Assembly (NCBI GenBank): GCA_001768565.1
Contig: MEOE01000015.1
Span: 1-64,000, forward strand
Origin: Bacteroidetes bacterium GWF2_33_16
GTDB lineage: Bacteria; Bacteroidota; Bacteroidia; Bacteroidales; UBA12077
DNA length: 64,000 bases
Direction of reading: 5' to 3'
Shown: one piece after another, positions 1 to 64,000 of the stretch
Layout of the letters: each line of letters opens with the position of its first letter
Position numbering within the stretch: position 1 is the stretch's first letter
Position numbers and translations under genes: made by a program
Notes under the pieces: generated by a model
The model's database searches: none
Seen by the model: the letters and a program-made list of their open reading frames with translations, nothing else
Told to the model about the DNA's origin: nothing

Positions 1-32
1 CATCCCCTTTATTATCGGTTCGAAGCTCTTTG

Positions 33-105
<73 letters not shown>

Positions 106-232
106 GTGTGCTCAATCGCGGTTGCAAATATAAATGAAAAAATTTGTTTACAAAATATTTTTTCTCAATTTTTAAATATTATTGACAACTTACTTAATCA
201 ATCTATTTATTAGTTTGATGTTTAATATTTTA

Positions 233-240
233 TATTTTTG
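233..240 (+). promoter_or_regulatory. Bacteroidota -7 element (TAttTTTG) of the M16 peptidase gene
   Basis: TATTTTTG matches the Bacteroidota -7 consensus TAnnTTTG exactly. A TTTG at 214-217 could be part of the -33 element, although the spacing is shorter than usual. Transcription would begin near 246, so the upstream TTG at 182 could not be the start; the first ATG, at 260, would be. Confidence 0.5.
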
Positions 241-259
241 CAACTCATACAGATTACGA

Positions 260-1480
260 ATGAATTATCAATATTTTACTCTGCCTAACGGAATTCGATT
301 GGTTCATTTACAAACTAAATCGCACGTTGCACATTGCGGATTAATTATAAATGCAGGATCACGAGACGAACAGGAACATGAGCATGGTATGGCTCATTTC
401 ATTGAACATGTAATTTTTAAAGGCACAAAAAAGCGTAAGCCTTTCCATATTCTAAGCCGCATGGAGGATGTAGGTGGCGAGATTAATGCATATACATCGA
501 AAGAAGAAACTGCCATACACACTTCATTCTTAAAAAATGACTACGAGCGTGCAATTGAACTAATTTGGGATATAACTTTTAATTCTATATTTCCACAAAA
601 AGAAATTAATAGAGAAAAAGAAGTAATTATTGAAGAAATAAAATCATATAAAGATGATCCTGCAGAGCTTATCTTCGATGAGTTTGAAGAATTGATATTT
701 AGAGATCAACCATTAGGAAAAAACATTTTAGGTAATGCAAAAGACCTGCGACGTTTTACGAAAAAGGATGTTGAAACATTTATAAAAAATAATTACCATA
801 CCAACGAAATGGTTATTTGTTCTATTGGGGACATTTCGTTTGAAAAATTTATAAAACTTGCAGAGAAATATTTCGGACAGGTTAATCCCAATCCACGAAA
901 AAATGCACGTATTTTATTAAACAACTATATTCCTGAGATTAAAACAGTTCACAAAAAAACCCATCAAACACATTTTATTATTGGCAATCTTGCATATGAT
1001 GTGCATAATGAAAAGAAAATAGGGCTTACATTATTGGATAATATGCTTGGCGGACCAGGATTAAACTCCCGTTTAAGTTTAATTTTGCGAGAGAAGTACG
1101 GTTATGTATACCAAATAGAATCGAACTACACTCCCTATAGTGATACAGGTTTTTTCTCCGTTTATTTTGGTACCGACAAAAACAATATCGATAAAAGTTT
1201 ACGACTTATTAAAAAGGAGTTTGACCTACTACGGAACAAAAAACTGGGTAGTGTTCAGCTAAAAAAAGCAAAAAAACAAATCTTTGGACAGATTGCAATC
1301 AACTCTGAGAATAGCGCAAATTTAATGCTTGCAATAGGAAAAAGCTTTTTGCTTTTTAATAAAGTAGATAGCCTGGAAGAAATAAAAACAAAGATTGAAT
1401 TAATTACAATTGATGATATTCAGGAAATTGCAAATGAGATTTTAAATATTGATAACATGTCGATGTTGATATATAAATAA
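260..1480 (+). CDS. M16 family zinc metallopeptidase (insulinase/processing-peptidase-like)
   Basis: A 406-residue M16B-type peptidase that cleaves peptides in a closed two-domain chamber. The inverted zinc motif HFIEH is at residues 46-50 counted from the ATG at 260. The expected distal Glu ligand lies in the VIIEEI segment near residues 125-126. The second half contains the R...Y substrate-binding region (NSRLSLILREKYGYVY), as in active single-chain members. The frame stays open back to a TTG at 182, but the extra 26 residues are hydrophobic and unlike the family, and a good -7 element lies inside them, so I chose 260. No signal peptide is evident from that start, so it is probably cytoplasmic. 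The next gene, on the same strand, starts 96 bp downstream and could be co-transcribed. Confidence 0.93.
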   Translation: MNYQYFTLPNGIRLVHLQTKSHVAHCGLIINAGSRDEQEHEHGMAHFIEHVIFKGTKKRKPFHILSRMEDVGGEINAYTSKEETAIHTSFLKNDYERAIELIWDITFNSIFPQKEINREKEVIIEEIKSYKDDPAELIFDEFEELIFRDQPLGKNILGNAKDLRRFTKKDVETFIKNNYHTNEMVICSIGDISFEKFIKLAEKYFGQVNPNPRKNARILLNNYIPEIKTVHKKTHQTHFIIGNLAYDVHNEKKIGLTLLDNMLGGPGLNSRLSLILREKYGYVYQIESNYTPYSDTGFFSVYFGTDKNNIDKSLRLIKKEFDLLRNKKLGSVQLKKAKKQIFGQIAINSENSANLMLAIGKSFLLFNKVDSLEEIKTKIELITIDDIQEIANEILNIDNMSMLIYK

Positions 1481-1517
1481 GTGCCTAAAGTTATAAGTAC
1501 TTAAAGTGCCTAAAGTT
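1479..1517. repeat. Short direct repeat (14 bp, period 25)
   Basis: The 14-mer AAGTGCCTAAAGTT occurs at 1479-1492 and again at 1504-1517, in the spacer between the M16 peptidase and the methyltransferase. Further CTTTA/TTTAG-rich sequence follows up to 1560. No function can be assigned. Confidence 0.7.
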
Positions 1518-1576
1518 TCTCATTTATCACTTTAATTTACTTTAGATCAATTTAGTTCACTTTTAACTTTTTCGAA

Positions 1577-2218
1577 ATGTCTGATTTTTATTTTAATATA
1601 GAAGAATATATACTGAATCATTCAGATGATGAAGATCCTGTATTGGCGGAACTTAACCGAGAAACCAACCTGAAAATTCTTCGTCCAAGAATGCTCTCAG
1701 GGCATTTGCAAGGCAAAATTCTCGAGATGATAAGTAAGATGATACAACCTGAGAAAATACTTGAGATTGGAACATATACGGGTTATTCAGCTATTTGTTT
1801 GGCAAAAGGACTAAAAGAAAAAGGTGTTTTACATACTATAGAGATAAATGATGAGCTGGAAGAAATCATCACCAAATATATTGGAAAATCGGGTTTCCAA
1901 AGCAATATAATAACCCATTATGGCAATGCACTTGAAATAATTCCTGCTCTTAACACAATGTTCGATTTGGTATTTATTGATGGAGACAAACGCGAGTATC
2001 TTGACTATTATAAACTCGTATTAAACTATGTAAAATCGGGCGGATTTATTTTGGCCGATAATGTGCTCTGGAGTGGAAAAGTAATTGAAATGGAAACTCC
2101 TGACGATGAATATACGAAAGGAATATTCGATTTTAACGATTTTCTGAAAAATGATACCCGAGTAGAAAAAGTGATTCTGCCTTTGCGTGATGGATTAACC
2201 TTAATACGAAAATTGTAA
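1577..2218 (+). CDS. Class I SAM-dependent O-methyltransferase (COG4122 type)
   Basis: A 213-residue Rossmann-fold methyltransferase of the catechol/caffeoyl-CoA O-methyltransferase-like family, which transfers a methyl group from S-adenosylmethionine to a hydroxyl. SAM motif I is LEIGTYTGYSAICLA (about residues 61-75). The acidic loop is HTIEIND and the metal/catalytic segment is LVFIDGDKREY. The later ADNVLWSGKV segment is typical of the metal-dependent bacterial subgroup. Length is normal for the family. The substrate cannot be told from sequence. It converges on the DUF4384 gene, with only two bases between the two stop codons. Confidence 0.94.
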   Translation: MSDFYFNIEEYILNHSDDEDPVLAELNRETNLKILRPRMLSGHLQGKILEMISKMIQPEKILEIGTYTGYSAICLAKGLKEKGVLHTIEINDELEEIITKYIGKSGFQSNIITHYGNALEIIPALNTMFDLVFIDGDKREYLDYYKLVLNYVKSGGFILADNVLWSGKVIEMETPDDEYTKGIFDFNDFLKNDTRVEKVILPLRDGLTLIRKL

Positions 2219-2220
2219 CC

Positions 2221-3045
2221 CTACTCATCCAACATTTTTTTCTCATTCACCACACTAAATCCAAATGATTTAATTAAACGCATATGAGGTGGAATAGAGA
2301 AAATCCAATCAATAATTTTTTTGTACTCTACATCGTTGGTATAAGGAATATCTTCTTTCATAAATACCATAATCATACGATGTATTTCAGATTTTTTATC
2401 GGTATACAATGTATAGTCCATTGTTTCAGACGGGAATTTATATTGTGTGTTTGCTTTTAATAAATAAGATGCTTCGTACTCGCTTGGGAACAATTGAAAA
2501 GCCTCTGATTCACTTAAAATAAAAATTTTAACAAACGCATCCTTCGATGGTTTAATTTTAAACATTAGGTTTGTTTCATTTGGATAAAACATTCCAACAC
2601 CATCAATCCATGCATCAAAAGCGACATCTTTCTCGGTAAGATATTTAACAACAACACAATTAATAATCACTTCAATTCTAAGTTGTCCGAATTCATCAAA
2701 TGATCTTTTTGTATCAACAAGATCAACATCTTTAACTGCACCACGGATATCTGATAAAAAATCGGATGTAAACAAATCTTCGTATTTGCCCTTGTCTTCA
2801 ATCTGGAAATAATCGGTAAAAGAAGCAATATTTTCCTCTACACCAGCTTGTTTTAGAGCAGCTGTTTTAGCTTCGTTAATTGCACGATGAGTAACTTGTT
2901 CTATTGATTCATTCGTTGCACCTGTAGCCGATCCTTTTATTCCTGTTATTTTAATCTCTTTAACATCATTATCGGCATTTACAGATTGAGAGATCAATAA
3001 AAAAATAAAAAAAACAACAGATGATACTATTTTTTTTTGCTTCAT
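2221..3045 (-). CDS. Exported DUF4384-domain protein
   Basis: A 274-residue protein with a clear Sec signal peptide (hydrophobic VVFFIFLLIS, likely cleaved after SVNA). The mature N-terminal part (AINEAKTAALKQAG) resembles the LPP20/FlgT-like fold found in exported stress proteins. The C-terminal part, from about residue 165 (KDAFVKIFILSESEAFQLFPSEY), has the pattern of DUF4384, where a Phe-Pro after a short strand is typical. It is probably periplasmic or envelope associated. The biochemical role is unknown. It stands alone on the minus strand, convergent with the methyltransferase and divergent from the mannosidase module. Confidence 0.85.
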   Translation of the reverse strand: MKQKKIVSSVVFFIFLLISQSVNADNDVKEIKITGIKGSATGATNESIEQVTHRAINEAKTAALKQAGVEENIASFTDYFQIEDKGKYEDLFTSDFLSDIRGAVKDVDLVDTKRSFDEFGQLRIEVIINCVVVKYLTEKDVAFDAWIDGVGMFYPNETNLMFKIKPSKDAFVKIFILSESEAFQLFPSEYEASYLLKANTQYKFPSETMDYTLYTDKKSEIHRMIMVFMKEDIPYTNDVEYKKIIDWIFSIPPHMRLIKSFGFSVVNEKKMLDE

Positions 3046-3230
3046 AGCAGTTCAATTTAAATTCCGATTAAAAATATAAAATCATTCCCCAATTAAGAAA
3101 GATTTAATTAAAAATCGTTGATCAAAATCTTTGCCAAAAACAAAAAGTATAAATTACATAGCTAAGAAAATATCGAATTTAATTAATTTCCTTAAATTTA
3201 ACCTTCCCTTTAATTTGAATATAAAACGCG

Positions 3231-5777
3231 ATGAGAATTAATTCGAGTCATTTAAAGCTACTGATCCCATTTGCTTCGATAATTTTTATTGTTTCGTGCC
3301 AAAACAACCAGACCAAAACAAATCTTTTAACTAAAAACTGGAAATTTAAAAATAGTGTATCTAATCATTGGTATCAGGCAATTATTCCAGGAAGTATTCA
3401 TACTGATCTTTATACCAACAACCTTATTCCCGATCCATTTACAGGCAATAACGAAAAATCGTTACAATGGATTGATACCTGCGACTGGGTTTATCAAACT
3501 TCATTTAACAAACCCCAAGGTCTAAAAAAAGGAGATCATTTTGAATTAATTTTTGAGGGGCTGGATACCTATGCAGATATTTATTTAAATGATTCGCTAC
3601 TTTTTTCGGCAAACAACATGTTTATTCCATGGATAAGAAAAATTGAGTTTGAAAAACTAAAAGAAGAAAACAAGCTGACACTGGTTTTTAAATCAACTTT
3701 AAAAGAAGAGCAGAAGAAATGTAGAACAATGCCTTATGAACTGCCGGGTGGTTCGCGCGTATTTACAAGAAAAGCAGCTTATCAGTATGGATGGGATTGG
3801 GCTCCAACATATATTTCGGGTGGAATATGGCAAAATGTAAAGCTACATTATTGGAACTCCGCTACTATAAGGACTATCGAAACAAAAATAGAAACATTAG
3901 ATTCCGAAAAAGCATTGATATCACTCAAAGTCGAAATCGAATCGGATATAGATTTTAATGCAGCAATTAAACTTGAATGTCAAAATCAAAAATTTAAAAA
4001 ATCATTCAATAATATTTCTATTATAAAAGGAACACAATCCTATAAACTTCAGTTTGAAATAGAAAAACCAAAATTATGGTGGGTTCATAATCTGGGAGAG
4101 CCTTTTCTCTATAGCATTGGTATTTCACTGCAAAGTTTGAATAAACAAATTGATAAAAAGGATTTTCGGTTTGGGATCCGAACTATTGAATTAGTAAGGC
4201 AAAAAGACGATTCGGGTGAGACATTTTACGTTGAACTTAATGGTGTTCCCGTATTTATGAAAGGAGCCAATTATGTGCCACAAAGTTCATTTCCGGGTGC
4301 AGTTAAAGATTCGGATTATAGGAGAATTATTTCAGATGCTAAAGCATCAAATATGAATATGTTACGTGTTTGGGGAGGAGGGATTTATGAAAAAGACATC
4401 TTTTATAACTTATGTGATAGCTTAGGAATAATGGTTTGGCAGGATTTTATGTTTGCCAATGCTATGTATCCAGGCGATTCGTCTTTTATTGAGAATGTAA
4501 AAAGTGAAGCCAATTATCAGGTAAAACGCCTGAGCAGTCATCCTTCATTAGCGGTTTGGTGTGGCAATAACGAAACAGACGAAGCATGGCATAATTGGGG
4601 CTGGTCGGGCAATTACTCAAAGAAGGATTCAACAATAATTTGGAACGATTATGAACAACTTTTTCATTCAATTTTACCGGAAATAGTTCAATCTATAAGT
4701 CCGGAAATTTCGTACACCTCCTCCTCTCCTATTTTCGGAAGAGGAAATCCGCGAAGCAGTTGCGAAGGAGATAATCATTATTGGTACGTTTGGCACGATG
4801 GCTATGATTTCGATTTGTACAATAAAGTTACAGGACGCTTTATGAGTGAGTTCGGATTTCAGTCTTTTCCCTCAATAAAGACCATCGAACAGTTTGACAC
4901 ATTAGCAAGAAAAACAATTGATTCGGAAATAATGTTTGCTCATCAGAAGCATCCAAAAGGAAATTCAATTATAAAACAATACATGGCTAATTACTATCCT
5001 GTTCCTGAAGATTTTGAAGAATTTATTTACATAAGTCAGTTATTGCAGGCCGAAGGAATACGAACAGGAATCCTCGCCCAACGCAGATCAAAACCGTTTT
5101 GTATGGGCAGTTTATACTGGCAGTTGAACGATTGCTGGCCAGCGATTTCATGGTCAGGAATTGACTACTCTGGACAATGGAAAGCATTGCATTATTTTGC
5201 ATCCGAAGATTTTAAGAACATACTTATTTCTCCAATTATAAAAGACGATACTCTCGTGGTTTATGTTGTTTCGGATAGCCTAAGCAGCATTAAAGCAGAA
5301 TTACATTTAAAACTAATGGATTTTAAAGGAATTATAACAGAAAACTGGAATCTGAATTTTACAATGAATAGCAGTTCGAGTCAGATGGTTTTTAAAACTG
5401 CTGTAGCTGAGATCTTAAAAGACTACTCAAAGAGTAATCATTTACTTTATTTGAAATTAATATGTGATGGAAAGATTCTTGCAACACGAACTTTTTATTT
5501 TGTAAGACCCAAAGATTTGAATCTGGAAAAACCTGATTTCGATTATCAAGTAAACAATATTAATAAGGGTTACGAGATAATAATAACATCTAAAGATCTA
5601 GTAAAAAATTGTTATCTTGAGTTGCCAATTGAGGGATTCTTTACTGATAATTATTTTGATGTAATTCCGGGTATTGAGAAAAGAGTTGAATTTATTAGTA
5701 ATTGCACAAAAGAGGATATTGGGGAAAAGATAAAATTTACTAGTTTAAATACTATTGAAGTAGGAAAAAAAGAGTAA
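3231..5777 (+). CDS. GH2 beta-mannosidase, lipoprotein
   Basis: An 848-residue exo-beta-mannosidase, which removes terminal beta-linked mannose. The N-terminus has a lipoprotein signal ending in FIVSC. The layout is sugar-binding domain, immunoglobulin-like domain, TIM barrel and C-terminal domains. WDWAP is a beta-mannosidase hallmark. The acid/base Glu is E448 in WCGNNE and the nucleophile is E540 in MSEFGFQ, both in the expected sequence context. Length matches bacterial beta-mannosidases. It is followed on the same strand by a GH92 enzyme, so the pair could trim beta- and alpha-mannose from N-glycan-like or mannan oligosaccharides; that role is inferred. The intergenic region downstream contains a GC-rich palindrome. 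Confidence 0.95.
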   Translation: MRINSSHLKLLIPFASIIFIVSCQNNQTKTNLLTKNWKFKNSVSNHWYQAIIPGSIHTDLYTNNLIPDPFTGNNEKSLQWIDTCDWVYQTSFNKPQGLKKGDHFELIFEGLDTYADIYLNDSLLFSANNMFIPWIRKIEFEKLKEENKLTLVFKSTLKEEQKKCRTMPYELPGGSRVFTRKAAYQYGWDWAPTYISGGIWQNVKLHYWNSATIRTIETKIETLDSEKALISLKVEIESDIDFNAAIKLECQNQKFKKSFNNISIIKGTQSYKLQFEIEKPKLWWVHNLGEPFLYSIGISLQSLNKQIDKKDFRFGIRTIELVRQKDDSGETFYVELNGVPVFMKGANYVPQSSFPGAVKDSDYRRIISDAKASNMNMLRVWGGGIYEKDIFYNLCDSLGIMVWQDFMFANAMYPGDSSFIENVKSEANYQVKRLSSHPSLAVWCGNNETDEAWHNWGWSGNYSKKDSTIIWNDYEQLFHSILPEIVQSISPEISYTSSSPIFGRGNPRSSCEGDNHYWYVWHDGYDFDLYNKVTGRFMSEFGFQSFPSIKTIEQFDTLARKTIDSEIMFAHQKHPKGNSIIKQYMANYYPVPEDFEEFIYISQLLQAEGIRTGILAQRRSKPFCMGSLYWQLNDCWPAISWSGIDYSGQWKALHYFASEDFKNILISPIIKDDTLVVYVVSDSLSSIKAELHLKLMDFKGIITENWNLNFTMNSSSSQMVFKTAVAEILKDYSKSNHLLYLKLICDGKILATRTFYFVRPKDLNLEKPDFDYQVNNINKGYEIIITSKDLVKNCYLELPIEGFFTDNYFDVIPGIEKRVEFISNCTKEDIGEKIKFTSLNTIEVGKKE

Positions 5778-5792
5778 TTTTTTTTCCACTAA

Positions 5793-5812
5793 CCTGCCTG
5801 CCGGCAGGCAGG
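5793..5812. repeat. Perfect 20-bp GC-rich palindrome (CCTGCCTG/CAGGCAGG type)
   Basis: Positions 5793-5812 form a perfect self-complementary 20-mer centred on GCCGGC. It is followed by GACACAGAGAGCACTAAG, which looks like part of a dispersed intergenic repeat. The GC content contrasts sharply with the AT-rich surroundings. It lies between the GH2 and GH92 genes. It may also act as a weak hairpin in the transcript. Confidence 0.8.
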
Positions 5813-5851
5813 GACACAGAGAGCACTAAGAATACACTAAGACTTATCAAT

Positions 5852-8794
5852 ATGAAGAACTACCGTTTTCTTGCATTTCTATTCATTATTAGCATTTATT
5901 CATGTCAGGTGAATAATCCGGCCGATTATGTTGATCCATTTATTGGTACTGGTGGTCATGGGCACACATATCCTGGTGCGACAATGCCATTTGGAATGGT
6001 ACAATTAAGTCCGGATACACGACTCGAAGGTTGGGATGGATGTTCAGGTTATCATTACACCGATTCGATTATTTATGGATTTTCGCATACACATTTGAGC
6101 GGCACAGGGGTTCCTGATTATTGTGATATTTTATTTATGCCAACAACCGATAAGTATTATCTTAAAAATGGATATAACGAAGCTATTGAGAATGGCTATG
6201 GATCTAGATTTAATAAGAAAACAGAATTTGCAAAACCCGGCTTTTATTCTGTTAAACTTGATGATTATGGTATTTTTGTAGAGTTAACAGCAAGTCCACG
6301 AGTTGGTTTTCATAAGTATTTATTCCCGAACAATAAAAATGCATTTGTAACTATTGATCTTACTCACAGAGATGAGGTTCTGGAATCATCATTAAAACAA
6401 ATAAATGAGTTTGAGATTGAAGGCATGCGTCGTTCGCGTGAATGGTCAAAAGACCAATATATTTTCTTTGTTGCCCGTTTTAACGAACCAATAAAAAACC
6501 TGAACCTTGCTGTAAACGATACTATAAAACAAGAACTAAAGGAAGCTCAAGGTAAAAATATAAAAGCAGGCCTTGATTTTGGCAAAATCAGCAAAGATGA
6601 ACTTTTGGTTAAAGTTGCTATATCGGCTGTAAGCTGCGAAGGTGCGAGAAAAAATCTGGAATCAGAAATACCACACTGGAATTTTACTGACATAAAAGAG
6701 AAAGCAAACGAAGCCTGGAATAAAGAATTAAATAAGATCGATATTACATCAGACAAATCGACAAAAGTAATTTTCTATACTGCCTTGTATCATAACATGG
6801 TTGTACCGAATCTTTTTATGGACGTGGATAGCCAATACCGTGGAACAGATTTACACGTGCATAAAGCAGAAGGCTTTACAAATTACACTGTTTTTTCATT
6901 ATGGGATACTTATAGAGCCACACATCCCTTGTATACAATTATTGATCAGAAAAGAACCAACGATTTTATAAAAACCTTTATTAATCAGTACAAAAATGGT
7001 GGCCGATTGCCCATGTGGGAACTTGCAGGTTATTACACCGGATGCATGATTGGTTATCATGCAGTACCTGTGATTGCTGATGCTTACTTAAAAGGTATTC
7101 GCGACTATGATATTGATCTCGCCTTTGAATCGATGGTACATAGTGCTATGCTCGACCGTTTAGGATTAGAAAGTTATAAAAAATATGGATATATTCCGGC
7201 CGATAAAGAATCGGAGTCGGTTTCTAAAACCCTCGAATATGCTTACGACGATTGGTGTATTGCACAAATGGCAAATGAGTTACGCAAAACAGATGATTAT
7301 AACTATTTTACAAAACGGGCACAATCGTTTAAGAATTTGTATGACCCATCAACCGGATTTATGCGCGCTAAAATGTTTGGTGCATGGAAGCATCCGTTTG
7401 ATCCGGCCGAAGTGGACTTTAATTATACCGAAGCTAATGCATGGCAATATTCGTTTTATGTTCCTCAAGATGTTTCCGGACTAATTAATTTGATGGGAGG
7501 AAAAGAAAAATTCTCATTAAAACTCGACCAATTATTCACAATCGGGAACGAAACTACAGGTCGACATCAGGTTGACATTACAGGTTTGATAGGACAATAT
7601 GCGCATGGCAACGAGCCAAGCCATCACATGTCGTATTTGTATAACTTTGTAAATCAACCATGGAAAACACAAGAAATGGTTCGCAGAATTATGAAAGAAA
7701 TGTATTCCACAAATCCTGACGGCCTTATTGGCAACGAAGATTGTGGCCAGATGTCGGCATGGTATGTTTTGAGCGCTATGGGATTTTACTCTGTTACCCC
7801 TGCTTCGAATATTTACATTATTGGCAGCCCTGCTTTGAAAGAAGCAAGAATAAATCTTGAATCTGGAAAAACTTTTACAATTAAAGCAAAAAACCTTTCC
7901 AATAAAAACATTTATATTCAATCGGCTACTTTAAATGGAGAGGCTTACACAAAATCTTACATAAATCATGAAACTATAATGAATGGTGGAGAAATAGTTT
8001 TTGTGCTTGGAGAAAAATCAAACAAAGAATGGGGATCGGGCGATAATGATATTCCTGTTTCTTCAATTACTGGAAATTTGATTATGCCAGTTCCATATAG
8101 TAATGCAACATCACGAAGCTTTGTAAAAAGTAAAACCATCGAGCTATATTCAAATGGTTCCAATGCCAAGATTTATTATACCATAAATGGTGAAAATCCA
8201 ACATTACAATCAGCTCTTTATACTAGTCCAATAAAAGTAGATAAAAATACAAGCATTAAATATTTCGCCAAGGTAGATGGACAGACAGAAAGCAATACAG
8301 TAGAATTGAATCTAATAAAATTCCCCGAAGGTAGAACCATTACTATTAAAAACAAGCCACATTCCCAATACACCGGTGGTTCTGATTCTGCATTAATTGA
8401 TGGCATTTGTGGAGATATTGACTTTCGTTTGGGCTCATGGCATGGATATAATGGAGTAGACATGGATGCAGTAATTGATTTAGGAAAACTAACTCAGGTT
8501 TCGTATTTATCAGTTAACTTTTTACAAGATGTAAATTCGTGGATATTTATGCCTGCATATGTTGAGTACTATTCATCAAATGATGGAGAAAATTTTACAC
8601 CAATTGGAAAAGTTGACAATACAATAGCAGAAGACAATTGGGACGTTACTATTAAGGACTTTACATTAAAAATAAAACCCATAAAAACCAGGTATATTAA
8701 AGTATTAGGTAAAAGTAATGTAATGTGTCCCGAATGGCATAAAGGACGTGGCAATATGTTATTTATATTTACAGATGAAATAACCATTAAATAA
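5852..8794 (+). CDS. GH92 alpha-mannosidase with chitobiase-C-like and F5/8C domains, lipoprotein
   Basis: A 980-residue calcium-dependent exo-alpha-mannosidase. A lipoprotein signal ends in SIYSC. The N-terminal beta-sandwich has the family opening YVDPFIGTGGHGHTYPGA. The catalytic barrel contains YTEANAWQY (acid candidate E527), GNEPSHH (586-592) and GNEDCGQMS with D630 as base candidate. These are conserved GH92 blocks. After the catalytic part there is a chitobiase/beta-hexosaminidase C-terminal-like domain (about 745-815) and an F5/8 type C (discoidin) carbohydrate-binding domain (about 830-975). The linkage specificity (alpha-1,2, -1,3 or -1,6) cannot be fixed from these motifs. Context suggests joint action with the upstream beta-mannosidase. 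Confidence 0.95.
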   Translation: MKNYRFLAFLFIISIYSCQVNNPADYVDPFIGTGGHGHTYPGATMPFGMVQLSPDTRLEGWDGCSGYHYTDSIIYGFSHTHLSGTGVPDYCDILFMPTTDKYYLKNGYNEAIENGYGSRFNKKTEFAKPGFYSVKLDDYGIFVELTASPRVGFHKYLFPNNKNAFVTIDLTHRDEVLESSLKQINEFEIEGMRRSREWSKDQYIFFVARFNEPIKNLNLAVNDTIKQELKEAQGKNIKAGLDFGKISKDELLVKVAISAVSCEGARKNLESEIPHWNFTDIKEKANEAWNKELNKIDITSDKSTKVIFYTALYHNMVVPNLFMDVDSQYRGTDLHVHKAEGFTNYTVFSLWDTYRATHPLYTIIDQKRTNDFIKTFINQYKNGGRLPMWELAGYYTGCMIGYHAVPVIADAYLKGIRDYDIDLAFESMVHSAMLDRLGLESYKKYGYIPADKESESVSKTLEYAYDDWCIAQMANELRKTDDYNYFTKRAQSFKNLYDPSTGFMRAKMFGAWKHPFDPAEVDFNYTEANAWQYSFYVPQDVSGLINLMGGKEKFSLKLDQLFTIGNETTGRHQVDITGLIGQYAHGNEPSHHMSYLYNFVNQPWKTQEMVRRIMKEMYSTNPDGLIGNEDCGQMSAWYVLSAMGFYSVTPASNIYIIGSPALKEARINLESGKTFTIKAKNLSNKNIYIQSATLNGEAYTKSYINHETIMNGGEIVFVLGEKSNKEWGSGDNDIPVSSITGNLIMPVPYSNATSRSFVKSKTIELYSNGSNAKIYYTINGENPTLQSALYTSPIKVDKNTSIKYFAKVDGQTESNTVELNLIKFPEGRTITIKNKPHSQYTGGSDSALIDGICGDIDFRLGSWHGYNGVDMDAVIDLGKLTQVSYLSVNFLQDVNSWIFMPAYVEYYSSNDGENFTPIGKVDNTIAEDNWDVTIKDFTLKIKPIKTRYIKVLGKSNVMCPEWHKGRGNMLFIFTDEITIK

Positions 8795-8838
8795 ATTTTT
8801 GAATCCATTCCTATAGTTAAATTAATAACCTGAACACA

Positions 8839-9828
8839 TTGATAAAAAGAAAGATTAATTGGGGAATAATCGGATTAGGTAAAATGGCAAATAAATTTGC
8901 TCACGATTTGTTACTTTCTGAAAGAGCAGTATTACATAGCGTAGCTTCACGAGATATTGAGAAAGCGAAAAGTTTTAGTTTAAAATTCAATTCAATAAAT
9001 TATTATGATTCTTACGATGAATTAGCAAATAACCCTGAAATTGACATTGTTTATATTGCCACTCCCCACTCCTTTCATTTTGAAAATACGATGATGTGTC
9101 TAAAAAAAGGCAAGTCGGTTTTATGCGAAAAACCTCTTGGAGTTAACTCCAAAGAGGTTGAAATTATGCAAAAGGAAGCTAAGTCAAGAAATTTATTTCT
9201 TATGGAAGGTATTTGGACACGATTTATTCCGGCAACAGAAAAGCTTATAGAACTTCTTAACGAAAAAGTAATAGGAAATGTACTATTTATAAGGGCTGAT
9301 TTTGGATTCAAGGCCGATTTCAATACTGATGGAAGAATATTTAATAAGAAGCTTGCTGGCGGTTCTTTATTAGATATTGGAATTTATCCAATTTATTTAA
9401 GCCTGCTTATATTAGGATTTCCCACTGAAATTAAAGCAATGGCTCGTATGACTGAATCAGATGTAGATAGTTACTGTTCTATGCTATTTAATTATAAGAA
9501 TTCGGCCAAGGCAATTCTTGAATCAACTTTTGAAGCCAATTCGCCAATTGAAGCATACATTTACGGAGAGAAGGGTCATATAAAGCTTCATAGTAGATTT
9601 CATCATACCGAAAAACTATCAATTTATCTGAATGGGGAACTAAATAAAACATTTATTATTAAATATAAAGGAGAAGGATATTTACATGAAATTGAGGAAG
9701 TAAATGATTGTTTACTAACCAATAAAACTGAAAGTATAAAGCTTCAGCATACCACAAGCTTAGAATTAATCAAAATAATAGATCAAGTAAAAACTAAAAT
9801 AGGATTAAGCTATACCAATTCAAATTAG
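8839..9828 (+). CDS. Gfo/Idh/MocA family NAD(P)-dependent oxidoreductase
   Basis: A 329-residue sugar or polyol dehydrogenase of the dihydrodiol-dehydrogenase-like branch. The start is a TTG: only this start keeps the N-terminal strand of the nucleotide fold (INWGIIGLGKMA), and the first in-frame ATG would cut through the dinucleotide loop. The catalytic-lysine motif EKP is at residues 97-99. GIWTRFIPA and GGSLLDIGIYP are typical of this branch. No signal peptide, so cytoplasmic. It follows the GH92 gene by 44 bp and may process a released sugar, but the substrate is unknown. Confidence 0.92.
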   Translation: MIKRKINWGIIGLGKMANKFAHDLLLSERAVLHSVASRDIEKAKSFSLKFNSINYYDSYDELANNPEIDIVYIATPHSFHFENTMMCLKKGKSVLCEKPLGVNSKEVEIMQKEAKSRNLFLMEGIWTRFIPATEKLIELLNEKVIGNVLFIRADFGFKADFNTDGRIFNKKLAGGSLLDIGIYPIYLSLLILGFPTEIKAMARMTESDVDSYCSMLFNYKNSAKAILESTFEANSPIEAYIYGEKGHIKLHSRFHHTEKLSIYLNGELNKTFIIKYKGEGYLHEIEEVNDCLLTNKTESIKLQHTTSLELIKIIDQVKTKIGLSYTNSN

Positions 9829-10064
9829 AGAATTAAATGATATTCTTAAAAAAATACAAAACTTATTAAACCTTTGTTTTAATAAAAGATTGATATAACA
9901 ACCAAGAGAAATAGTAGATTTTTCATTTTTATCAATTATACAGGGCAACTTAATTTTCTAATAGTCAACACCATTTCTTATTAAAAGCACATCCTGTTTT
10001 TGGTTTTGCATATTCATCATTAACAATGAAAATTTGAGTTTAATTTAAAATCAATGAATACAAT
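9829..10064. other. Intergenic region, no gene seen
   Basis: The 344-bp gap between the oxidoreductase and the GH3 gene has no coding sequence. A weak AT-only hairpin (TTATTAAA/TTTAATAA, 9863-9885) lies near the oxidoreductase end but lacks a T-run. The gene-proximal part holds the direct-repeat operator listed separately. Confidence 0.6.
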
Positions 10065-10093
10065 TGATGTAATCATGATGTAGTTATGATGTA
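10065..10093 (+). promoter_or_regulatory. Direct-repeat operator A: three exact TGATGTA at 11-bp period
   Basis: TGATGTA occurs at 10065-10071, 10076-10082 and 10087-10093, spaced exactly 11 bp so all copies face the same side of the helix. A TAcaTTCG sequence at 10125-10132 resembles the -7 element and starts 32 bp after the last copy. The GH3 start codon is 80 bp downstream. The same array stands before the PKD lipoprotein gene and before susC. The likely ligand is the HTH regulator encoded at 13219-16167. Confidence 0.82.
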
Positions 10094-10124
10094 ATGATAT
10101 TTAAGCAAAATGATATAAATAATT

Positions 10125-10132
10125 TACATTCG
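10125..10132 (+). promoter_or_regulatory. Putative -7 element (TAcaTTCG) of the GH3-CBM6 gene
   Basis: This differs from TAnnTTTG at one position. It starts 32 bp after operator A, close to the spacing seen before susC (34 bp), which suggests an activator-dependent promoter. The leader would be about 35 nt. Confidence 0.4.
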
Positions 10133-10172
10133 CATAATCAACAATGATTAGATAATAGAAAAAAGATTAAGA

Positions 10173-12950
10173 ATGAAATTTGCACTTACAGTATTTTTGG
10201 GGCTGGCAATTAGCCTTAAACTAATGTCTCAAGGCTTAAGTATTGACGAAAAAGTTGATAGCTTGCTAAATTTAATGACATTAGAAGAAAAGATCGGCCA
10301 AATGACTCAGGTAGAAAGAGGTGCATTAGAAAACGTCAATGATATTGCAACATACAGTATAGGTTCTCTTTTAAGTGGAGGTGGATCAGCGCCAACATCA
10401 AATACGCTAACAGGTTGGGCTAATATGTATAATAGCTTTCAAAGCATAGCATTACAAAGTAATTTGGGTATTCCAATAATTTATGGGATAGATGCAGTAC
10501 ATGGTCACAATAATGCATATGGAGCCGTTATTTTCCCTCATAATATTGGAATAGGATGTACCTGGAATCCTGAATTAGTAAGGGCTGCAAATCAAGTTGT
10601 TGCAAAGGAAGTTGCAGCCACTGGTATTGACTGGACATTTGCACCATGCATTGCTGTTCCCAAAAATGAAAGATGGGGACGAACATATGAAGGTTTTGGT
10701 GAAACAGCTGAAATACAGAAAATAATGGCTAAAGAATCAGTTATTGGCTTGCAAGGTAATGATCTGGGAGCGATTGAAACGATACTTGCATGTGCCAAGC
10801 ATTTTGTAGGCGATGGTGGAACCACCGATGGAGTTGATCAAGGTAATACTGTTCTATCAGAAGAAAATCTTCGACTACAGCATATGGCTGGGTATATAGA
10901 TGCAATCCAAGCAGGAGTAGGTTCGATAATGGTATCTTATAATAGCTGGAATGGAGTGAAATTGCATGGAAATAGCTACCTGTTAACCAATGTATTGAAA
11001 AACGAATTGGGTTTTAAAGGTTTTTTAGTTTCTGATTGGAAAGGTGTTGATCAAATAAATGAAGATTACAGGGAAGCAATCAAAAGAGCAATCAATGCCG
11101 GTATTGATATGGTAATGGTACCTGACAGATATCTTTTATTTATTGGCCATCTAAAAAGTCTGGTTGAAAACAATGAAGTTCCTGAAGAACGTATAAATGA
11201 TGCTGTAAGAAGAATATTAAAGCAGAAACTTTTATTAAATCTGTTCGATGAGCCATACACAAATACTTCTTTGGCAGCGACCTTCGGCTCACAAGAACAT
11301 AGAACCATTGCAAAACAGACTGTTAGAGAATCAATGGTTGTTCTTAATGCTAAAAATAATGTTCTTCCACTCAAAAAGAATAACCAAAAGATTTTAGTTG
11401 CAGGATCGCTTGCATCAGATCTGGGTGCACAATGCGGTGGATGGTCTATTACATGGCAAGGTTCAAATGGAGATATAACGTTAGGAATCAATATATTGAA
11501 AGGCATTCAAAACCTTACGGAAACAAGTGAAATTATTTATTCCGAAACCGGGGATTTTACCGAATCCATTGATATAGCTGTTGTAGTTGTTGGTGAAAAA
11601 TCGCCTTATGCAGAAGGTGCTGGTGATAGAACATCATTGAATCTTGATCAATCTGATGTAAATCTGATTAAAAAAATTAAGGAAAAGGGAATTCCAACTA
11701 TTGCTTTATTGATTTCTGGCCGACCTATGATTATAGGCGAAATTATGCCATATACCGATGCAATAATTGCCGCCTGGCTTCCGGGAACAGAAGGTGATGG
11801 AATTGCTGAAATACTTTTTGGAGATTACAGCCCATCAGGCAAATTGACGCATTCGTGGCCCAAAAATATGAGTCAAATACCAATTAATATTGACGATAAC
11901 AATTACGATCCTTTATTTGAATATAAGCATGGATTACACTATTTTCCAAATACTGATTCAAGCACAAACTTATTACCCTATTCAGCAGTTACAAACAACG
12001 ATGGAAACATAATAATTCTCGCACTTTCAGACAGCATTACCTCTTTTAATTTTCAATATGACGATATTAAAATATCGATTAATGGAACAATTGTATCTTT
12101 TATAGTTAAAAGTGTTGCTATTTCCGATTATGATAAAAGTATTCTCGAAATTGAATTAAATCAAACAATAGAAACGACCGATAATGTTTCATTATCATAT
12201 ACCGGCGATAGTATTTATTCTTCTAATTTAGAACTTTTAACTTTTGATAATTTTTATGTGCATAATGCAGTTGGAAGCAGTGCTGGTAGAATTGAGATAC
12301 CAGGCAAGGTTGAAGCTGAAGATTATTTCGAAATGTTTGGGATTCAAACTGAGCAATGCAGTGATGTAGGAAATGGTTTAAATATTGGTTATATTGATTC
12401 TGGAGATTGGATGAAATATTATATAGATGCAACTCAATCTGGCATATATAGAATCACAACTAGAATTTCAGGATATAATACTGGTATCTTAAAAATAACT
12501 TTTAATGATACTATCGAAACAGTGGTTAGCTATTCATCTACAAATGGGTGGCAAAACTGGAATGACTTTACATCATCGATATATCTGAAAGAAGGCAGCT
12601 ATATTATGAAAGTTCTTGCTCAATCAAATGGATTAAATATAAATTATTTTGATTTTGGAATAAATACTTTAATAAATTATCTAGTTGCATCGATACATCA
12701 GATAGATGTTTATCCAAATCCGTTAAGCTCTGATTTAAGTATTGAGTTCTCTAATTTGTATAGTAGAAATGTGTGTATCAAACTCATTGATTTATCTGGA
12801 ACTTATATTAAACTACTTTACAATGGAAGAATAGAAAAAGGAATGAATAACTTCAGATTTAATATAGATTCAAATCTTCCGGCTGGATTCTATTTTGTTG
12901 AGATTAAAGATGAATCGAAAAGGTATTTTAAAAAAATTGTAAAAGAATAG
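10173..12950 (+). CDS. GH3 beta-glucosidase/exo-glucanase with CBM6 and type IX secretion domain
   Basis: A 925-residue secreted enzyme. A Sec signal peptide (ending near LKLMSQG) precedes a GH3 N-terminal barrel whose nucleophile is D288 in LVSDWKG. The GH3 C domain (about 390-605) includes GEKSPYAEGAGDR and resembles plant-type and ExoP beta-glucan exohydrolases. A beta-rich linker domain (about 610-705) follows, then a CBM6 (about 707-828, VEAEDY opening), then a type IX secretion sorting domain (about 840-925, VYPNPL...GFYFVEI). It should act outside the cell, releasing glucose from beta-glucan ends. It has its own copy of the TGATGTA operator and sits just before the regulator gene, so it is probably an independently controlled part of the same regulon. 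Confidence 0.94.
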   Translation: MKFALTVFLGLAISLKLMSQGLSIDEKVDSLLNLMTLEEKIGQMTQVERGALENVNDIATYSIGSLLSGGGSAPTSNTLTGWANMYNSFQSIALQSNLGIPIIYGIDAVHGHNNAYGAVIFPHNIGIGCTWNPELVRAANQVVAKEVAATGIDWTFAPCIAVPKNERWGRTYEGFGETAEIQKIMAKESVIGLQGNDLGAIETILACAKHFVGDGGTTDGVDQGNTVLSEENLRLQHMAGYIDAIQAGVGSIMVSYNSWNGVKLHGNSYLLTNVLKNELGFKGFLVSDWKGVDQINEDYREAIKRAINAGIDMVMVPDRYLLFIGHLKSLVENNEVPEERINDAVRRILKQKLLLNLFDEPYTNTSLAATFGSQEHRTIAKQTVRESMVVLNAKNNVLPLKKNNQKILVAGSLASDLGAQCGGWSITWQGSNGDITLGINILKGIQNLTETSEIIYSETGDFTESIDIAVVVVGEKSPYAEGAGDRTSLNLDQSDVNLIKKIKEKGIPTIALLISGRPMIIGEIMPYTDAIIAAWLPGTEGDGIAEILFGDYSPSGKLTHSWPKNMSQIPINIDDNNYDPLFEYKHGLHYFPNTDSSTNLLPYSAVTNNDGNIIILALSDSITSFNFQYDDIKISINGTIVSFIVKSVAISDYDKSILEIELNQTIETTDNVSLSYTGDSIYSSNLELLTFDNFYVHNAVGSSAGRIEIPGKVEAEDYFEMFGIQTEQCSDVGNGLNIGYIDSGDWMKYYIDATQSGIYRITTRISGYNTGILKITFNDTIETVVSYSSTNGWQNWNDFTSSIYLKEGSYIMKVLAQSNGLNINYFDFGINTLINYLVASIHQIDVYPNPLSSDLSIEFSNLYSRNVCIKLIDLSGTYIKLLYNGRIEKGMNNFRFNIDSNLPAGFYFVEIKDESKRYFKKIVKE

Positions 12951-13186
12951 TTCACAAGCAATCCCTTTTTGCTATAAAAGAGTATTTAAGTCTTAAATAT
13001 CTATAACCAATTTATTCTTCTTTTAGTCTACTAAAAGTTATAAGCCAAAAAAAAATCTATTTTTTAATAGTAAAAAAGTGTGTTTACAAATAATTAAACC
13101 ATTCATAATATTTAGTAAAGTATTATTTTAAATCAATAAAAATATATAGAGTATATTTATACATTAAATTTTAATTAATAAATCAC

Positions 13187-13194
13187 TATTTTTG
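13187..13194 (+). promoter_or_regulatory. -7 element (TAttTTTG) of the regulator gene
   Basis: An exact match to TAnnTTTG lies 25 bp before the TTG start of the sensor-regulator. No TGATGTA array is present here, so the regulator is probably not under its own array-type control. A matching -33 TTTG is not obvious. Confidence 0.5.
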
Positions 13195-13218
13195 AGTTAG
13201 ACTTTAAAAAATATTCAA

Positions 13219-16167
13219 TTGATAAAATTTGCTAGATATACTATTTTATTAATTCTTTTCAGTTTTATCATCCTAAATGGTAATTCTCAGATAAAAAGCA
13301 TTGGAATACCCAATATTACAAACTTCTCAAGACAAGATTATAATGCCAGCACACAAAATTGGGCAGCACTTCAAGACAAAAGAGGGATACTATATTTTGG
13401 AAATAACGAAGGATTACTTGAATTTGACGGTGTTCATTGGAGATTAATACAAATGCCAAATACCTCAGCAGTGCGTTCCATTTGCACAGATAAATCAGGT
13501 ACAATATATGTCGGAGCTTTTGGAGAATTTGGATATTTAAAAACTGGAGAAAACGGCAAATTAAAATATATTTCTTTTGTTGAATTAGTGCCAGATTATC
13601 TTAGAAACTTCGGTGATATTTGGAAGATATATGAAACTGAGAATGGCATAATTTTTCAATCCTTTTCAGAAATTTTTCTTTATAAAAATAATACCCTTAA
13701 AGTAATCGCACAAAAAAGATTCTTCCATTTTAGTTTTCTTGTTAATGGTGAACTTTATATTACAGAAAAAAATAAAGGTTTATTAAAGCTTAAAGACGAA
13801 AAACTAATACCCATAAAAGGTGGTAAAATTTTCGATAACAATATTTGGACAATGCTCCCTTTCAAAGACAACAGAATATTGATTGGAACAACTAAAAATG
13901 GACTTTACGTACTTGAAAATGACTCGGTAAATGTATGGAATGTACCTTCAAACCCGTTCTTGAAACAAAATCATATTTATTGTGCCACAAAAGTAAAAGA
14001 CTATTTTGCTATTGGTACAATTCTTAATGGTCTTGTTATAATTGATGAAAAAGGCATACCAAAGCAGCATGTTAATAGAGATAAGGGATTACAAAACAAT
14101 ACAGTACTCAGTATTTATGCCGATAATTCTGATAATTTATGGTTGGGCCTTGATAATGGTATAGATTATGTGTTGACCAATAGTCCTTTTACAAATATCG
14201 TGAACGAAAGCAAGATTGGGGCTGGATATGTATCATATATCTTCAAGAACAAATTATATTTAGGTACGAACCAAGGGTTATTTTACAAAGAATGGAGTGA
14301 ACCAGAAAATCCATTAAAAAACAATCTTGACTTTAAGATGATTGAAAATACCCAAGGACAAGTATGGAGCATATATGAATTTAACAATAAACTTTATTGT
14401 GGACATAATAATGGCACATATGTTATTGATAATGAAGAAGCCAAGCTTATTTCTGAGAACATGGGTGGATGGCTACTTCTTAATGTGCCTGACAAAGAAA
14501 ACACAATGCTTCAAGGAACTTATGCAGGAATATTAAAATACGAAACCACAAATAATATTTCATGGAAAATAACTAAAATAGGTGATTTTAATGAATCTTG
14601 CCGAATGATTGAGCCTTATTTGGGAAAAGACAATTATACGCTGTGGATAAGCCATGTATATAAAGGAATTTATAGAATAGACCTAAACAAGAATTTGGAT
14701 AAAATTAACCAACTTCACTTCTATGATTCCTTAAATGGATTAACCACAAACTTTGGTAACAATGTTTTACGATTTAACGATGAAATAATTTTTACAAATA
14801 AAACAGGCATTTATAACTACAATGAAGATCAGCAAAGATTTGAGTTAAATAATGAACTTATGCGATTATTTGGTGAAAATGGTAGTGTAAGGAAGATATT
14901 TAAAGATAATTATAGTCATTGGTGGTTTATTCAAGGCAATAAAATGGGAATGATAAAGAAGCTAAGCGATGGCAGTTATAAAGTTGATCGCGAGATATTT
15001 AATTCTTTTTCAGGCAACTTTGTTAGAGATTTCGAACATTTATATCCATATAATGATGAAAGTGTTATAATCGCAACTGAAAATGGTTTTGCACATTTTA
15101 GTAAGAATTTTATTAAAGAAACAGATATTCCATTTAATACATTAATAAGATCTATTAAAACAACGAACGATAGCATTATCTTTGATGGAGCATTCGCAGA
15201 TAGCAGCGGGAATATTATAAATACACAGTTAAATAATCAAATCCAATATCTACCATTTAGATATAACAACATTAAAATTGAGTATTCCTCAACTTACTAT
15301 GAAAACATTAAAGATATTGTTTATAAGTATTATTTAGAAGGATTTGATCATGAATGGTCGGAGTGGACCAAAAGAACAGTCAAGGAGTATACAAATCTAA
15401 AGGAAGGAAACTATGTGTTTAAGGTTAAAGCAAAAAATGTTTTTAACATTGAATCTGAGGTGTCATCTTACAAATTTGTAATTCACCCGCCTTGGTATAG
15501 ATCATTAGTTGCTTATATTGCCTATGTTTCTTTGATTATTTTAGTAACATGGATTACTATAATAACCATTAGAAAAAGAATAGAAATTGAAAAAAGACGT
15601 TTAAAATTAAAACAGAAAAAAGAATTACATCAACAAAAGATTAATCACAAAAATGAAGTTTTATCGGCTCAACAGGAAATTGTAAAGTTGAGAAATGAGA
15701 AATTGAGAATCGAAAATGAAAAAAACAAGGCAGAAGTCGAGTTAAAAACGAAGGAGCTTGCAAGCTATGCAATGCAAATTACTCAAAAAAATGAAACATT
15801 GTATAGTATGAAAGAACAGCTAGTTTATATCTCTAAAAAGATTAATCCTGATGCACAAAAGTATTTACAAAAATTAATTAAAAGCATAGAAGAAAAAACC
15901 AATAAAATGGAAGACTGGGAAAAGTTTGAAGGCTACTTTGACCATGTTTATGAAAATTTTACAAAACGAATACGAGAAAAATATCCAAATTTAACTCCAA
16001 ACGACATTAAACTCTGCGCATATTTACGAATGAATATGACCACAAAAGAAATTGCGCCTCTACTTAATATCTCAGTAAGAGGAGTTGAGATAAGCAGATA
16101 CAGATTAAGAAAAAAACTCAACCTGCCACAAAATGAGAATCTTATAGATTTCTTAATGAATTTATAA
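13219..16167 (+). CDS. Transmembrane one-component regulator: Reg_prop propeller, Y_Y_Y, TM, coiled coil, LuxR-like HTH
   Basis: A 982-residue regulator that starts at TTG; the signal sequence (YTILLILFSFIIL) begins immediately after. The periplasmic part (about 25-690) is built of two-component-regulator propeller repeats (GILYFGNNEGLLEFDGV, DNLWLGLDNGID). A Y_Y_Y domain (about 690-758, KYYLEGFDHEWSEW) follows, then one membrane helix (about 762-786), a long coiled coil, and a C-terminal HTH (about 915-982: TTKEIAPLLNIS, VEISRYRLRKKL). This is the sensor layout of hybrid two-component PUL regulators, but no HisKA, HATPase or receiver domain is present, so signalling must pass directly to the HTH. 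It lies between two operator-bearing genes and is the natural controller of the glucan locus. The same C-terminal module ends the PiT fusion at 54750-56498. Confidence 0.93.
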   Translation: MIKFARYTILLILFSFIILNGNSQIKSIGIPNITNFSRQDYNASTQNWAALQDKRGILYFGNNEGLLEFDGVHWRLIQMPNTSAVRSICTDKSGTIYVGAFGEFGYLKTGENGKLKYISFVELVPDYLRNFGDIWKIYETENGIIFQSFSEIFLYKNNTLKVIAQKRFFHFSFLVNGELYITEKNKGLLKLKDEKLIPIKGGKIFDNNIWTMLPFKDNRILIGTTKNGLYVLENDSVNVWNVPSNPFLKQNHIYCATKVKDYFAIGTILNGLVIIDEKGIPKQHVNRDKGLQNNTVLSIYADNSDNLWLGLDNGIDYVLTNSPFTNIVNESKIGAGYVSYIFKNKLYLGTNQGLFYKEWSEPENPLKNNLDFKMIENTQGQVWSIYEFNNKLYCGHNNGTYVIDNEEAKLISENMGGWLLLNVPDKENTMLQGTYAGILKYETTNNISWKITKIGDFNESCRMIEPYLGKDNYTLWISHVYKGIYRIDLNKNLDKINQLHFYDSLNGLTTNFGNNVLRFNDEIIFTNKTGIYNYNEDQQRFELNNELMRLFGENGSVRKIFKDNYSHWWFIQGNKMGMIKKLSDGSYKVDREIFNSFSGNFVRDFEHLYPYNDESVIIATENGFAHFSKNFIKETDIPFNTLIRSIKTTNDSIIFDGAFADSSGNIINTQLNNQIQYLPFRYNNIKIEYSSTYYENIKDIVYKYYLEGFDHEWSEWTKRTVKEYTNLKEGNYVFKVKAKNVFNIESEVSSYKFVIHPPWYRSLVAYIAYVSLIILVTWITIITIRKRIEIEKRRLKLKQKKELHQQKINHKNEVLSAQQEIVKLRNEKLRIENEKNKAEVELKTKELASYAMQITQKNETLYSMKEQLVYISKKINPDAQKYLQKLIKSIEEKTNKMEDWEKFEGYFDHVYENFTKRIREKYPNLTPNDIKLCAYLRMNMTTKEIAPLLNISVRGVEISRYRLRKKLNLPQNENLIDFLMNL

Positions 16168-16301
16168 TTACTTAGTAAGCTTTTTGAAGGAAAAATTGTT
16201 TTACTCATATTAGATAATATCTATTTTATTTCTTGATGTAGTATATTGCATACTAAAATTAGTTACACAAAGCACACATAATCAAAACGTAAAACAAATT
16301 A
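16168..16301. other. Intergenic region with a distal TGATGTA half-site
   Basis: No gene is seen in the 386-bp gap after the regulator. A single TGATGTA at 16234-16240 lies exactly 68 bp before the first copy of operator B, the same offset as the single copy before operator C. The rest is AT-rich. Confidence 0.55.
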
Positions 16302-16341
16302 TGATGTAGTTGTGATGTATATATGATGTACTTAAGAAGTA
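16302..16341 (+). promoter_or_regulatory. Direct-repeat operator B: three exact TGATGTA plus one degenerate copy, 11-bp period
   Basis: Exact copies are at 16302-16308, 16313-16319 and 16324-16330. A fourth, degenerate copy (AGAAGTA) sits in phase at 16335-16341. A TAttATTG sequence at 16374-16381 begins 33 bp after the fourth copy and could be the -7 element, giving a leader of about 165 nt before the PKD lipoprotein gene. Confidence 0.82.
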
Positions 16342-16553
16342 ATTATATTGTTGTCATTAAATCCCTTTATTCTTATTATTGTCTTAGATATTATTTCTCA
16401 TAGATTCAACAAAAGCTAATTTATGCTATGCGAAATATTAACAATAAAAGAATTTTTTGATATTTTTTAAAAGTAGTTAAAAAAAATTCTGCCTTTTTTT
16501 GAGTTGTAATTAAAAAATAAATTTTTAGAATCTAACCTTAATAAAAAAGCAAC

Positions 16554-18029
16554 ATGAAAACTAAAAAATTTAGAATTTTAGCACAAACATTTTTTTGGGG
16601 AGCTATGATCTCCTTGTTAACATTTACTGCATGTGACGATGACGAGGATGCGGTAAAAGACCCTGTAGCCAGCTTCCAGTATGAAGTTAGCGCGAGCAAT
16701 CCGTTTGAGGTAACTTTTACAAATTTCTCGAAAGATGCAACTTCTTATGCTTGGGACTTTGGTGATGATGGTACATCAACTGAAGAAAGCCCTACCCACG
16801 TTTTTGCTGCGGAAGGTACTTATACCGTAACACTTACTGCTACGAACGCTAAGGGAGTAACAGATGATATTTCTAAGGATATCACAATTATAGCAGATGC
16901 ACAAGTGCTATTAACTGGTGGATCGTCCAAAAAATGGATGCTAGCTCGTAAAGGTTTAGTTATGGGATTAGGTCCAAATGCAAATGCATATTGGGAATAT
17001 TGGACTTTAGAAAATAATGGTAAGCGTCCTTGCGTTTTTGGTCAATCCTGGACATTCAACGCTGATGGCACTATGGATTTTGACGATGGTGGTTTCATGT
17101 GGGGAGATAACATTGTATTTGTTAGCGCAGATAATGCTCAATATGAAGTTTGTATTCCAGCAGCAGAATTTACTGTTAATAATAATGGTGATGATATAAC
17201 TGCATGGAAAACTGGGTCACATGAATTTACTTATGATCCTTCTGCTGGTTCATTAACTTTAACCGGAACAGGTGCATGGATGGGGTTAATATCAAGAACT
17301 GCTGATGGTGATGTTATTGTTCCTCAGTCATCTGTGGAATACGATATAATTATAGGAGAAGGAGAAGTATACGATTCGATGATGGTTTCATTAACCTTAA
17401 CTGATTTATATTGGCAATTCAAATATGTAAGCTATCACGATTGGGCTAACCAACCAGATGTAGTTACAGAAGAACCTACTTTTGGTGAAGACCTTGCCGA
17501 TATTACTCCATCAGTAATTAAAGCAACTTTTGCTTCTAAAGATGCAGCAGACCTGGTGACCATTGATACAATTACTTCCGGATCAACACTGGTATATGGT
17601 GTTGACGATCCTACGAATGCAGCTGCTGCTAAAGTGGGTCAGTTTAACAGAGTTGCTGGAACTAGTTATCAAGAACTTCAGTTCCAGACAAGCCCAGATC
17701 CTAAAGATATTCAGTTTACTAATTTTACTACAGTTAAAATTGATATTTATGTTCCGGCATCAACTGTATTTGCAGATGGTGGACTAGTAAGACAGTTTGT
17801 ATTTGGCTTTGCAGATAAGAGCCAAACGCAGGAATGGTGGAATAACACTGAACAGTATCTGATTGAAGGGACTGCTTTTGTTGTAGATGCTTGGACCACT
17901 TATACCTTTGATTTGTCTACTACAGATGTGTTAACCAGAACAGATTTAGATATGTTATATCTTGGTATCGGTGGTGGAGGACACGGTACTGGAGGCACAT
18001 TCTATGTTCGTAACCTTATTTTCGAATAA
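16554..18029 (+). CDS. PKD-domain lipoprotein, probable surface glycan-binding protein
   Basis: A 491-residue lipoprotein (signal ending in LTFTAC, followed by an acidic DDDED stretch that often marks surface export in Bacteroidota). A PKD domain spans about residues 36-115 (YAWDFGDDGTST...HVFAAEGTYTVTLTA). The middle (about 120-300) is Trp-rich and unassigned. The C-terminal 150 residues look like a carbohydrate-binding beta-sandwich (KIDIYVPAS, YTFDLSTTD, FYVRNLIFE). No catalytic motif is visible. Position just upstream of SusC, with a copy of the shared operator, fits a SusE/F-like or SGBP role in capturing beta-1,3-glucan. It has its own terminator, so it forms a separate transcript from susCD. 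Confidence 0.9.
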   Translation: MKTKKFRILAQTFFWGAMISLLTFTACDDDEDAVKDPVASFQYEVSASNPFEVTFTNFSKDATSYAWDFGDDGTSTEESPTHVFAAEGTYTVTLTATNAKGVTDDISKDITIIADAQVLLTGGSSKKWMLARKGLVMGLGPNANAYWEYWTLENNGKRPCVFGQSWTFNADGTMDFDDGGFMWGDNIVFVSADNAQYEVCIPAAEFTVNNNGDDITAWKTGSHEFTYDPSAGSLTLTGTGAWMGLISRTADGDVIVPQSSVEYDIIIGEGEVYDSMMVSLTLTDLYWQFKYVSYHDWANQPDVVTEEPTFGEDLADITPSVIKATFASKDAADLVTIDTITSGSTLVYGVDDPTNAAAAKVGQFNRVAGTSYQELQFQTSPDPKDIQFTNFTTVKIDIYVPASTVFADGGLVRQFVFGFADKSQTQEWWNNTEQYLIEGTAFVVDAWTTYTFDLSTTDVLTRTDLDMLYLGIGGGGHGTGGTFYVRNLIFE

Positions 18030-18040
18030 GAATATTTTTC

Positions 18041-18077
18041 AAAAAGATGTGGCCGGTTTATCCGGCCACTTTTTTTA
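18041..18077 (+). terminator. Rho-independent terminator after the PKD lipoprotein gene
   Basis: The stem GTGGCCGG/CCGGCCAC (18049-18056 and 18062-18069) has a 5-nt loop and is followed by an eight-T run. It lies 20 bp after the stop codon. Confidence 0.9.
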
Positions 18078-18668
18078 TATATACCATAGAGTAATGGATT
18101 ATATGTTTTTAGAACATAGCGTTTTTATTCATTCTTCATCATTTTTTCAATAATTTGATTGAGAAAATAAATTCTAACTATACTATTCCTTTTTTACTTT
18201 ACTTTGTTCTTTGCATCTGCCCTGTGGGGCTAATTTGCTATTGTGATGTGATTTGCTAGCTATTAATTAAACAAGTTGGACGTGTTGCAGGGTTTTTGTT
18301 GATCATATCGTTCTGTCTTTCTTTGCAGATATTCCCAAAATCAATTTGTATAAGGCCCCCTATTTGTGCATAAATTCTAACAAATAGAAATCTAATTAAA
18401 AGGATTATCTAACAAATACTGCAGATTATTAATATTATGTAAATTGATTCCTTATTGTAATAAAGAAGGATAGATTTGTTTTCTTAGCTGGTTTACATTT
18501 TGTGTTGGTTAATACTAAACGAATAACAGCTTATCTTAAAAGGATCGGACTGGTTATTTTTTAATTTTATTTTATTATTTAGGACACGTCTAAGATTTAT
18601 GATAAACCTCTAGGAAGGTTGCAATAGGCTTATGTTTTTTTGTATCTTAAAAGCAAATAGAAATCATT
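18078..18668. other. Long intergenic region without a recognisable gene
   Basis: About 590 bp between the terminator and the susC control region. I find no open frame with gene-like content. Some stretches are locally richer in GC than the flanks (18210-18310 and 18590-18630, for example GGACACGTCTAAG) and could be remnants of a lost gene or element, but I cannot identify them. Confidence 0.5.
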
Positions 18669-18675
18669 TGATGTA
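18669..18675 (+). promoter_or_regulatory. Distal single TGATGTA upstream of susC
   Basis: One exact heptamer lies 68 bp (start to start) before the first copy of operator C. The same offset is found upstream of operator B (16234 to 16302). In both cases the heptamer is followed by GTA. Confidence 0.5.
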
Positions 18676-18736
18676 GTAGTATATATAATTTCTAAAAACC
18701 CTTAAGATGCTATATATTAAATACTATGAAAATTTC

Positions 18737-18776
18737 TGATGTACTCGTGATGTATGTGTGATGTATTTATGAAGTA
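18737..18776 (+). promoter_or_regulatory. Direct-repeat operator C: three exact TGATGTA plus TGAAGTA, 11-bp period
   Basis: Copies are at 18737-18743, 18748-18754 and 18759-18765, with a fourth (TGAAGTA, one mismatch) at 18770-18776. TAtcTTGC at 18810-18817 is a possible -7 element, 34 bp after the last copy. The susC start codon is 84 bp downstream of the array. Confidence 0.85.
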
Positions 18777-18860
18777 TTATTTAGATTGACTATATTCTTT
18801 TATATGCTTTATCTTGCTTAAAATTTAAATAACTAAAATATAAAATCAACAAATAAAAAA

Positions 18861-21800
18861 ATGAAGAAAATTTTACTAATTTCAATCTTCTTAATTGTTT
18901 CACTTCAATTTTTTGCTCAACAGGTAACTGTTGAAGGTGTGATTAGTTTTGCTGATGATGGGCAAACCTTACCGGGTGTAACAATTTTAGAGAAAGGTAC
19001 TAATAATGGTACGATAACTAACATAGATGGATATTATAAAATAACAGTTTCTTCAGAAGCTGTTTTACAGTATTCGTATGTTGGTATGGAATCTCAGGAA
19101 ATATTAATCGCTGGGCGGTCAAGGATCGATGTTGTATTAAAAGCATCGGCACTGGATCTTGAAGAAGTTGTAGTTATAGGTTATGGTGTACAGAAAAAAA
19201 GTTTAGTTACTGGCGCCATATCAAAGGTTAACGCAGAGGATCTTGCACAAAATCAGGTGCGACTAGAACAGGCTTTGCAAGGAAAAACAGCCGGTGTTAA
19301 TATCATACAAGAATCTGGATCACCTGGTGGTGGTTTAACTATAAGAATAAGGGGCACTAGTACAAATAAGAATTCGAATCCGTTATTTGTAGTTGACGGA
19401 ATGAGAACAGGGGGAATTGAATACTTAAATCCTAACGATATAGCTTCCATTGAAATATTGAAGGATGCGGCTTCTGCTGCTATTTATGGTGCTGAAGCTG
19501 CTAATGGCGTTGTTTTAGTAACCACAAAATCTGGTAAAAAAGATAAATCAGACATTTCATATAATAGTTATTATGGAATACAAGAGGCACGAAATATAAC
19601 TGAAGTATTAAATGCTCAGCAATATGCTACTTATTTTAGAGATGGTCTTGAACACGAATTAAGAAGTAAATATCCGAATAGAACTGACGAACAAATTATT
19701 ACAGCAATTGATGAGGCTTATCCATTTAATCCGGATACGCTTGGGACAGGAACAGATTGGATGAACGAGATTTTTGAAACGGCTCCTATTCAAGAGCACA
19801 ACATTTCTATAACAGGGGGAAATGACAAAACTACCGTTTTCTTTTCAGGTTCTTTTTTAACACAAGATGGAATAGTTGGTGGTTCAAAAGCTAATTTTGA
19901 AAGATATACAGCTAGATTAAATGCTGATCATCAGGCAAAAGACTGGTTATCTATTGGAGGAAAATTGTCTTATACACATTTTGAAAGAAAATCAATTGAT
20001 GAAAACAATGAGTTTGGAGGAGTTATTTCCAATGCTATGAATATTGATCCTTTAACACCAGTATATTATAATGATACCAGTGAGTTTCCTGATATGTACA
20101 AAGATCAGATTTATGACAATTTTGATGATATTGATAATTCAGCGTTGAGTGCTGGTAAAAATGGATATTATGGTATGTCGGAATATGTACAAAATGAAAT
20201 CCGTAACCCCAGGGCTCAAATCGATAATAATCATAACTTATATTATCAGGATAAAGTGTTGGGAGGTGTTAACCTAACGCTTACACCAATTGAAGGTTTA
20301 ATTTTTAAAACAGCATATGATATTGATTTGGCTTATGGTAATAATAATTGGTGGACGCCCAGATATTATTATCATTCGGTAAACTATAATTTCTTAAGTA
20401 CTGTAAATCAAGTCGTAGAACGCTGGTTTACCTGGCAATGGGAAAATACACTAAATTACTCAAAGCAATTAGGATTGCACGATTTTAATATTCTTGCAGG
20501 AAATACTTTAAGAGATTATAGTTATTACTCTTTTGGAGGATTAGGAGAAGGTTTGCAAGAAGAATCCTGGAATTTTGCTGTATTTGATGCGGTATTAAGC
20601 GATTCGACAAAATCAGCTGTTTCTGGTAGAAGAAATGAAGATAACAGGCTATTATCTTATTTCGGAAGGGTAAATTATAATTATGATAGTCGTTATATGA
20701 TTGCGGTGACCTTACGTGCTGATGCTTCTTCAAAATTAAGTAGTGCTAACAGAACGCAATATTTCCCTTCTGTATCCTTAGGTTGGGTAGCAAGTAATGA
20801 ACGTTTCTGGAATTTCGCACCTATTACTTTTGCAAAACTTCGTTTTAGTTGGGGGCAGAATGGATCAATACAATCATTGAGTAATTTTGAATATGTTTCG
20901 CTTATTGGCAGTGGAGCAGAGCCAAGTTATTACTTAAGTGGTGGTACAAGGCTTACTGGTGCGGAACCAACACAACTAAGTAATCCTGACTTGATTTGGG
21001 AGACATCTGAACAAACAAATGTTGGTATTGATCTAAGACTTTTGAATGACCGTTTAACTTTTACAGCAGATTACTACAAAAAGATAACAAAGGGTTTAAT
21101 TACTAAAGCATCTATTCCTTTATATGTAGGTAATTATCTGCCCGATGCAAATGAAGGAGATGTGACCAATCAAGGTGTTGAACTAGAGTTGAGCTTTAAA
21201 GGCCAAAGGACAGATTTTAAATATAATATTGGAATAAATGCCGCATATAATAAGAATGAAGTAACATCACTTGAGGCTCCATTGTTAGGTGCTAATTTAG
21301 GTACCACAGGTGCCATTACAAGATCCGATGAAGGTTATCCGATTTGGTATTTCTATGGATATAAAGCAGATGGCATTTTTGATTCCTTTAATGATGTTAA
21401 TTCATATATTAATGATGATGGTAATCCGATTCAACCAAAAGCAATTCCTGGAGATATTAGGTTTGTAGATATAGATGGAAATGGAAAAATTGATGAAAAT
21501 GATAAAACAATGATCGGAAATCCACACCCAGATTGGACATTTGGTTTAAATTCCAATTTTAGTTATAAAGGATTTGATTTAACAATATTTTTAAGCGGCA
21601 CATTAGGAAATGATGTTTATTTTGGAGCGTATAGAACAGATCTAAATGCCAATAATAAACCTCTCTATTTTTATGAAAATGCATGGACCCCTGATAATCA
21701 AACTGATGAATTTCCACGTTATACAGTAAATAGCAGTCAGAACTTCTCTCACAATAGTATGTTTGTCTATGATGGAAGCCATATTCGTTTACAGAATATT

Positions 21801-22028
21801 GAACTAGGTTATACACTAAGTAAAAGAGCTTTAGAGAGGATTCATATTAAAAAGTTAAGAATATATGTTTCTGGAAGAAATTTATTTGTAATAACTAATT
21901 ATCCTGGTGTCGATCCAGAAGTAGGAAATTCAACAAATTGGGATAATAATAAAACGAGCATTGGTATAGATAGAGGATTGTATCCAAGACCTCGTATTAT
22001 CTCAATTGGAATAAATCTGTCAATATAA
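18861..22028 (+). CDS. SusC/RagA-family TonB-dependent outer-membrane transporter
   Basis: A 1055-residue outer-membrane beta-barrel that imports oligosaccharides using TonB energy. The signal peptide ends near LQFFAQ. It is followed by a carboxypeptidase-D-like regulatory domain (VEGVISFADDGQTLPGVTIL...), the SusC-family TonB-box/plug segment (LEEVVVIGYGVQKKSLVTGAIS), the plug (NPLFVVDGMR, IEILKDAASAAIYGAEAANGVVLVTTK) and the barrel up to the C-terminus. Length is normal. The SusD partner starts 25 bp downstream. It is driven by operator C. The likely substrates are laminarin-derived beta-1,3-gluco-oligosaccharides, judged from the neighbouring enzymes. Confidence 0.97.
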   Translation: MKKILLISIFLIVSLQFFAQQVTVEGVISFADDGQTLPGVTILEKGTNNGTITNIDGYYKITVSSEAVLQYSYVGMESQEILIAGRSRIDVVLKASALDLEEVVVIGYGVQKKSLVTGAISKVNAEDLAQNQVRLEQALQGKTAGVNIIQESGSPGGGLTIRIRGTSTNKNSNPLFVVDGMRTGGIEYLNPNDIASIEILKDAASAAIYGAEAANGVVLVTTKSGKKDKSDISYNSYYGIQEARNITEVLNAQQYATYFRDGLEHELRSKYPNRTDEQIITAIDEAYPFNPDTLGTGTDWMNEIFETAPIQEHNISITGGNDKTTVFFSGSFLTQDGIVGGSKANFERYTARLNADHQAKDWLSIGGKLSYTHFERKSIDENNEFGGVISNAMNIDPLTPVYYNDTSEFPDMYKDQIYDNFDDIDNSALSAGKNGYYGMSEYVQNEIRNPRAQIDNNHNLYYQDKVLGGVNLTLTPIEGLIFKTAYDIDLAYGNNNWWTPRYYYHSVNYNFLSTVNQVVERWFTWQWENTLNYSKQLGLHDFNILAGNTLRDYSYYSFGGLGEGLQEESWNFAVFDAVLSDSTKSAVSGRRNEDNRLLSYFGRVNYNYDSRYMIAVTLRADASSKLSSANRTQYFPSVSLGWVASNERFWNFAPITFAKLRFSWGQNGSIQSLSNFEYVSLIGSGAEPSYYLSGGTRLTGAEPTQLSNPDLIWETSEQTNVGIDLRLLNDRLTFTADYYKKITKGLITKASIPLYVGNYLPDANEGDVTNQGVELELSFKGQRTDFKYNIGINAAYNKNEVTSLEAPLLGANLGTTGAITRSDEGYPIWYFYGYKADGIFDSFNDVNSYINDDGNPIQPKAIPGDIRFVDIDGNGKIDENDKTMIGNPHPDWTFGLNSNFSYKGFDLTIFLSGTLGNDVYFGAYRTDLNANNKPLYFYENAWTPDNQTDEFPRYTVNSSQNFSHNSMFVYDGSHIRLQNIELGYTLSKRALERIHIKKLRIYVSGRNLFVITNYPGVDPEVGNSTNWDNNKTSIGIDRGLYPRPRIISIGINLSI

Positions 22029-22053
22029 TTGTAAAACCAATAAAATTTATATA

Positions 22054-23556
22054 ATGAAATCAATAAAATATATATTCGTTCTTCTAATGTTTTTTTCAAC
22101 CAGTTGTTCAGACTGGTTAGAAATGGAACCTGTTGGAGAAAAATTCGAAAGCAATTTTTACCAAACTGAAGAAGATATTTTTCAAGGCTTGGTTGCTGCT
22201 TATTCTTTATTACAACCTAAATATTATAATAATTGGTCATCATATTACTTTTTATCAAATTTTCCATCAGATGATGCTGAAGTTGTTGGAGGTGGTTCAG
22301 GAGACAGACCTGAATACCATGCTGTCTCTAATTTTACCATGTTACCAACAAATACTGCAATACTTGAATTATGGAGAAGAGGATTTTTCGGTGTATATCG
22401 TGCCAATTTAGTTATCTTAAATGCAAATCCGGAGGCTTCAGATAAATCAAAAGAATACATAGCCGAAGCGAAGTTTTTAAGAGCTTATTATTACTTTGAA
22501 TTAGTAAGATTTTTTGGCGATGTACCGCTTATTACAAAACAACTTGTGCCGGATGAATATGATCAACCTCGGGTGGCTGCATCTCTAGTTTATAATCAGA
22601 TTATTAAGGATTTACAGGAAGCAATTCCTGACCTTGCAGTGTCTCCATCTGAAAATTACAGAGCAACAAAAGGTGCTGCGCAAGCATTACTTGGTAAGGC
22701 TTATCTGTATATGGCATCGCCATACTATCATCAAAAATATGGTTTCGAAAAAAGCAGAACCGAATATTATGAATTAGCTGTTGAGCAATTTATGGATATT
22801 TATGGACTTTATCAATTGGAACCCATTTATGATAATATTTGGAGATACGAATATGAACATGGAAGGGAATCCATTTTTGAAATTGAATATGGCAATATTG
22901 CCAGAGGAGGAGATTGGGGAAATGGTAGAGTTAATGGAGGAAACATTGATGTGCAAATGTCAGGGCCAAGAGGTATTTCAACCGACACCTTAAATGCAGG
23001 TTGGGGATTCGATATGGTCTCCACTGATCTTATTGCACTATATGATGCAGAAGGAGATGTCGTTAGAAAATATGGAACTGCATATGGAGAAGCATTCTTG
23101 CTTTCAATTGGCGCTACAAGCTGGGATAAAAATGAAGGATACACTGGTTGGTTTAGTAAAAAAAGAGCACCTTGGGCACATATAACTTTTAGTAGTAGTG
23201 CTGAATGGAATTATGAGACAAACGAAAGAGTGATTCGCTATGGTGATGTACTGCTAATGATGGCTGAAGCTGTTTTAGGAAGTGGAACAGGTAATCCTGA
23301 TTTATATTTCAATGAAGTTCGACAAAGAGCTGGATTAACCCCAATATCTGGTGTTACTCTGGATGATATTAAAAAGGAAAGAAGATTAGAATTGGCAATG
23401 GAAGGATTCAGATATTTTGATTTGGTTCGTTGGGGAGATGCACCATCTGTTTTAGGAAGTAGTGGGTTCGTTGAGGGAATACACGAGGTTTTCCCTATTC
23501 CTCAAGATGAAATCATTAATTCAAATTATGCATTAAAACAAAATGATGGATATTAA
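22054..23556 (+). CDS. SusD/RagB-family outer-membrane lipoprotein
   Basis: A 500-residue lipoprotein (signal ending in FFSTSC) that caps the SusC barrel and binds the glycan at the cell surface. The N-terminal SDWLEMEPVGEKFE, the TPR-like helices (AEAKFLRAYYYFELVRFFGDVPLI) and the C-terminal RRLELAMEGFRYFDLVRWGD are SusD hallmarks. Length is normal. It is translated from the same transcript as susC. A perfect 30-bp palindrome covers its stop codon and may stop or protect the upstream message. Confidence 0.97.
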   Translation: MKSIKYIFVLLMFFSTSCSDWLEMEPVGEKFESNFYQTEEDIFQGLVAAYSLLQPKYYNNWSSYYFLSNFPSDDAEVVGGGSGDRPEYHAVSNFTMLPTNTAILELWRRGFFGVYRANLVILNANPEASDKSKEYIAEAKFLRAYYYFELVRFFGDVPLITKQLVPDEYDQPRVAASLVYNQIIKDLQEAIPDLAVSPSENYRATKGAAQALLGKAYLYMASPYYHQKYGFEKSRTEYYELAVEQFMDIYGLYQLEPIYDNIWRYEYEHGRESIFEIEYGNIARGGDWGNGRVNGGNIDVQMSGPRGISTDTLNAGWGFDMVSTDLIALYDAEGDVVRKYGTAYGEAFLLSIGATSWDKNEGYTGWFSKKRAPWAHITFSSSAEWNYETNERVIRYGDVLLMMAEAVLGSGTGNPDLYFNEVRQRAGLTPISGVTLDDIKKERRLELAMEGFRYFDLVRWGDAPSVLGSSGFVEGIHEVFPIPQDEIINSNYALKQNDGY

Positions 23557-23571
23557 TTAATATCCATCATT
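23542..23571 (+). other. Perfect 30-bp palindrome spanning the susD stop codon
   Basis: The 15-bp arms (centre between 23556 and 23557) are perfectly complementary and contain GATGGATATTAA. No T-run follows, so a simple Rho-independent terminator is unlikely. A transcript hairpin here could separate high susCD expression from the downstream hydrolase genes by partial termination or by protecting the 3' end. That role is inferred. Confidence 0.7.
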
Positions 23572-23610
23572 TAATTGTTCATCAATCACTTTTTATAATA
23601 ATCTAATTAT

Positions 23611-25617
23611 ATGATCCAGAGAAAGATCTTATTATTGGTTTCATTTCTTTTAAGTATTCAACTTGTTTCTAACCTGAACGCTCAGTCATGTTATGAGCTA
23701 GTATGGAATGATGAGTTCAATTACTCTGGATTACCTGACTCAACACTCTGGTCGTTCGAAGAGGGTGGCGGCGGTTGGGGTAATAATGAATTACAATATT
23801 ATACTTCAAAGCGCATTGAAAATGCATATGTAGAAAACGGGTATTTGACCATTGAGGCAAGAAAAGAAAACTATGGTGGAAGAAATTATACCTCTGCCAG
23901 ATTAATAACATATCCAAATGGGCATTCCTGGAAATATGGGAAGATAGAAGCGAGAATTAAATTACCTTATGGGCAAGGTATTTGGCCAGCATTTTGGATG
24001 CTTGGAAATGGTATTTTTGAAGGTACTTCCTGGCCTGGATGTGGTGAGATTGATATTATGGAAATGATTGGTGGAGGTGAAGGAAAAGATGATGTAATAT
24101 ATGGCACCATGCATTATGATGATAATGGCCATGCAGAATATGGTGATTCATATCAGTTACCGGACGGTATATTTGCAGATAATTTTCATGTTTTTACATT
24201 GGAGTGGACGCAAACGCAATTAAAATGGTATATGGATGGTATTAAATATCATGAAGCAAGTATAACACCTAGTTACCTTACAGAATTTCAGAAAGAGTTT
24301 TTTATACTTCTAAATATTGCGGTTGGGGGCAATTGGCCCGGTAGTCCAGATGCCAGCACCATTTTTCCTCAAAAAATGGTGATTGATTATGTTAGAGTGT
24401 ATCAGCAAGGTGTTCAGCCTGAAATTACCGGTCCGATATTAGTAAATAAAGATCAGAAAGATATCGTTTTTAAAACTCTGGAGTCAGATGGTTTTATCTA
24501 TAATTGGAATGTCCCTGATGATGCTATAATTCAAACCGGGCAGGGTACTAATGAAATAAATGTTACTTGGGGATGTGACACAGGTAATGTTACATGTGAA
24601 GTAATTGGTAATTGCAGCACCTATAATCTGACATTAGCTGTTAACACAGAAAAAATTGAGATATCAGGAAGAGAGCTTGTTGAGTCATTTTCTGTTAACA
24701 CGAAATATAAAATACCAGAATTAAACTCAACAACTTATCAATGGTATGCTCCAGATGATGCAACATTTACTGGTGACACTGATACTAATATAGTATTTGT
24801 CAATTGGGGTAATACATCGGGTTATATTAAAGTGGATATAAACAATAACTGTGGAATTGAGCAAGATTCGATACTGGTGAATGTTATTAAACAACTACCC
24901 TACCCAGATCCAAACTCCAGACATATAATACCTGGAATTATTGAAGCAACCGACTATGATTCTGGAGGTGAAGGTATTTCTTATCATGATGTTGACATTG
25001 AAAATAATGGTACAGGACCTCGACAAGATGAAGCTGTTGATACTGAATATAACGATGGTGGATCAAGTATTGGGTGGATAGAACCTGGTGAATGGGTCGA
25101 ATATAATGTTAATGTTGAAAGTACTGGTCTTTATGATATAGAATTACGTTTTGCATCGCTTAATGGTGGTGGGCAAATGGAAATCCACTTTAGCGATGAA
25201 GACAGAACAGGAGTAATTCCTGTCCAGGCAACAGGTTCATGGACGTCGTTTTATTCTGCTTTTTTGCGCAACATTTCACTTTACGATACCGATACGTTAA
25301 TGAGACTTCGATTCAACATAGGTAAATTTAACATTAGCAGGCTTAAATTTACCAAGAATGTAACTTCTATTCCTGAAATCTCAAATGAAATTTCTGATTT
25401 AGAAATCTATCCTAACCCGGCGAATGATTTTCTGCAAATAAAAAACATTAAAGAGACCTATAACTATACAATAATTAATATAATGGGAGAAATTTCTCAA
25501 AAGGGTTTATTATTACCAGAAACAACCATAAGTATTAACACATTACATAAAGGAACTTATATCCTAAATCTTTATAACAATTATAACACATACACATTTA
25601 GATTTATAAAACTATAA
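23611..25617 (+). CDS. GH16 endo-beta-1,3-glucanase (laminarinase) with PKD-like repeats, CBM6 and type IX secretion domain
   Basis: A 668-residue secreted endo-glucanase. A signal peptide (ending near LNAQS) precedes a GH16 domain (about 25-268) with the catalytic motif GEIDIMEM: nucleophile E146, assisting D148 and acid/base E151. The extra residue in this motif is typical of laminarinases. Two Ig/PKD-like modules (about 270-350 and 352-430), a CBM6 (about 436-580, IEATDYDSGGEG opening) and a type IX secretion domain (about 592-668, IYPNPANDF) follow. It is expected at the cell surface or in the medium, making oligosaccharides for SusCD. It lies 54 bp after susD in the same direction. Confidence 0.96.
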   Translation: MIQRKILLLVSFLLSIQLVSNLNAQSCYELVWNDEFNYSGLPDSTLWSFEEGGGGWGNNELQYYTSKRIENAYVENGYLTIEARKENYGGRNYTSARLITYPNGHSWKYGKIEARIKLPYGQGIWPAFWMLGNGIFEGTSWPGCGEIDIMEMIGGGEGKDDVIYGTMHYDDNGHAEYGDSYQLPDGIFADNFHVFTLEWTQTQLKWYMDGIKYHEASITPSYLTEFQKEFFILLNIAVGGNWPGSPDASTIFPQKMVIDYVRVYQQGVQPEITGPILVNKDQKDIVFKTLESDGFIYNWNVPDDAIIQTGQGTNEINVTWGCDTGNVTCEVIGNCSTYNLTLAVNTEKIEISGRELVESFSVNTKYKIPELNSTTYQWYAPDDATFTGDTDTNIVFVNWGNTSGYIKVDINNNCGIEQDSILVNVIKQLPYPDPNSRHIIPGIIEATDYDSGGEGISYHDVDIENNGTGPRQDEAVDTEYNDGGSSIGWIEPGEWVEYNVNVESTGLYDIELRFASLNGGGQMEIHFSDEDRTGVIPVQATGSWTSFYSAFLRNISLYDTDTLMRLRFNIGKFNISRLKFTKNVTSIPEISNEISDLEIYPNPANDFLQIKNIKETYNYTIINIMGEISQKGLLLPETTISINTLHKGTYILNLYNNYNTYTFRFIKL

Positions 25618-25632
25618 ATATCCTCTAATTAG

Positions 25633-27885
25633 ATGAAAACTATAAAATTTCATATCATTCTATTATTGGGATTACTTTCAAATTCTTGTGAGACAACAAT
25701 AAATAAATCATCAATGCAAGAAATAGATTTTAAAGTTGATTCACTATTAAATAAAATGACCCTGGATGAAAAGATTGGGCAAATGAATCAGCTTATGAAT
25801 TTTGTTGATACCCTCCCTATCGATTCATATTTCTATAATCTGATTAAGGAAGGCAAGATTGGATCTGTTTTAAATTCGTTTTCGCCCGAGATTACCAGAG
25901 AAATGCAGCGAATTGCAGTTGAAGAAAGCCGACTGGGAATTCCATTACTAGTAGGACGAGATGTAATTCATGGTTATCGTACAATTTTTCCTGTGAATAT
26001 TGGTTTGGCTGCCACGTTTAATCCTGAACTAATTCAGGAAACAGCCAGAATTGCTGCAATGGAAGCAAGGTCAGAAGGGATTAACTGGACATTTGCTCCC
26101 ATGATGGATATTTCAAGAGATCCACGCTGGGGAAGAATGGCAGAAAGCTGTGGCGAAGATCCTTATTTAACTGAACAGATGGCTGTTGCAAACATTAAGG
26201 GATTTCAGGGTGATAATCTCTCAAGCAAAAATAGTATTGCAGCTACAGCAAAACATTACGTTGGCTATGGTGCAGCTATCGGAGGGCGTGATTACAATAC
26301 CACTCTTATTCCTGAAACTGAACTCAGAAACGTTTATCTACGTCCCTTTAAAGCTGCAGTAGATGCAAATGTAGCCACTGTTATGTCGGGTTTTAACGAA
26401 CTCAATGGTGTTCCAACAAGTGGAAATGAATATACAATAAATGAGATTCTAAAGGAGGAATGGAACTTTAATGGTTTCGTGGTGAGTGACTGGGCATCAA
26501 TTAAAAACCTGGCCGTACATGGTTATGCAAAAGATACTACTGATGCAACAATAAAAGCTTTACAAGCAGGAGTCGATATGGATATGTGCAGCTACCACTA
26601 TCTTAAAAATTTAAAAAACCTTGTGAATAATAGAATTATTAATGAGGAATTAATCGATAATGCCGTACGACGAATTCTCCAGACAAAATTTCAACTGGGC
26701 CTTTTTGAAAATCCATACGCAACTGAAGAAAACAAACTTTTATCGGAACAAGCATTGGATATTGCAAAAGATGCAGTAATTCAAAGTACTGTTTTACTTC
26801 AGAATAAAAATAAAACATTACCTCTGTCAAAAGACATTAAAAAAGTTGCAGTTATTGGGCCATTAGCCGATGCACCCTACGAACAATTGGGAACATGGGT
26901 ATTCGATGGAAAAGAAGAAAACTCAATTACACCTTTGACTGCCCTAAAAGAATTTCTTGGCGAAAAAAGAATAAATTACGCTACAGGGTTAGAAATCAGC
27001 AGAACAAAAAACAAAGATGGATTTGCTGATGCGATAAAAGCTGCTAAAAATTCGGATGTTGTCCTTTTATTCATGGGCGATGAATCGATATTAACCGGCG
27101 AAGCTCATTGCAGGGCGGAACTTACTCTTCCTGGATATCAGAATGAGTTAATTCAGGAAATTAGCAAACTCGGAAAACCTACTGTTTTGGTTATAATGAC
27201 AGGTGTAATCTTAATGGTTGAACCTTACCTCAACCAGGTAGACGCTTTATTATATGGCTGGCATCCGGGCACTATGGGTGGTGCTGGATATGTTGATTTA
27301 TTATTTGGCATCGAATCTCCTTCCGGAAAATTGCCAATGACGTTTCCGCGCACCGAAGGGCAAATTCCAATCTATTATAATCATAATAATACAGGCCATC
27401 CTGCAACTGATGAATCCTGGGTAAGAATGTATGATATACCTGTTCAAGCCTGGCAAACTTCTTTAGGAAATACAAATCATTATCTGGATTATGGCTTCGA
27501 GCCTTTATTTGAATTTGGATTTGGATTGTCATATACAGAATTTAAATACACGGATATAAAACTTTCAAAGAAAGTTATGTCTATGAATGATTCTCTTGTA
27601 GTTACAGCACACATTAAAAATCTTGGAGGCTTTCTGGCAGAGGATGTAGCTCAACTTTACATACGTGATTTAGTAGGAAGCATTGTGAGGCCGGTTAAAG
27701 AACTTAAAAGATTTAAAAGAGTGAGACTAAATCCTGGGGAAGAAAAAGAAGTTGATTTTGTTTTATATCCAAAGGATTTTGAGTTCCATAATGGTAAAGA
27801 ATGGGTAATTGAGCCGGGCGAATTCAATATTTGGGTTGGAAACAGTTCAAAAGCAACATTAATGGCAGAATTTGAATTAAAATAA
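25633..27885 (+). CDS. GH3 beta-glucosidase (BglX-like), lipoprotein
   Basis: A 750-residue enzyme with a lipoprotein signal (LLSNSC). The GH3 N domain contains LVGRDVIHGYRTIFP and DPRWGRMAESCGEDPYL, with nucleophile D286 in VVSDWAS. The GH3 C domain includes LLFMGDESILTGEAHCRAEL, and a C-terminal fibronectin-III-like domain ends the protein (AEDVAQLYIRDLVGSIVRPVKELK). It differs from the upstream GH3 enzyme in having no CBM and no type IX tag, so it probably works in the periplasm, cutting imported beta-gluco-oligosaccharides to glucose. It begins 15 bp after the GH16 stop codon, an operon-like spacing. Confidence 0.95.
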   Translation: MKTIKFHIILLLGLLSNSCETTINKSSMQEIDFKVDSLLNKMTLDEKIGQMNQLMNFVDTLPIDSYFYNLIKEGKIGSVLNSFSPEITREMQRIAVEESRLGIPLLVGRDVIHGYRTIFPVNIGLAATFNPELIQETARIAAMEARSEGINWTFAPMMDISRDPRWGRMAESCGEDPYLTEQMAVANIKGFQGDNLSSKNSIAATAKHYVGYGAAIGGRDYNTTLIPETELRNVYLRPFKAAVDANVATVMSGFNELNGVPTSGNEYTINEILKEEWNFNGFVVSDWASIKNLAVHGYAKDTTDATIKALQAGVDMDMCSYHYLKNLKNLVNNRIINEELIDNAVRRILQTKFQLGLFENPYATEENKLLSEQALDIAKDAVIQSTVLLQNKNKTLPLSKDIKKVAVIGPLADAPYEQLGTWVFDGKEENSITPLTALKEFLGEKRINYATGLEISRTKNKDGFADAIKAAKNSDVVLLFMGDESILTGEAHCRAELTLPGYQNELIQEISKLGKPTVLVIMTGVILMVEPYLNQVDALLYGWHPGTMGGAGYVDLLFGIESPSGKLPMTFPRTEGQIPIYYNHNNTGHPATDESWVRMYDIPVQAWQTSLGNTNHYLDYGFEPLFEFGFGLSYTEFKYTDIKLSKKVMSMNDSLVVTAHIKNLGGFLAEDVAQLYIRDLVGSIVRPVKELKRFKRVRLNPGEEKEVDFVLYPKDFEFHNGKEWVIEPGEFNIWVGNSSKATLMAEFELK

Positions 27886-27897
27886 AAACTTATATAG

Positions 27898-29454
27898 ATG
27901 AATAAAGCATATGTAATTCGGGTAGCGTTTATTGTAGCACTTGGAGGTTTTTTAATGGGTTTTGATGCTTCAGTTATTTCAGGGGTAGTTAGATTTATTG
28001 AACCTTACTTTGAATTGACCAAAATAGAACTGGGGTGGGCTGTTGCATGCTTAACATTAACAGCAACTCTTACCATGTTCGTAGCTGGACCGATTAGTGA
28101 TAGAATAGGTAGAAAAAAAATACTTACTTATGCTGCAATATTATATGCTATATCTGCAATTACATCTGCACTGGCAACAGAGTTTTGGTTTTTCATCATT
28201 GCCCGTATGATTGGCGGAATTGGAGTTGGAATATCCTTAATAATTGCACCAATGTATATTGCCGAGATTTCGCCTCCCAAGCTCAGAGGCAGACTGGTTT
28301 CGTTTAATCAGTTAAATATTGTAATTGGGATTTCCGTTGCTTTCTTTTCAAACTATGTAATTCTAAGGCTGACTAATTCAGAATCAACCTGGGTAAAAGC
28401 ATTGCAAATAGATACTCAGGCATGGCGTTACATGCTTGGAGTGGAGTTTTTACCAGCATTATTTTATTTTATTTGCTTGTTTTTTGTACCCCGAAGCCCA
28501 CGCTGGCTTGCTTTAAAAGGATTTGACGACAAGGCATTAGTAATAATGAAGAAGGCAAGTGGCGAAGAAATAGCTTTGCAGGAATTTAAAGCAATAAAAG
28601 AAAGTTTACAAAATGATTCCAAAAAAGAAAAGACGCACATAAAAGAGCTTTTCAAACCAGCAATGAAACTTGTTATGATAATTGGAATTGTCATTGCAAT
28701 TACCCAACAAATAACAGGTATAAATGCGGTATTCTTTTATGCTCCGATGATTTTTGAACAATCTGGTGTAGGTGTTGATGCCTCATTCTCGCAAGCAATT
28801 CTTGTAGGATTAACTAATCTGGTATTTACAATTGTTGCAATATGGTTAATTGACAGAATAGGAAGAAAGCCATTACTTATGATTGGAATTTCAGGAGTAA
28901 TTATTTCTATGTTCGTCATTGGAATGGCATTTAAAACAGCCTCATATAAACTTGATTCAGAAAAAATAAGCACCCTCAGCAAATCAATTCAAAATGAAAA
29001 AATTTATCAATTTGAAAACAAAAGCTTTAAAAGTGATATTGAATTTAGAAAAGAAATACGGAATGTATTTGGCAATGAACTAAACAAAGAACAGGAAACA
29101 ATCCTGATTACCAATTCTATTAACATTAATTCAATGCTGGTTCTTATAGGTATTATTGGTTTTGTTGCCTCCTTTGCATGTTCGTTAGGTCCTGTAATGT
29201 GGGTTTTGTTTTCAGAGTTATTTCCCAATCGATTACGTGGTTTGGCCATTTCCTTCGCTGGTACCATCAACTCTGCTTTCAGCTTTGTTGTGCAGTTGGT
29301 CTTTCCCTGGGAGCTTGCTAATATTGGCAATTCAAACACTTTCTTTATCTATGGCGGCTTTGCTGTAATTGGGTTGATCTTATTGAAGAAATATTTACCT
29401 GAAACCAAGGGAAAATCTCTTGAAGAACTTGAAAAAATTTTAGTAAAAAGCTAA
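27898..29454 (+). CDS. Sugar-porter family MFS transporter
   Basis: A 518-residue inner-membrane sugar/H+ symporter of the XylE/GLUT-like family. Signature motifs are present: GPISDRIGRKK, IGGIGVGISLIIAPMYIAEISPPKLRGRL, PRSPRWL, QQITGINA, DRIGRKP and PETKGKSLEEL. An insert of about 65 polar residues (near 345-410, DSEKISTLSKS...) separates late helices and makes it longer than XylE. It is 12 bp after the GH3 gene, so in the same operon. It likely imports glucose or short glucosides from the periplasm. Confidence 0.94.
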   Translation: MNKAYVIRVAFIVALGGFLMGFDASVISGVVRFIEPYFELTKIELGWAVACLTLTATLTMFVAGPISDRIGRKKILTYAAILYAISAITSALATEFWFFIIARMIGGIGVGISLIIAPMYIAEISPPKLRGRLVSFNQLNIVIGISVAFFSNYVILRLTNSESTWVKALQIDTQAWRYMLGVEFLPALFYFICLFFVPRSPRWLALKGFDDKALVIMKKASGEEIALQEFKAIKESLQNDSKKEKTHIKELFKPAMKLVMIIGIVIAITQQITGINAVFFYAPMIFEQSGVGVDASFSQAILVGLTNLVFTIVAIWLIDRIGRKPLLMIGISGVIISMFVIGMAFKTASYKLDSEKISTLSKSIQNEKIYQFENKSFKSDIEFRKEIRNVFGNELNKEQETILITNSININSMLVLIGIIGFVASFACSLGPVMWVLFSELFPNRLRGLAISFAGTINSAFSFVVQLVFPWELANIGNSNTFFIYGGFAVIGLILLKKYLPETKGKSLEELEKILVKS

Positions 29455-29459
29455 TTAAA

Positions 29460-30776
29460 ATGAATATGTTAAGATATCTACTCGTACTGATAACTTTTAG
29501 CATTCTGTCTTGCACAAATTCAGATGATCAAAAAAACAGTAGCTCAGAATTTAAGCCAATCAAAGTGGAATTAATTCAACAGGATGGAAATTACAAACTC
29601 CTACGTGATGGCCAGGCATATTTTATTAGAGGTGCAGGCACCGAAATTGAAAAAATTCCAATATTGGCAGAAAACGGGGCTAACTCATGCAGAGCTTGGA
29701 GTACTATAACCGATAAATATACCGCAGATAAGTTTCTTGATCTTGCTATGGAACATAATCTAACTGTTACACTAGGTTTGGATGTTAAAAAGGAAAGACA
29801 AGGTTTTGACTATTATGATACCATAGCTGTTCAAAAACAATTTGAATATCTAAAAGGTGAAGTATTGAAATACAAAGATCATCCGGCATTACTAATATGG
29901 GGAATCGGGAATGAATTAAATCTGAATTACAGCAATCCAAAAGTATGGGATGCAGTAAACGAAATTGCTAAAATGATTCATGAAGTTGATCCGAATCATC
30001 CTACAACTACAATGCTTGCTGGAATAAAAAAATATGATGTGGAAGAAATTGCAAAGCGATGCCCAGATTTGGATTTTTTGAGTATTCAAATGTATGGTGA
30101 TTTGCCAAACCTTCAGGCAAGAATAAAAGAAAGCGGATACCAGGGTCCTTACATCGTAACTGAATGGGGTGCAACAGGACACTGGGAAACAGCAACCACA
30201 TCATGGAATGCACCCATAGAACAAACAAGTAGCGAAAAAGCAAAATCATATATACACAGATATAACCTTGCCATTGAATCTGACACCAAACATTGCCTGG
30301 GTTCGTACGTTTTTTACTGGGGACAAAAACAAGAACGTACGCCAACCTGGTATGGATTATTTACCGAAGAAGGGAATCCTACCGAAACAATTGATGTAAT
30401 GCATTATATCTGGAAAAATGAATGGCCAAAAAACAGAGCTCCCAGATTGGATTCGTTGCTTTTAAACGGGTTATCCGCATTTGACAATGTAATATTGGAA
30501 AAATCTCAAACGTACAATGCAGAAGTATTTGCTTATAATTTCGAAAACGATGCATTAACATACAAATGGGATATAATGCACGAAAGTACAGACCTAGGTG
30601 TTGGTGGTGATCCTGAAAGCAAACCTGAAAGCATACCTGGTTTAATAAGCAATGAAAACAAAAACCAAATTGAGATGAAAACACCAGAAAAAGAAGGAGC
30701 TTATCGTCTTTTTGTCTATATTACTGACAATCAAAACAAAGTAGCAACTGCAAATATTCCATTTTTTGTTAAATAA
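29460..30776 (+). CDS. Clan A TIM-barrel glycosidase, GH158-like endo-beta-1,3-glucanase candidate, lipoprotein
   Basis: A 438-residue lipoprotein (signal ending in FSILSC). The single barrel has the clan A pair: acid/base E152 in WGIGNELNLNY and nucleophile E235 in IVTEWGATG, 83 residues apart. From memory, this spacing equals that of the Glu pair in the Bacteroides uniformis GH158 beta-1,3-glucanase, which sits in a similar beta-1,3-glucan locus. A C-terminal Ig-like domain (about 350-438) also fits. The assignment to GH158 rather than a GH2-related barrel needs a profile search. The start is 5 bp after the MFS stop, so it is in the operon, and the enzyme may act on the surface or in the periplasm. 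Confidence 0.8.
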   Translation: MNMLRYLLVLITFSILSCTNSDDQKNSSSEFKPIKVELIQQDGNYKLLRDGQAYFIRGAGTEIEKIPILAENGANSCRAWSTITDKYTADKFLDLAMEHNLTVTLGLDVKKERQGFDYYDTIAVQKQFEYLKGEVLKYKDHPALLIWGIGNELNLNYSNPKVWDAVNEIAKMIHEVDPNHPTTTMLAGIKKYDVEEIAKRCPDLDFLSIQMYGDLPNLQARIKESGYQGPYIVTEWGATGHWETATTSWNAPIEQTSSEKAKSYIHRYNLAIESDTKHCLGSYVFYWGQKQERTPTWYGLFTEEGNPTETIDVMHYIWKNEWPKNRAPRLDSLLLNGLSAFDNVILEKSQTYNAEVFAYNFENDALTYKWDIMHESTDLGVGGDPESKPESIPGLISNENKNQIEMKTPEKEGAYRLFVYITDNQNKVATANIPFFVK

Positions 30777-30824
30777 GATCAAACCAGATATTCTGATGAT
30801 TTCCAATTATATGAAGTTGAGATA

Positions 30825-33800
30825 ATGAAAAAGAAAGATATTTATTTAGGAAGTACTTTGTTAAATTCTCCCAGAAAGGAAGTTAAAGGACTTTTTGTTA
30901 CAATCGATGGAGAAAAGTTCTATAAAATATCCAATTATGATCAGATGCCTGATTTCTTTATAAGCATAATAAGTGGATCTAATCATTGGATGTTCATCTC
31001 GAGCAATGGTTCGTTAACTGCAGGACGAAAAAACAGAAATAATGCATTATTCCCATACTTTACAGTTGATAAAATCCACGATTATAGAGGAAAAACGGGA
31101 AGCAGCACCAGTGTTATTATAGAAAAGCAGGGTAAGTATTTTTTATGGGAGCCTTTTTCTTCAGAATCTGAGTACTTATATTCCATTGAAAGAAATATTT
31201 ATAAGAGTATATATGGAAATAAAATCATTTTTGAAGAAATAAATCATGATCTCAACGTTAAATTTAAATACGGATGGTACAATAGTGAAAAGTTTGGATT
31301 TATTAAAAAATCGGCAATTACAAATCTGGATTCTGCCGAAGTCACTGTTAATTTACTTGATGGAATAAAGAATATTCTTCCTCCGGGTATTGATTTTAAT
31401 TTTCAGAACGAATATAGTAATCTGCTCGATGCATACAAAAAAAACGAATTAGTAGAAGAAAGCAATCTCGGCCTATTTGCACTTAGTTCAATACCAGTAG
31501 ACCGGGCAGAACCCAGCGAATCACTGAATGCAACAACTGTATGGTCACATGGATTTGATCATCCTAAAATTCTTATCTCAACTAATCAAACAGAGTCTTT
31601 TAAAAAGGGCAATAATTTAGAAACTGAGAAAGATATTCGTGCAAAACGAGGAGCTTATTTCATCAATTCAGAAATTACTTTAAAGAGAAATGAAGAGAAA
31701 AAGTGGATGTTGGTGGCCGAAGTTAACCAGGATAGTACTGCTGTTTCAAATTTAAACCATTTTTTAACTCAAAATACACAACTTGATGAATTGGTAGATG
31801 CAGATATATTAAATGGAACCACAAGTCTAAAAAGGATGGTTTCATGTGCAGATGGTTTTCAAATGACAGATACCGATTTATGTTATGCACGCCATTATTC
31901 AAATACAATGTATAATAGTATGCGCGGTGGTGTTTTCGCAAATAACTATTTCGTTGAAACATCTGATTATAAAAATTATCTGAAACAAATAAACCGGATG
32001 GTAAGTAAGGAGTTTCAATCCTGGCTAAACCAGCTTCCGGAAAAGATTTTATATCCGGATCTAATAAAACTGGTAAAAGAAACAGGCAATGATAATTTGC
32101 AACGAATAAGTTATGAATATTTACCTCTCACATTTAGCCGCAGACATGGTGACCCCAGCCGTCCATGGAATATATTTTCAATAGAAACTAAAAATGATGA
32201 TGGCTCGGTTAAATATAATTATGAAGGCAACTGGCGAGATATTTTTCAGAATTGGGAAGCCCTCAGCTATTCATATCCTGAGTTTGTTGAAGGTATGATT
32301 TGTAAATTTGTAAATGCATCAACCCTTGATGGATATAATCCATATCGCATAATGCGAAATGGAATTGACTGGGAATGTCCTGATCCTAAAGATCCATGGG
32401 CTTATATTGGATATTGGGGCGATCATCAAATCATTTATCTTCAAAAATTGCTTGAGATTTCAACTAATTTTCATCCTGAAAGGTTAGATGATTTTCTGGT
32501 TAACGAAATTTTCACCTATGCAAATGTGCCATACCAGATTAAATCTTTTGATGAAATAATAAAGAATCCTAAAAATACCATAACCTTTAACGAAGAACTA
32601 AATACCCAAATAAAAAGTGAAGTTGAATATTTGGGTGCTGATGCAAGATTGTTGAAAAGAGCCAAAACAGATCATATTTACAGGGTTAATTTAACTGAGA
32701 AAATCCTTGTAACCTTACTTACAAAGCTGAGCAATTTTATTCCGGAGGCTGGTATATGGCTTAATACACAACGACCTGAATGGAACGATGCCAATAATGC
32801 ACTTGTTGGTAATGGAACTTCAATGGTTACACTATATTATTTGCGAAGGTTTTTAAAATTTTGGGAAGCCAAATTTAACAATGTTTCAATTAACGATATC
32901 AGCATCTCCGATAAAGTTGCAACTCTATTTTATTCAGTTTTTAGCTTTCTGGATGAAAATTCAAACCTGGTTAATAATGGATTTTCTGATGAAGACCGAG
33001 GAAAATTTGCTAATTTCCTTGGAAAAGCTCATTCAAAGTACAGGAATGAAATATATATGTATTCCTTTACGGGTGAAAAGAAACAAATCAAAGTGGATGA
33101 ACTTTTAGCATTTACAAGGCTATGTCTAAAATATATCGACCATTCGATAATTATTAATAAACGAGAAGATGGCTTGTATCATGCGTACAATTTGATTACC
33201 ATCAGGAAAAACAAAATTTCAATTCGCCATTTGTACGAAATGCTCGAAGGACAAGTAGCTATATTAAGCGCAGGTTTCTTATCTCCACAAGAAAGCCTTG
33301 AAGTATTGGATTCATTAAAGAATAGCAAAATGTTCAGGCACGATCAGTATAGTTACATGCTTTACCCCGATCGAAAATTGCCCCTATTTGTTGAGAAAAA
33401 TGTAATTCCGTTGGAGAAAATCACGGAATCAAAATTATTATCAAAGCTTTTAGAAAATAATGACACATCAATAATTAAAGTTGATAATAAGGGAGATTGT
33501 CATTTTAACGGAGCATTCAGAAATGCCAGTGTATTGGAAGAAGCATTAGATAACTTAAGGTATGGGGAATTTAGTCATCTTGTTGAAGATGAAAAACAAA
33601 AAGTCCTCGAAATCTATGAAGAAATATTTGATCATAAATCATTTACAGGAAGATCTGGAGCATTTTATGGTTATGAAGGCTTAGGATCAATTTATTGGCA
33701 TATGGTTTCAAAATTATTACTGGCAACACAAGAATGTTATTTTAATGCAATTGATCAGGGTGCACGTATTGAAACAATAAATAGGTTAAAAGATCATTAC

Positions 33801-34295
33801 TACGAGATTAAGGCTGGTATTGGATTATATAAATCTCCTGATTTATACGGTGCTTTCCCAACAGATGCATATTCACATACGCCAGCAAATGCCGGAGTAA
33901 AACAGCCCGGACTAACTGGACAGGTTAAAGAAGATGTAATTTCGCGCATTGGCGAATTAGGAATCCGAATAAAAAACGGAGAGATTATTTTTGACACATC
34001 ACTTTTAAATTATGATGAGATTTTAAAAGATAATGCCGAATTTGAATACTTTACACTGAATGGTAAGCAGAGTAAAATCCTTCTAAAACAAGGGCAATTA
34101 GCGCTAACTTTCTGCCAAACACCTATGGTTTATACTTTTTCTGATGCAAATGAAATATCTATTTCGTTCAGAAATGGTAATAAAGAGAAAATTCAGGGTA
34201 ATACAATTAGTAACCAAATAAGCAGTATGGTTTTTAATCGAAGTAACGAAATAGAATTGATTGAGATTACCGTTAAAAACGATAATTCTAATTAA
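30825..34295 (+). CDS. GH149-like beta-1,3-oligoglucan phosphorylase
   Basis: A 1156-residue cytoplasmic enzyme with no signal peptide. It has the GH94/GH149 clan layout: N-terminal beta-sandwich (GLFVTIDGEKF, WMFISSNGSLTAGRKNRN), helical linker, alpha/alpha barrel and C-terminal beta domain. The general-acid Asp is D472 in GNWRDIFQNWEA. Its length greatly exceeds GH94 cellobiose-type phosphorylases (about 800 residues) and fits GH149. The family phosphorolyses beta-1,3-gluco-oligosaccharides to glucose 1-phosphate and a shortened chain, saving ATP. Position among laminarin enzymes and transporters supports this. A GH94 laminaribiose-type enzyme is the alternative. Confidence 0.85.
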   Translation: MKKKDIYLGSTLLNSPRKEVKGLFVTIDGEKFYKISNYDQMPDFFISIISGSNHWMFISSNGSLTAGRKNRNNALFPYFTVDKIHDYRGKTGSSTSVIIEKQGKYFLWEPFSSESEYLYSIERNIYKSIYGNKIIFEEINHDLNVKFKYGWYNSEKFGFIKKSAITNLDSAEVTVNLLDGIKNILPPGIDFNFQNEYSNLLDAYKKNELVEESNLGLFALSSIPVDRAEPSESLNATTVWSHGFDHPKILISTNQTESFKKGNNLETEKDIRAKRGAYFINSEITLKRNEEKKWMLVAEVNQDSTAVSNLNHFLTQNTQLDELVDADILNGTTSLKRMVSCADGFQMTDTDLCYARHYSNTMYNSMRGGVFANNYFVETSDYKNYLKQINRMVSKEFQSWLNQLPEKILYPDLIKLVKETGNDNLQRISYEYLPLTFSRRHGDPSRPWNIFSIETKNDDGSVKYNYEGNWRDIFQNWEALSYSYPEFVEGMICKFVNASTLDGYNPYRIMRNGIDWECPDPKDPWAYIGYWGDHQIIYLQKLLEISTNFHPERLDDFLVNEIFTYANVPYQIKSFDEIIKNPKNTITFNEELNTQIKSEVEYLGADARLLKRAKTDHIYRVNLTEKILVTLLTKLSNFIPEAGIWLNTQRPEWNDANNALVGNGTSMVTLYYLRRFLKFWEAKFNNVSINDISISDKVATLFYSVFSFLDENSNLVNNGFSDEDRGKFANFLGKAHSKYRNEIYMYSFTGEKKQIKVDELLAFTRLCLKYIDHSIIINKREDGLYHAYNLITIRKNKISIRHLYEMLEGQVAILSAGFLSPQESLEVLDSLKNSKMFRHDQYSYMLYPDRKLPLFVEKNVIPLEKITESKLLSKLLENNDTSIIKVDNKGDCHFNGAFRNASVLEEALDNLRYGEFSHLVEDEKQKVLEIYEEIFDHKSFTGRSGAFYGYEGLGSIYWHMVSKLLLATQECYFNAIDQGARIETINRLKDHYYEIKAGIGLYKSPDLYGAFPTDAYSHTPANAGVKQPGLTGQVKEDVISRIGELGIRIKNGEIIFDTSLLNYDEILKDNAEFEYFTLNGKQSKILLKQGQLALTFCQTPMVYTFSDANEISISFRNGNKEKIQGNTISNQISSMVFNRSNEIELIEITVKNDNSN

Positions 34296-34316
34296 AAAAT
34301 ATAATAAATAGATACA

Positions 34317-35393
34317 ATGATATTTAGCAAATCCAGTATTTTGATTTTTAGTTTCGCCTTACTTAACCTTTTTGCCTGCAACCGGAATAAGAAAGAAGAT
34401 ACATCTGATCAAAATCAAAAAAAAGAAACCCTTAAACAAGCAACCAGTGATTTATTAATTGGCCTGACTAATGCTATTTGTTACTCAGGATTCAGAAGCG
34501 GACAACATCCCGATCGTGGCGATGGAGCAATTAATCCATCCTATGAAGAAATATTGGAAGATCTAAAAATACTATCGTATAATTCAAACTTTAAGCTAAT
34601 TAGAGTTTACGATAGTGGAGAAAACTCCGAAATGGTACTTAAGGTCATTAAAGAAAACAATATTGATATTAAGGTCATGCTGGGCATTTGGCTTAGTGCT
34701 GAATTAAGCAACCACAAGAATTGCGAGTGGCTAGATTCAATTCCTGATGAAGTTCTCCGAAACAATAAAGCACTCAATTTGCAAGAAATTAATAATGGCA
34801 TACGATTGGCCAATGAGTATCCAGAAATTATTGTTGCTGTTAATGTTGGCAACGAAGCTCTTGTTGATTGGACAGACCATCTGGTTAATGTTGATACCAT
34901 AATTTCGTATGTTAAACTGGTAAAGAAATCCATAAATCAACAAGTAACTGTAGCAGAAAATTATAAATGGTGGGCAAATCATGGTTCAGCACTGGCAAAG
35001 GAATTAGATTTTATTGCTGTTCATGTTTATCCAATATGGGAAAATAAAGATATTGATGAAGGAATGTCATATACAATAGAAAATTTATTGGAAGTCCGCA
35101 ATGCATTGCCTAAATCAAGAATAGTTATAAGCGAAGCTGGATGGGCTTCGCTAGCATCAGAATTTGGAGATCGCGCAAGCGAAGAGAAGCAGCTTCAATA
35201 TATCAATGAAATGGCATCTTTTACCAAAGAAATGAATATTACAACCTTCATTTTTGAAGCATTTGATGAAGAATGGAAAGGCGATCCTGGCAATTTGATG
35301 GGAGCCGAGAAACATTGGGGCTTATTCACTGTTGACCGCAAACCCAAAAAAGTAATGGGTGAGCTTTATTCTCATTTGAATGAAAAACGTTGA
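34317..35393 (+). CDS. GH17 beta-1,3-glucanase or glucanosyltransferase, lipoprotein
   Basis: A 358-residue lipoprotein (signal ending in LFAC). The GH17 barrel starts at LIGLTNAICYSGFR, with acid/base E180 in VNVGNEALVDW and nucleophile E273 in VISEAGWAS. The family cuts, or transfers, beta-1,3-glucan chains. The lipoprotein signal suggests anchorage in the periplasm or outer membrane, complementing GH16 and the GH158-like enzyme. It begins 21 bp after the phosphorylase stop, consistent with one operon. Confidence 0.93.
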   Translation: MIFSKSSILIFSFALLNLFACNRNKKEDTSDQNQKKETLKQATSDLLIGLTNAICYSGFRSGQHPDRGDGAINPSYEEILEDLKILSYNSNFKLIRVYDSGENSEMVLKVIKENNIDIKVMLGIWLSAELSNHKNCEWLDSIPDEVLRNNKALNLQEINNGIRLANEYPEIIVAVNVGNEALVDWTDHLVNVDTIISYVKLVKKSINQQVTVAENYKWWANHGSALAKELDFIAVHVYPIWENKDIDEGMSYTIENLLEVRNALPKSRIVISEAGWASLASEFGDRASEEKQLQYINEMASFTKEMNITTFIFEAFDEEWKGDPGNLMGAEKHWGLFTVDRKPKKVMGELYSHLNEKR

Positions 35394-35426
35394 AATAAAT
35401 TACTAACTATTCTAAACTAAATAAAA

Positions 35427-36788
35427 ATGAGCAATACAGCATTTAAACTATCGATTAAAGAAAAGATTGGATATGGACTGGGAGATACTGCATCTCACTT
35501 TGTTTGGGATATGGTTGGCTTTTGGCTTATGTTCTTTTATACTGATATATATGGAATCTCTGCAGCTGCAGCTGGCACAATCATGCTAATTGCTCGTTTT
35601 TGGGATATGGCTATTGATCCACTTATTGGGGTCGTTTCTGATAGAACCAAAACACGATGGGGTAAATTCCGTCCATACATTTTATTCGGTGCAATTCCTT
35701 ATGCAATACTATCTATTTTAACATTTACAACCCCAAATTTTGGAGAATTTGGGAAAATTATATATGCTGGTGCAACATATGTGCTTCTAATGACCGCATA
35801 TGCAGCAATAAACTTACCTTATTCAGCATTGGGTGCAGTTATGACGTCGGATACATACGAACGTGCAGGATTAAATACGTATAGGTTTATATCTGGTTTT
35901 ATAGGGCAATTTGTTGTAACCGGACTTGCACTAACATTAGCTGAGTATTTTGGTGGTGGTGATAAAACTCAGGGATTTCAATACACTGTAATCTTTTTTG
36001 CAGGATTAAGCTTGATTTTCTTCTTCATCACTTTTAAAACAACCAAGGAAAGAGTTCAACCACCAATAGCGCAGAAGAATTCACTCAAAGAGGATGTTGG
36101 CAATTTATTTAAAAATAAGGCATGGCTTATTCTTGCAATTGTTGGTATCGTTTCATTCGTAATGTTTGCAATGCAAAATGCTGCTGTAGCATATTATTTT
36201 AAGTATTATATCGGACGAGAAAACAACGTTCAATTGTTCAATGTAATTGGAACTGTTGCTTTAATTGTTGCACTTCCATTATCAAAACCACTGGCAAAAA
36301 GATTCGGAAATAGAAATGTATTTATTGCAAGTTCCTTGATATCGGGTGCATTTTTTATGTTAATATATCTTCCTGGTGAAAAAGACCTTATAACAATATA
36401 TATTTTTAATATTCTTGCAAAGATGGCGTACGCACCAGCTGTTCCATTACTTTGGACAATGATAGCTGATTCGGCTGATTATGGAGAATGGACTACCGGA
36501 AGACGTGCAACTGGATTATATTTTTCGGCTGCTGTTTTTGCTCAAAAAGCCGGTTGGGGAATTGGAGCAGCTACTGCTGGTTGGATACTTACAATATCGC
36601 ACTTTGTTCCAAACGCAGTTCAAACAGAATCTGCAATTACGGGAATAAAATTACTTGTTTCTGTTATTCCTGGCATTTTATATATGTCATGTGCATTTTT
36701 TATGCTCTTTTATACTATTGATAAGAAAACCTGCGATGTAATGCAGGCTGACTTGGAAAAAAGGAGATCACTCGAAAATCCAAATTAG
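35427..36788 (+). CDS. GPH family glycoside:cation symporter (MelB-like)
   Basis: A 453-residue inner-membrane protein with about 12 helices. The N-terminus (SIKEKIGYGLGDTASHF) and DPLIGVVSDRTKTRWGKFRPY are GPH/MelB signatures. The family couples import of di- and oligosaccharides to Na+ or H+. Because the neighbouring GH149-like enzyme is cytoplasmic, this symporter is a good candidate for delivering beta-1,3-gluco-oligosaccharides to it. It is 33 bp downstream of the GH17 gene. Confidence 0.94.
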   Translation: MSNTAFKLSIKEKIGYGLGDTASHFVWDMVGFWLMFFYTDIYGISAAAAGTIMLIARFWDMAIDPLIGVVSDRTKTRWGKFRPYILFGAIPYAILSILTFTTPNFGEFGKIIYAGATYVLLMTAYAAINLPYSALGAVMTSDTYERAGLNTYRFISGFIGQFVVTGLALTLAEYFGGGDKTQGFQYTVIFFAGLSLIFFFITFKTTKERVQPPIAQKNSLKEDVGNLFKNKAWLILAIVGIVSFVMFAMQNAAVAYYFKYYIGRENNVQLFNVIGTVALIVALPLSKPLAKRFGNRNVFIASSLISGAFFMLIYLPGEKDLITIYIFNILAKMAYAPAVPLLWTMIADSADYGEWTTGRRATGLYFSAAVFAQKAGWGIGAATAGWILTISHFVPNAVQTESAITGIKLLVSVIPGILYMSCAFFMLFYTIDKKTCDVMQADLEKRRSLENPN

Positions 36789-36900
36789 AGAAACAAATCA
36801 ATATCTTTTTATTTACTGAATACAATACTAAAAAAATGTGTATTTTTATTTTCAGTTTAATAATTACCTATACAAAATTATTGATTAATCTCTAACCTCC

Positions 36901-38352
36901 ATGGCAACTCAGAAACAAAACTACACAAGCGCACTTATTGTGCTTACCAGCTTATTTTTTATGTGGGGTTTTATTACCTGCATGAACGATATTTTAATAC
37001 CATTCTTTAAGAAGATGTTTGATCTTGATCGCTTTCAATCAATGATGGTGCAGTTTGCATTTTTTACTGCCTACTTTATTGGCTCGTTAATATACTTTAT
37101 TATTTCAGCACGAAGAGGCGACCCGATCTCTAAAATTGGTTATAAAAATGGTATTATTTGGGGATTATCCATTTCAGCCTTTGCTTGTTTGATGTTTTAT
37201 CCGGCAGCAGAACTTCAGGTTTTTGGATTATTTCTGGCCGCTTTGTTTATTTTGGCACTAGGTTTTACTTTGTTGCAGATTGCAGCAAATCCATATGTTG
37301 CTTTACTTGGACCTGCTGAAACAGCCTCTAGCAGATTAAATCTTTCTCAAGCATTTAATTCGCTTGGAACAACTATTGCTCCAATCATTGGTGGATATTT
37401 AGTGTTTCATTATTTTGCAAGAATGGGAACTCCTTTAATTAATCCAGAAGGAATACCTGTCGTAACAGCAACCGGAGAACCATTATCTGCATTAGGCATA
37501 CAATTGCCTTATTTGATTTTTGCTGTAATATTTATTGCCCTTGCTATTTTAATTAAATACACTAATCTTCCACAGTTTACAAGTTCTTTAAATAGCGAAA
37601 AAGGTGCAGGAGCATTAAGACACAGTAATCTCCTATTAGGAGGAATAGCAATTTTTATGTACGTTGGTGCTGAAGTAACTATTGGAAGTTCATTTATAAA
37701 TTATGCTTTCGAAATACTTGCTTACCCAGAGATGGAAGCTAAAAATTTTCTTGCATTCTACTGGGGAGGAGCTATGATTGGACGGTTTCTTGGAGCTATT
37801 TCGCTGAGCCATATTGAGAAATTCAAGAAGTATTTGTACATGCTGGCTACCTCAATTCTTACTTTTTTCCTTATTTATGGTATTATTTATATTGAAAGTG
37901 GCTATGCATTTGAATTTAAAAGAATAACACCATTTTTAATTTTTCTAGCATTAAACTACATCGGATTTATTATAGGTAGATCCTTACCAGGCAGGACATT
38001 GGCTATTTTTGCAGTAATTGTAATTGGATTATTAACTACAACCCTTGTATCTAATGGGCTTGTTGCTTTATGGACAATAATTGGCATAGGACTATTTAAT
38101 TCGATTATGTGGTCAAACATCTTTACTTTAGCAATTAAAGATTTAGAGAAAAATACGGCTCAGGGTTCATCGTTTCTTGTAATGATGATTTTAGGCGGAG
38201 CCATAATTCCTGTTTTGCAAGGTGCTGTAGCAGATTCTTTGCATGGATACCACCTATCCTACTTTATTCCAATCTTCTGTTATGCTTATTTAGTATTTTA
38301 TGGCTGGAAAGGATATGTTTCAAGAAAAAGAGAGTTATTATTGTTACGCTAG
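36901..38352 (+). CDS. FucP/GluP-type sugar MFS transporter
   Basis: A 483-residue inner-membrane symporter of the fucose/glucose-galactose/hexuronate family. The opening SLFFMWGFITCMNDILIPFFK and ALGFTLLQIAANPYVALLGP are family signatures. Later segments AEVTIGSSFINY and NSIMWSNIFTLAI also fit. The probable substrate is glucose, because a ROK glucokinase gene follows. The 112-bp gap before it, and a terminator-like hairpin after it, suggest a unit at the end of the glucan operon. Confidence 0.93.
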   Translation: MATQKQNYTSALIVLTSLFFMWGFITCMNDILIPFFKKMFDLDRFQSMMVQFAFFTAYFIGSLIYFIISARRGDPISKIGYKNGIIWGLSISAFACLMFYPAAELQVFGLFLAALFILALGFTLLQIAANPYVALLGPAETASSRLNLSQAFNSLGTTIAPIIGGYLVFHYFARMGTPLINPEGIPVVTATGEPLSALGIQLPYLIFAVIFIALAILIKYTNLPQFTSSLNSEKGAGALRHSNLLLGGIAIFMYVGAEVTIGSSFINYAFEILAYPEMEAKNFLAFYWGGAMIGRFLGAISLSHIEKFKKYLYMLATSILTFFLIYGIIYIESGYAFEFKRITPFLIFLALNYIGFIIGRSLPGRTLAIFAVIVIGLLTTTLVSNGLVALWTIIGIGLFNSIMWSNIFTLAIKDLEKNTAQGSSFLVMMILGGAIIPVLQGAVADSLHGYHLSYFIPIFCYAYLVFYGWKGYVSRKRELLLLR

Positions 38353-38377
38353 TATTTCTATAACTGATAAATAATTA

Positions 38378-38411
38378 ATAACCCCGGCCTAAAAACTGGG
38401 GTTATAATTTT
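38378..38411 (+). terminator. Terminator-like hairpin after the FucP/GluP-type gene
   Basis: ATAACCCC (38378-38385) pairs with GGGGTTAT (38398-38405) around a short loop and is followed by AATTTT. It lies 26 bp after the stop codon and probably marks the end of the operon. Confidence 0.65.
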
Positions 38412-38514
38412 ATAACAGCAATCAAGTTGATTCGCTCTTTAATAAAAACATTTTATTTTTATTACTCATTGCCGTTTTTTTTGCAAATTTGAGATCATAT
38501 TAAAATTTTAGTAT

Positions 38515-39477
38515 ATGCAACGATTAGCAATTGGAATTGACATAGGTGGAACAAATGTTTCGTATGGATTAGTTACTGAAGATGGATTGGTAAAATTAAA
38601 AGAATCATTCCCAATAAAGGAATTTGAAGAAGTACATAGCTTTGTCGATTATTTATCGACTCGTATAAACCATTCATTAAAGGGTTTAAATCGGGAAGAT
38701 TTTAAACTTATCGGGGTGGGCATTGGGGCACCAAATGGGAATTATTACAAAGGAACAATTGAATTTGCACCCAATTTAAAGTGGAAAGGTATTATTCCAC
38801 TAGCTGATTTACTGCGCGAAAAAATTTGTGTTCCAACTTATCTCACTAATGATGCCAATGCAGCAGCCATGGGAGAGAAAATATACGGCGGGGCAAAAAA
38901 TATGCGTGATTTCTTTATGGTTACCTTAGGTACAGGCTTAGGTAGCGGATTTTTTGCCAATGGGCAGCTAATTTTAGGTCATGATGGATTTGCCGGTGAG
39001 CTGGGACATGCCATTGTTGACCCAAATGGTCGCCAATGCGGCTGTGGACGCAAAGGTTGTTTGGAAACCTATGCTTCGGCTACTGGAATTGTAAAAACAG
39101 TAATAGAATCGCTTGAGAAAACACAAGAACCAAGTGTGCTTAGAAAGTTTACTATTGAAGAAATAACCTCAGAGAAAATCTATAAAGCAGCTCTCGAGAA
39201 TGACCTTATTGCACTTAGAGCATTTGATTTTACAGCCAAAATTTTGGGATTAATGCTGGCAAACACTGTAGCCATAACCAGTCCTGAAGCAATTTTCTTA
39301 TTTGGCGGATTAGCCAATGCAGGCGATCTTATTTTTAAGCCAACAAAAGCTTATATGGAAGACTATCTGCTTGTGATTTATAAAAACAAAGTAGAAATTA
39401 AACCTTCCTCACTGCCAGAAAATGACGCAGCAATTTTAGGCGCCGCTGCCTTGGTTTGGCATGAGAATCCAATTTAA
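38515..39477 (+). CDS. ROK-family glucokinase
   Basis: A 320-residue cytoplasmic sugar kinase. The N-terminal phosphate loop is GIDIGGTNVSYG. The sugar-binding region includes NDANAAAMGE and GTGLGSGFF. GFAGELGH and the zinc motif with C175, C177 and C182 (CGCGRKGC) define the ROK family. The reaction is ATP plus glucose to glucose 6-phosphate, judging from similarity to bacterial ROK glucokinases and from the preceding glucose-type permease. Other hexoses cannot be excluded. It completes the route from extracellular glucan to central metabolism. Confidence 0.93.
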   Translation: MQRLAIGIDIGGTNVSYGLVTEDGLVKLKESFPIKEFEEVHSFVDYLSTRINHSLKGLNREDFKLIGVGIGAPNGNYYKGTIEFAPNLKWKGIIPLADLLREKICVPTYLTNDANAAAMGEKIYGGAKNMRDFFMVTLGTGLGSGFFANGQLILGHDGFAGELGHAIVDPNGRQCGCGRKGCLETYASATGIVKTVIESLEKTQEPSVLRKFTIEEITSEKIYKAALENDLIALRAFDFTAKILGLMLANTVAITSPEAIFLFGGLANAGDLIFKPTKAYMEDYLLVIYKNKVEIKPSSLPENDAAILGAAALVWHENPI

Positions 39478-39490
39478 CTATAAAACGAAA

Positions 39491-40567
39491 TTACTGTTTA
39501 TAAACAATTGCATTAATATTCATTCCGGCCCCTACTGATGCAAAAACAAGAATATCTCCGGAATTAATCTTATGATTGCTAAGTTTACCTTTTAAAATCA
39601 TATCGTACAATGTGGGAACTGTTGCTACAGAACTATTGCCCAGCTCATGAATATTCATTGGCATAACTTCAGAAATATCAATCTTAATCTTAAATAATCT
39701 AAAAAAACGTTGCACAATGGCTTCGTCCATCTTCTCATTTGCCTGATGCAGAAGCACTTTTTTAACATTCTCAATTCCAATACCTGATTTATCGAGAGCA
39801 ACTTTCATTGCTTGTGGTACATTATTCAGCGAATACTCATATATCTTGCGGCCATGCATTTTTATATATCGGATATCTGGATTACTTTCTGGTGCATTTG
39901 ATTTACCCAGGTATAAATAATATGCTTCTTCTACTGTATCTGTAACTGTTGCTGAAGATAAAATACCACGTTTTTTATCTTCCATAATACCTTCAATAAT
40001 AGCAGCACCAGCCCCATCGGAAAAAATCATTGTATCGCGATCGTATTTATCAACTACACGTGAAAGTGTTTCAGATCCAATAACAAGACAACGTTTTGCC
40101 AAACCGGAGCGGATAAATGCATCGGCTTGAATAACTCCCTGAATCCATCCAGGGCAACCAAATATGATATCATATGCAACACATTGCGGATTTTTAATTC
40201 CAAGCAAATGCTTTACTCTTGCTCCAATACAAGGTAATAAGTCAGTTTGAATTGTATCTTTTAAAACATCCCCAAAGTTGTGTGCAATAATTATTTGATC
40301 GATTGATTCTCTATCTATTCCGGAACTTTGTATAGCTTCTTCTGCAGCAATTGTGGCAATATCAGAGTTGCTTTGGTTTTCAGTTACCCATCGTCGTTCT
40401 GAAATACCAGTAATATCTTTAAATTTACTTATTATTTCTTCTCCCGGACTTTCTATGGGCGTATTATCTTTTTCAAAAAAAGCATTTTTAATAAATTGAC
40501 TGTTTTCAATAATTTGAGTAGGAATATAACTTCCTGTACCTGTTATCAATATATTTAAATACTCCAT
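39491..40567 (-). CDS. 3-oxoacyl-ACP synthase III family protein (FabH-like)
   Basis: 358 residues from the ATG at 40567. The frame extends to a TTG at 40639, but the extra residues are not family-like, and MEYLNILITGTGSYIP is a normal KAS III start. The triad is C138 (FGCPGW), H274 (HQAN) and N311 (LGNSSVATVP), so it should be an active condensing enzyme, using an acyl-CoA or acyl-ACP starter with malonyl-ACP. The insertion near 40-60 (SPGEEIISKFKDITGI) and lack of clustering with fab genes suggest a specialised paralogue rather than housekeeping FabH. It is divergent from the M28 peptidase gene. Confidence 0.92.
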   Translation of the reverse strand: MEYLNILITGTGSYIPTQIIENSQFIKNAFFEKDNTPIESPGEEIISKFKDITGISERRWVTENQSNSDIATIAAEEAIQSSGIDRESIDQIIIAHNFGDVLKDTIQTDLLPCIGARVKHLLGIKNPQCVAYDIIFGCPGWIQGVIQADAFIRSGLAKRCLVIGSETLSRVVDKYDRDTMIFSDGAGAAIIEGIMEDKKRGILSSATVTDTVEEAYYLYLGKSNAPESNPDIRYIKMHGRKIYEYSLNNVPQAMKVALDKSGIGIENVKKVLLHQANEKMDEAIVQRFFRLFKIKIDISEVMPMNIHELGNSSVATVPTLYDMILKGKLSNHKINSGDILVFASVGAGMNINAIVYKQ

Positions 40568-40784
40568 AGAAATCTCACTTTTAGTTTTACAAAGTTTTCG
40601 GGCACAATGTGTTGATTTTTTCAAATTAATGGAACACAAAATTTTCCATATCTATGATGCCCAAAAAATCTAAATTAATAATAAGGAAAACAAACTAATG
40701 TCTTCATTGTTGAAAATCAATAATTTTCCTATTTCTCAATTTCATAAATTTTACTATACTTAACAATACAAACTCGTTATGCTT

Positions 40785-40792
40785 TATATTTG
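40785..40792 (+). promoter_or_regulatory. -7 element (TAtaTTTG) of the M28 peptidase gene
   Basis: An exact TAnnTTTG match in the divergent spacer, 88 bp before the start codon, on the strand of the peptidase gene. A -33 TTTG is not evident. Confidence 0.5.
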
Positions 40793-40880
40793 AAAATCCA
40801 TCTTGGCAATTGGATTTTATCTATGGTTAAACCTTTTTATCTAAAAAATATCAAAAAATAGTAATTATAACATTTTAATC

Positions 40881-42509
40881 ATGAAGAACTTTTACCTTTT
40901 TATCGTTTTTTTTCTATTTTTTACTTTACTATCAAACTCGGCAAAGGCTCAGGAAACTGCCATTCAGAATGGACTTGATGCAATAAATAAAAAAGCCATT
41001 GAAGCTCAATTGGAATTTTTATCCTCAAACTGGATGGAAGGACGGGCAACAGGAGAAAAAGGGGAGTTTATTGCTGCTGATTATTTGGCAAGTATGCTTC
41101 AGTTTATGGGTATTGATCCTGCAGGCGATAAAGAATTTTCACAACCTACGCGTGCACAAAGATGGGCAGGAGTTCGTCCTCAGGAATATAATACCTATTT
41201 TCAGAATATACCCATGATAAAATATATTGAAAACAATTCACAAATAAGCCTTTTAATAAACAATTCGGAGTTAACTTTTCAAAAAAATATTGACTACTCT
41301 ATCTCATCATATTCAAATAATATCAGCTATACAGCAGCTGTAGTTTTTGTAGGATATGGGTTTACAGATGAAAAATCTGGTTATGATGACTACAGAGGAA
41401 TTGATATTAAAAATAAAATTATTATTCGATTATCGGGATATCCAGGAAGCAAAGACATAGATTCTGAAGGATACAAGAGGTTTTCAGGAAGCTATGGGAA
41501 TGATTATATGCTTGAACGTAATAAAAATAAAAAAGCAATGGATAATGGTGCTTTGGCAGTTATTGCCATTGCCGATCAGGAAGAAACTAAGAATTGGGCA
41601 ATAAACAAAGACGCAAATCAGCTAGCCCTTAATGAAAAACCATTTCCAAAGATATATAATCAGTCATTAGAAATAAAAACTGATAGTATTAAAAACGAGT
41701 TAATGCAAATATGGGCAAATCCAACAATGATAAATAAGCTACTTGAGAATACTGGTATTAACATTACCCGCTTTGAAAAGAAAGTAGCATCGACATTAAA
41801 ACCCGAATCAAAAATAGTGAAAGATGCAAAGCTAAAAATAAGTATTAACAATACAACAGAGTTAATTAATACACGTAATGTACTGGGTGTAATTGAAGGA
41901 GAAAATAAAGATGAGATTATTGTAATTGGAGGGCATTATGATCATTTAGGAACAAACGATGGATTTGTATGGAATGGAGCCGACGATAATGCATCAGGAA
42001 CAGTGGGTGTTTGGATGCTAGCCAAAGCCTTTGCTGCATCAGGAGTTAAACCCAGAAAAACTATTGTTTTTGCTGCATGGACAGGCGAAGAAAGAGGATT
42101 ATTAGGATCAAAATATTTTACAGACAAACCCTATGGAGGTAAAATTGATCAAGTAAAGCTTTATGTAAATTATGATATGATAAGCAAGGATTCGCCAAAT
42201 GACTCATTGAAAAATCAAGCCCGCTTAGTTTACACCAAATCATTTGAGAAGTTTGAAACAATGTCTGCAAAAAATATCACAGATTACAATCTTAATCTGA
42301 AAATGATTTATCGACCATCAGAAAATCCTCGTGGAGGTAGCGATCATTCATCATTCTCGGCAAAAAATGTTCCAATTATGTATTTTATGGCAGGCTTTCC
42401 AGCAGACTACCACACTCCTACTGACGAAACCGATGATATTAACTGGAATAAGATGGTAGATATTATTAAGCTTACTTTTTTGAATGTCTGGGAAATTGCG
42501 AATGAATAA
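40881..42509 (+). CDS. M28 family zinc aminopeptidase, exported
   Basis: A 542-residue di-zinc peptidase with a Sec signal peptide (cleaved near AKAQE). A PA-type insert (about 100-270) precedes the catalytic domain. Zinc and catalytic residues are present in order: H352 and D354 (GGHYDHLG), D368 (GADDNASG), E403-E404 (TGEERG), GGSDHSSF and H511 (DYHTPTDE). It probably trims peptides in the periplasm or outside the cell. It is convergent with the S37 peptidase gene and shares a bidirectional terminator with it. Confidence 0.94.
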   Translation: MKNFYLFIVFFLFFTLLSNSAKAQETAIQNGLDAINKKAIEAQLEFLSSNWMEGRATGEKGEFIAADYLASMLQFMGIDPAGDKEFSQPTRAQRWAGVRPQEYNTYFQNIPMIKYIENNSQISLLINNSELTFQKNIDYSISSYSNNISYTAAVVFVGYGFTDEKSGYDDYRGIDIKNKIIIRLSGYPGSKDIDSEGYKRFSGSYGNDYMLERNKNKKAMDNGALAVIAIADQEETKNWAINKDANQLALNEKPFPKIYNQSLEIKTDSIKNELMQIWANPTMINKLLENTGINITRFEKKVASTLKPESKIVKDAKLKISINNTTELINTRNVLGVIEGENKDEIIVIGGHYDHLGTNDGFVWNGADDNASGTVGVWMLAKAFAASGVKPRKTIVFAAWTGEERGLLGSKYFTDKPYGGKIDQVKLYVNYDMISKDSPNDSLKNQARLVYTKSFEKFETMSAKNITDYNLNLKMIYRPSENPRGGSDHSSFSAKNVPIMYFMAGFPADYHTPTDETDDINWNKMVDIIKLTFLNVWEIANE

Positions 42510-42543
42510 TTATACAAAAAAACAACAACTTAAAAGAATATAT

Positions 42544-42581
42544 AAAAGAGGATGCATAATTAAAAACATCCTCTCTTTATT
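42544..42581. terminator. Bidirectional terminator between the M28 and S37 peptidase genes
   Basis: AGAGGATG (42547-42554) pairs with CATCCTCT (42567-42574) around a 12-nt loop. A-rich sequence precedes it and CTTTATT follows, so it can end both converging transcripts. Confidence 0.75.
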
Positions 42582-42583
42582 GT

Positions 42584-43978
42584 TTATGAATCTAACCTAA
42601 AATGTTTTTGTTCATCAACATCAGTTGATTTTTTTCCATTTTTGGTGGATGGAATATCAATTCCAAGCCAATTCTCGAGCGCATTATAAACAATTTCAGG
42701 ATTATCCAGATCAGCTATTTTAACCCTGTGATTTGCTCCATCCTGCATAACAAATATGGCATCGGCAGCACCAGTTAGTTCAATTGCTCCGGCTGACCAT
42801 GGATCATTCTTTCCATAGATATAAATAATTCTATCGCCCTCATTCTGAAGCCAGCTATAAATTTCGGGCACAGTGGAGCTTGTAAACGAATAGGATACTC
42901 CGGTTGGTGCCACAAGCTCATAGTTTGGATTTCCGGTTGCATCAGGATCTACTTCTGTTAAATAAGGTTTTAAATAGTCGGTTTGATATGCGGGAGCGCC
43001 TAACTCAGTAATAGCCTGATATGTGTATGGCTCGAAGTAAGACAGATTTTCATTTGAACACGCACTGATTGGAACAATTCTGGTATAATGTGCATAAATT
43101 GCTTCGACATTGCTGGTTGCCGTATCGGGAATCGACTCGCAGCTATAGTTAGAATATTGCCAGAAAACGAATGGATAATCCATAATTATCAACTCAAGCA
43201 ATAAATCTCTGTCCATAGAATAAGTATAACTATCGCTTTGCTGTGTATTACTAATTAAGTTTAGGATTTCAGGTTTGTGTTTCAACACATAAATCTGCAC
43301 TGCCTGGAGCTTTGCAAAACATCCTTCGGAACCAATATGACTCAGGTATTCAGGATATCGTAAATCTTTTACTCCAAAAGTAAACGGTGCCACATAGGCA
43401 ATGGTTGCGTCCACATCGTCGGGATAATACCTTCGATGAAAAAGGCAGGTTATTCCGCTTTTGCTTACGCCACTACTTATCCATTTTCCTTTATAAATCT
43501 TTTTAAACAAACTTACAATAGCGTGATGATCGTCGGCAGATTGTTTTATGGTTAAATACTGCCAATCGAGTGGATTAGGTCTTGAATCATTAAAATACCT
43601 ATGGGTTACATGCAAGCTGTTAGTTTGTAGCAAGGCTTCTATCTCCTGTGTTGAATTTGTTGTACTTTGGTATCCATTCGGAGCAAAAACCATTGGCATT
43701 GATTCGTTAACATGATTTAGATAAACACGTTGCGTGAATGTGGCTCCATCTGGATTATTATGATCTACAGGCTGAGTAATGTCGATTATAAAAGCCCGGG
43801 AATACTCATTTTTTGGCTGTGTTTCGGTAACGCTTACTCCATTAAGAGATCTAATCTTATCCAGAATATCAAGGCTGTCGATATCATCCGAATCGTCTTC
43901 CTGACAAGTAGAAAAAGTTAAAACAAGCAGCAAATAAAATACTATGGTGAATAGATTTTTGAAGTTATAATATTTCAT
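42584..43978 (-). CDS. S37 (PS-10) family serine aminopeptidase, lipoprotein
   Basis: A 464-residue alpha/beta-hydrolase peptidase. The lipoprotein signal ends at C25 (TFSTC). The nucleophile is S172 in SSGVSKSGITC, in the G-x-S-K motif of family S37, whose founders are Streptomyces tripeptidyl aminopeptidases. The acid is in YGKNDPWSAGA and the His in DGANHRVKI, both near the C-terminus. QPVDHNNPDGATFTQRVYLNH is a typical family opening. It likely releases short peptides at the cell envelope. It is paired tail to tail with another exported peptidase. Confidence 0.9.
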   Translation of the reverse strand: MKYYNFKNLFTIVFYLLLVLTFSTCQEDDSDDIDSLDILDKIRSLNGVSVTETQPKNEYSRAFIIDITQPVDHNNPDGATFTQRVYLNHVNESMPMVFAPNGYQSTTNSTQEIEALLQTNSLHVTHRYFNDSRPNPLDWQYLTIKQSADDHHAIVSLFKKIYKGKWISSGVSKSGITCLFHRRYYPDDVDATIAYVAPFTFGVKDLRYPEYLSHIGSEGCFAKLQAVQIYVLKHKPEILNLISNTQQSDSYTYSMDRDLLLELIIMDYPFVFWQYSNYSCESIPDTATSNVEAIYAHYTRIVPISACSNENLSYFEPYTYQAITELGAPAYQTDYLKPYLTEVDPDATGNPNYELVAPTGVSYSFTSSTVPEIYSWLQNEGDRIIYIYGKNDPWSAGAIELTGAADAIFVMQDGANHRVKIADLDNPEIVYNALENWLGIDIPSTKNGKKSTDVDEQKHFRLDS

Positions 43979-44011
43979 AAAAATCAGTTTTAATGATTTG
44001 AATTATGAAAT

Positions 44012-46768
44012 TTACAACAAATTTTTTAGCCACAATTGAAGATTGTAATAATTTTCTGATACAAGTTTTAATAAATAAAGACTTTGTTCTCGGTTGTAAT
44101 GCTCTATTATATAATTCACCAATTCATTGTATCCTTCGGGATGATTTATTCGTTTTTTGAGTTCGTAATAAGAATCCAGAGGTTCTGTCTTTTTCTTTTT
44201 TCCTTTTAACTTGTTTTTCCATTTTGTAAAAAAGCGTTGCTGTGGTATTATCTGTTTTTTTAGTACTGTTTTTGTTCTTGTGCTTTCCTGAACAAAGTAT
44301 ATTAAATCGAGCGTTGCCAGCTTAACCGTTTCGTCATCATCGCTCTGAAAATCGGGAACAAGCTTTTTCAAAATATTATAATTTAGCTTTATAATATTTT
44401 TATACTTTCCTGTACCTTCGATAATTGATGCTACAAAGTCGGACCAGAATTTTGCCTGCACAATACTTGGTATGCCAAGGGCATTGCCAATGGGAGAAAA
44501 TAAGGTTGCAAAGGGCCATGCAATAATACTTCTGAATAAATTTCCACGGATGGTTACTTTATCAAAACCCCTTATATAATTATGCGAAGCGAGGTACAGA
44601 CCATTGGAGATGTTTATGAAAAAGAACTTCACAAACTCAAAAAGTGTTCCTTCGTGCGGACCTGTCCAAACAAGGTCGAAATTGGTTTTTACAAAACCCA
44701 AAATGGGTACCGAAAAACCTGTCCAGAAAAGCGATTGCGCTACATTCCCCCAGTTAATATCCTGATATCGCCATTCGGTGGGATTTAATCCGTTACCCGA
44801 AATTACATCGACAAACATATTGCGTGATCCGGTAATGGCAAACCAAAGCAATGCATACTCGTATCCAAGAATATAATATGCCGGAACAAATCCGATAAGT
44901 ATAAAAATAAAATTTTTTATTACCGGATTAAGATATTCCCATGCTTGCATTGGTGCTATAGGCTTTTCATTTTTTTCGTCGCCGAGTAGGTTCTTTTTAC
45001 TTGAATCGAGCTTTCCTAAACAAATAATATTGGCCGTTTCAATTCCTTTAAGAGTTGTTTTTGGCACTCTGGCAAGCTGATACATAAGTTCAGAAACCTC
45101 GCGAGGCATATTATAATGTCGCTTTTTAAAAAAATTACGCTGGTATTTTGGTAACCGGTTTTCCATAACAAAACCCATACCCGGAGCCAGTGTCGATCGG
45201 CCGGTAGCATCACTGCCTATTGCTGGTATCAGCTTGTTGCTTTTTATATATTCCAGCGTTTTATTTAATCCGGAATGATTAATGTTAATATTGTTTTTAC
45301 TTAAGAAATCAAGTACCGAATCTTTATTTCCGTCATTCAGCAATTTAACAAACTGGGTAAACAGGATAAAATCGCTTTCTTTGGTTTCGATTGTATCGTG
45401 AATATTAAAAATCTCGGTATGAGTAATTAATCGGTAGTTATCGAGAATCATATTGATAGCCGCCTCAAGACCATTCTGTAAAGGTTGTACTAGCTTAATA
45501 TTTCCTTCGGATTTTTTCGCCAGATCAAAAATGTCGTCGAGGCTACTAACTGATGTAGCTGGAATAGCAATATCAGCTGAAGCAAAATACTCAAGTCTTA
45601 TTTTTTCGGGATCCAGATCTCTGAACTGATTTCGGATTTGTAAGAACTTTTTGTTTATAGCTTCAATCTCGTCTTTAACAAAAAGCTCTGGTTTCTTGTC
45701 GGCTTTAAGTTTTATAGCTGTTATTTGCAGAGCCCTGTTTTCAATTACTTTTCGAAGTTTGGGATAAAGCAATTCGCCCAGCTGACGGGCAGAATATATT
45801 TTGGGCAAACCACTGTTATCATCATGCAGCGATAAGGGATGCAAATAGTAGATAGAATCGCTGGAGTAGCCTTCGTTAATTTGAGGTAAATGAGTTTTAT
45901 TGAAATTATCGATAAATAGTTCAATAGTTTTTATTCTTTTCTTATCACTTTCGTCAAGCTCTTTTAAGAAATGCTTATAATCATCTGATTTTTGTTTCAG
46001 AAACTTTTTAAATTTTTTTGGTTTATTTGAAAAACCAGGCAAAACATATAGAAAATGAAATCTGAATCCGTTGATAATTGCCGAGAACTCAATGGCAATA
46101 TTTACTTTAATACCAAGAATTTTACCTGCTTCGAGTATTTCATTAATTGCCTCCTCGTGATCGAGATTTGTATAAGCAACCGTTAGCTCTGATATTCCTT
46201 TAATAAAGGCATCGATTATAAGCTGAATAGGAGTTTTGCGGCCATACGATGTATTATCGTGTACATGAAAATCCCAGCCCATTTTAAGATCTTTAAGTTC
46301 GTCGCCTGTTTCGGGCACTTCTATAATATCGAACTTTTTCAAAAATCTCCTGATAACGCGTGGATGACCAAACGAGGAAACCGAAAAATCGTGCATTAAC
46401 TCGAGTTGAATTCTTTTGTTATCGCGGTTTTTGATTACTTCTTTCATTAATGCCAGCTGAACCCGAGCTGTATTTAGGGGCATCTTTAGCGAACGGGAAT
46501 AAATAATATGCTCAGCCAACAAGCGTAAAGCCTTTAATCGTTCGTTATAGTTTACTGATTCAAGGTTTTTAGTTAACAGTAAGTACGATTCGAGAATTGT
46601 GGTTCGTCGTTTCTTAAACTCTTTAATAAAACCTTTAGGATGTGAGCCCGGAAACTGGGTAATCATTTCAGGAATATCTATCCTGAGATTGATCTTTTTC
46701 CGCAAATCACGAAGGTTATTCGCAAAGCTTAAGAAATTGACAATATCGTTATATACTTTAACAAACAT
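44012..46768 (-). CDS. Large PHP-like metallohydrolase fused to a membrane domain, function unknown
   Basis: A 918-residue protein. After a helical N-terminal domain (1-160), residues 164-230 read like a PHP-domain start: DFHVH with H168 and H170, SYGRKTPIQLIIDAFIKG, then a modified TDH region (NLDH, H204) and AIEFS with E227. A late GSDATGRST (518-526) matches the usual PHP GSD/A motif. Residues 270-500 are a long insert. From about 630 to 770 there are several hydrophobic segments (FIFILIGFVPAYYILGY, LFWTGFSVPILGFV), then a cytoplasmic C-terminal tail. The reaction is unknown; PHP proteins hydrolyse phosphoester bonds. I know of no named protein with this layout. Confidence 0.85.
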   Translation of the reverse strand: MFVKVYNDIVNFLSFANNLRDLRKKINLRIDIPEMITQFPGSHPKGFIKEFKKRRTTILESYLLLTKNLESVNYNERLKALRLLAEHIIYSRSLKMPLNTARVQLALMKEVIKNRDNKRIQLELMHDFSVSSFGHPRVIRRFLKKFDIIEVPETGDELKDLKMGWDFHVHDNTSYGRKTPIQLIIDAFIKGISELTVAYTNLDHEEAINEILEAGKILGIKVNIAIEFSAIINGFRFHFLYVLPGFSNKPKKFKKFLKQKSDDYKHFLKELDESDKKRIKTIELFIDNFNKTHLPQINEGYSSDSIYYLHPLSLHDDNSGLPKIYSARQLGELLYPKLRKVIENRALQITAIKLKADKKPELFVKDEIEAINKKFLQIRNQFRDLDPEKIRLEYFASADIAIPATSVSSLDDIFDLAKKSEGNIKLVQPLQNGLEAAINMILDNYRLITHTEIFNIHDTIETKESDFILFTQFVKLLNDGNKDSVLDFLSKNNININHSGLNKTLEYIKSNKLIPAIGSDATGRSTLAPGMGFVMENRLPKYQRNFFKKRHYNMPREVSELMYQLARVPKTTLKGIETANIICLGKLDSSKKNLLGDEKNEKPIAPMQAWEYLNPVIKNFIFILIGFVPAYYILGYEYALLWFAITGSRNMFVDVISGNGLNPTEWRYQDINWGNVAQSLFWTGFSVPILGFVKTNFDLVWTGPHEGTLFEFVKFFFINISNGLYLASHNYIRGFDKVTIRGNLFRSIIAWPFATLFSPIGNALGIPSIVQAKFWSDFVASIIEGTGKYKNIIKLNYNILKKLVPDFQSDDDETVKLATLDLIYFVQESTRTKTVLKKQIIPQQRFFTKWKNKLKGKKKKTEPLDSYYELKKRINHPEGYNELVNYIIEHYNREQSLYLLKLVSENYYNLQLWLKNLL

Positions 46769-46871
46769 CTTTTAGATCTTATTATTTTACTGTTTAATTC
46801 AATATTTAATTGAAAGATTCTAAAAACCCAGTTAGTATCTTTATAAAGAAAAGAATATAAGTAAAGCGTAA

Positions 46872-48038
46872 TTAAATTTTTCTAAATCCTCTTTCTATTT
46901 CTTTTGAGAGCCTCTCAAAGACCTCCTCAAACGTTCCCATTCCATCAATCTTTTTTACTCCGTGTTGCTGATTGTATTTTTGTATCACAGGAACTGTTTT
47001 TGTTTCGTGTTCTTGCAAGCGCTTTACAATCTTCGCAGTGCTATTATCATATGGCATGCAACGATCCGTTTTACTTCGGGCATCTAAGCGAGAAATAAGT
47101 TCAAGAGTTGGAACTTCTATTTCAATAATTTCTGAAATTGCAGATCCGTGTTTTTTAAGCAAGCCATCCAAAATGTAGGATTGAACAAGAGTTCTGGGAA
47201 ACCCTTTAAAAATAAAACCCTTAATTCCTTTCGAGTTTTCAATTTTCTGTTCAATTAATTGAACAACTATTTCATCAGGAACCAATTGTCCATTTTCATA
47301 AAGCTCTTGAATTCTCTTTCCTATTTTTGTCTTTTTTTCAATCTCTTGTTCAAGCATTTTACCTGTTGCCACATATTCTAATCCATACTTTTCTGCCAAT
47401 GCCATTCCTTGAGATCCTCTTCCAGAACCAGGAGGTCCAAACAGAACAATATTTAACAATCTTTTACTTAATTCATTTTGTAAAACATCGCAAATATCAT
47501 TATTAACTTTATCAATGCTATTGGCCCCATTTATTGGAAAATAAATACCTTTATCTTTATAAAACTTTAGTACAGGTAATGTTTTGTCATAGTATTCCTT
47601 TAATCGATTGCGAATAACACTTTCATTATCGTCGGTTCGACCAGACGATTTGCCTCTTTCCAAAAGCCTGGCGACAGATTCATCTTCGTCAACCTCAAGG
47701 CTGATTAAACAATTCAACGATGTATTAAGCTTAATCATTAATCCTTCTAAAATATAAGCCTGAATATATGTACGCGGAAAGCCATCGAATAAAAATCCTT
47801 TTGATTCTTGATTTTCTTTTATCGTTTTTTCAATGATTTGTACAATAATTTCGTCTGATACTAATCCTCCTGAGGCTATAATACTTTTAGCTTCGAGTCC
47901 AAGTTGTGACTTTTCAGCAATTTCTTTCCGAAGCATATCTCCGGTTGAAATATAAAACAACTTATATTTTTCAATTAATCGTTCAGATTGTGTTCCCTTT
48001 CCTGCTCCTGGAGGACCAAATAAAGCAATATTAAGCAT
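46872..48038 (-). CDS. Tandem adenylate kinase fusion; second copy with altered P-loop
   Basis: A 388-residue protein made of two adenylate-kinase domains. Domain 1 (1-190) has an intact P-loop GPPGAGKGTQ (K14), TGDMLR (D34), FDGFPRT (D85) and LID arginines in GRTDD, so it should interconvert ATP, AMP and ADP. Domain 2 (195-388) has GPPGSGRGSQ, with Arg207 in place of the catalytic Lys, GKML in place of GDML, FKGFPRT in place of FDGFPRT, and a changed LID (DRCMPYDN). Domain 2 is therefore probably impaired, perhaps a regulatory or structural half. Typical bacterial Adk is about 190-215 residues. The next gene upstream is the DASS transporter, 61 bp away. Confidence 0.92.
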   Translation of the reverse strand: MLNIALFGPPGAGKGTQSERLIEKYKLFYISTGDMLRKEIAEKSQLGLEAKSIIASGGLVSDEIIVQIIEKTIKENQESKGFLFDGFPRTYIQAYILEGLMIKLNTSLNCLISLEVDEDESVARLLERGKSSGRTDDNESVIRNRLKEYYDKTLPVLKFYKDKGIYFPINGANSIDKVNNDICDVLQNELSKRLLNIVLFGPPGSGRGSQGMALAEKYGLEYVATGKMLEQEIEKKTKIGKRIQELYENGQLVPDEIVVQLIEQKIENSKGIKGFIFKGFPRTLVQSYILDGLLKKHGSAISEIIEIEVPTLELISRLDARSKTDRCMPYDNSTAKIVKRLQEHETKTVPVIQKYNQQHGVKKIDGMGTFEEVFERLSKEIERGFRKI

Positions 48039-48099
48039 CGTTTTACATATTAAATAAAGTTAAAGTTACCTAATTGTTTGGTTGCTATCAACATCTATT

Positions 48100-49722
48100 T
48101 TAGAATATTCCAAAAACACCATTTGGTGTAATATCGAGGAACTTAAACCATGTTTCGCCGGCAATAATATTCAGAACCCATGCAATAACCATCATTGTAA
48201 AACCAAACTTGAATGTATCGGTAATACTATAATGGTCGGTTTCATAAAGCAATGCCGCTGGTTTGCTGTTAAATGGCAACACATACACATGTTCAATCAT
48301 AAAAGCCACAGGAAGAGCAAGGCTAATAATACTTAAACCGAATCTACCAGCTACACCAATAGCAATAGGAACAAAAATCATGGCACGCATAGTTTTTGAT
48401 TGAAACAATAATGCACTAGCTACCATAACTCCAGTCAAGAGTAGATATAGTTTCCAGAAAGCTGTTTCGTTTCCTATTCCAAGGTGATCAAAAAAGGCGT
48501 TTACACTTATAGCCGGAAGATCTGTTACTGCCAAACCTGCGCCCAATGTATATGCACCAGCCGAGAACAACATAAGGTGCCATGGTATATCAACATCATT
48601 CCATTTAACTACTCCAATTCGTGGCAATAAGGCTATAATAGCTCCAACAAAAGCAACGGCTGTTGGACTAATTCCATGTATTTTGTCAGTAGCCCAAAAT
48701 GCTAATATTAAAAGGAAAATTATTACTGATTTCTTTTCCAGGAAACTAATCTTACCGAGTTTATCGTATTCACTTTTTAATCGCTCCATTCCACCTTCGA
48801 TCTGTGGCAAACGCTCTGATGGAGAAAGAGGGAAAAACACCCTCATAGCCAACAAATAACCCAAAAACATCATGATTAACATGATAGGAAACATGGCCAT
48901 CATCCAGTCACTAAAAAAGATATTGCCACCAATAGCGCCTCCAATAAGTGCTGCAGCCAATAAGTTTGCACCTGAACCGGTAAGAAAACCACTGGCACCA
49001 ATATTTATGTAAAACAAATTCTGAAGCACAATACTACGTCCAAAATTATTTCTGTGATTATTGCCGCGTGCACCATAAATAGCTGCAATAACCATAAAGA
49101 TTGGTAACAAAATAGCTGCTTTTGCAGTTGTTGCAGAAATAAATATTGACAACACAACATTTATAAATAAGAAGCTCAGAAAAATGGCACTCGCACTTTT
49201 GCCAAATTTTAGAATGAACCAGAGGGCAAATCGTTTTGCCACACCTGTTGCAACAAGCATACTCGCCAATACGAACGACATAATATTTAACCACATTACA
49301 GGATGCCCCAATTCGGCATATGCTTTTTTCTCGGGCAACACTCCTGTTAAAACAAGCGAAACAATAAGAATAAGCGATGTTAAATAATTTGGAATAGCTT
49401 CGGTAATCCAAAGAATTATGCTACCCAAAAATATACCCAACATAATGGCATTGGTTCGCGAAAAAGCTTCTGGTCCAATCTTATCAAAAACCTTTCTTCC
49501 CTCTTCGGTTAATCTGGCAGGATCAATATTTTGTAAAAATGGTAGTTTAATAATAAAGGCAAACAACACAAATGATACTATTGCTAATGGAGGCCCAATA
49601 ATGGTCAACCATTTTTCAAATTTGCCTTTGCTTCGTTTTGGTAGCTTCTCGATTCGGTAGTTATGCATATCTAATAAATCGAACTGCTCACTTCTTTCTG
49701 TATTTACTATCTGATCTGCCAT
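48100..49722 (-). CDS. DASS family (SLC13-like) anion:sodium symporter
   Basis: A 540-residue inner-membrane transporter with about 11-12 helices. Signature segments are LWITEAIPNYLTSL (first SNT-type motif), FVLASMLVATGVAKRFAL and SGFLTGSGANLLAAAL. DASS members carry dicarboxylates, sulfate or phosphate with Na+. The phosphate-linked genes upstream on the same strand (PiT fusion, porin, CYTH protein) make an inorganic anion plausible, but the sequence does not decide. A terminator-like hairpin separates it from the CYTH gene, so it may be a partly independent unit. Confidence 0.9.
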   Translation of the reverse strand: MADQIVNTERSEQFDLLDMHNYRIEKLPKRSKGKFEKWLTIIGPPLAIVSFVLFAFIIKLPFLQNIDPARLTEEGRKVFDKIGPEAFSRTNAIMLGIFLGSIILWITEAIPNYLTSLILIVSLVLTGVLPEKKAYAELGHPVMWLNIMSFVLASMLVATGVAKRFALWFILKFGKSASAIFLSFLFINVVLSIFISATTAKAAILLPIFMVIAAIYGARGNNHRNNFGRSIVLQNLFYINIGASGFLTGSGANLLAAALIGGAIGGNIFFSDWMMAMFPIMLIMMFLGYLLAMRVFFPLSPSERLPQIEGGMERLKSEYDKLGKISFLEKKSVIIFLLILAFWATDKIHGISPTAVAFVGAIIALLPRIGVVKWNDVDIPWHLMLFSAGAYTLGAGLAVTDLPAISVNAFFDHLGIGNETAFWKLYLLLTGVMVASALLFQSKTMRAMIFVPIAIGVAGRFGLSIISLALPVAFMIEHVYVLPFNSKPAALLYETDHYSITDTFKFGFTMMVIAWVLNIIAGETWFKFLDITPNGVFGIF

Positions 49723-49754
49723 TCTGCTTCCTTTTATGTGTTACTAATTATCGT

Positions 49755-49794
49755 AAAAACCTGCACAGGCTAGTAAATCATAAACCTGTGCAGG
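49755..49794 (-). terminator. Hairpin terminator between the CYTH and DASS genes
   Basis: A perfect 10-bp stem CCTGCACAGG/CCTGTGCAGG (49760-49769 and 49785-49794) with a 15-nt loop. Read on the minus strand it is followed by TTTTTACG, which suggests partial or full termination after the CYTH gene. Confidence 0.7.
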
Positions 49795-49819
49795 AAATCA
49801 ATCAACCTAAAACCCTAAT

Positions 49820-50287
49820 TTACCACTTTGTATAAGGATTTTTCATTAACATAGAGTTGTAATACTTTTTGTCACCGGTAACCTCTTCGCCAAGCCATTC
49901 GGGTTTTTCAAAAACATCCGACTCGGATTTTAGCTCAATTTCGGCAACTATTAAGCCCTGGTTTTCGCCATAGAACTCATCAACCTCAAAAGTGAAGTTA
50001 CCTGCCGGGATATTGTAACGTGTTTTATCGATCACTCCAGGTTCACAAATCTTAAGAAGCTCCATTACTTCGGCTACAGGAATTTCCTTTTCCCATTCGT
50101 AACGACTTGCACCACTTGCATTTCCGACACCCTTAACAGTAATAAATCCTTTATCTCCTTTTACCCGCACACGCACTGTTCGTTCAGGCACAGAGCTTAA
50201 ATAACCCTGAGTAATACGGGTTTGTTTGGCAGCAAACTTCTTAAATTCGCCTTTTACCAAAAATTTACGTTCTATTTCTTGAGCCAT
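49820..50287 (-). CDS. CYTH-domain protein (triphosphate tunnel metalloenzyme)
   Basis: A 155-residue single-domain CYTH protein with the ExExK motif at E4-I-E6-R-K8. Basic tunnel residues follow in RTVRVRVKGDKGF and TVKGVG. Acidic metal ligands are in FEVDEFYG and AEIELKSE. Short bacterial members of this group are usually inorganic triphosphatases, cutting tripolyphosphate, rather than adenylate cyclases. It sits in a phosphate-uptake gene row, which supports a role in phosphate or polyphosphate handling. It starts 24 bp after the upstream hypothetical gene's stop. Confidence 0.93.
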   Translation of the reverse strand: MAQEIERKFLVKGEFKKFAAKQTRITQGYLSSVPERTVRVRVKGDKGFITVKGVGNASGASRYEWEKEIPVAEVMELLKICEPGVIDKTRYNIPAGNFTFEVDEFYGENQGLIVAEIELKSESDVFEKPEWLGEEVTGDKKYYNSMLMKNPYTKW

Positions 50288-50311
50288 ATTATTAAATGTT
50301 ATGGATTACTA

Positions 50312-50953
50312 CTAGTTTGCCAAAGGTTTATTAATCATTCCGATTACTCTTTTTATTGCCTGTAAGTAATTGATATTTTCAACTCCTTCGAGGCCGATAT
50401 CTTTAATTGTTTTTTTGATATCTTCAACCTCGGTTGATTCAGAGTTTATTGTATATACACTTGCTCCATTAATAAGTACTTCGCCAAACTCGCAGATGGT
50501 ATTGTTAACCATATATCCGAATCGTTGTTTATGTACCTTAACAGCAGCCAGGTCGGGATGATTATAGATCATTTCCATAAACTCATCGAAAGTGTAAACA
50601 TCTTTCTTCAATTCGGGCATTGTAACCTGAAACGCAGGAAATACTTCGTTCTTAAGTATCGATGACTGAATAGGAAACTCACCTTTCATCAATGGATTCC
50701 ATTGTTCAAGACCATCAACTGTTTGTACATAGGTTTTGATATCCATCTTTCCATCACGTATTTTGGTATTATTAATATCATTGGTACGCGATAGAATATA
50801 TATTTCGTCGGAATACCTTTCCCAAACTTTTTCGGGCACAGGCATCGAAAAGCGAGACATGCGATAATGTGCTTCATCAAAGTCCTGCCCAAACGATCTG
50901 AACTCAAATCTTGGTTTTGATATTTCGCCTATTTTTAAATCTTCTTTTGACAT
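50312..50953 (-). CDS. Hypothetical protein, possibly a divergent CYTH/TTM-fold partner
   Basis: A 213-residue soluble protein with no signal peptide. I do not recognise a named family. Its strand pattern suggests a distant triphosphate-tunnel relative: PRFEFRSF near the N-terminus, NTKIRDGKMDIKTYVQ in the middle (alternating basic residues as in the tunnel strands), and KVHKQRFGYMVNNTICEFGEVLING followed by SVYTINSES, which resembles the acidic return strands. The canonical ExExK motif is absent. It is immediately upstream of the true CYTH gene, so the two may form a complex or a substrate-handling pair. This is inference. Confidence 0.85.
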   Translation of the reverse strand: MSKEDLKIGEISKPRFEFRSFGQDFDEAHYRMSRFSMPVPEKVWERYSDEIYILSRTNDINNTKIRDGKMDIKTYVQTVDGLEQWNPLMKGEFPIQSSILKNEVFPAFQVTMPELKKDVYTFDEFMEMIYNHPDLAAVKVHKQRFGYMVNNTICEFGEVLINGASVYTINSESTEVEDIKKTIKDIGLEGVENINYLQAIKRVIGMINKPLAN

Positions 50954-50965
50954 ATTATTTTTTTA

Positions 50966-51736
50966 TTACTTAATTTTAAATTTATAAAGCATTGATTGAG
51001 AGTCACTGACAATATACAATATACTATCTGAAGGATTAAATGCAATTCCTTCTGGATTGGTTACAGGTATATTATAACTTTCAATTACTTGTCCTTGCAA
51101 AGAGCATTTGTTTACAGTTGCCGAAAGATCGCTTACAATCCATAATTGCTGATTTATATTATCAACACAAATACCTGAATAATCCTTGGCAAATGTTAAT
51201 GTATAACTAGCAAGCAAATTAAAATTTTTATCGGTTTCAATCAACAATGAAGGATTCATCTCATTAATTATATAAAAATGCTGATTAAATGTAGCATATG
51301 AAATACCTTCTAATCCCTCATTTTCAACATTTTGCTCTACTGACATAGTTTTTTCTAAAATAAACGATCCTTGTAAATCGAGTTTTACAATTTTACGCAG
51401 ACGCTCTTCAGCAACATACAAGAATTGATTATCAACAAAACAAACACCTTCCAGATCATTTCCGGTAAATTGCAACTCAGCTAATGTCCGGCCTGATGTT
51501 GATATTTTATACACTTTTGCACTATTATCGCTTACTGTATATAAAACACTTGTTGTAGATCCAAAACATAAATCTGAAGTTTCCAGAATATCAAGTTTAT
51601 GAGATTCTATTGGTTTAAGTATAGCATAGTTGTCATCATCTGAATCACTACAAGATCCAAAAAACAAGATCATTGCTGCAATTAACAATACATTTTTTGA
51701 AATGAAACCGCAATTATTTATTAATTGCGATTTCAT
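50966..51736 (-). CDS. SdiA-regulated-type beta-propeller lipoprotein
   Basis: 256 residues from the ATG at 51736. The frame extends to a TTG at 51766, but the lipoprotein signal (VLLIAAMILFFGSC) works from the ATG. The mature part has repeated propeller blades (LEGVCFVDNQFLYVAEERLRK, LEGISYATFNQHFYIINE, PEGIAFNPSDSILYIVSD), matching the SdiA-regulated family, a six-bladed propeller of unsettled function. It is envelope located. Tight spacing with the lamin-tail gene upstream suggests co-expression in the phosphate row. Confidence 0.88.
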   Translation of the reverse strand: MKSQLINNCGFISKNVLLIAAMILFFGSCSDSDDDNYAILKPIESHKLDILETSDLCFGSTTSVLYTVSDNSAKVYKISTSGRTLAELQFTGNDLEGVCFVDNQFLYVAEERLRKIVKLDLQGSFILEKTMSVEQNVENEGLEGISYATFNQHFYIINEMNPSLLIETDKNFNLLASYTLTFAKDYSGICVDNINQQLWIVSDLSATVNKCSLQGQVIESYNIPVTNPEGIAFNPSDSILYIVSDSQSMLYKFKIK

Positions 51737-51771
51737 TCTTATAAATCCCTGTTTAGAATCTCTCAATTACT

Positions 51772-53331
51772 CTAAATATTATTTGTTGTACCTTTTGTCT
51801 CAGCCGCAGGAACTACCCACAAATCAGCAGCGTCTTTCTTACGAGCCACAAGAGGAACACCTGGCCAATTAATCTTTAATAATTGGTCAACAATAACATC
51901 CGATGCATTTACCAGTGTAATATCTTCACCTGATGATGATATTCCGAATTGTCCCTGAGGAGAACCCGATCCTGTTTCGATTAAATAAAAACCTCCAGCT
52001 GCAATTGAAGTACTCGCAGGAATAACGTATGCAACACCTATGCCTCCTGAATCATATACTTTGTATCCACTAATATCAATTGAAGCAGTTGTTCCATTAT
52101 ACAATTCAATAAAGTCATAAGGAACTCCAGATGCCTGAATCTCATTAATCACCAATTGGTTTAACAAAGGAATTGGTGCAACTGTAATACTTGGCCAGGT
52201 AGATCCGTCATCATGGTCAAAATCACCAATAATCTCTCCAACAGCATTAAGTTCCTCAACGGGATAATATGATTTTACAGATGAATTGTCAGTAGCTCTG
52301 ATGTAATATCTAATTACAGATTCATCAGCTTGTCCAGGAATAACACCAGTCCAAACATCTCCAGTTAGGGTTAAGTCAACTGTAATTTTATTTCCAGCAA
52401 CCTCATCATCAACTAAATAATATAAACGAACTGCATCAACTCCGCTCCTGTCGTATACATCAACAGTTACAGTAATATCTTCAAATGGTGATGGATTTTC
52501 GTTTGACAATTCAACCTCATTAAAAATAGCAAGACCATCAACAACAGTAAATGTATAATAATCTGCATCTGCAGGTTTAAAAGTAGTCATTAAACCGGTT
52601 TTATCAGTAGCTTCGATATAATATTTAACTGCATCACCTTTGGTTAAAAGCGGAAGAACGATTGTGTATTCACCTTGTCCCATTGGAGCCATGCTTGTAT
52701 AATATACATCTGTTGAAGTCTGCATCCATAATTTTACATCACTAATACCTGAAGCATCAATAACAACGATATCATACTGAAAACGTTGGTTATCGTTAAC
52801 CATTCCGGTAACAATGACATCAGCCTCGAAAGCAGGAGCTTCATTTGTATTGCTATTTTCAGTTCCTTTTGTAAGGTTTGCCAAAGCCCATGTATCGCTA
52901 CCATCTGGTATTCTCGAATAAGATAACCCAACTGGAAGAGCTGGCAATTCGATATTATCGACTACTTCACCAAGATCATTTTCCAGGTAAATAAGATCTC
53001 CACCACTGGATAAACCAAAACCGTTTTCACCTGCATCAACAACGATTACAAAGAATCCCTTAGGTTGGATAATCGAACCCGCAGGAAATGATTTTGGAGT
53101 TTTTGAGGGATTATCATATATTTTATAATTGCTTATATCAATAGCTTCGTCAGAACTATTATAAAGTTCAACCCAATCCGGGTCTCCCTCTACACCTCTG
53201 GAATAGGCTTCATTAATAAATATGGCTGATTCGGTTATTACTGTCTCATCAATAAAAACCTCATCTTCTACGCAACTTGTAAAGCTAAATGCTACCAGTG
53301 CTATAATTAATATAAATAGATATTTTTTCAT
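51772..53331 (-). CDS. Lipoprotein with two lamin-tail domains
   Basis: A 519-residue lipoprotein (signal ending in FSFTSC). A first lamin-tail domain (about 36-155, IFINEAYSRG...DWVELYNSSDEAIDIS) and a second (about 395-510, LVINEIQASG...DFIELYNGTTASIDIS) flank Ig-like modules (about 160-385). Extracellular bacterial lamin-tail domains are often attached to nucleases and phosphatases, but no catalytic domain is seen here, so it may be a surface binding or scaffold protein. It follows the porin gene by 30 bp and belongs to the same minus-strand row. Confidence 0.9.
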   Translation of the reverse strand: MKKYLFILIIALVAFSFTSCVEDEVFIDETVITESAIFINEAYSRGVEGDPDWVELYNSSDEAIDISNYKIYDNPSKTPKSFPAGSIIQPKGFFVIVVDAGENGFGLSSGGDLIYLENDLGEVVDNIELPALPVGLSYSRIPDGSDTWALANLTKGTENSNTNEAPAFEADVIVTGMVNDNQRFQYDIVVIDASGISDVKLWMQTSTDVYYTSMAPMGQGEYTIVLPLLTKGDAVKYYIEATDKTGLMTTFKPADADYYTFTVVDGLAIFNEVELSNENPSPFEDITVTVDVYDRSGVDAVRLYYLVDDEVAGNKITVDLTLTGDVWTGVIPGQADESVIRYYIRATDNSSVKSYYPVEELNAVGEIIGDFDHDDGSTWPSITVAPIPLLNQLVINEIQASGVPYDFIELYNGTTASIDISGYKVYDSGGIGVAYVIPASTSIAAGGFYLIETGSGSPQGQFGISSSGEDITLVNASDVIVDQLLKINWPGVPLVARKKDAADLWVVPAAETKGTTNNI

Positions 53332-53361
53332 AACTGTGAATTATTAAGTTTTAGGTAATTA

Positions 53362-54738
53362 TTAAAAATCAACTTCAAATCTGATGGAAAGAATGCTGTA
53401 ATCTTCACCAGCAGAACCATTAGAATCTACAACATTTCTTGGATTTTTGGTTAATTCACCATTCTCATCATACCCAACAAACAGTTTGTTTTTTCCATTT
53501 GCCCAACGGTCGTGATTCATGTAGATGTAGTTAAGCATAATCTTAACATTATTGTTAATATAATAGTTTAAGCCAAGGGTATAGCCTTCGCCAGAACCAC
53601 CCATTACCTGATCAACATCGCTATTGAGATTCAAATAATCATAACGCAAAGCTAATTCGACATCGCCCCAGTCTTTACCTCTTGTTGGCTGAGTAAATTC
53701 AGCTGCACCTTTATCATAGTTATATTTACCACCAAATAACAAATATGTTCCAAACACATAAAATCCATCAAAGTTTTCTGTTGGCAGATCTTTATCTTTT
53801 ACTACGCTGCTCATCATATATTCTCCCTGTAATCGAAGTCCCTCATAATATCCTGCAAACTCTAATCCGGTAAGGGTAGCATAATCAACATCGCCCATAA
53901 GGTCAGTATCCATGTATTTTTTTCTATTGATAGATGTAAGAGATCTTGTGCTATATCTTAAAGTATAAGGAACTTCGGCATCGGTTTTTGGAGTGCGATA
54001 TGAATAAGCTCCACCAAGATGAAGACCCATTCTATTATCTTTATGAAAAGGCATAATAACTACTTTTCCTGTATATGAATAGCCTTCGTCCATACCAACG
54101 TCTTTGTTATTATCCTCTGAAAAGATTCTTTCTTCTAAACCACCAACTTCTTGGAAATGCACACCCCCCATTGCAAATAACCAGTTTTTACTGTATGATG
54201 CAGCTACACCAATATGTCGTGAAGGGGCAAAAGTAGCAACTGCATTTGGTCGCTCAATAAAAGTAAGGTAACGCGAAGTTGTTGTTGCTTCCATAGAAAA
54301 ACCTTCTTTAAAATTACCAACTTGTACCTCGAGTCCGGCATCGTTAAAATATTTTACGTATGCATCTTTTAATTCGAGCTCTGAGTTTGATATATCCATA
54401 TCAAATTCGCCATACCAGTTTTTAGCAAACTCAGCTTTAACAGCAAATCGTGCTCTTCGGATTGAAGTACCATTACCAATATCATTATAGGTATCTCCAT
54501 AAAACATAGCTCCATCTACCTGCACGCGGGCATCATACCATATCTTATAGCTTTTGTCTTTAGCTTCAAGAACAAGGGTCCCATTTCGCTCTTCAGGCAG
54601 CAAAGGTGTTCGGTTTACCTTAACTCCATATTGGTTGTAACGGGTAGTAGTATCATTTTCCTGTCCGTTCACTGAACTGCTCCATAGAAAAGGTATCCCC
54701 AGGAACAAAATCATTAAAAAACTGTTTACTTTTTTCAT
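53362..54738 (-). CDS. Phosphate-selective porin O/P family outer-membrane protein
   Basis: A 458-residue outer-membrane barrel. A signal peptide (ending near SVNGQ) is followed by barrel strands typical of the OprO/OprP family: FYGDTYNDIGNGTSIRRARFAVKAEF, YGEFDMDISNSELELKDAYVKY and GFSMEATTTSRYLTFIERP. It ends in a C-terminal Phe (SIRFEVDF), as outer-membrane proteins usually do. The family forms anion- or phosphate-selective channels. It starts 11 bp downstream of the PiT fusion stop, which is strong operon evidence for a phosphate role. Confidence 0.93.
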   Translation of the reverse strand: MKKVNSFLMILFLGIPFLWSSSVNGQENDTTTRYNQYGVKVNRTPLLPEERNGTLVLEAKDKSYKIWYDARVQVDGAMFYGDTYNDIGNGTSIRRARFAVKAEFAKNWYGEFDMDISNSELELKDAYVKYFNDAGLEVQVGNFKEGFSMEATTTSRYLTFIERPNAVATFAPSRHIGVAASYSKNWLFAMGGVHFQEVGGLEERIFSEDNNKDVGMDEGYSYTGKVVIMPFHKDNRMGLHLGGAYSYRTPKTDAEVPYTLRYSTRSLTSINRKKYMDTDLMGDVDYATLTGLEFAGYYEGLRLQGEYMMSSVVKDKDLPTENFDGFYVFGTYLLFGGKYNYDKGAAEFTQPTRGKDWGDVELALRYDYLNLNSDVDQVMGGSGEGYTLGLNYYINNNVKIMLNYIYMNHDRWANGKNKLFVGYDENGELTKNPRNVVDSNGSAGEDYSILSIRFEVDF

Positions 54739-54749
54739 AGAATAATTAA

Positions 54750-56498
54750 TTAAAGGTTACTAATAAATTTTAATAAGTTATCTTCTTTTTCTAGTTTCAA
54801 TTTCTTTTTTAGCCTGTATCTTGATATCTCGACACTCTTTGGCGAAATATTTAATAATGATGAAATCTCTTTGGTAGATAAATTTAATCTTAGCAATCCT
54901 GCCAAACGTTTATCCATTTCTGTAAGTTTAGGAAATGATGTTTTCAATTTTGTGTGAAAATCTTTGTGGATATCTTCAATCTGAGTATAGAATTCCTTTT
55001 TCTCTTTCGAAAAAGACATTTTTTGCCTTATCATTAGAGACAAGTCTTTAAGTCTTTTAGTCCGATCATCGTGATTATTTATCTCAATAATTTCGTTTAA
55101 TCCAGTTGATATTTTCTCTAGAAAAGCATGCTGTTCATTAATATTAAATGCAATATCCATAAACTCTTTCCTTTTGGCCTGAAGCTTAATATTAAGAGCT
55201 TCATTTTCAACTGCTGCAGCCCTCATTTCCAAATCATTCATCGCTTTTTGCGATTGATAAAGCTGATTTTGTTGAATTAGAATATCTCGTTCCATTTTTA
55301 AACGGAGCTTTTGTTGTCTGAAAATGAAGAATATAAATACCACAATAAGTAAAGCTATAAGAATAATAATTCCTGGCAGTACCATATTTATTCTCGTAGA
55401 GCTATCTACCAACTTTTCAGTATCAATACTTCTTACAGCCTGATCCAATTTTTCCAGTTTTGATGGAAACCCAAAAGTTCTCTCAATAATAAAAAGAAAA
55501 GCAGTTGTAAGTAGTCCGGCACTTAACGGTGTAGTTATCCAGCTCAATCCAATACCAGCAAGAGTTTTAATTTCAATTTCGCGTGTACCTTTAACTATTC
55601 CTATACCTATTATAGCACCAATAACTATTTGAGTACTCGAAACAGGGACCAAAGGAATTTGAGGTAATCCGAAGGATCCAAGAATATTAGAAAGCCATAA
55701 TGATGAAAATACAAATAAAACAATTGCTTGCACAAGATGAACAACGACTGCTGTTTCTGGCACAAGAGAGAAAGTTCCACTTCCTGTTTCAATAGCAGCC
55801 TTTTTGCTAAAGCTATAAATACCTATCGAAATGGAGATTCCACCTAGTAGAAAAAGTATTTGTAATCCATCAAGGGTAAAGATTCCAAAGTTTATTAAAA
55901 GAGCTGGTGCATAATTGGAAAAAACACCAATTACATTTCCAATATTATTGGCTCCTAAGTTAAAAGCAGCAAGAGCAATAGCTATAACTAAGGTAATTCT
56001 AAGATAAAAATCGAGTTTAATTACATGTATATTCGACTTATTAATAAACCATCGTATAAGAATAAACAGAAGTGCACCAACAATTACTCCAAAAACCGGG
56101 GCGAGAATCCATGCTAATACAATCTTAGATATTATACCTAAATTAATATTACCCTGCGTAAAAAGGCTCCATCCAACAATTGCTCCAACTATGGACTGAC
56201 TAGTAGAAACTTTAATATTAAATCTGGTAAAAACAAGAACTACTAATGCAGCACTTAGTACAACAATAAATGCTATCGCAGGTTCAGTAATATTTCCGAG
56301 ACTTTGTATTGTTGCAGTAGTGCCTCTACCTTGAAATATTGCACCAATAATTATTAGTACACTTGCTATTATCGCTGCTTTTTTAAAATTGAGCCTTTGT
56401 GAACTAACTGAGGAGCCAAAAAGATTTACCGTATCCTTTGATCCAAGCAACCATCCAAGAAATAACCCACTTGATATTATTACTAAAATAATAAACAT
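54750..56498 (-). CDS. PiT-family phosphate transporter fused to a coiled coil and LuxR-like DNA-binding domain
   Basis: A 582-residue single reading frame. Residues 1-345 are a PiT-type transporter with both inverted repeats: GSKDTVNLFGSS (19-30) with STSQS (98-102), and GANNIGN (182-188) with PVSSTQ (285-290), matching the family GANDxAN and VSSTH signatures. After an extra helix (372-393) comes a coiled coil (394-515) and an HTH (524-570; LSTKEISSLLNIS, VEISRYRLKKKL). The last 180 residues align with the glucan-locus regulator. A DUF47 gene lies 3 bp upstream and a phosphate porin gene 11 bp downstream. The simplest reading is a phosphate transporter or transceptor that binds DNA while in the membrane. 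No frameshift is needed for the fusion. Confidence 0.93.
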   Translation of the reverse strand: MFIILVIISSGLFLGWLLGSKDTVNLFGSSVSSQRLNFKKAAIIASVLIIIGAIFQGRGTTATIQSLGNITEPAIAFIVVLSAALVVLVFTRFNIKVSTSQSIVGAIVGWSLFTQGNINLGIISKIVLAWILAPVFGVIVGALLFILIRWFINKSNIHVIKLDFYLRITLVIAIALAAFNLGANNIGNVIGVFSNYAPALLINFGIFTLDGLQILFLLGGISISIGIYSFSKKAAIETGSGTFSLVPETAVVVHLVQAIVLFVFSSLWLSNILGSFGLPQIPLVPVSSTQIVIGAIIGIGIVKGTREIEIKTLAGIGLSWITTPLSAGLLTTAFLFIIERTFGFPSKLEKLDQAVRSIDTEKLVDSSTRINMVLPGIIILIALLIVVFIFFIFRQQKLRLKMERDILIQQNQLYQSQKAMNDLEMRAAAVENEALNIKLQAKRKEFMDIAFNINEQHAFLEKISTGLNEIIEINNHDDRTKRLKDLSLMIRQKMSFSKEKKEFYTQIEDIHKDFHTKLKTSFPKLTEMDKRLAGLLRLNLSTKEISSLLNISPKSVEISRYRLKKKLKLEKEDNLLKFISNL

Positions 56499-56501
56499 TT
56501 G

Positions 56502-57149
56502 CTAAATTGTTCGTTTAATAGCCATAATAGAAAGTAAATCAGCTGCTTTCTGAGCAACGTCAGACAATATTTCGATATGTAGGGTGAAATAACGTAAGTG
56601 AATTTTCTCACTTAGCTTCAATTGAATCATCTCCTGAAATACACGTCTTTTAATTGAAAGGGCTAACTTGTCAGCCTCCTTTTCATAAAGGTATACTCTA
56701 TGCAAATGTTCTTTTACAGATTCAGGATCTCTAAAATATGCCCTGGCGGCGGGAATTAATGAATCAATGGCAAAAACAGAAAGCTCTGATAGTTTTATTA
56801 AATCTTGATTAAGTTCGCTAGGAATTAAAGGTACTTCAACATCAAACTCAATTAAGTTTGATTTTGCCAAATCTATAATATTGTTTAGCTCTTCTAAAAG
56901 TTTTAAAATATCACCTCTAAGTTGAGGCATTAGAGACTGTGTATATAAGATATTCTCTATCTCTCTTTTCTTAATATCAGCATCTGAGGATAAATTGGCA
57001 ATTGTTTTAAGGTTATCCTCAAAATTTTCTCTTTTTCCTTGAAGATAATTTTTAACACCTTCTTTAAATATAAGGCTTCCTTGATCAATTAAGGTTAGAA
57101 ATTCCTCAATCAGATCAATTGACTTTTTAGCATTTTTAAAACTAAACAT
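56502..57149 (-). CDS. DUF47/PhoU-like phosphate transport regulator
   Basis: 215 residues from the ATG at 57149; the frame runs to a TTG at 57158, but MFSFKNAKK is the better start. It is an all-helical protein of the DUF47 (PhoU-like) family, which usually partners PiT transporters. Family features include the ILYTQSLMPQLRGDILKLLEELNNIID segment and EKEADKLALSIKRRVFQ, plus the C-terminal DVAQKAADLL. It is thought to sense or gate transport from the cytoplasmic side. It lies 3 bp upstream of the PiT fusion and is the first gene of the row. Confidence 0.93.
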   Translation of the reverse strand: MFSFKNAKKSIDLIEEFLTLIDQGSLIFKEGVKNYLQGKRENFEDNLKTIANLSSDADIKKREIENILYTQSLMPQLRGDILKLLEELNNIIDLAKSNLIEFDVEVPLIPSELNQDLIKLSELSVFAIDSLIPAARAYFRDPESVKEHLHRVYLYEKEADKLALSIKRRVFQEMIQLKLSEKIHLRYFTLHIEILSDVAQKAADLLSIMAIKRTI

Positions 57150-57158
57150 AGATTTCAA

Positions 57159-57589
57159 ATTTTAATTTCTAAAAGTGGTACCAAATTACAATATTATCTT
57201 TATACTGTTTTTGCTTTATAGTGTTCTCATTATTTATCCATTTCTTTTGTAGTGTTATTTATTTTGTTATTTATTTTATTTTTAATTTCTTACCTTCTAT
57301 TTGTAGTTTAATATTTAAGATCAAATTCAAACTTGTAGTATTTCTGTAGTATTTTTTTAATTAAAAATACTCAACTTGTAGTAATTAAATTCAAAAATAA
57401 AATTCCAAAACAACTAGATTTTTTATGTTAAATAATAAAATTAGATTCAAATAAGTATTTCGTTCTCATTTTATCAACGCAGGATTTGTAATTGATTTAT
57501 TGAATATATTATGCGGCGAATTACAATTTTCAACATCATAGATGAAGAAATAAGGAGATGTATTAACTATTTATATAATTATCACAAAA
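57159..57589. other. Control region of the phosphate operon, no gene seen
   Basis: A 483-bp AT-rich gap. A minus-strand TAATATTG (complement of 57189-57196) is a possible -7 element, about 40 bp before the DUF47 ATG. Several TTGTAGT-type heptamers are scattered from 57248 to 57383 (listed separately). The region 57400-57580 has no recognisable content. Confidence 0.5.
57334..57383. promoter_or_regulatory. Putative operator D: TGTAGTA repeats, 11-bp period
   Basis: TGTAGTA occurs at 57334-57340 and 57345-57351, exactly 11 bp apart, and again at 57377-57383 (32 bp further). Near-copies TGTAGTT (57302-57308) and TGTAGTG (57248-57254) lie nearer the gene. The heptamer shares five of seven bases with TGATGTA of the glucan locus. 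The predicted DNA-binding helices of the two regulators are nearly identical, so a related site is expected. Confidence 0.5.
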
Positions 57590-57590
57590 C

Positions 57591-57621
57591 AAAAAACCGA
57601 TGATTATCTCATCGGTTTTTT
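57591..57621 (-). terminator. Terminator of the WG-repeat gene
   Basis: ACCGATGA (57596-57603) pairs with TCATCGGT (57609-57616) around a 5-nt loop. On the minus strand the hairpin is followed by a T-run, 20 bp beyond the stop codon of the WG-repeat gene. A and T tracts flank both sides. Confidence 0.85.
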
Positions 57622-57641
57622 ATGCACTAGTCTATTATATC

Positions 57642-58697
57642 TTATTCTACTAAAGCAACATCTTTAACACTATCGAATTGAGGTTGAATAACCCATTCTC
57701 CATTTTGGTTTATTACCCCCCAAGCACCATCCTTTTTAACTGCAGCAAATCCATTCTTAAAATCACGGGCAGCTTCAAACTGAGGTTCAATAAACCAAGC
57801 CATTTGATTATTCAAAAAACCAATCTTCCCATTTACTGATGCCTGAGCAAGACCTTCCTTAAAATCATCCGTTTTGTCAGCGCTTTCAGGTCTTATTAAA
57901 TTACCAGATTTATCTGTATACCACCATTCATCATTTAACTTAACACGAGCCAATCCACTTTCAGCATCAAAGTTTTTTGCTGCAAGAAACTGTGGTTGAA
58001 TTACCCATTCTCCATTTGTATTAATGAATCCTATCAAATCTTTATTTTTTCGAGCCCAGGCCATGTCAGAGCTAAAATAACCTACTCCCGTAAATTGTGC
58101 CGGGATTACTACTTTACCATCAGAATTTATAAATCCAGAAAAACCTTTTGATGTTTCATAGGGAGCTAAACCTTCAGCAAAATCTTTCACTTTTTTAACA
58201 TCTGGCACATCAACAAATGATTCATTGCCATTTACATCAATTACAAAAAACTGATTTCCTTTTCTTACAACAGCACTACCATTATTAAAATCCGAAGCAA
58301 AATCGTATTGAAGAGGGATTGAAATTTTACCTTGGGTATTCATGTATCCCCACTTTTTGCCAATACGTACAGTCACTAATCCACTATTAAAACCACTTGG
58401 AAGATAGCCAAGTAAATCTTTTACAATTATGTCAGGATTTTCAAGATCAATTATTTCACCATTCAATGTAACAATTTTGTACGAGTTCTTTATAGAAAAA
58501 TACACCAGAGCTACGCCTTCATTAGAAAATTCGTAACATTTTTTAAACTGTGGTTCAATAATTATTTCCCCTTCAAGGTTAGCATAACCCCAAGTATCGG
58601 ACATAGGAGGTCGAACCTGAATAACATACGTTTGAGCATTTACTGAAACCCCCAGTACTATAACAAATAAAGCAAATAAGTTAATTTTTCTAATCAT
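57642..58697 (-). CDS. Exported WG-repeat (KWG) protein
   Basis: A 351-residue protein with a Sec signal peptide (LFALFVIVLGVSVNA). The rest consists of WG repeats of about 40-45 residues, such as WGYANLEGEIIIEPQFKKC, WGYMNTQGKISIPLQYD, IGFINTNGEWVIQPQF and WGVINQNGEWVIQPQFD. WG repeats form beta-rich structures of poorly known function, common in Bacteroidota. It is flanked by terminators on both sides, so monocistronic. Confidence 0.92.
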   Translation of the reverse strand: MIRKINLFALFVIVLGVSVNAQTYVIQVRPPMSDTWGYANLEGEIIIEPQFKKCYEFSNEGVALVYFSIKNSYKIVTLNGEIIDLENPDIIVKDLLGYLPSGFNSGLVTVRIGKKWGYMNTQGKISIPLQYDFASDFNNGSAVVRKGNQFFVIDVNGNESFVDVPDVKKVKDFAEGLAPYETSKGFSGFINSDGKVVIPAQFTGVGYFSSDMAWARKNKDLIGFINTNGEWVIQPQFLAAKNFDAESGLARVKLNDEWWYTDKSGNLIRPESADKTDDFKEGLAQASVNGKIGFLNNQMAWFIEPQFEAARDFKNGFAAVKKDGAWGVINQNGEWVIQPQFDSVKDVALVE

Positions 58698-58788
58698 GAT
58701 TATATAAAGTTTAGTTTTCTATAAATTAAAATTACATTTTTTGTTCACAAAATATGTACCACAACTAAACAAAATTTTATTAAACAAC

Positions 58789-58818
58789 AAAAAGCCGATG
58801 AGAAATCATCGGCTTTTT
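58789..58818 (-). terminator. Terminator downstream of the tRNA-Gly/tRNA-Leu unit
   Basis: A perfect 13-bp stem (58789-58801 with 58806-58818; AAGCCGATGA arm) and GAAA loop, directly after the tRNA-Leu 3' end on the minus strand. It ends the tRNA transcript. The CCGATGA/TCATCGG core is shared with the terminator at 57591-57621. Confidence 0.88.
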
Positions 58819-58819
58819 G

Positions 58820-58903
58820 TACCCGGGGCGGGACTTGAACCCGCACAGCCTAATGGCCACAGGATTTTAAGTCCTGCGTGTCTACCAATTCCACCACCTG
58901 GGC
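58820..58903 (-). tRNA. tRNA-Leu (UAA)
   Basis: An 84-nt class II tRNA on the minus strand. The anticodon loop is CTTAAAA, anticodon TAA. It has a long variable arm and the T-loop GGTTCAAGTCC. The acceptor is GCCCAGG paired with CCCGGGT, including one G-U and one A-C position. The 3' CCA is not encoded. Confidence 0.95.
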
Positions 58904-58920
58904 ATCAGTAATAAAAAAAG

Positions 58921-58993
<73 letters not shown>

Positions 58994-59077
58994 ATTTTGC
59001 GACTGCAAATATATCTAAAATTTTTGTTTCACAAAAAATTATTCTCAAAAAATGTGTTTGTTTTTCTTATTTCTTTG

Positions 59078-61693
59078 CTACAATCCTATATGTCGCTTAA
59101 TATCATTTAGTTTATTCAGAGCCTCAACGGGTGTAAGATTATTAATATCTAGCTTTCTAATCTCATCGCGAATTTGTTTGAGTACTGGATCATCTAACTG
59201 GAAAATTGTTGTTTGATAACCTTCGCGATGCTGAGCTATTTCGCCAACAGGTTTTGCCAAAGAATCCTTTTGTCCCGATTTTTCGAGATCTCTAAGAATT
59301 TCATTTGCTCTATTTACAACGCTTTTGGGCATACCTGCCATTTGTGCAACATGTATACCAAAGCTATGCTCGCTCCCTCCTCTTTTCAGTTTTCTCAGAA
59401 AAATCACCTTATCATTAAGCTCCTTTATCGATACATTATAATTTTTTATCTTGTCAAATGATTTTTCCATTTCATTTAACTCATGGTAATGGGTTGCAAA
59501 AAGTGTTTTTGCTTTTGCTGTAGGATGTTCGTGAATATACTCGGCCATAGCCCATGCAATTGAAATACCATCATAAGTACTTGTTCCACGGCCAATTTCA
59601 TCAAGCAAAATCAAACTTCGATGAGATAGGTTATTAAGAATACTTGCTGCCTCATGCATTTCGACCATAAATGTTGATTCTCCCAACGATATATTATCTG
59701 ATGCACCTACACGTGTAAATATCTTGTCAACCAAGCCTATCTTAGCAGATTCGGCAGGTACATAGCTTCCAATCTGGGCAAGCAAAACTATCAGTGCGGT
59801 TTGGCGCAACAATGCAGATTTACCCGACATATTTGGTCCAGTAATCATAATAATTTGTTGCTGATCATTATCGAGTAGAATGTCATTTGCAATATAGGGC
59901 TCATCTATAGGTAACATTTGTTCTATTACCGGATGCCTACCTTCTTTAATCTCAATAACATCGGTATTATTTATTTCGGGTCTATTATATTTATTCGCTT
60001 CGGCTATAATTGCAAATGATAGCAAACAATCTAGCTTTGCTATTAGAAATGCATTTAGCTGAATACCCTGTATATAATCGGTTAAACTGGATACCAAATC
60101 TAAAAACAACTGGTTTTCGATCTCAAGTGCTTTCTCTTCTGCTCCTAAAATTTTTGTTTCATATTCTTTAAGCTCTTCGGTAATATAGCGTTCGGCACTT
60201 ACTAAGGTCTGTTTCCTAATCCATTCAACCGGAACTTTATCTTTGTGTGTATTTCTAACCTCAATATAATACCCGAAAACATTATTAAAACTAATCTTTA
60301 ATGATGTTATTCCTGTTCGTTCTATCTCCCGTTGTTGAATCTGAGCCAGAAAATCCTTTCCTGAATATGCCAGCTTACGGTATTCATCTAACTCAGCAGA
60401 CACTCCACTTGCTATATAATTACCTTTACTTAACAAAACAGATGCTTCGGGCATTAATTCCTTTTCTATTCTATCGCGTATTGCAAAACATGGATTAAGC
60501 TGATCGCCAATTTTTAAAAGTGCTGCATCACCAGATTCGAGACAAGCTTGTTTAATAGGCTGGATGGCTGTTAAAGCTATCTTTAACTGAACTACTTCGC
60601 GCGGATTAACTCTGCCAGTAGCCACTTTAGATATAATTCGCTCCAAATCACCAATATTTTTAACATGCTCTGAAAGCAAATCTCTAAAATCGTCATTATT
60701 AATAAGATATTCAACCACATCGTGTCGCTCCTTAATAGGCTTTTCTTCTTTAAGAGGCAATGCAACCCATCGTTTTAACATTCGGGCTCCCATGGGAGAT
60801 AATGTGCGATCAATAACATCAATCAATGTTTTTGCACCTTCGTTAATGGAATAAAATAATTCCAGATTACGAATTGTAAACTTATCGAGCCATACATAAT
60901 GCTCTTCTTCGATTCGTGAAAGTGATGATATATGTTGAGTTTTGTCGTGATGAGTTAATTCAAGATATTGCAAAATGGCACCTGCAGCAATTATTCCAAA
61001 ACGCAGGTTATGCACACCAAATCCTTTTAAAGAAGCTGTCTGAAACTTCTTAAGTAATTTCTCTGTTGTATTTTCTTCGGTAAAAACCCATTCATCGAGC
61101 TTCGAAATATAAAATTTATCACCAAACTGCTCCTTAAACTGTTGTTGCTTACTTCTCTCGCATAAAACCTCCTTGGGTTGAAAGCTGCTCAATAACTTAT
61201 CTATATACTCAAAAGTACCTTCGGCAGTAAGAAACTCTCCGGTTGAAATATCCAGAAATGCAACGCCAGCAATATTTTTTTCGAGATGTACAGAAGCCAG
61301 AAAATTATTCTCACGACGCTCAAGCACATTATCGTTTAACGAAACACCCGGAGTAACAAGCTCTGTAACTCCACGTTTAACTATGTTTTTTGTTTTTTTT
61401 GGGTCTTCGAGCTGTTCACAAATAGCAACTCGTTGCCCTGCTCTCACCAATTTTGGAAGATAGGTATCAATTGCATGATAAGGTACACCGGCCAACTCGA
61501 CAAACTGAGCTGAGCCATTTGCTCTTCTTGTTAAGGTAATTCCTAGTATTTCAGAAGCTTTAATAGCATCTTCGCCAAAAGTTTCATAAAAATCGCCTAC
61601 CCGAAACAACAATATGGCGTCAGGATGTTTCCTTTTGATCTCATAATATTGTTTCATTAAGGGAGTTTCGGCGTATTTCTGCTCTATAGACAA
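59078..61693 (-). CDS. mutS: DNA mismatch repair protein MutS
   Basis: An 871-residue mismatch-recognition ATPase. The mismatch-wedging motif is F35-Y-E37 in [10 protein letters not shown]. Connector, lever and clamp domains follow. The ATPase has Walker [15 protein letters not shown], Walker [17 protein letters not shown] and the signature ATHYHEL. Length is typical of MutS1. The start appears to be TTG: it leaves the usual short lead before TPLMKQY, whereas the first ATG would begin inside that conserved block. The tRNA-Gly gene lies 84 bp downstream on the same strand. Confidence 0.97.
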
Positions 61694-62075
61694 ATCTTTT
61701 TATTTTATTTATGCAAGTAAAAATAAAGCTAATCAATCATTTTTAATAATGATTATCTTTTGTTTTTTCAACAATGTACCAATAGGTAATAATTAATTTA
61801 TGTATCGAATTCCAAAAAAAATAGCCCTTGGGGTTACAAGGACTATTAGCAATCATTCTTTTAGGTAAAATCTTTTTTAGGTAGATTTTGTTGCAGGTAA
61901 AAGTAACAAAATTTTGAAAAAACAGAAAAAGTTAGTTAAAAAAGTTCAAAAAAGTTTTTAATCCCTTCAGAAGTATACTATGTCAAAGTGGTTTAACTAA
62001 TTAAGCTTATAACAAATTAGATAAATTGGATTTTTTAGCCTCATCGACACATAATTAAATAGAAAAACCATGATA
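61694..62075. other. Divergent intergenic region between mutS and saccharopine dehydrogenase genes
   Basis: A 446-bp gap (to 62139) with no open frame of gene quality. It contains a terminator-like hairpin oriented with mutS (61814-61847) and a promoter-overlapping inverted repeat near 62076-62106, listed separately. Confidence 0.6.
61814..61847 (-). terminator. Orphan terminator-like hairpin upstream of mutS
   Basis: AATAGCCCTTG (61820-61830) pairs with CAAGGACTATT (61837-61847) with one mismatch. Read on the minus strand, seven Ts follow. No gene lies upstream on that strand, so this may end a small RNA or act as a leader attenuator of mutS. Confidence 0.5.
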
Positions 62076-62106
62076 AAAACTATTTTTCAATGCTAAAAAT
62101 AGTTTT
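62076..62106 (+). promoter_or_regulatory. Perfect 12-bp inverted repeat overlapping the saccharopine dehydrogenase promoter
   Basis: AAAACTATTTTT (62076-62087) and AAAAATAGTTTT (62095-62106) are perfectly complementary with a 7-bp spacer. A -7-like TACATTAG begins at 62106, so the repeat spans the region between the expected -33 and -7 elements. This position suits a repressor operator. Confidence 0.55.
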
Positions 62107-62139
62107 ACATTAGCACAACAAAATAATTACAATCACACT

Positions 62140-63477
62140 ATGAAAAAAATATTAATTCTGGGAGCAGGATTATCCTCATCGAGTATGATAAAATACCTGC
62201 TTGGTCATTCTGAAGAACATAACTGGAAAGTTAGAGTTGGCGATATGTCACTTGAAGTTGCAAAACGAAAAATTGCAAATCATATAAACGGAGAAGCTAT
62301 TGAGTTTGACATTTTCAACGAGAAACAACGTCATGACGAAATTCAAAAAGCTGATGTTGTTATATCGATGTTACCAGCAAGATTCCATTATCTAGCAGCA
62401 GAAAAATGCGTTGAATTCGGCAAACATATGGTAACTGCATCCTATGTATCAAAAGAAATAAAAGCATTGCACGAACAAGCCCTGGCAAAGAATATTTTAT
62501 TACTAAACGAAATAGGTGTTGATCCAGGTATTGATCATATGTCAGCTATGAAAGTGATTGATGAGATTAAGGCCAAAGGTGGCGAAATGCTTTCGTTTAA
62601 ATCAAGTACGGGTGGTTTGGTTGCACCAGAATATGATAATAACCCATGGAATTATAAATTTACATGGAATCCAAGAAACGTGGTTGTTGCAGGCCAATCG
62701 GTTGCACAATATATTGATCATGGACAGTTGAAATATATTCCTTACCACAAACTATTTACCCGAACAGAAAAAATGTCGGTACTTGATTTGGGGGAGTTTG
62801 AGATGTACCCAAACAGAGATTCATTAAGCTACCGCGAAACTTACGGTTTAGAAAATATACCAACCCTATTGAGAGGCACACTTCGTCGTTCAGGTTATTG
62901 CGCCGGATGGAATGTCTTTGTTCAATTAGGAGCTACAGATGACACCTATGTAGTTGAGAATTCGGAAAACATGACATACAGAGATTTTATCAATAGTTTT
63001 CTTCCTTATGATCTGAATGATACTGTTGAGCAAAAACTTGCCAAATATGTAGGTATTGATATGAAATCAGAAACCATGAAACGACTGGAATGGCTTGGTA
63101 TATTTGAAAAACACAAGATCGGTTTACCCAATTCTACACCTGCACAGATTTTACAGAAACTGCTCGAAGAAAAATGGGCACTTGGACCAGAAGATAAAGA
63201 TATGATTGTAATGCAGCATCAGTTTGACTTCAGATTAAAGGACAAAACCAAACGTATTACTTCTTCACTTGTTGTTAAAGGACAAGATACAGTTCATACT
63301 GCAATGTCTATAACTGTTGGTGTACCCGTTGCTATTGCCACAAAACTTTTGCTTACAGGCAAATTAACTAATCGTGGAGTAGTTGTTCCCATTATGAAAG
63401 ATGTATACGAGCCTGTATTAAAAGAACTGGAGCAATTTGGAATTAATTTTATAGAAGAAGAACAAGATTTAGATTAA
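62140..63477 (+). CDS. Saccharopine dehydrogenase family protein
   Basis: A 445-residue cytoplasmic oxidoreductase. The N-terminal nucleotide loop is ILGAGLSSSSMIKYL. ADVVISMLPARFHYLAAEKCVEFGKH and LLNEIGVDPGIDHMSAM are conserved blocks of the saccharopine reductase/dehydrogenase fold, and SFKSSTGGLVAPEYDNNPWNYKFTWNPRNV follows as in glutamate-forming saccharopine dehydrogenases. It would act in lysine breakdown or a related aminoadipate step, though the family also includes carboxynorspermidine-type enzymes. A strong terminator lies just downstream, so it is likely monocistronic. Confidence 0.93.
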   Translation: MKKILILGAGLSSSSMIKYLLGHSEEHNWKVRVGDMSLEVAKRKIANHINGEAIEFDIFNEKQRHDEIQKADVVISMLPARFHYLAAEKCVEFGKHMVTASYVSKEIKALHEQALAKNILLLNEIGVDPGIDHMSAMKVIDEIKAKGGEMLSFKSSTGGLVAPEYDNNPWNYKFTWNPRNVVVAGQSVAQYIDHGQLKYIPYHKLFTRTEKMSVLDLGEFEMYPNRDSLSYRETYGLENIPTLLRGTLRRSGYCAGWNVFVQLGATDDTYVVENSENMTYRDFINSFLPYDLNDTVEQKLAKYVGIDMKSETMKRLEWLGIFEKHKIGLPNSTPAQILQKLLEEKWALGPEDKDMIVMQHQFDFRLKDKTKRITSSLVVKGQDTVHTAMSITVGVPVAIATKLLLTGKLTNRGVVVPIMKDVYEPVLKELEQFGINFIEEEQDLD

Positions 63478-63498
63478 TATCTAATCTACTATATTTAT

Positions 63499-63546
63499 CC
63501 GCCAAGATACTCAGTCAACATGATGAGTGTTTTGGCGGTTTTATTT
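63499..63546 (+). terminator. Terminator after the saccharopine dehydrogenase gene
   Basis: A 15-bp stem (63499-63513 with 63524-63538; CCGCCAA and TTGGCGG at the base, three G-U pairs) with a 10-nt loop, followed by TTTTATTTT. It lies 21 bp after the stop codon. Confidence 0.92.
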
Positions 63547-63608
63547 TCGTACAATTTAATAATCCCTTCCCAAAATAAACATTATATTTATTCATTAATT
63601 TAGTGGAT

Positions 63609-64000
63609 ATGAAAATCAAGCCATTTAAACTAGAACAATATTTTGCCAGATATGAGTTTACTGCACCTTATTTATTATCATGCTCTGATTGCGAGGCGTT
63701 ATCATTAGAAGAACTTTTAGCACTTGCAGACCCTGATTCGCTTAATTTGTGGAACAGCCTTAAACTAGGTTACACCGAATCGCAGGGTCACCCGGTTTTA
63801 AGAGAAGAAATATCAAGACTTTACAATACAATTAAACCAAATCATGTATTAACAATAACTCCAGAGGAAGGCATTTTTATTGCCATGAATACCATCCTCG
63901 AAAAAGGAGATCATATTGTTACAACGTTTCCCGGCTATCAATCACTGTATGAGGTTGCAAATTCGATTGGGTGTGAAATCTCGAAATGGATTCCTACAGA
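63609..64000 (+). CDS. PLP-dependent class I/II aminotransferase, 5' part only
   Basis: The gene runs off the window; 130 codons are visible. MKIKPFKLEQYFARYEFTAP begins a fold-type I aminotransferase. GYTESQGHPVLREEISRLY is the usual substrate-loop region, followed by the ITPEEGIFIAMNTIL segment and DHIVTTFPGYQSLYEVA. The PLP lysine lies outside the window. The N-terminal pattern resembles a subgroup of aspartate/tyrosine-like aminotransferases. The substrate cannot be stated. Confidence 0.88.
   Translation, partial: MKIKPFKLEQYFARYEFTAPYLLSCSDCEALSLEELLALADPDSLNLWNSLKLGYTESQGHPVLREEISRLYNTIKPNHVLTITPEEGIFIAMNTILEKGDHIVTTFPGYQSLYEVANSIGCEISKWIPT

Follow-up and report, generated by a model that had tools for sequence, protein, structure and literature searches.

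The window analysed here, a stretch of 64,000 nucleotides from Bacteroidetes bacterium GWF2_33_16 (contig MEOE01000015.1), contains a gene cluster with the order DUF47, PiT-HTH, porin, lamin-tail protein and SdiA/phytase-like protein. PiT-HTH designates a protein in which a phosphate transporter of the PiT type continues, in the same reading frame, into a LuxR-type helix-turn-helix (HTH) domain. From upstream to downstream, the features are:

57248..57350, minus strand: predicted operator array, with ACTACA at 57345-57350, 57302-57307 and 57248-57253
56502..57158, minus strand: DUF47/PhoU_div gene (Pfam), first gene of the operon
54750..56498, minus strand: PiT-HTH fusion gene, 582 aa, intact open frame with ATG start
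55470..56498, minus strand: PiT transporter domain of PiT-HTH, residues 1-343 (PHO4, PF01384; Pfam and Foldseek)
54753..55469, minus strand: linker, membrane helix, coiled coil and LuxR-type HTH of PiT-HTH, residues 344-582
53362..54738, minus strand: Porin_O_P gene (phosphate-selective porin family, OprO/P-type), 11 bp downstream of PiT-HTH
51772..53331, minus strand: gene for a lamin-tail-domain protein, next in many fused loci
50966..51766, minus strand: gene for an SdiA-regulated/phytase-like protein, also part of the operon and found close to some other fused loci

Judging from its relatives, the DUF47 gene likely starts not at the listed TTG but at the ATG three codons further in, at 57149.

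The fusion in GWF2_33_16 is confirmed. The first-pass annotation had read the gene as one unbroken protein consisting of PiT, membrane helix, coiled coil and HTH, and this reading holds: there is a single 582-aa frame, it matches both PHO4 and GerE, and the structural model agrees. The PiT core comprises approximately residues 1-342 and is followed by a linker (approximately 343-371), a helix (373-471) and the HTH (approximately 525-570). In Pfam, PHO4 matches residues 19-330 with 170.6 bits (cut-off 33.7) and GerE (PF00196) matches residues 540-571 with 25.5 bits (cut-off 23.5). Among four fused relatives scanned for GerE, L123 and L101 pass, L035 is slightly below the cut-off and L059 gives no match. 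The best NCBIfam match of PiT-HTH is a sulfate permease model, which at 46.8 of 400 bits is far below its cut-off.

An AlphaFold2 model built on a 40-row alignment of fused proteins (mean pLDDT 81.8, pTM 0.61) contains the PiT helices, a continuous helix 373-471 that makes up the extra membrane helix and the coiled coil, and HTH helices at residues 527-566, the linker residues 349-366 being the sole stretch with a pLDDT below 50. Foldseek assigns the model to the PiT fold (TmPiT, 6l85; E 6.7e-11, TM-score 0.64 by target length). It also returns FixJ with a probability of 0.98-0.99, but since the E-value of this match is only about 0.45, the HTH assignment is based on Pfam and on conservation. 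R537, K543, K554, S555, R560 and R562 are conserved in 39 of the 40 fused rows, and K554, S555, E557, R560 and R562 in 37-39 of them.

The orientation of the protein can be judged from the charges of its loops. Averaged over the 40 fused proteins, loops 1-9 contain 2.98, 0.33, 1.68, 0.35, 5.45, 0.23, 2.15, 0.35 and 3.08 K+R, the linker before the extra helix contains 3.45 K+R and 4.85 D+E, and the stretch past this helix 4.2 K+R and 1.88 D+E. Since the loop charges alternate, the positive-inside rule would have the PiT core end outside the inner membrane and the added helix return the chain to the cytoplasm, where the coiled coil and the HTH would be located. A cytoplasmic HTH is thus supported by loop charge, and the coiled coil presumably dimerises the protein.

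The first-pass annotation had also considered that homologues might lack the fusion. This was checked: a relative from the same genus has the identical architecture with 40% identity over 616 aligned columns, and 61 of 109 non-redundant rows are fused. These 109 are the rows with readable C-termini in a combined set of 114, from which five cut by contig ends were excluded; besides the 61 with an HTH (L118 is counted here), 23 have no addition, 13 a membrane helix with a tail and 12 a long extension. Because HTH regulators crowded the whole-protein search of the phylum, which scored three candidates per genome that were mostly such regulators, this search was not used for fusion counts, and these were made with the PiT part alone. 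A PiT-only profile (E ≤ 1e-50) found the PiT subfamily in 39 of 393 genomes of the host's order, Bacteroidales (41 matches, 40 of which were read), and 26 of these 39 genomes carry the C-terminal module. Among the 26 are L037, where the contig ends before the HTH, L059, whose HTH is degenerate, and L048 (G492) and L172 (G784), each with one in-frame stop (TAA and TGA) in the PiT domain. In the host's family, PiT matches at E ≤ 1e-20 are limited to 2 of 25 genomes, each of them fused and from the host's genus. Fused rows also bear the names of Lentimicrobium, Dysgonomonadaceae, Salinivirgaceae, Lutibacter, Mariniflexile and Maribacter. A search of viral contigs gave 281 pattern matches, none of them a relative.

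Most of these relatives are metagenome bins, and together with the two in-frame stops this might lead one to regard PiT-HTH as an artefact of assembly or annotation. The chance of this is negligible, since many independent assemblies show the same fusion, as do two named flavobacterial strains, Lutibacter flavus DSM 27993 and Mariniflexile maritimum M5A1M; the scan of contigs from named genomes covered the best 80 of 561 relatives and is not a basis for prevalence.

The operon of DUF47, PiT-HTH, porin and lamin-tail protein is conserved. Where the flanking DNA suffices, every fused row has DUF47 upstream (59 of 59), 54 of 56 have a Porin_O_P relative downstream, and in 29 of 31 the lamin-tail protein comes next. 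Among unfused rows, the porin is present in 4 of 21 without any C-terminal addition, in none of the 12 tail-only rows with sufficient flank and in 9 of 11 with a long extension.

The signature segments of PiT-HTH are GSKDTVN, STSQS, GANNIGN and VSSTQ. TmPiT, a chain of 402 residues with the same PiT fold and without the HTH that PiT-HTH adds, has STTH and GAND where PiT-HTH has STSQ/SSTQ and GANN, so that Asn takes the place of Asp in the second half and Gln that of His in both halves. The first-pass annotation had taken the SSTQ and GANN variants as a sign of reduced transport. This argument fails because Q101 and N185 are invariant in 33 of 33 PiT domains of the subfamily, fused and unfused, and Q290 is conserved in at least 90% of them; the variants are common to stand-alone PiTs and therefore not special to the fusion. 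It is nonetheless conceivable that the PiT domain has lost transport and is a pure phosphate receptor, as the departure from GAND/STTH and the presence of a second PiT elsewhere in the own genome might suggest. We consider this rather doubtful, since unfused members share the variant residues, many PiT positions are invariant across the 40 fused rows, and the porin gene next to PiT-HTH in 54 of 56 fused loci is what one would expect of an uptake operon. On this view PiT-HTH would have retained transport.

The observation that is new in this analysis is an array of heptamer direct repeats in the promoters of fused operons. The repeated heptamer was first spotted by eye upstream of DUF47, and word counts followed; they cover 56 of the 61 fused and 44 of the 48 unfused rows, namely those with a DUF47 match and distinct upstream DNA of at least 200 bp. 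CTCTACA is present in 24 of the 56 fused loci (shuffle mean 0.6), CACTACA in 25 (1.3) and CTATACA in 20 (2.4), which places these words near the top. Their common form CWMTACA is found as direct repeats, usually in two or three copies (none in 6 loci, one in 10, two in 25, three in 14 and four in 1); the coding strand holds 1.89 of them per fused locus, the opposite strand 0.14 and shuffled DNA 0.16. The three unfused classes have 0.05, 0.09 and 0.18 per locus (shuffles 0.06, 0.09 and 0.02), the value above its shuffle being that of the long-extension class. The sites concentrate near -200, -157 and -100 relative to the DUF47 start and the distances between neighbours are most often 43 and 53-56 bp; as the best period tried was 10.9 bp (81 distances), most of them face the same side of the helix. 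With C[TAC][CA]TACA, at least two copies within 280 bp before DUF47 are present in 43 of 56 fused loci versus 0 of 44 unfused ones, and none of the 15 unfused loci with a porin match anywhere in the locus has two. The three-site geometry, searched with a relaxed site, is present in 15 of the 56 fused loci (shuffle mean 0.0) and in 0 of the 44 unfused ones.

In the window, the predicted sites are TACTACA, AACTACA and CACTACA, 43 and 54 bp apart. Only one of the three fits CWMTACA, TACTACA and AACTACA do not, and a search of the own genome for a CWMTACA triple gave no match. The pattern ACTACA-N36..38-ACTACA-N47..50-ACTACA occurs once in the 4.33-Mb genome, upstream of the PiT-HTH operon; since it was written from the sites of the window, its uniqueness is a result and its presence is given by construction. 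In 100 shuffles of the window it was found 0 times. The nearest relative of PiT-HTH, L066 from a genome of another family (G709; 58% over the PiT part), carries ACTACA at the same spacing of 43 and 54 bp.

A TAnnTTTG box, which we take to be the Bacteroidota -7 element, follows the proximal site at 21 of 29 sites (shuffle mean 0.24), 65-71 bp from the start of that site, and is absent from 6 of 32 entries, the window among them (near-duplicates and the window are counted here). Sites upstream of the promoter would suit activation better than blocking. A Pho box is a tandem repeat of 11 bp, and the heptamer was also considered as half of an inverted repeat or of such a tandem box; both were rejected, as the flanks hold almost no information. 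The positions 11 bp to each side are nearly uninformative, and the heptamer is therefore not a tandem Pho box.

Loci collected after the motif had been fixed show the same association of array and HTH. Of five fused loci, two are usable and new (L163 and L166) and each has three sites, and the four readable unfused loci have 0, 1, 0 and 0; left uncounted were L165 (same contig as L066), L164 (96 bp upstream, one site), L171 (cut before the C-terminus, no site) and L172 (no DUF47, 139 bp upstream, no site). Genome G531 possesses both an unfused (L043) and a fused PiT (L163), and three heptamers precede the fused operon and none the unfused one. The promoter of L059 contains no heptamer. Four of the 56 fused loci are without C[TAC][CA]TACA in 280 bp, and of these L083, L097 and L123 have an intact HTH, although the start call of L083 is possibly wrong. 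As a side observation, L059 (G707) and its twin L085, which has an identical PiT, also lack the porin (789 bp and 5.3 kb examined, respectively), so that degenerate HTH, missing array and missing porin look like a decay of the whole circuit.

One could argue that the HTH region plays no role at the DNA, and that coiled coil and HTH instead aid assembly or gate the transporter. The lineage of L059, which retains the protein despite a degenerate HTH, might be cited for this. Such a role is very unlikely to be the whole explanation, because HTH residues are conserved in 39 of 40 rows and linked to an array, and because it is the locus with the degenerate HTH that is without this array.

A CWMTACA triple at the spacing of the array is present in 11 of the 393 genomes. 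Three of these triples are located at PiT-HTH operons (G576, G714, G731) and three at regulators composed of TPR, membrane helix, coiled coil and HTH (G581, G644, G782), of which G782 carries a PiT-HTH at another place; the others are three tandem-repeat tracts (G583, G687, G772) and two further cases (G774, G795). A control pattern gave one match (G471) among the matches listed. Judging from the TPR cases, the heptamer may go with this HTH module, and a wider class of regulators may share the operator code. In all three, array and neighbouring target are on opposite strands. With gene names assigned by eye, the TPR-type regulator L150 and its triple are found beside a TonB-receptor-like gene, and L152 and L153 with theirs beside a thioredoxin-like gene.

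The conserved direct-repeat array upstream of PiT-HTH's own operon favours direct control at the DNA, as the first-pass annotation had proposed, and PiT-HTH probably controls its own gene cluster. The heptamers could in principle be bound by a PhoB-type response regulator or another factor, with the fused HTH otherwise employed or a mere passenger. PhoB-like response regulators are present in 24 of 24 fused genomes at E ≤ 1e-40 (0 of 24 pass the PhoB cut-off), and the link between heptamer and HTH is clustered on the tree. Yet two heptamers are found in none of the 44 unfused PiT operons, including the 15 with a porin match, the flanks at 11 bp do not form a tandem Pho box, and the same triple adjoins TPR-type proteins with a related HTH module; another binding factor is therefore unlikely. 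Because the fused loci are kin, the link between array and HTH is based on few independent events: with the window set by hand as array-bearing, there are 2 independent contrast pairs on supported branches and 4 at most, with which a sign test cannot reach 0.05, and the Fisher value of 6e-17 for the array in fused versus unfused loci ignores kinship and is not a probability.

Overall, we propose, with a probability of roughly 0.7, that PiT-HTH is a membrane-tethered one-component regulator that uses a PiT-type phosphate transporter as its sensor and controls its own operon. The HTH would bind the CWMTACA heptamers, spaced by whole helical turns, at its own promoter, and the DUF47 protein together with the conformation of, or the flux through, PiT would set its activity. 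In this way the phosphate supply would be read out on the DNA without a histidine kinase, and PiT-HTH would be expected to activate the operon, most likely when phosphate is scarce. The signal may be phosphate transport or occupancy. A more specific version, in which a working, DUF47-gated PiT symporter reports its transport state to the heptamer array and so sets the expression of its own operon, is held tentatively, at somewhat less than even odds. One molecule may thus serve both as the cell's phosphate gate and as the gene switch controlling that gate.

To our knowledge, the route from the state of a phosphate transporter to gene expression is not settled, even for PhoU and for PitR, the latter of which we take to be a member of DUF47. 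PitR from Staphylococcus aureus works with its cognate Pit transporter, controls PhoPR and affects gene expression, as far as described in the available part of the source (PMC13170248). An accessory regulator with a cognate Pit is also what the DUF47 operon of PiT-HTH may provide. In contrast to PiT-HTH with its attached HTH, the signal of PitR runs through a two-component system; by analogy, a PitR-like signal may act on the fused HTH.

In architecture, PiT-HTH resembles the SusR-like regulators of Bacteroides, membrane proteins with a cytoplasmic C-terminal HTH whose predicted operators are direct repeats 67 or 77 bp apart, that is, by whole helical turns (PMC3878776, PMC6874557, each as far as available). 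Both are from Bacteroidota, have a membrane helix followed by a cytoplasmic C-terminal HTH, and go with direct repeats in helical phase. In PiT-HTH loci, however, the spacings are commonly 43 and 54 bp and the sites two or three, whereas the predicted SusR-like motif has two; moreover, SusR, according to the same partial text, senses sugar in the periplasm and has no transporter, where PiT-HTH has a PiT and a linker of about 30 residues. DadR, HcdR and CadR from Eggerthella lenta are LuxR-type one-component activators of nearby genes with 12 TM (PMC9734109). They share with PiT-HTH a membrane domain of 10-12 helices and a C-terminal LuxR HTH, but they belong to another phylum, and their membrane domain is not termed transporter, MFS or major facilitator in the accessible portion of that paper. 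CbrA, a transporter-kinase and transceptor (PMC13022988), and the SLC5-STAC histidine kinases (PMC7096432) are, in the accessible text, transporters joined to a signalling output as well, with a kinase in place of the DNA-binding domain; in Pfam and NCBIfam scans at E ≤ 1, PiT-HTH has no SLC5 or histidine kinase domain. The earlier statement that no characterised protein has this design thus needs to be narrowed: DadR-type proteins and CbrA come close, and it stands insofar as none of them, to the extent covered by the available texts, has a DNA-binding domain attached directly to a member of an identified transporter family. A literature search, with subscription journals mostly outside its coverage, found no title or abstract on a PiT-HTH fusion.

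Other genes for phosphate control were scanned in 24 of the 27 known fused genomes (G672, G492 and G784 were left out). PhoU above the family cut-off is absent in 20 of these 24 and PstS likewise in 20, so that the Pst-PhoU route is often not evident. In the own genome there are PstS-like matches with 71 and 106 bits (cut-off 206.6) and a PhoU-like match with 119 bits (cut-off 130.25), located approximately 3 kb apart on one contig, and PiT-HTH therefore need not be its only phosphate control. Given the 20 genomes without PhoU above the cut-off, PiT-HTH could be a main phosphate circuit in many Bacteroidota; if the version with a working symporter holds, a kinase-free circuit would replace Pst-PhoU-PhoR there. 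PiT-HTH would also extend the SusR-like regulators from sugar sensing to a transporter. Since transporter, putative sensor, DNA-binding domain and predicted operator occur together, the coupling of transport to transcription is directly testable.

The history of the fusion was examined with trees calculated by a quick method and carrying SH-aLRT support only. They leave out L048 (in-frame stop), L107 (same contig as L035), six identical PiT domains and L037, the latter because its C-terminal end repeats that of L100. In the PiT tree, 43 HTH rows and one cut row form one supported group (group A), and the remaining fused rows (group B), among them the same-genus relative of PiT-HTH, are intermixed with unfused relatives. 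The module tree sets group A apart by a supported branch and group B by a weak one (61); when 18 non-fused modules are included, some of these adjoin group B in the free tree. A single clade of all fused modules is not rejected against this free tree (p-AU 0.57). The sequences fit an old fusion with subsequent losses, and the fused module may alternatively have two origins. In the DNA examined at 11 unfused or truncated relatives, a remnant of an HTH was found in 0 of 11, which is compatible with loss as well as with the HTH never having been gained. The nearest relative, L066, comes from another family and the same-genus relative falls in group B; it is a fair guess that the operon moved horizontally.

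Two related forms were met along with the fused proteins. A clade of PiT proteins in Bacteroidales (L062, L114, L117, L122, L125-L127, L130, L132, L136, L142 and L144) ends in a single added membrane helix with a short, conserved basic tail and no HTH, and represents a distinct form; in six such truncated loci inspected by eye, the following gene showed neither a kinase nor an HTH. In other classes and phyla, PiT relatives carry a C-terminal extension of 140-170 residues without a strong membrane helix, which is possibly periplasmic (L005, L007-L010, L012, L014-L016, L120, L133 and L141), and several of them adjoin a second transporter-like ORF, a DUF47 gene and a porin. The window itself encodes, at 13219-16167 on the plus strand, a Reg_prop/Y_Y_Y protein with a related C-terminal coiled coil and HTH (GerE 22.9 bits, slightly below the cut-off), a module of the same kind attached to an ordinary sensor.
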